Origin: an uncultured Caryophanales bacterium
GTDB lineage: Bacteria; Bacillota_I; Bacilli_A; RFN20; CAG-826
Direction of reading: 5' to 3'
Length of the DNA: 12,189 nt
Assembly (NCBI GenBank): GCA_937895315.1
Contig: CALAWM010000112.1
Span: 1 to 12,189 of the forward strand
Made by a program: the position numbers and the translations under genes. Below, piece by piece: positions 1 through 12,189 of the stretch. Each line of letters starts with the position of its first letter. Position 1 is the stretch's first letter. The notes below the pieces were generated by a model that saw only the letters and a list, made by a program, of their open reading frames with translations, did no database searches and was not told the origin of the DNA.

Positions 1-1
1 C

Positions 2-736
2 CCTGCTCAAATTGTGAACGCCCTTAAACAGCTTAACAAGATACCTAGGATCGATGTGGTAATTTTGGCTCGAGGAGGCGGAAGCCGGGAAGATTTATGG
101 GCTTTTAATGATGAAAACCTAATTTTGGCGCTTAGTAAAAAGAAGATGCCACTAATTAGTGCAATCGGGCATGAAATCGATACAACTTTAGTTGACTATT
201 TGGCTGATGTGCGAGCAAGCACCCCCACCGGTGCCGCCGAATTAGCTGTTCCTGACCAAAATGAACTTAGACAAGACGCGTTAAACCTTGAAATAAGGCT
301 CTATAACGCGTTTAATACGAAGTATACCCATTTATCCACCTCCCTTACTAATTTAATGTCTAGGCCGGTATTAATGAATTTTAGCGCTATTACTAATAAC
401 TTAAATACAATGCTTAATAATGTCACAATAAAATTAAGCGCGAATATTACGAAAATTATTAATAAGTACGAATTACTGAATGAAAACTATAAAGAACGTC
501 TTAATCGATCGATGTTAGTGAATATGGCTGCCTTAAGTGAAAACCTTACCCATCAAAAGGCAACCTTAATGTCATTAAATCCTCGTAACATCTTAAAAAG
601 AGGCTACGCATTCATTAGTAAAGAAGATGAAATTGTCGCTAGTGCCATCCAGTTAAAACCGAAAGATCAAATTAATATTCAATTCAATGATGGTAGTGTG
701 AAAGCCATCGTCACTAAAGGAGAAGAAAATGAGTAA
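2..736 (+). CDS. xseA: Exodeoxyribonuclease VII large subunit, 3' part (5' end outside window)
   Basis: C-terminal part of the large, catalytic subunit of exonuclease VII, which degrades single-stranded DNA to oligonucleotides in repair and recombination together with several copies of XseB. The reading frame is open from base 2, so the start lies upstream; the GTG at 14 is internal. The recognisable family core is near the start: the ARGGGSREDLWAFND stretch (bases about 69-113) and the GHEIDTTLVDYLADVRASTPTGAAEL region that follows. A long helical middle segment and the terminal SLNPRNILKRGYA motif are also typical. The last 8 bases overlap xseB, implying one operon and translational coupling. 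The visible part has no frameshift or gap. Identity is secure; the N-terminal OB-fold domain cannot be assessed. Confidence 0.96.
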   Translation, partial: PAQIVNALKQLNKIPRIDVVILARGGGSREDLWAFNDENLILALSKKKMPLISAIGHEIDTTLVDYLADVRASTPTGAAELAVPDQNELRQDALNLEIRLYNAFNTKYTHLSTSLTNLMSRPVLMNFSAITNNLNTMLNNVTIKLSANITKIINKYELLNENYKERLNRSMLVNMAALSENLTHQKATLMSLNPRNILKRGYAFISKEDEIVASAIQLKPKDQINIQFNDGSVKAIVTKGEENE

Positions 737-917
737 AACCTTAACATTTGAAGAAAAATTAGCAAGACTTAATGTCATTGTCACGGAACTTGAAAGTGGA
801 AAACTTAGTTTAGACGCTAGTTTAACCCTTTTCGAGGAAGGTAATGCCTTAAGCAAAGAACTAGCGGCCGAACTTAATGCCGCCAAGTTAAAAATTGATG
901 AATTACAAGCAAAATAA
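729..917 (+). CDS. xseB: Exodeoxyribonuclease VII small subunit
   Basis: Small helical subunit of exonuclease VII; several copies bind the C-terminal part of XseA and are needed for activity. The 62-residue product carries the family core FEEKLARLNVIVTELESG followed by LSLDASLTLFEEG and a second helix ending KLKIDELQAK. It is shorter than the 75-85 residues usual in E. coli or B. subtilis because the C-terminal tail after the second helix is missing, which is common in small genomes. The start ATG at 729 has a strong Shine-Dalgarno (AAAGGAG, about 716-722) inside the end of xseA and overlaps that gene by 8 bases. A hairpin terminator follows at 987. Confidence 0.94.
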   Translation: MSKTLTFEEKLARLNVIVTELESGKLSLDASLTLFEEGNALSKELAAELNAAKLKIDELQAK

Positions 918-954
918 CCATTAAATGGGCTTTTAGTTGTTTAATAGTAACTAT

Positions 955-967
955 TTAGTAGTTTTTT
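955..967 (+). repeat. 13-bp repeat TTAGTAGTTTTTT, copy 1
   Basis: Exact 13-mer TTAGTAGTTTTTT in the gap after xseB. The same 13-mer recurs only at 5019-5031 and 5243-5255 as far as I can see, both in the intergenic region holding dif. All copies are non-coding and in the same orientation. The T run could serve transcription termination, but no stem precedes it. Function unknown. Confidence 0.6.
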
Positions 968-986
968 ATGTAAAGATTAATGTTAT

Positions 987-1015
987 AAAATAGTGTTTTC
1001 AGCACTATTTTTAAT
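987..1015 (+). terminator. Probable intrinsic terminator of xseA-xseB
   Basis: Perfect 9-bp stem AAAATAGTG (987-995) with CACTATTTT (1003-1011), 7-base loop, continuing into a T-rich tail. The stem is AT-rich and so weak, but it lies 70 bases after the xseB stop and before the dinB promoter, where a terminator is expected. Confidence 0.6.
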
Positions 1016-1029
1016 TAAGGGAGGATAAA

Positions 1030-1057
1030 TTATTCAAGTGAAAATATTATGTAAACT
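1030..1057 (+). other. Degenerate dif-like site with intact XerD arm
   Basis: The right arm TTATGTAAACT (1047-1057) is identical to the XerD-binding arm of B. subtilis dif as I recall it, and matches 10 of 11 bases of the arm of the better dif at 5141-5168. The 13 bases ATATTATGTAAAC (1044-1056) match that site exactly. The left (XerC) half, 1030-1040, is degenerate apart from TTCAA. Overall 19 of 28 bases agree with the 5141-5168 site, in opposite orientation. It overlaps the dinB promoter region. It could be a vestigial or element-borne Xer site, or chance in AT-rich DNA. Confidence 0.4.
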
Positions 1058-1069
1058 AAAAAGTTTAGG

Positions 1070-1075
1070 TATAAT
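1070..1075 (+). promoter_or_regulatory. -10 box of dinB promoter
   Basis: Perfect TATAAT, six bases before the dinB ATG. The candidate -35 around 1046-1052 (TTATGT) is poor. Normal -10 to start-site spacing would put transcription initiation at or very near the A of the ATG at 1082, suggesting a leaderless message. No Bacillus-type LexA box (CGAAC...GTTCG) is visible. Confidence 0.55.
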
Positions 1076-1081
1076 GATTAT

Positions 1082-2248
1082 ATGAGCAAAATAATACTTC
1101 ATATTGATTTAAATGCCTTCTTTGCAGCCTGTGAAGAGATTAAGGATCCTAGTTTAAAAGGGAAACCGATGATCGTTGGTGGCGGCGGACGAAGAGGAAT
1201 CGTTAGCACCGCCAATTATGCAGCGCGAAAATACGGTATTCATTCGGCAATGCCTACCTATAAGGCTATCCAATTATGCCCCGAATTAATCATTAGAGAA
1301 CCCGATTTCAAACTATATCATCACTATTCTTCGCTCTTTTTCAATTATATTAAGGATAATTTCTCACCTTTAATTGAAGTTGCTAGTGTTGATGAATGTT
1401 ATGTTGACGCAAGTGAAGTATTACAAAATGATCCTGCTCCTTTAAAAACCATCCTAAACTTACAACAAACCTTACTAAAGGAATTAGGACTAAGTTGTTC
1501 AATCGGCGTTGCTCCCACTAAATTCCTTGCTAAAATGGCGAGCAACTTTAAAAAACCGCTTGGTATGACCGTATATCGTCGCCGTGAACTTAAAAATACC
1601 TTGTGGATTTTACCTATTACGGAGATGTATGGCATTGGTAAAGCAACGGCACCACGACTCCAAGCGCTTGGCATAAAAACGATTGGCGACTTAGCAAATA
1701 ACAAGAGTGAAGATGTTAAAAACATGCTTGGGAAGAGTTATTTTACATTCCATGACTGGGCAAATGGTTATGGGAGTGATACGGTCATCGTCGATGAGGA
1801 AGATCCCAAAAGTATTGGAAATTCACAAACATTTCTTTTTGACACCGATGATTATGATGAAATAACCGCCTTATTTAAAGAACTTTCGATGTCGGTCTCT
1901 AAAAGAGCAGAAAGAGAGAATAAGGTAGGACTTACGATTCAAATTGTTATTCGCTACTATAATTTTGAAACCGTAAATCGAAGCGTCACCTTAACTAAAC
2001 CTACAAACAAACAACTTACGATCTTTTATGAAGCAATGAAGCTCTTTGATCGAAACTACAAGGATGAACCAATCCGACTTTTAGGGGTTACTTTACAAAA
2101 CTTAAGTGATGAAGGTAGTTTAGTTGAACAATTATCACTTTTCGATGACTTTACTACGAAATCAAAAACTGAAGTTATTATGGACTTACTTAATGAAGAA
2201 TATGATAAACCAGCATTCATCAAACTCAGTGACATGAAGAAGGAATAA
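1082..2248 (+). CDS. dinB: DNA polymerase IV (Y-family translesion polymerase)
   Basis: Error-prone Y-family polymerase that copies past damaged template bases. The 388-residue product has all catalytic parts: HIDLNAFFA with metal ligand D9 and steric-gate position F14, the YAARKYGI fingers segment (46-53), SVDECYVD with D104 and E105, and the thumb helix-hairpin-helix MYGIGKATAPRLQALGI after residue 180. The little-finger domain follows and ends with a canonical sliding-clamp binding motif QLSLF (350-354), so it should be recruited by DnaN. The ATG at 1082 is the only plausible start: an in-frame stop lies at 1052 and there is no Shine-Dalgarno, but a perfect -10 box sits just upstream. The xerD-like gene starts 2 bases after the stop, so the two are co-transcribed. 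Confidence 0.95.
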   Translation: MSKIILHIDLNAFFAACEEIKDPSLKGKPMIVGGGGRRGIVSTANYAARKYGIHSAMPTYKAIQLCPELIIREPDFKLYHHYSSLFFNYIKDNFSPLIEVASVDECYVDASEVLQNDPAPLKTILNLQQTLLKELGLSCSIGVAPTKFLAKMASNFKKPLGMTVYRRRELKNTLWILPITEMYGIGKATAPRLQALGIKTIGDLANNKSEDVKNMLGKSYFTFHDWANGYGSDTVIVDEEDPKSIGNSQTFLFDTDDYDEITALFKELSMSVSKRAERENKVGLTIQIVIRYYNFETVNRSVTLTKPTNKQLTIFYEAMKLFDRNYKDEPIRLLGVTLQNLSDEGSLVEQLSLFDDFTTKSKTEVIMDLLNEEYDKPAFIKLSDMKKE

Positions 2249-2250
2249 GC

Positions 2251-3039
2251 ATGATTATAAGTGAAGCAATTACGCGATATACTGATTTCCTATATTTTGA
2301 AAAGCAATTATCAAAAAATACAGTAGGAGCTTATCTTGATGATATCCATCAGTTCATTAATACTTTTACTTTTACTGACACTACCGAGATCAGTCCCTTC
2401 TCAATTACCGATTTTATCAATTTAGAAAGTCAAAAAGGCCTAAGTAGCGCGACGATTGTTCGCCGTCTATCAAGTGTTTATAATTTTCTGGTTTTTTTGA
2501 AAGATGAAGGGGCTCATCCTTTCGAATTAATGAAAGTTATTCGACCCCGGGTTAATAAAAGTTTACCAACTTATTATACGAATGAAGAAATTGAAGGCCT
2601 TTTAAATGCTCCTGATCAACATAGTCATCGTGGCCTTCGTGATAAGGCAATGCTTGAGGTCATGTATGCCAGCGGACTCCGGGTGAGCGAACTTTTAAGT
2701 TTAAAGCGTGAAGAAGTTAATTTCAATCGTGGAATCATTAAAATTCGTGGAAAAGGTGGCAAGGAACGCATTGTCCCAATTGGCGAATATGCGCTTTATA
2801 CATTAGTCGATTACATTAATGATGTACGTCACCATTACGAAAAAAGTGATAAGCGGACCATTTTTTTGAATCAAAGTGGACGCCATGCTTTTGCAACCCA
2901 CCTTTTAGAGTCCGGTGCGGAATTACGCGCGGTTCAAGCCATGCTTGGTCATACAAATATCGCGACAACGGAAATATATACTCACGTTTCCGCTAAAAGA
3001 ATCATTAGTGCCTACGACCGGATTATGCAAAAGAAATAA
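2251..3039 (+). CDS. xerD: XerD-like tyrosine recombinase with internal deletion of the catalytic His region
   Basis: Tyrosine recombinase of the XerC/XerD type, which in intact form resolves chromosome dimers at dif. The N-terminal SAM-like core-binding domain (about 1-100) is complete. Aligned by spacing to E. coli XerD, R148 corresponds to R144 (SGLRVSEL), K172 to K168 (RGKGGKER), R247 to R211, H270 to H234 (LGH) and nucleophile Y279 to Y243 (IYTH). Between NQSG (207-210) and RHAFATH (211-217) about 32 residues are absent, including the catalytic His of HTLRH and the helix before it. The product is therefore 262 rather than about 295 residues, with the frame kept. The start ATG follows an AAGGA site; the deoB gene downstream matches the Bacillus xerD(ripX)-deoB order, which supports XerD. 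Probably catalytically impaired unless the gap is an assembly error. Confidence 0.88.
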   Translation: MIISEAITRYTDFLYFEKQLSKNTVGAYLDDIHQFINTFTFTDTTEISPFSITDFINLESQKGLSSATIVRRLSSVYNFLVFLKDEGAHPFELMKVIRPRVNKSLPTYYTNEEIEGLLNAPDQHSHRGLRDKAMLEVMYASGLRVSELLSLKREEVNFNRGIIKIRGKGGKERIVPIGEYALYTLVDYINDVRHHYEKSDKRTIFLNQSGRHAFATHLLESGAELRAVQAMLGHTNIATTEIYTHVSAKRIISAYDRIMQKK

Positions 3040-3094
3040 GATTATTACTTTATTAAGTAAAAAGGGTGAATTCGTGTCGTTTTATAACGTAATT

Positions 3095-3103
3095 TGCTAT
3101 AAT
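3095..3103 (+). promoter_or_regulatory. Extended -10 promoter of deoB
   Basis: TGCTATAAT: a perfect TATAAT (3098-3103) with the TGn extension. No good -35 is visible at 17-18 bases upstream, usual for extended -10 promoters. It lies after the xerD stop and 27 bases before the deoB start, giving a short leader containing the AAAGGA Shine-Dalgarno (3118-3123). Confidence 0.65.
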
Positions 3104-3129
3104 ATTTACGAATTAAGAAAGGACAATTT

Positions 3130-4338
3130 ATGGAAAACAAGAAATTTAAACGTGTCTTTTTAATCGTCATGGATAGCGTTGGCATTGGCTATATGAAAGA
3201 TGCTCACCTTTTTGGCGATGAAGGAAGCCATACCTTACTGCACGCCGCCCAAAGTAAACCGGAAGGATTAAAGATCCCGGTCATGGAAAAATATGGTTTA
3301 GGAACTTTAAGTGACATTCCTGGCGTTAAAAAAGTTGATAATCACCCTAATTCTTATGTATTTAAACTAAATGAAGCAAGTAATGGGAAGGATACGATGA
3401 CTGGCCACTGGGAAATGGTCGGTATTCACACGAAAAAACCTTTCAAAACCTTTACTGACACCGGTTTCCCAAAAGAATTAATGGATGAACTTAGTGAAAA
3501 AACCGGATATAAACTTATTGGTAACTATTCGGCAAGTGGAACGGAGATTTTAAAAGAACTCGGTGAAGAACAAATGCGCGATAATAGCCTTATCGTCTAT
3601 ACTTCCGCCGATAGTGTTTTACAAATTGCGGCTCATGAAGAGGTCACTGGATTACAAGAATTATATCGGGCGTGCGAAATTGCCCGGGAAATTTGTATGC
3701 GTCCTGAATACCTTTTAGGCCGGATTATTGCTCGCCCTTACCTTGGAAAAGACAAAAATTCCTTTAAAAGAACGACAAATCGTCATGATTATGCCTTATC
3801 ACCAAATGAACCTACTGCTTTAAATATCTTAAACGATAACGGCTTAACGGTTAGTGCAATCGGCAAAATTAGCGATATCTTTAACCATTATGGTATTACT
3901 AGAACGCAAAAAACCGTTAGCAATCAAGACGGGATGGATAAAACCATTGCCCAAGCCAAAGAAAACGCCTTTAACGGTCTTATCTTCGTTAATTTAGTCG
4001 AATTTGATAGTGAATTTGGCCATCGCCGTAATCCTTTAGGCTACGCGAATGCCATCGAAGAATTTGACGTTCGGCTTGGCGAATTACTCGAAGTCGTAAC
4101 TGAAGATGATTTAGTGTTAGTAACCGCCGATCACGGCAATGACCCAACGTGGCACGGTACTGATCATACTCGCGAAAAAGTGCCGATGATTGCTATATCC
4201 AAGGCCTTCAAACATGGTCGTAAATTAGAGGAACGTGATACCTTTGGTGATATCGGTGCCACCATCCTTAAAAACTTCGGCTTAAAACCAACAAAAACAT
4301 TAATTGGCACCCCAATTAACGAATTAATAGAAGATTAA
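3130..4338 (+). CDS. deoB: Phosphopentomutase
   Basis: Converts (deoxy)ribose 1-phosphate to the 5-phosphate, linking nucleoside breakdown to the pentose phosphate pathway; cytosolic, Mn-dependent, alkaline phosphatase superfamily. At 402 residues it is full length. Visible motifs are VMDSVGIG with metal ligand D15, GKDTMTGHWEM (86-96) with the phosphorylated Thr, likely T89, the cap domain with YTSADSVLQIAAHEE, the FDSEFGHRR segment, TADHGND and the HTREKVP ligand motif near the end. The usual NLVDFD is NLVEFD here, a mild change just before the conserved Asp. It has its own extended -10 promoter and a good Shine-Dalgarno, and a strong terminator follows, so it can be expressed apart from xerD. 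No purine nucleoside phosphorylase gene follows, unlike in Bacillus. Confidence 0.96.
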   Translation: MENKKFKRVFLIVMDSVGIGYMKDAHLFGDEGSHTLLHAAQSKPEGLKIPVMEKYGLGTLSDIPGVKKVDNHPNSYVFKLNEASNGKDTMTGHWEMVGIHTKKPFKTFTDTGFPKELMDELSEKTGYKLIGNYSASGTEILKELGEEQMRDNSLIVYTSADSVLQIAAHEEVTGLQELYRACEIAREICMRPEYLLGRIIARPYLGKDKNSFKRTTNRHDYALSPNEPTALNILNDNGLTVSAIGKISDIFNHYGITRTQKTVSNQDGMDKTIAQAKENAFNGLIFVNLVEFDSEFGHRRNPLGYANAIEEFDVRLGELLEVVTEDDLVLVTADHGNDPTWHGTDHTREKVPMIAISKAFKHGRKLEERDTFGDIGATILKNFGLKPTKTLIGTPINELIED

Positions 4339-4355
4339 TAAAGAAAATCACAAAG

Positions 4356-4386
4356 AAAAGCGCTCATAAGTAGCGCTTTTTTTATT
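4356..4386 (+). terminator. Intrinsic terminator of deoB
   Basis: Nine-bp stem AAAAGCGCT (4356-4364) with AGCGCTTTT (4372-4380), 7-base loop, then a T-rich run. It begins 18 bases after the deoB stop. A clear Rho-independent terminator that isolates the toxin gene downstream. Confidence 0.9.
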
Positions 4387-4470
4387 TTATTGAAAAAAGT
4401 TTATTTTTTTGTACCTAAATGTACTTTTAAGTTGTAGTTATTAGTATGTTTAAGAAAGGAGAAAATAAAC

Positions 4471-5013
4471 ATGCAAGAAGAAAAGCGCTTTATGCGCATC
4501 AGTGACTCGGGAACCGCACAAAGTGAGTTAGAGCGTCCCAAGAAACATTTAGCGGCAATGTTAGATTGGTTTAAAAGGGCATTAGAATACGAAACTTTCC
4601 TTTTAACTAATTCATTACGCTACAAAATTCGCCAGGGGGAGGTATATGAGATTGATTTTGGTCGAAATGTCGGTAGTGAACTAAATGAAAGGCATTACGC
4701 CGTCGTTTTACATCATAGCGACGAAGATGCGCAAAATATTGTTGTCGTCCCGTTAACAACCAAGATCCATTATAGTTATGGCGAAGCAATTGAACTTGGC
4801 TATTTGGAAGGAATAAGAACCAATGAGAAAAGTTATGCCAAAATTAGTCAAATTCGCACGGTCGATAAAGCCCGTATTTATCTACGACCAATTATTAGTG
4901 AACGGTCTGAGACAACGAATCGCCGCCAATTTGGTCCGGTCACAAAACTAACTGGCGATCAATTTAAACTAATCATCAGCGGGATGAACAAGTTGATAAA
5001 TAACAAACTTTAA
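4471..5013 (+). CDS. MazF/PemK-family toxin-like protein with N-terminal extension, no visible antitoxin
   Basis: Residues about 52-178 form a MazF/PemK fold, a family of sequence-specific endoribonucleases usually paired with an antitoxin. Recognisable parts are RQGEVYEIDFGRNVGSE (54-70), the Arg R74 in NERHYAVVL, VVVPLTTK with T96, and KISQIRTVDKARIY (124-137). R74 and T96 line up with the catalytic Arg and Thr of Bacillus MazF, so activity is plausible. The first roughly 50 residues are an extra charged, probably helical region not found in minimal MazF (about 115 residues). The ATG follows a strong Shine-Dalgarno (AAAGGAG). There is no antitoxin gene: the 132-bp gap upstream holds only the deoB terminator and AT-rich sequence, and downstream is the dif region. 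The fold call is firm, the toxin role is inferred. Confidence 0.85.
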   Translation: MQEEKRFMRISDSGTAQSELERPKKHLAAMLDWFKRALEYETFLLTNSLRYKIRQGEVYEIDFGRNVGSELNERHYAVVLHHSDEDAQNIVVVPLTTKIHYSYGEAIELGYLEGIRTNEKSYAKISQIRTVDKARIYLRPIISERSETTNRRQFGPVTKLTGDQFKLIISGMNKLINNKL

Positions 5014-5018
5014 CCCAA

Positions 5019-5041
5019 TTAGTAGTTTTTTAGTAGTTTTA
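5019..5041 (+). repeat. 13-bp repeat TTAGTAGTTTTTT, copy 2, with a shortened tandem copy
   Basis: TTAGTAGTTTTTT at 5019-5031, immediately followed by an overlapping shorter copy TTAGTAGTTTTA at 5030-5041. It begins 5 bases after the toxin stop and ends 4 bases before a perfect DnaA box. The TAG triplets read 3'-GAT-5' moving away from the box, the polarity described for DnaA-trio elements. Confidence 0.6.
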
Positions 5042-5045
5042 TTTC

Positions 5046-5054
5046 TGTGGATAA
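5046..5054 (-). promoter_or_regulatory. DnaA box 1 (perfect)
   Basis: TGTGGATAA on the + strand, i.e. the consensus DnaA box TTATCCACA on the - strand. It is one of two perfect copies in this intergenic region and in the whole window, as far as I can see. Confidence 0.7.
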
Positions 5055-5082
5055 CTCACTATCCTAAAGATTATAAAACAAT

Positions 5083-5131
5083 GACTGATTACGGATTATT
5101 ACCCACAAATAGTCATGTAATCAGTCTTTTT
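5083..5131 (+). terminator. Hairpin terminator after the toxin gene
   Basis: Ten-bp perfect stem GACTGATTAC (5083-5092) with GTAATCAGTC (5117-5126), then TTTTT. The 24-base loop is long for a terminator. An outer pairing AAAACAAT (5075-5082) with ATTGTTTT (5134-5141) could extend it around the T run, and ATGACT (5081-5086) can alternatively pair with AGTCAT (5111-5116). Likely ends toxin transcription before dif. Confidence 0.65.
5099..5107 (+). promoter_or_regulatory. DnaA box 2 (one mismatch)
   Basis: TTACCCACA, one base off the consensus TTATCCACA, in the loop of the hairpin at 5083-5126 and in the opposite orientation to the two perfect boxes. Weak alone; supported by the neighbours. Confidence 0.4.
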
Positions 5132-5140
5132 ATATTGTTT

Positions 5141-5168
5141 TGTTTACATAATATCTATTATTGAAAGT
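5141..5168 (-). other. dif: dif site, chromosome dimer resolution site
   Basis: Read on the - strand, this 28-mer matches B. subtilis dif (recalled from memory) at 23 positions. It has a XerC arm ACTTTCAATAA (5168-5158), a 6-base centre (5157-5152) and a XerD arm TTATGTAAACA (5151-5141); the + strand run GTTTACATAATAT (5142-5154) is an exact match. The two arms are imperfect inverted repeats as required for XerC and XerD binding. It sits exactly where + strand genes from the left meet - strand genes from the right, the arrangement expected at a replication terminus. No site-specific insertion is seen beside it. Confidence 0.85.
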
Positions 5169-5197
5169 AATAGTAATTTCACAATTTACCCTTTATT

Positions 5198-5206
5198 TGT
5201 GGATAA
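5198..5206 (-). promoter_or_regulatory. DnaA box 3 (perfect)
   Basis: TGTGGATAA on the + strand, identical to box 1 and in the same orientation, 29 bases beyond dif. The flanks differ from those of box 1, so this is not a simple duplication of a longer stretch. Confidence 0.7.
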
Positions 5207-5242
5207 CGCCAATCTTTTGTTTCTTCTCCTATTATTTGCGTG

Positions 5243-5255
5243 TTAGTAGTTTTTT
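5243..5255 (+). repeat. 13-bp repeat TTAGTAGTTTTTT, copy 3
   Basis: Third exact copy, on the other side of dif from copy 2 and in the same orientation, just before the terminator of the nadD operon. Function unknown. Confidence 0.6.
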
Positions 5256-5270
5256 GCTATTCCCTAAATA

Positions 5271-5299
5271 TTAAAAACGCCCATTTGTTAAGGGGCGTT
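5271..5299 (-). terminator. Intrinsic terminator of the yqeG-nadD operon
   Basis: On the - strand: stem AACGCCC (5299-5293) with GGGCGTT (5282-5276), 10-base loop, followed by a run of T. It lies 22 bases past the nadD stop and is a convincing GC-rich Rho-independent terminator. Confidence 0.88.
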
Positions 5300-5321
5300 A
5301 ATTCACTGACTATTTGTTTTC

Positions 5322-6404
5322 TTATTTAAGAAATGTATTAAAGCAAGCTTGAGTTAAGCGGTTGTCGACTTTCTTATCATTCGCCTCTAAATACGCCTTA
5401 TTCGCCCTCAGCACTTCAACAAAGCCATTATCAATGTCTTTTACGCACAAGGCGATGAGCGTGCTACTATCGTATCCACGGCTTGGATCTAATTTATCGG
5501 CAACATAAAGCACTTTCCCAAGTTGTGACATCTTCTTGTCCCCGGTTGCATGCACTTTAATGGCATCTAAAATAACCTTATCTTTAATCAAAAACTCATT
5601 CTCCGCCATGTAACTACCAATAAATTGGTGGTGGGACCATGAAGGAAGGTCGAGAAATTTTGGAAAATGTTCGTTCATAAGTCGTTCTGTCTTGTTTTTG
5701 GGCACTTCTTTACCAATATCATGGAGAAACCCGGCGATAAAGGCACTTAAGGCATCAACATCGTTGGCGATTGCGATTAAGCGACTCAATTTTGCAACCT
5801 CAAAACTATGGAAATAACGTTTATCACTTAATAATTTATTAATCCGGTATGCAAAGTATAGTTTATTTTGACCAATATATTCAAGAATTGAACTTGGAAT
5901 ATCAAGAGATTCAAAATGACGGACGGCACTACTAGAGACATTACGTAGCGAACCACTTATTTCTTGCATGTTAAAGCGGTTTTTTAAATAGTCACTCAAT
6001 GTACTACCTTTCCGCTTATAAACTAATATCGTTGCATTCTTGGCGATTTCATCAGGATTCATCCATTTATCAAACACTTCCGCTTGATCTTCCCCAAGTA
6101 ATAAGAAAAGCTCATCATCCGGGAATTTTTCTTTAAGTTTACTTATCGTTAAGTAGGTATAATTGGTTTTACCTTCATTTTTTTCTTCAACAAGCGATAT
6201 TTCAAAGCCTTCTTCACCATTTATTCCCATTTTAAGCATGTTTGCCCGATGTTTAAAGGGGGTATCAACTTTCTTCCACACTGTTGAGGGGGAAAGCAAA
6301 AAAAGCACCTTATCAGCGTTTATGGCCTTCTTGGCAGTTCTGGCAATCGTTAAATGCCCGTTATGTAACGGATCAAAACTACCAGGATAAATGATTATTT
6401 TCAT
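5322..6404 (-). CDS. nadD: Nicotinate-nucleotide adenylyltransferase fused to YqeK HD-domain Ap4A hydrolase
   Basis: Fusion of two enzymes. Residues 1 to about 185 are NadD, which adenylates nicotinate mononucleotide in NAD synthesis: GSFDPLHNGHL (8-18) is the nucleotidyltransferase motif, TYLTI (83-87) and SSSAVR (157-162) are the other family signatures. Residues about 186-360 are YqeK, an HD-domain hydrolase shown in other bacteria to cleave diadenosine tetraphosphate symmetrically; its metal ligands are H199, the HD pair H228-D229, H258/H259, H285 and D303 (VADKLDPSR). In Bacillus these are adjacent genes; fused forms occur in mycoplasmas. The ATG overlaps the yhbY stop as ATGA, so translation is coupled. 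It is the last gene of the operon, ended by the hairpin at 5271-5299; rsfS, which follows yqeK in Bacillus, is absent. Both active sites look intact. Confidence 0.95.
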   Translation of the reverse strand: MKIIIYPGSFDPLHNGHLTIARTAKKAINADKVLFLLSPSTVWKKVDTPFKHRANMLKMGINGEEGFEISLVEEKNEGKTNYTYLTISKLKEKFPDDELFLLLGEDQAEVFDKWMNPDEIAKNATILVYKRKGSTLSDYLKNRFNMQEISGSLRNVSSSAVRHFESLDIPSSILEYIGQNKLYFAYRINKLLSDKRYFHSFEVAKLSRLIAIANDVDALSAFIAGFLHDIGKEVPKNKTERLMNEHFPKFLDLPSWSHHQFIGSYMAENEFLIKDKVILDAIKVHATGDKKMSQLGKVLYVADKLDPSRGYDSSTLIALCVKDIDNGFVEVLRANKAYLEANDKKVDNRLTQACFNTFLK

Positions 6405-6694
6405 TTTGGTAATGCTATTTTTGGATCTTTTGTATTGCGACGGTACAAGACAAAGGTCCGTCCCTTCGTTTCAATAATATCGCTATTTGTTTGGGTGGCA
6501 ATAATCATCGCCATTTCTTTAGTTGTCTCTTCGACACTTTTTAGAAGGCTTACTTTAATTAATTCACGGGCGGTTAACGCTTTATCAAGTAAGGCGATAT
6601 GGGTTTCACCGATAACGTTTTTACCAAGTTGATAAAGGGCTTTTAATTGATTGGCTTTACTCTTCAAAAAGAGTTTTTGTTCTTTATTTAACAT
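6401..6694 (-). CDS. yhbY: YhbY/YqeI-type CRM-domain RNA-binding protein
   Basis: Small cytosolic RNA-binding protein of the YhbY/CRM family, associated with pre-ribosomal particles. The 97-residue protein is about the normal size. It has the family start LNKEQKLFLKSKANQLKALYQLGKNVI, where LGKN stands for the GxxG RNA-contact loop (usually GKGG or GKNG), then LLDKALTARELIKVSLL and the C-terminal GRTFVLYRR. It starts 2 bases after the yqeH stop, with no strong Shine-Dalgarno, so coupling is likely. It ends in TGA, the only non-TAA stop among the genes whose ends are visible, and overlaps the nadD start by 4 bases. Confidence 0.93.
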   Translation of the reverse strand: MLNKEQKLFLKSKANQLKALYQLGKNVIGETHIALLDKALTARELIKVSLLKSVEETTKEMAMIIATQTNSDIIETKGRTFVLYRRNTKDPKIALPK

Positions 6695-6696
6695 AT

Positions 6697-7770
6697 TTAA
6701 ATCTTACTTTCATTGTAACTGATGGCTACTCCCCGAGGAGCGAAAATACGGATTACACGACCGTTTCCTTTAAAGCTTACGAATCCAAGACCATTCCAAC
6801 TCACATCATATTTAATATCTTCATGGGTGGTGAATTCAAAGGCATCTAAATCGCTTGTTTTATCGACTAAATGGGAAATAGGGCTCGTCTTTTTGAGGGC
6901 AACAACATTATTAAAGGTGCTATCAGCCTTACTTGTTTGACTGCGGCTTAGTTTCACTCCTTCCGCAAAATAGAAAGTAAAGGATGTGAATGGACCACTC
7001 ACAAAGTCAAGACGGGCAATACCGCCAATTAAGATAGTTTGTTTTGGCATTAATTGGTAGGTACGGGCTTTAATTTCTTTGCGGGGTACTATTATTTTTA
7101 CAACTTCTTTCTCGGCTAAACCTAAAAGACTATTATTAATCGAGATTCCGGGAGTATTGGGATAAATACTTGTTGTAATAAAACGGCTTGTTTCGTTTTT
7201 ATAATTACGTAATAACGTTTTAATAAGACTTGATTTACCACTACTTACCGCCCCAATGAAATAAACGTCTTTTTTATGGTGATGTTTCCTAATTTCTTCC
7301 ATAACTTCAACGATATTATAGTTTTTAGTACTACTTGCTAAAATAATTTCTTTAACGTTTAATGCTTCTTTTTTAATTTTATTGGCGACATATTCTTTTA
7401 ACTTCTTCTCATTTGTCTTTTTCGGCAATAAGTCAAATTTGTTGGCCACCAAAATAATATCAAGACCAGCAAGGGCGTGATTAATTTCATGGTTAAAGGA
7501 TGATTCAAAATTAAAGACGTCGACCACATAGACGACTAAGGCCTTTTTCCGTTTAATATCATCAATTAAGCTCATAAAATCGAGCGTTACGATTGGTTCT
7601 GCTAATTTGTCGGCGCTATAATGATGCGTTTTAAAACAGCGTTGGCATAAAAAGACATCATCCCGTTCTAAATGAGTGCTTGGGACATAACCAACTTCTT
7701 TTTCATCTTCACTTTGGAGTACGACTCCGCAGCCATAACATTTTTTAACTCTCTTCAGTTCTTGAACCAT
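6697..7770 (-). CDS. yqeH: YqeH circularly permuted ribosome-assembly GTPase with a gap in the G domain
   Basis: GTPase for 30S subunit assembly. Order seen: zinc finger C11-x2-C14 ... C42-x2-C45; then the permuted G domain with G4 NKFD (110-113), G5 ASS (145-147), P-loop GAVSSGKS (173-180) and a TPGI remnant of G3 (206-209); then the C-terminal domain beginning PRKEIKARTYQL. In family members about 19 residues lie between the TTSxxP segment and DTPGI, carrying the switch I PGTT and the G3 Asp. Here TTSIYPN runs straight into TPGI, so both are missing, in frame. Total length is 357 against about 366 in B. subtilis. The ATG is preceded by AAAGGAG at about 10 bases and overlaps yqeG by 26 bases. 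Family is certain; GTP hydrolysis is doubtful as written. Confidence 0.93.
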   Translation of the reverse strand: MVQELKRVKKCYGCGVVLQSEDEKEVGYVPSTHLERDDVFLCQRCFKTHHYSADKLAEPIVTLDFMSLIDDIKRKKALVVYVVDVFNFESSFNHEINHALAGLDIILVANKFDLLPKKTNEKKLKEYVANKIKKEALNVKEIILASSTKNYNIVEVMEEIRKHHHKKDVYFIGAVSSGKSSLIKTLLRNYKNETSRFITTSIYPNTPGISINNSLLGLAEKEVVKIIVPRKEIKARTYQLMPKQTILIGGIARLDFVSGPFTSFTFYFAEGVKLSRSQTSKADSTFNNVVALKKTSPISHLVDKTSDLDAFEFTTHEDIKYDVSWNGLGFVSFKGNGRVIRIFAPRGVAISYNESKI

Positions 7771-8296
7771 AAGTATGCCACTCCTTTAATTTATTTTTCC
7801 TATGTAATCTACGACGTAACGGCCGATCAATGATCCGATTGAAGCGTGTTGTCCATTGATCTTCAGAAACAAGTTTATCGGTCAATAATATTTTAACACC
7901 TAAACGGTTTGCAAAGTAGACATCTGTTAATATTTGATCACCAACCATCATTACACCCTTCAAATCAATTTCTTCGTTTTTAAGGAACTTTTTTGTTCGG
8001 CTTCTAAGTGGTTTACGGGCACCGGCAATATACTTTAGATTCGCGCTTTCAGCATATTCGCGAACCCTTTTTCCGCGATTGTTAGAGACAAGATATACTT
8101 TAAGCCCTAAATCAATTAATTTCTTTAAGTATTCTTTTGTTCTATCGCTCGCCGTTAATTCTTTATATGAAGCAAGCGTATTATCTAAATCAAGTAATAC
8201 CGTTTCAACCCCAATTGCTTTAAAAAAGATAGGGTCAACTTCATATATATTCTTAGCGTAATAAGTAGGGACAAATTTCTTCACTCTTTTTCTCAT
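7745..8296 (-). CDS. yqeG: YqeG family HAD-type phosphatase
   Basis: HAD-superfamily subclass IIIA phosphatase of the YqeG family; the physiological substrate is not established. The catalytic DLDNTL motif (two Asp) is near residue 36, followed by VSNN (motif II), a Lys-containing ARKP segment (motif III) and VGDQILTDVYFANRLG (motif IV), then the family tail TRFNRIIDR. I choose ATG 8296 (183 residues, MRKRVKKFVP), since homologues begin about here and a GGA lies 5 bases upstream. An in-frame ATG at 8320 and TTG at 8332 would add 8 or 12 residues that do not look conserved, and the likely transcription start is near 8329. First gene of the operon with yqeH, yhbY and nadD, the Bacillus order minus aroE. 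Confidence 0.92.
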   Translation of the reverse strand: MRKRVKKFVPTYYAKNIYEVDPIFFKAIGVETVLLDLDNTLASYKELTASDRTKEYLKKLIDLGLKVYLVSNNRGKRVREYAESANLKYIAGARKPLRSRTKKFLKNEEIDLKGVMMVGDQILTDVYFANRLGVKILLTDKLVSEDQWTTRFNRIIDRPLRRRLHRKNKLKEWHTYGSRTEES

Positions 8297-8335
8297 TTCT
8301 ATCCGTATTAATTTTACCATGAAAAGTGCCAATTT

Positions 8336-8341
8336 ATTATA
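8336..8341 (-). promoter_or_regulatory. -10 box of the yqeG operon
   Basis: TATAAT on the - strand at 8341-8336. Transcription would start near 8329, 30-35 bases before ATG 8296. No clear -35 is seen. It is divergent from, and interleaved with, the promoter of the small membrane protein gene. Confidence 0.5.
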
Positions 8342-8351
8342 AATACATATT

Positions 8352-8362
8352 TATGATAAAAT
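8352..8362 (+). promoter_or_regulatory. Probable -10 region of the small membrane protein gene
   Basis: Overlapping candidates TATGAT (8352-8357) and TAAAAT (8357-8362) lie 11 and 6 bases before the ATG at 8369. There is no Shine-Dalgarno in this space, so the message would be leaderless or nearly so. No convincing -35. Confidence 0.4.
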
Positions 8363-8368
8363 TACGAT

Positions 8369-8650
8369 ATGGAACTAAACAAAAAACAAGAATATCTTTT
8401 AGTTGGAGGCATGACTTTAGGTTTAATCGCTGGCTTTTTAATGCCGCTTATTGGCTTAATTATTCTGGGAAGTATGGGAAGTTACGCATTTAAATCTACT
8501 AATAATCTACCAAAAGAGCAAAAAACCATGATGATCATGGCTTTTGTGGTCATTGTCTTATATTATCTTTTAACAATAATTTTTAACGTGATGAACCCTC
8601 CCGTTGTCGAGGATCCATCAACTGTTAGTCAACTATTAATCTTCATCTAA
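8369..8650 (+). CDS. Small membrane protein of unknown function, two predicted TM helices
   Basis: I do not recognise a family. The 93-residue product starts with a short charged segment MELNKKQEY, then a long hydrophobic Gly-rich helix (about 10-40, rich in G, L, I and M), a polar loop FKSTNNLPKEQK, a second hydrophobic helix (about 53-73) and a short Pro- and acid-containing tail. This suggests two membrane helices with a small loop between them. It is the only + strand gene right of dif, so it opposes the likely direction of replication. No Shine-Dalgarno precedes the ATG. Its last 15 bases overlap the end of parC on the other strand. AT-rich codon use like its neighbours and a plausible promoter support it as real. 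Confidence 0.6.
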   Translation: MELNKKQEYLLVGGMTLGLIAGFLMPLIGLIILGSMGSYAFKSTNNLPKEQKTMMIMAFVVIVLYYLLTIIFNVMNPPVVEDPSTVSQLLIFI

Positions 8651-11218
8651 TAAGTCGAAAATCGACATTTGTTCATAGTTATCGTCAGGTTGTTCTACTT
8701 TGACGGTTTCCGCTTTGACAATTGGGGCAAACGCTTTAGTGTTTTCATCAATTAAAGGAATTTCTTCGCTAAAGACCCCATTTATCATTTCTTCTTCGGC
8801 AAGTTCGTTAATATTTCGCTTGGCGTATTTGTCAATTGGCGTCGGGGCTAAATCGACTATTGATAATGGTAAGATAACATTTTGATTTGTTAAAGCGTGT
8901 AATTTAAGGTTTTGCGCGTTCTTTTGATATTTAAAGACACTAATGACGGTGTGCGGGTCACTTTTGAATATTTTCATAACATGTTGGAGCCGTCCTAGGC
9001 GATTTGTGGTGGCAAAGTAACTATGATCTAAAAGCCGTAAATGGCCTTCCATTGTCACAACCCCGGTCCTTGTTCTTGTTTCGGGGTCAACACTGATCAC
9101 ACCGACAATTTTATCGGTTTTATGCTTATTAATTGCTTTAACGCCACTCGCTTTAAGACCTATGACACTAACTTCATTTTCATTATAAAATGAGGCAGCA
9201 CCGTTCTTGGTAATGACTAATAAGTCACTATTCCCGGTTGTTAATGTGACATCGGCCAGTTGATCGCCACTTGAAAGCCGCATTGCTTGTAATGGTCTTG
9301 TGTAACGTTGCGCGACAAAGTCTTTGACGACACTTCGTTTAATCATCCCATTACTAGTCACCATCGCAAAATATAAATCTTCGCGGAAGTTTTTGACATT
9401 AAAGGCACGGATGATTTTTTCTTCAGGATTCATTTGCACCAAATAGTTGATGTGTTTTCCTTCATCCTTCCATCGTCCTTCATTTATTTCATAAACTGGG
9501 ATATATAAGTAATTCCCAAAATTAGTAAAAGCAATTAAGAAATCTTTTGTATTTAAAAGACTGCTCGTGACGAGTAAATCACTACTTTTGACCCCCGGCA
9601 AGGCATTGTCGCCGCTACTTTTATATGATTTTAAACTACTCCGTTTAATATAACCATCACGAGTTAAGGCGACCATTACATCTTCATCGGCGATTAAATC
9701 TCGTTTATCAATTTGAATGACTTCACCTTTTTCTTGAATCTTGGTCCGACGATCATCACCAAACTTTAATGCAATCCGTTTTAAGTCTTTTATTATGACG
9801 TTATGGAGTGATTTTTCGTTTTCCAGAATGTCTTTTAATTCACTAATATTTTGGGTGATTGTTTCTTTTTCATTAATTAATACGCTAATATCGGTATTAC
9901 TTAATTTATAAAGTTGGAGCATAACGATCGCTTCGGCTTGTTCTTCACTAAAACCATAAGCTTCAATAATATTTGCTTTAGCATTAGCCTTATCGGTACT
10001 TTTCCGAATTAAAGCAATAATTTCAGTGACGACACTGATGGCTTTAATAAGGCCTTCAATAATATGGAGTCTTTTTTCAAGTTTTGCTAATTCAAAAACA
10101 CTCCGTCTTCTAATTACTTCAACTTGGTGTTCAATATATGTTTCAACTAATTCAAGAATATTTAAGGTTTTTGGCCGATTATCAGCAATCGCCACGACGT
10201 TCGCGTTATAACCAGTCCGTAATTGTGTACGATTGAATAAATACTCTAAAATAATTTCGGCATTGGCTTCTTTTTTTAGTTCGACGACAATTCGTAAGCC
10301 ACTGCGATCACTTTCATCACGAACTTCGATAATGCCATCGACATTATGATTTTGTTCAATTAAACCAATTTCCCGTAAAATAACACTTTTATTTGCTTGA
10401 TAAGGGATTTCGGTAATGACAATATTTTGACCGTTTTTATCTTTTTCAATCGTTGCCTTGGCTTCGACTTCAACCCGACCTCGTCCGGTCTCATATATTG
10501 CATCAAGCCCTTCACTTTTATAAATAACCCCGCCGGTTGGGAAGTCAGGACCTAAAATAAACTTACGGATATCGCTAATTTTAGTGTTTTTATGAGTCAA
10601 TGTATAAATAATGGCATCAACAACTTCGTGTAAGTTGTGTGGGGGAATTTCGGTAGCAACGGCAACGGCAATCCCTTGACTACCATTTACTAATAAGTTT
10701 GGAAAACGTGATGGTAAAACAATTGGTTCAAAGCTTGTATCATCAAATGTTAAATTTTCATCAACTGTTTCTTTTTCAATATCTAACGTTAATTCACTGG
10801 CTAATTCATTAAGCCGTGCTTCGGTATATCGATAAGCCGCCGGACTATCACCATCAATACTCCCGTTATTACCTTGGAAATCAATAAGCGGATAACGTAG
10901 GTTCCAATCTTGGGACATCCGGGCAAGGGCTTCATAAATACTAGAATCACCATGGGGGTGATATTTACCCATAACCATCCCGACAGTGTGGGCACACTTC
11001 TTCATTGGTTTATTAAAAGTCGTTCCTTCATCATGCATTGCATAAATAATGCGCCGTTGGACTGGTTTTAAGCCATCACGAGCATCAGGAATCGCCCGAT
11101 TTTGAATAACATATTTTGCATATACGCCAAAACGTTCCCCCATTACCTCATCCATCGGTAATTCAAGGATTGTTTCTTTTGTTTCTATAACTTCATTCTT
11201 TTTTTGCTTCTTCGCCAT
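8636..11218 (-). CDS. parC: DNA topoisomerase IV subunit A
   Basis: DNA-breaking subunit of topoisomerase IV, which decatenates daughter chromosomes together with ParE. The 860-residue protein has the winged-helix core with catalytic Y131 in AAYRYTEAR, the DARDGLKPVQRR and HPHGDSSIYEA segments, and a coiled-coil region around 370-460. The C-terminal beta-pinwheel shows degenerate repeats (GYIKRSSLKSY, GMIKRSVVKDF, GHLRLLDHSY). There is no GyrA box, supporting ParC over GyrA. The quinolone-determining positions are wild type (S92 and E96, equivalent to S. aureus GrlA S80 and E84). The last residues include QMSIF (850-854), resembling a sliding-clamp binding motif. The ATG is 1 base after the parE stop with an ideal GAGGTG site. 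The 3' end overlaps the small membrane protein gene; I see no terminator between them. Confidence 0.95.
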   Translation of the reverse strand: MAKKQKKNEVIETKETILELPMDEVMGERFGVYAKYVIQNRAIPDARDGLKPVQRRIIYAMHDEGTTFNKPMKKCAHTVGMVMGKYHPHGDSSIYEALARMSQDWNLRYPLIDFQGNNGSIDGDSPAAYRYTEARLNELASELTLDIEKETVDENLTFDDTSFEPIVLPSRFPNLLVNGSQGIAVAVATEIPPHNLHEVVDAIIYTLTHKNTKISDIRKFILGPDFPTGGVIYKSEGLDAIYETGRGRVEVEAKATIEKDKNGQNIVITEIPYQANKSVILREIGLIEQNHNVDGIIEVRDESDRSGLRIVVELKKEANAEIILEYLFNRTQLRTGYNANVVAIADNRPKTLNILELVETYIEHQVEVIRRRSVFELAKLEKRLHIIEGLIKAISVVTEIIALIRKSTDKANAKANIIEAYGFSEEQAEAIVMLQLYKLSNTDISVLINEKETITQNISELKDILENEKSLHNVIIKDLKRIALKFGDDRRTKIQEKGEVIQIDKRDLIADEDVMVALTRDGYIKRSSLKSYKSSGDNALPGVKSSDLLVTSSLLNTKDFLIAFTNFGNYLYIPVYEINEGRWKDEGKHINYLVQMNPEEKIIRAFNVKNFREDLYFAMVTSNGMIKRSVVKDFVAQRYTRPLQAMRLSSGDQLADVTLTTGNSDLLVITKNGAASFYNENEVSVIGLKASGVKAINKHKTDKIVGVISVDPETRTRTGVVTMEGHLRLLDHSYFATTNRLGRLQHVMKIFKSDPHTVISVFKYQKNAQNLKLHALTNQNVILPLSIVDLAPTPIDKYAKRNINELAEEEMINGVFSEEIPLIDENTKAFAPIVKAETVKVEQPDDNYEQMSIFDLLDED

Positions 11219-11219
11219 A

Positions 11220-12188
11220 TTATTTCACCTCATCAAGGAATGTATCATAAGCGTTGAAATCAACGTTTTCTTCAATCCACTTCCGTCTGACACTTGCATC
11301 TTTACCCATTAAGACTCGGACCCGCATTTCGACGAGTAAAGGATCGTTGACACTAATGCGAATCAGTGTTCTTGATTCCGGATTTAGGGTTGTTTCCCAT
11401 AGTTGATCACTATTCATTTCCCCAAGCCCTTTGTAACGGGTAATTTTATATCCTGGACCGATTTTTTCTTTAGCAGCTTCTAAACTTTGATCGTCATATG
11501 CATATTCAAAGACGAGTTTTTTATTAACTTGTTTGCTAACCCGGTAAAGGGGTGGAACAGCCATATAAATCATTCCTTCTTTAAGTAATGGTTTCATATA
11601 ATGATAGAAAAATGTTAATAATAACGTTTGAATATGGGCACCATCAGTATCCGCGTCGGTCATAATAATGATTTTTCCGTAACGGCAATCATCAAGATCA
11701 AAGTTTTGGCCAAAGCCGGCGCCAATAGTGTTGATTAAAGTCGCAAATTCTTCGTTTTTAAGCATTTTATCAACCGTATTTGTATCGGTGTTAAGGGGTT
11801 TACCCCGTAATGGTAATACCGCTTGGTGAATGCGGTCCCGCCCACTTTTGGCAGTACCACCAGCACTATCACCTTCAACGATGAAAAGTTCATTTTTCTT
11901 ATAGTCTTTACTTTGGGCAGGTGTTAATTTTCCGCTTAATACGATATCATTTTTAACTTTCTTCGTCTTCCGTAAATTTTCTTTGGCTTTCCGGGCAGCG
12001 ATTCTTGCATTTTGGGCATCGACACATTTTTTAACAAGACTAACGGCAAATTCGTGATTTTCCGCTAAATAGTAAGTTAATTTAGTATAAATAAAGTTAT
12101 TCATCGCACTATTTGCGTCATTCGTGCCAAGTTTCCCTTTAGTTTGACTTTCAAATTGTAAAATACTTTCGGGAATCCGCAGACTAAT
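11220..12188 (-). CDS. parE: DNA topoisomerase IV subunit B, C-terminal part (5' end outside window)
   Basis: ATPase subunit of topoisomerase IV; only the last 323 codons or so are present, since the frame stays open to the window edge. The ATG at 12104 is internal: upstream codons encode ISLRIPES and then QTKGKLG, a conserved GyrB/ParE transducer segment with its switch Lys. The TOPRIM domain follows, with EGDSAGG holding the catalytic Glu and MTDADTDGAHI the DxD metal site. PLRGKPLNT and YKGLGEMNSDQLWETT, conserved in the family, come next. It lacks the long GyrB insert. Pairing with parC one base downstream identifies it as ParE rather than GyrB. The ATPase domain cannot be judged. Confidence 0.93.
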   Translation of the reverse strand: MSLRIPESILQFESQTKGKLGTNDANSAMNNFIYTKLTYYLAENHEFAVSLVKKCVDAQNARIAARKAKENLRKTKKVKNDIVLSGKLTPAQSKDYKKNELFIVEGDSAGGTAKSGRDRIHQAVLPLRGKPLNTDTNTVDKMLKNEEFATLINTIGAGFGQNFDLDDCRYGKIIIMTDADTDGAHIQTLLLTFFYHYMKPLLKEGMIYMAVPPLYRVSKQVNKKLVFEYAYDDQSLEAAKEKIGPGYKITRYKGLGEMNSDQLWETTLNPESRTLIRISVNDPLLVEMRVRVLMGKDASVRRKWIEENVDFNAYDTFLDEVK

Positions 12189-12189
12189 A

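Follow-up and report, generated by a model that had tools for sequence, protein, structure and literature searches.

The closest described counterpart of the locus analysed here is the XerCD/dif system of B. subtilis (CodV/RipX), which has a 28-bp site built as 11-6-11, two Xer proteins and a translocase of the FtsK/SpoIIIE family. In the single-recombinase systems XerS/difSL and XerH/difH, as here, a recombinase gene is linked to its site; for XerS and difSL the linkage is stated in the abstract of the review PMC5357621. The same review describes difGGI and the TLC phage site as having a good XerC arm but an XerD arm that has diverged, and these IMEX (TLC phage, gonococcal island) afford a third comparison. 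A fourth is provided by the SMC unloading sites of B. subtilis: PMC8357415 and PMC12322038 credit Karaboja (2021) with the finding that XerD unloads SMC near the terminus. As to gene placement, Kono (2011, PMC3025954) reports that most xerC genes are close to dif and that xerD genes are generally found toward the origin. Against that statement, a xerD gene beside dif is unusual.

The DNA examined, called the window, is a 12,189-nucleotide stretch from an uncultured Caryophanales bacterium (contig CALAWM010000112.1 of GCA_937895315.1). The host assembly is a draft of 1,011,605 bases in 204 contigs and is 85% complete. The features around the putative terminus are as follows.

1082 to 2248, + strand: dinB (DNA polymerase IV), the gene before xerD
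2251 to 3039, + strand: xerD, 262 aa, with 30 aa missing between residues 211 and 212 relative to the homologue P0001 (292 aa)
3130 to 4338, + strand: deoB (phosphopentomutase)
4471 to 5013, + strand: PemK/MazF-like protein, the last + strand gene before dif
5076 to 5140, + strand: hairpin with U-run, probable terminator of the + strand genes (-21.1 kcal/mol, z -6.4, none of 200 shuffles as good)
5141 to 5168, - strand: dif site, 28 bp, identified by its match to B. subtilis dif, its uniqueness and shuffles (XerD arm 5141-5151, central 6 bp 5152-5157, XerC arm 5158-5168)
5276 to 5299, - strand: weaker hairpin and trailing U-run, which probably terminate the - strand genes (-10.1 kcal/mol, z -2.3; matched or bettered by 7 of 200 shuffles)
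5322 to 6404, - strand: nadD-yqeK fusion, encoded on the strand of dif and upstream of it
6401 to 6694, - strand: yhbY-like RNA-binding protein (69.1 bits, cut-off 78.5)
6697 to 7770, - strand: yqeH-like GTPase (289.3 bits, cut-off 297.4)
8636 to 11218, - strand: parC (topoisomerase IV subunit A)
11220 to 12188, - strand: putative parE (topoisomerase IV subunit B), truncated by the contig end

Read on the minus strand from 5168 to 5141, the site is ACTTTCAATAA-TAGATA-TTATGTAAACA, that is, two 11-bp arms around 6 bp with a conserved XerD arm nearly identical to that of B. subtilis. Its XerC arm, ACTTTCAATAA, deviates from ACTTCGCATAA, the usual form in the family. An earlier note on this DNA had reported agreement with B. 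subtilis dif at 23 positions including 13 in a row. Recomputation gives the same figures, 23 of 28 identical and 13 consecutive (ATATTATGTAAAC), with reference letters confirmed in a portion of PMC3025954. A fortuitous resemblance might be suspected in a stretch that is A+T-rich, the more so as the likeness to B. subtilis is close in one arm only. In 300 dinucleotide shuffles of the window, however, the best match to B. subtilis dif ranged from 17 to 21 and never reached 23; moreover, the site recurs at the same place at 123 family sites, and in two relatives the skew peaks at it. The shuffles and the family-wide conservation at one place rule out a chance match, to which we assign next to no probability.

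The note had also named what would tell against it, a better-conserved dif site elsewhere in the genome. None was found in the host assembly (85% complete draft) or in the relative G103. In the host assembly, 5141-5168 is the sole place within three mismatches of itself, and the family pattern described below matches once in this 85% complete assembly, as does its reversed control. In G103, the dif site ranks first of all 28-mers, with 21 of 28 positions of B. subtilis dif (the next has 19); against the family consensus it has 26, and the next, with 20, is its own reverse strand.

The site lies, as claimed, at the only convergence of + strand genes from the left and - strand genes from the right. 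On one side xseA, xseB, dinB, xerD, deoB and the PemK-like gene run toward it and end at 5013; on the other, parE, parC, an unnamed 195-aa open reading frame and the yqeH-like, yhbY-like and nadD-yqeK genes end at 5322. The proposed proximity of topoisomerase IV and a Xer-type gene, within 7 kb, is likewise correct: dif is 2.1 kb from the end of xerD and 3.5 and 6.1 kb from the near ends of parC and parE. The last of these is the only gene named by its position and by what we take to be a TOPRIM motif. Two converging units enclose dif, and both have a hairpin that is probably a terminator, so that little transcription is likely to run through the site; the U-run of the 5076-5140 hairpin stops at the base adjoining dif. 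A consensus promoter/terminator scan of 4300-5700 reported neither dif-side hairpin, and found one promoter-like site against a shuffle mean of 4.6.

Two side observations may be added. By eye, the PemK/MazF-like protein at 4471-5013 has an extra N-terminal part, which is also present in the relative G053 (L107 7080-7619), and no antitoxin partner gene is apparent beside it. The heptamer TTAGTAG occurs at 955, 5019, 5030 and 5243 on the + strand and at 8496 on the - strand, four of the five being near gene ends or dif.

Because the host chromosome is in 204 contigs, GC skew was checked on the relatives G103 and G019; within the window itself, cumulative skew turns at 4837. G103 is a single contig of 1,061,998 bases, and its cumulative skew peaks at 719,187 and is lowest at 204,329. 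Its dif starts at 719,220, 33 bp from the maximum, and dnaA occupies 204,067-204,549. The G019 contig (1,481,977 bases) was sampled in 40 stretches, of which 39 could be read. Between 240 and 340 kb the skew peaks at 298,591, 34 bp from dif (298,531-298,557), and between 1000 and 1060 kb it is lowest at 1,024,601, with dnaA at 1,023,707; the stretches starting at 400,001 (0.006), 440,001 (0.083) and 1,080,001 (-0.013) run against a two-arm skew. The separation of dif from dnaA is 0.485 of the contig in G103 and 0.489 in G019. Because gene strand and skew go together, the convergent gene order and the skew cannot be taken as independent of each other; the antipodal dnaA is independent of the gene order. 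The terminus position that had been proposed is therefore seen in both relatives as a skew switch 33-34 bp from dif and nearly opposite dnaA, and from these we infer the same position in the host's chromosome. With that extension from relatives, 5141-5168 is almost certainly the chromosome's dif site at the replication terminus.

Of eight octamers tried in G103 as FtsK-orienting sequences, the G-rich ones were too rare to judge, GAGAAGGG occurring 16 times against 8. Another candidate, GAAGAAGG, occurred 131 times against 55 in G103, but its bias may track the coding strand and it was dropped.

The extent to which this arrangement is shared was assessed with a family pattern, ACTTNNNATAANNNNNNTTATGTWAAC, allowing at most one mismatch, in 142 genomes drawn from the host's family. 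The pattern is found in 127 genomes (129 sites) and in 31 of the family's 35 genera; the reversed-pattern control is found in 7 of 142. The match is single in 125 of the 127 genomes and double in two. Among the 15 pattern-negative genomes, the four inspected (G021, G047, G070 and G095) all carry a weaker dif-like copy in the same place, no more than about 480 bp past nadD-yqeK or yqeK, in which the XerD arm is altered in its last bases.

Neighbouring genes were counted from the matches listed, leaving aside rows for a second Xer gene, for gyrA-type or partial parC, and for a weak second nadD; the nadD-yqeK count includes, in some genomes, the yqeK part alone or a piece at a contig end. Among these matches, nadD-yqeK is on the contig of at least 123 of the 129 dif sites, upstream and on the same strand in 123 of 123, with a median gap of 224 bp (range 14 to 5,482). 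The xerD gene shares the contig at 109 sites or more, downstream and on the opposite strand in 109 of 109 (median 3.9 kb, maximum 6.2 kb among the matches listed). Likewise parC does so at a minimum of 110 sites, upstream and on the same strand in 110 of 110, again among the matches listed (median 3.5 kb, maximum 9.0 kb). All four elements occur together on at least 95 family contigs, so that the grouping of dif, recombinase gene and decatenase on one segment, remarked in the earlier note for the window, recurs in the family. Six sites among the matches listed have no nadD-yqeK on the contig: the single matches of G002, G014, G015 and G119 and the second matches of G036 and G097, the latter two probably chance.

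The terminus in this family is a fixed cassette, parC ... nadD-yqeK > dif < deoB-xerD-dinB. In this it differs from the B. subtilis system, since in the host's family the xerD and topoisomerase IV genes, where they are on the contig of dif, lie within 9 kb of it among the matches listed. Beyond the family, the pattern matches in 32 of 55 genomes searched from other families of the order. By eye, 24 of these 32 have dif on the strand of nadD-yqeK or yqeK and 1.1 to 1.7 kb beyond it: 24 of 26 in families f3 and f5 and none of six in f4, f6 and f8. A search for related loci that started from nadD-yqeK gave seven, all of Apilactobacillus and too remote for comparison. No published description of the cassette was found in a literature search, which does not prove that none exists.

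The recombinase encoded beside dif is of the XerD type. P0001 scores 320.7 bits with the XerD profile and 277.3 with the XerC profile (XerD cut-off 329.6), and the Xer near dif in G103 scores 311.8 and 289.4 bits, respectively. Both Xer genes of G103 were located by tblastn, and the second shows the opposite preference, XerC 304.9 against XerD 293.8 bits. All of these recombinases score just under the XerD/XerC equivalog cut-offs. By these profile scores G103 encodes both XerD (near dif) and XerC; it thus has two Xer proteins like B. subtilis, and the two recombinases and the ordinary 28-bp dif set it apart from the single-recombinase systems. The gene preceding the second Xer we take to be trmFO; B. 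subtilis presumably likewise has xerD beside deoB and xerC behind trmFO. XerC was not found in the host draft (204 contigs, 85% complete), where, apart from xerD, PF00589 detected just one gene, a short integrase located on a separate contig. PF01580 (FtsK/SpoIIIE) was found in six of six genomes searched, the host included.

The xerD gene of the window has a gap of 30 codons in frame. P0001, 99% identical outside the gap, is full-length, and the 30 residues are present at one place in nine further aligned relatives; XerD homologues are 290-299 aa in all 120 listed of 7998 found. The missing region presumably includes the position of the His of the HxxR motif. Either a recent deletion or an assembly fault would account for the gap. 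Elsewhere in the host genome, an open reading frame that appears hsdS-like by eye (L003 894-1938) adjoins the short PF00589 tyrosine integrase, and the two possibly form an invertible specificity locus.

These features suggest a conventional route to dimer resolution. XerC would bind the nadD-side arm and XerD the deoB-side arm; translocation by the FtsK/SpoIIIE-type protein, which presumably also activates recombination, would pair the two dif copies of a chromosome dimer; XerCD recombination between them would yield monomers; and topoisomerase IV, encoded 3.5 kb away, would remove catenanes. In this respect the dif site is an ordinary one of a known kind. The less ordinary part of the locus is the rigid terminus cassette in a two-recombinase family, together with a putative XerD operator.

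Three relatives carry inserts between two dif-like copies.

L107, 7750 to 9455: insert in G053
L133, 6117 to 10862: insert
L134, 4101 to 9583: insert

In G053 a full dif is accompanied by a second copy 1,678 bases away, beside nadD, in which 14 bases at the XerC end are identical and 6 of 11 in the XerD arm. In G058 and G026 the copies are 4.7 and 5.5 kb apart; the first 14 bases at the XerC end are again kept, and the XerD arms agree at 5 and 7 of 11 positions. In each of the three relatives the full copy faces deoB; recombination into the host dif by an element whose XerC arm is good but whose XerD arm is poor would give this arrangement. The flanking of these inserts by a full dif and an XerD-arm-divergent copy is as in IMEX. 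The hosts differ, two inserts contain Rep_OBD and one a Zot-like protein, and integration is predicted from sequence. These genes are of phage or plasmid type: Rep_OBD is found in the G058 and G026 inserts and the Zot-like protein in G026 (20.9 bits, cut-off 20.3); 70 of 75 Zot-like homologues come from assemblies whose longest contig is 1 to 10 kb. PHROGs gave no match for ten insert proteins, nor Pfam for four of the seven queried, and no recombinase family was detected among the insert proteins searched, a subset of the open reading frames. The inserts may be read as filamentous-phage-like elements, or remnants of them, that use the host Xer, and in that they lend indirect support to XerCD binding and recombination at dif. 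Pieces matching the G053 insert are kept beside dif in G073, where promoter-like and terminator-like pieces are seen by eye in a row between nadD and dif (L005 880-1400).

Such inserts raise the question whether 5141-5168 might itself be no host dif but an attachment site that an element integrating through Xer has left behind. The window has one copy and no insert, however, and in many genomes only a short stretch (median 224 bp) separates nadD-yqeK from the site, which sits at the skew switch. In the relatives with an insert the full site faces deoB, which fits recombination of an element with a poor XerD arm into a host dif. An attachment-site origin is accordingly very improbable, and the site is best regarded as the host's own dif.

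A second XerD arm, without a partner, precedes the dinB-xerD gene pair.

1046 to 1056, + strand: solitary XerD half-site ATTATGTAAAC, putative XerD operator, 13 bp before TATAAT (1070-1075), with dinB starting at 1082

This addition sets the host family apart from the B. subtilis system. Its conservation was examined at 102 family loci with DNA upstream of xerD, 80 of them chosen among the xerD matches listed. Ninety-eight have a dinB start and at least 100 bp before it (G015, G050, G094 and G119 were omitted), and each was searched from at most 130 bp ahead of dinB to 15 bp inside it. The motif ATTATGTWAAC is present exactly in 67 of 98 genomes and with at most one mismatch in 77, whereas the XerC arm and the reversed motif are each exact in none of 98. 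Among 400 permuted motifs, exact matches average 0.25 genomes and none reaches 67 (largest 63); with one mismatch allowed, the mean is 2.7 and none reaches 77 (largest 75). The permuted motif that reaches 63 is perhaps a near-copy of the motif. Exact half-sites occur in 20 of 28 genera sampled, being absent from g6 (0/4) and g27 (0/5) and rare in g18 (1/9) and g25 (1/8).

The half-site is tied to the promoter region. Upstream DNA totalling 134,304 bases (79 stretches) holds 64 exact sites, of which 59 are within the 145-bp windows at dinB. In 40 of 80 cases the distance from the end of the half-site to the best TATAAT-like box is 13-15 bp, which puts the half-site over the -35 region. Its orientation is reverse in 69 of 77 and forward in 8. 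The base after the exact ten-base half-site is C or T in 69 of 72 and the next is A in 70 of 72; [CT]AA likewise follows 12 of 17 dif sites among the matches listed. The exact motif is found elsewhere not at all in G103 and four times in 768,000 bases of G019, both of which are without an exact promoter site.

The preferred reading is that the half-site is an operator, at which XerD binding would occlude the dinB-xerD promoter and so repress it (autoregulation). The exact and near-exact counts, equalled by none of the permuted motifs, the concentration of exact sites before dinB, the overlap with the -35 region, the [CT]A that follows the site as is usual at dif, and the occurrence of both orientations all favour it. 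Against it stand the genera in which the exact site is absent or rare, the one permuted motif that comes near, and a weak co-variation between dif and promoter site at the variable T/A position (of 69 pairs, 56 T/T, 5 A/A, 7 with A in dif and T in the promoter, and 1 the converse). In addition, the reverse form includes TTAACA, near a -35 box, so that promoter conservation could contribute. We hold the operator reading tentatively, at close to an even chance. No report of XerD autoregulation was found in a literature search, although absence is not thereby proven.

TTAACA also invites the alternative that the half-site is conserved as part of the core promoter, or that some other regulator binds there to control dinB, which is often a damage-response gene. 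The reverse form does place this hexamer over the -35 position. Yet ten consecutive bases are kept in both orientations, the forward form has no obvious -35-like hexamer by eye, and the motif, which lacks symmetry, agrees with the XerD arm as well as with the bases flanking that arm. TTAACA may explain part of the preference for the reverse orientation, but not the ten bases conserved in both, and this alternative appears unlikely.

It is also conceivable that the half-site is a terminus-proximal XerD site for SMC unloading. There is precedent in B. subtilis, where XerD is likewise expected to bind near the terminus outside dif, and the half-site of the window is about 4 kb from dif. The candidate differs from the B. 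subtilis sites in preceding the gene pair of xerD itself. Its tie to the dinB start and the scarcity of further exact copies (TTATGTWAAC occurs beyond dif and half-site in only 3 of 24 terminus segments) make an unloading function distinctly unlikely, and the operator remains the preferred reading. Taken as a whole, the locus would combine a fixed cassette with an XerD that acts both as recombinase and as regulator, repressing its own operon through a lone arm over the -35 region and so tuning the recombinase, and perhaps DinB, beside dif. We offer this composite picture provisionally, as somewhat short of an even chance.

Terminus neighbourhoods are usually regarded as plastic. In the host's family, in contrast, the order and orientation of dif, nadD-yqeK, xerD and topoisomerase IV are constant whenever these share a contig, among the matches listed. 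Because the neighbours are fixed, dif can be found by them in draft genomes of the family, and contigs can be oriented from dif. The dif-flanked inserts suggest that hijacking of Xer reaches the host's lineage. The XerD arm before dinB-xerD provides a direct and cheap test case for a Xer recombinase that may control its own expression.
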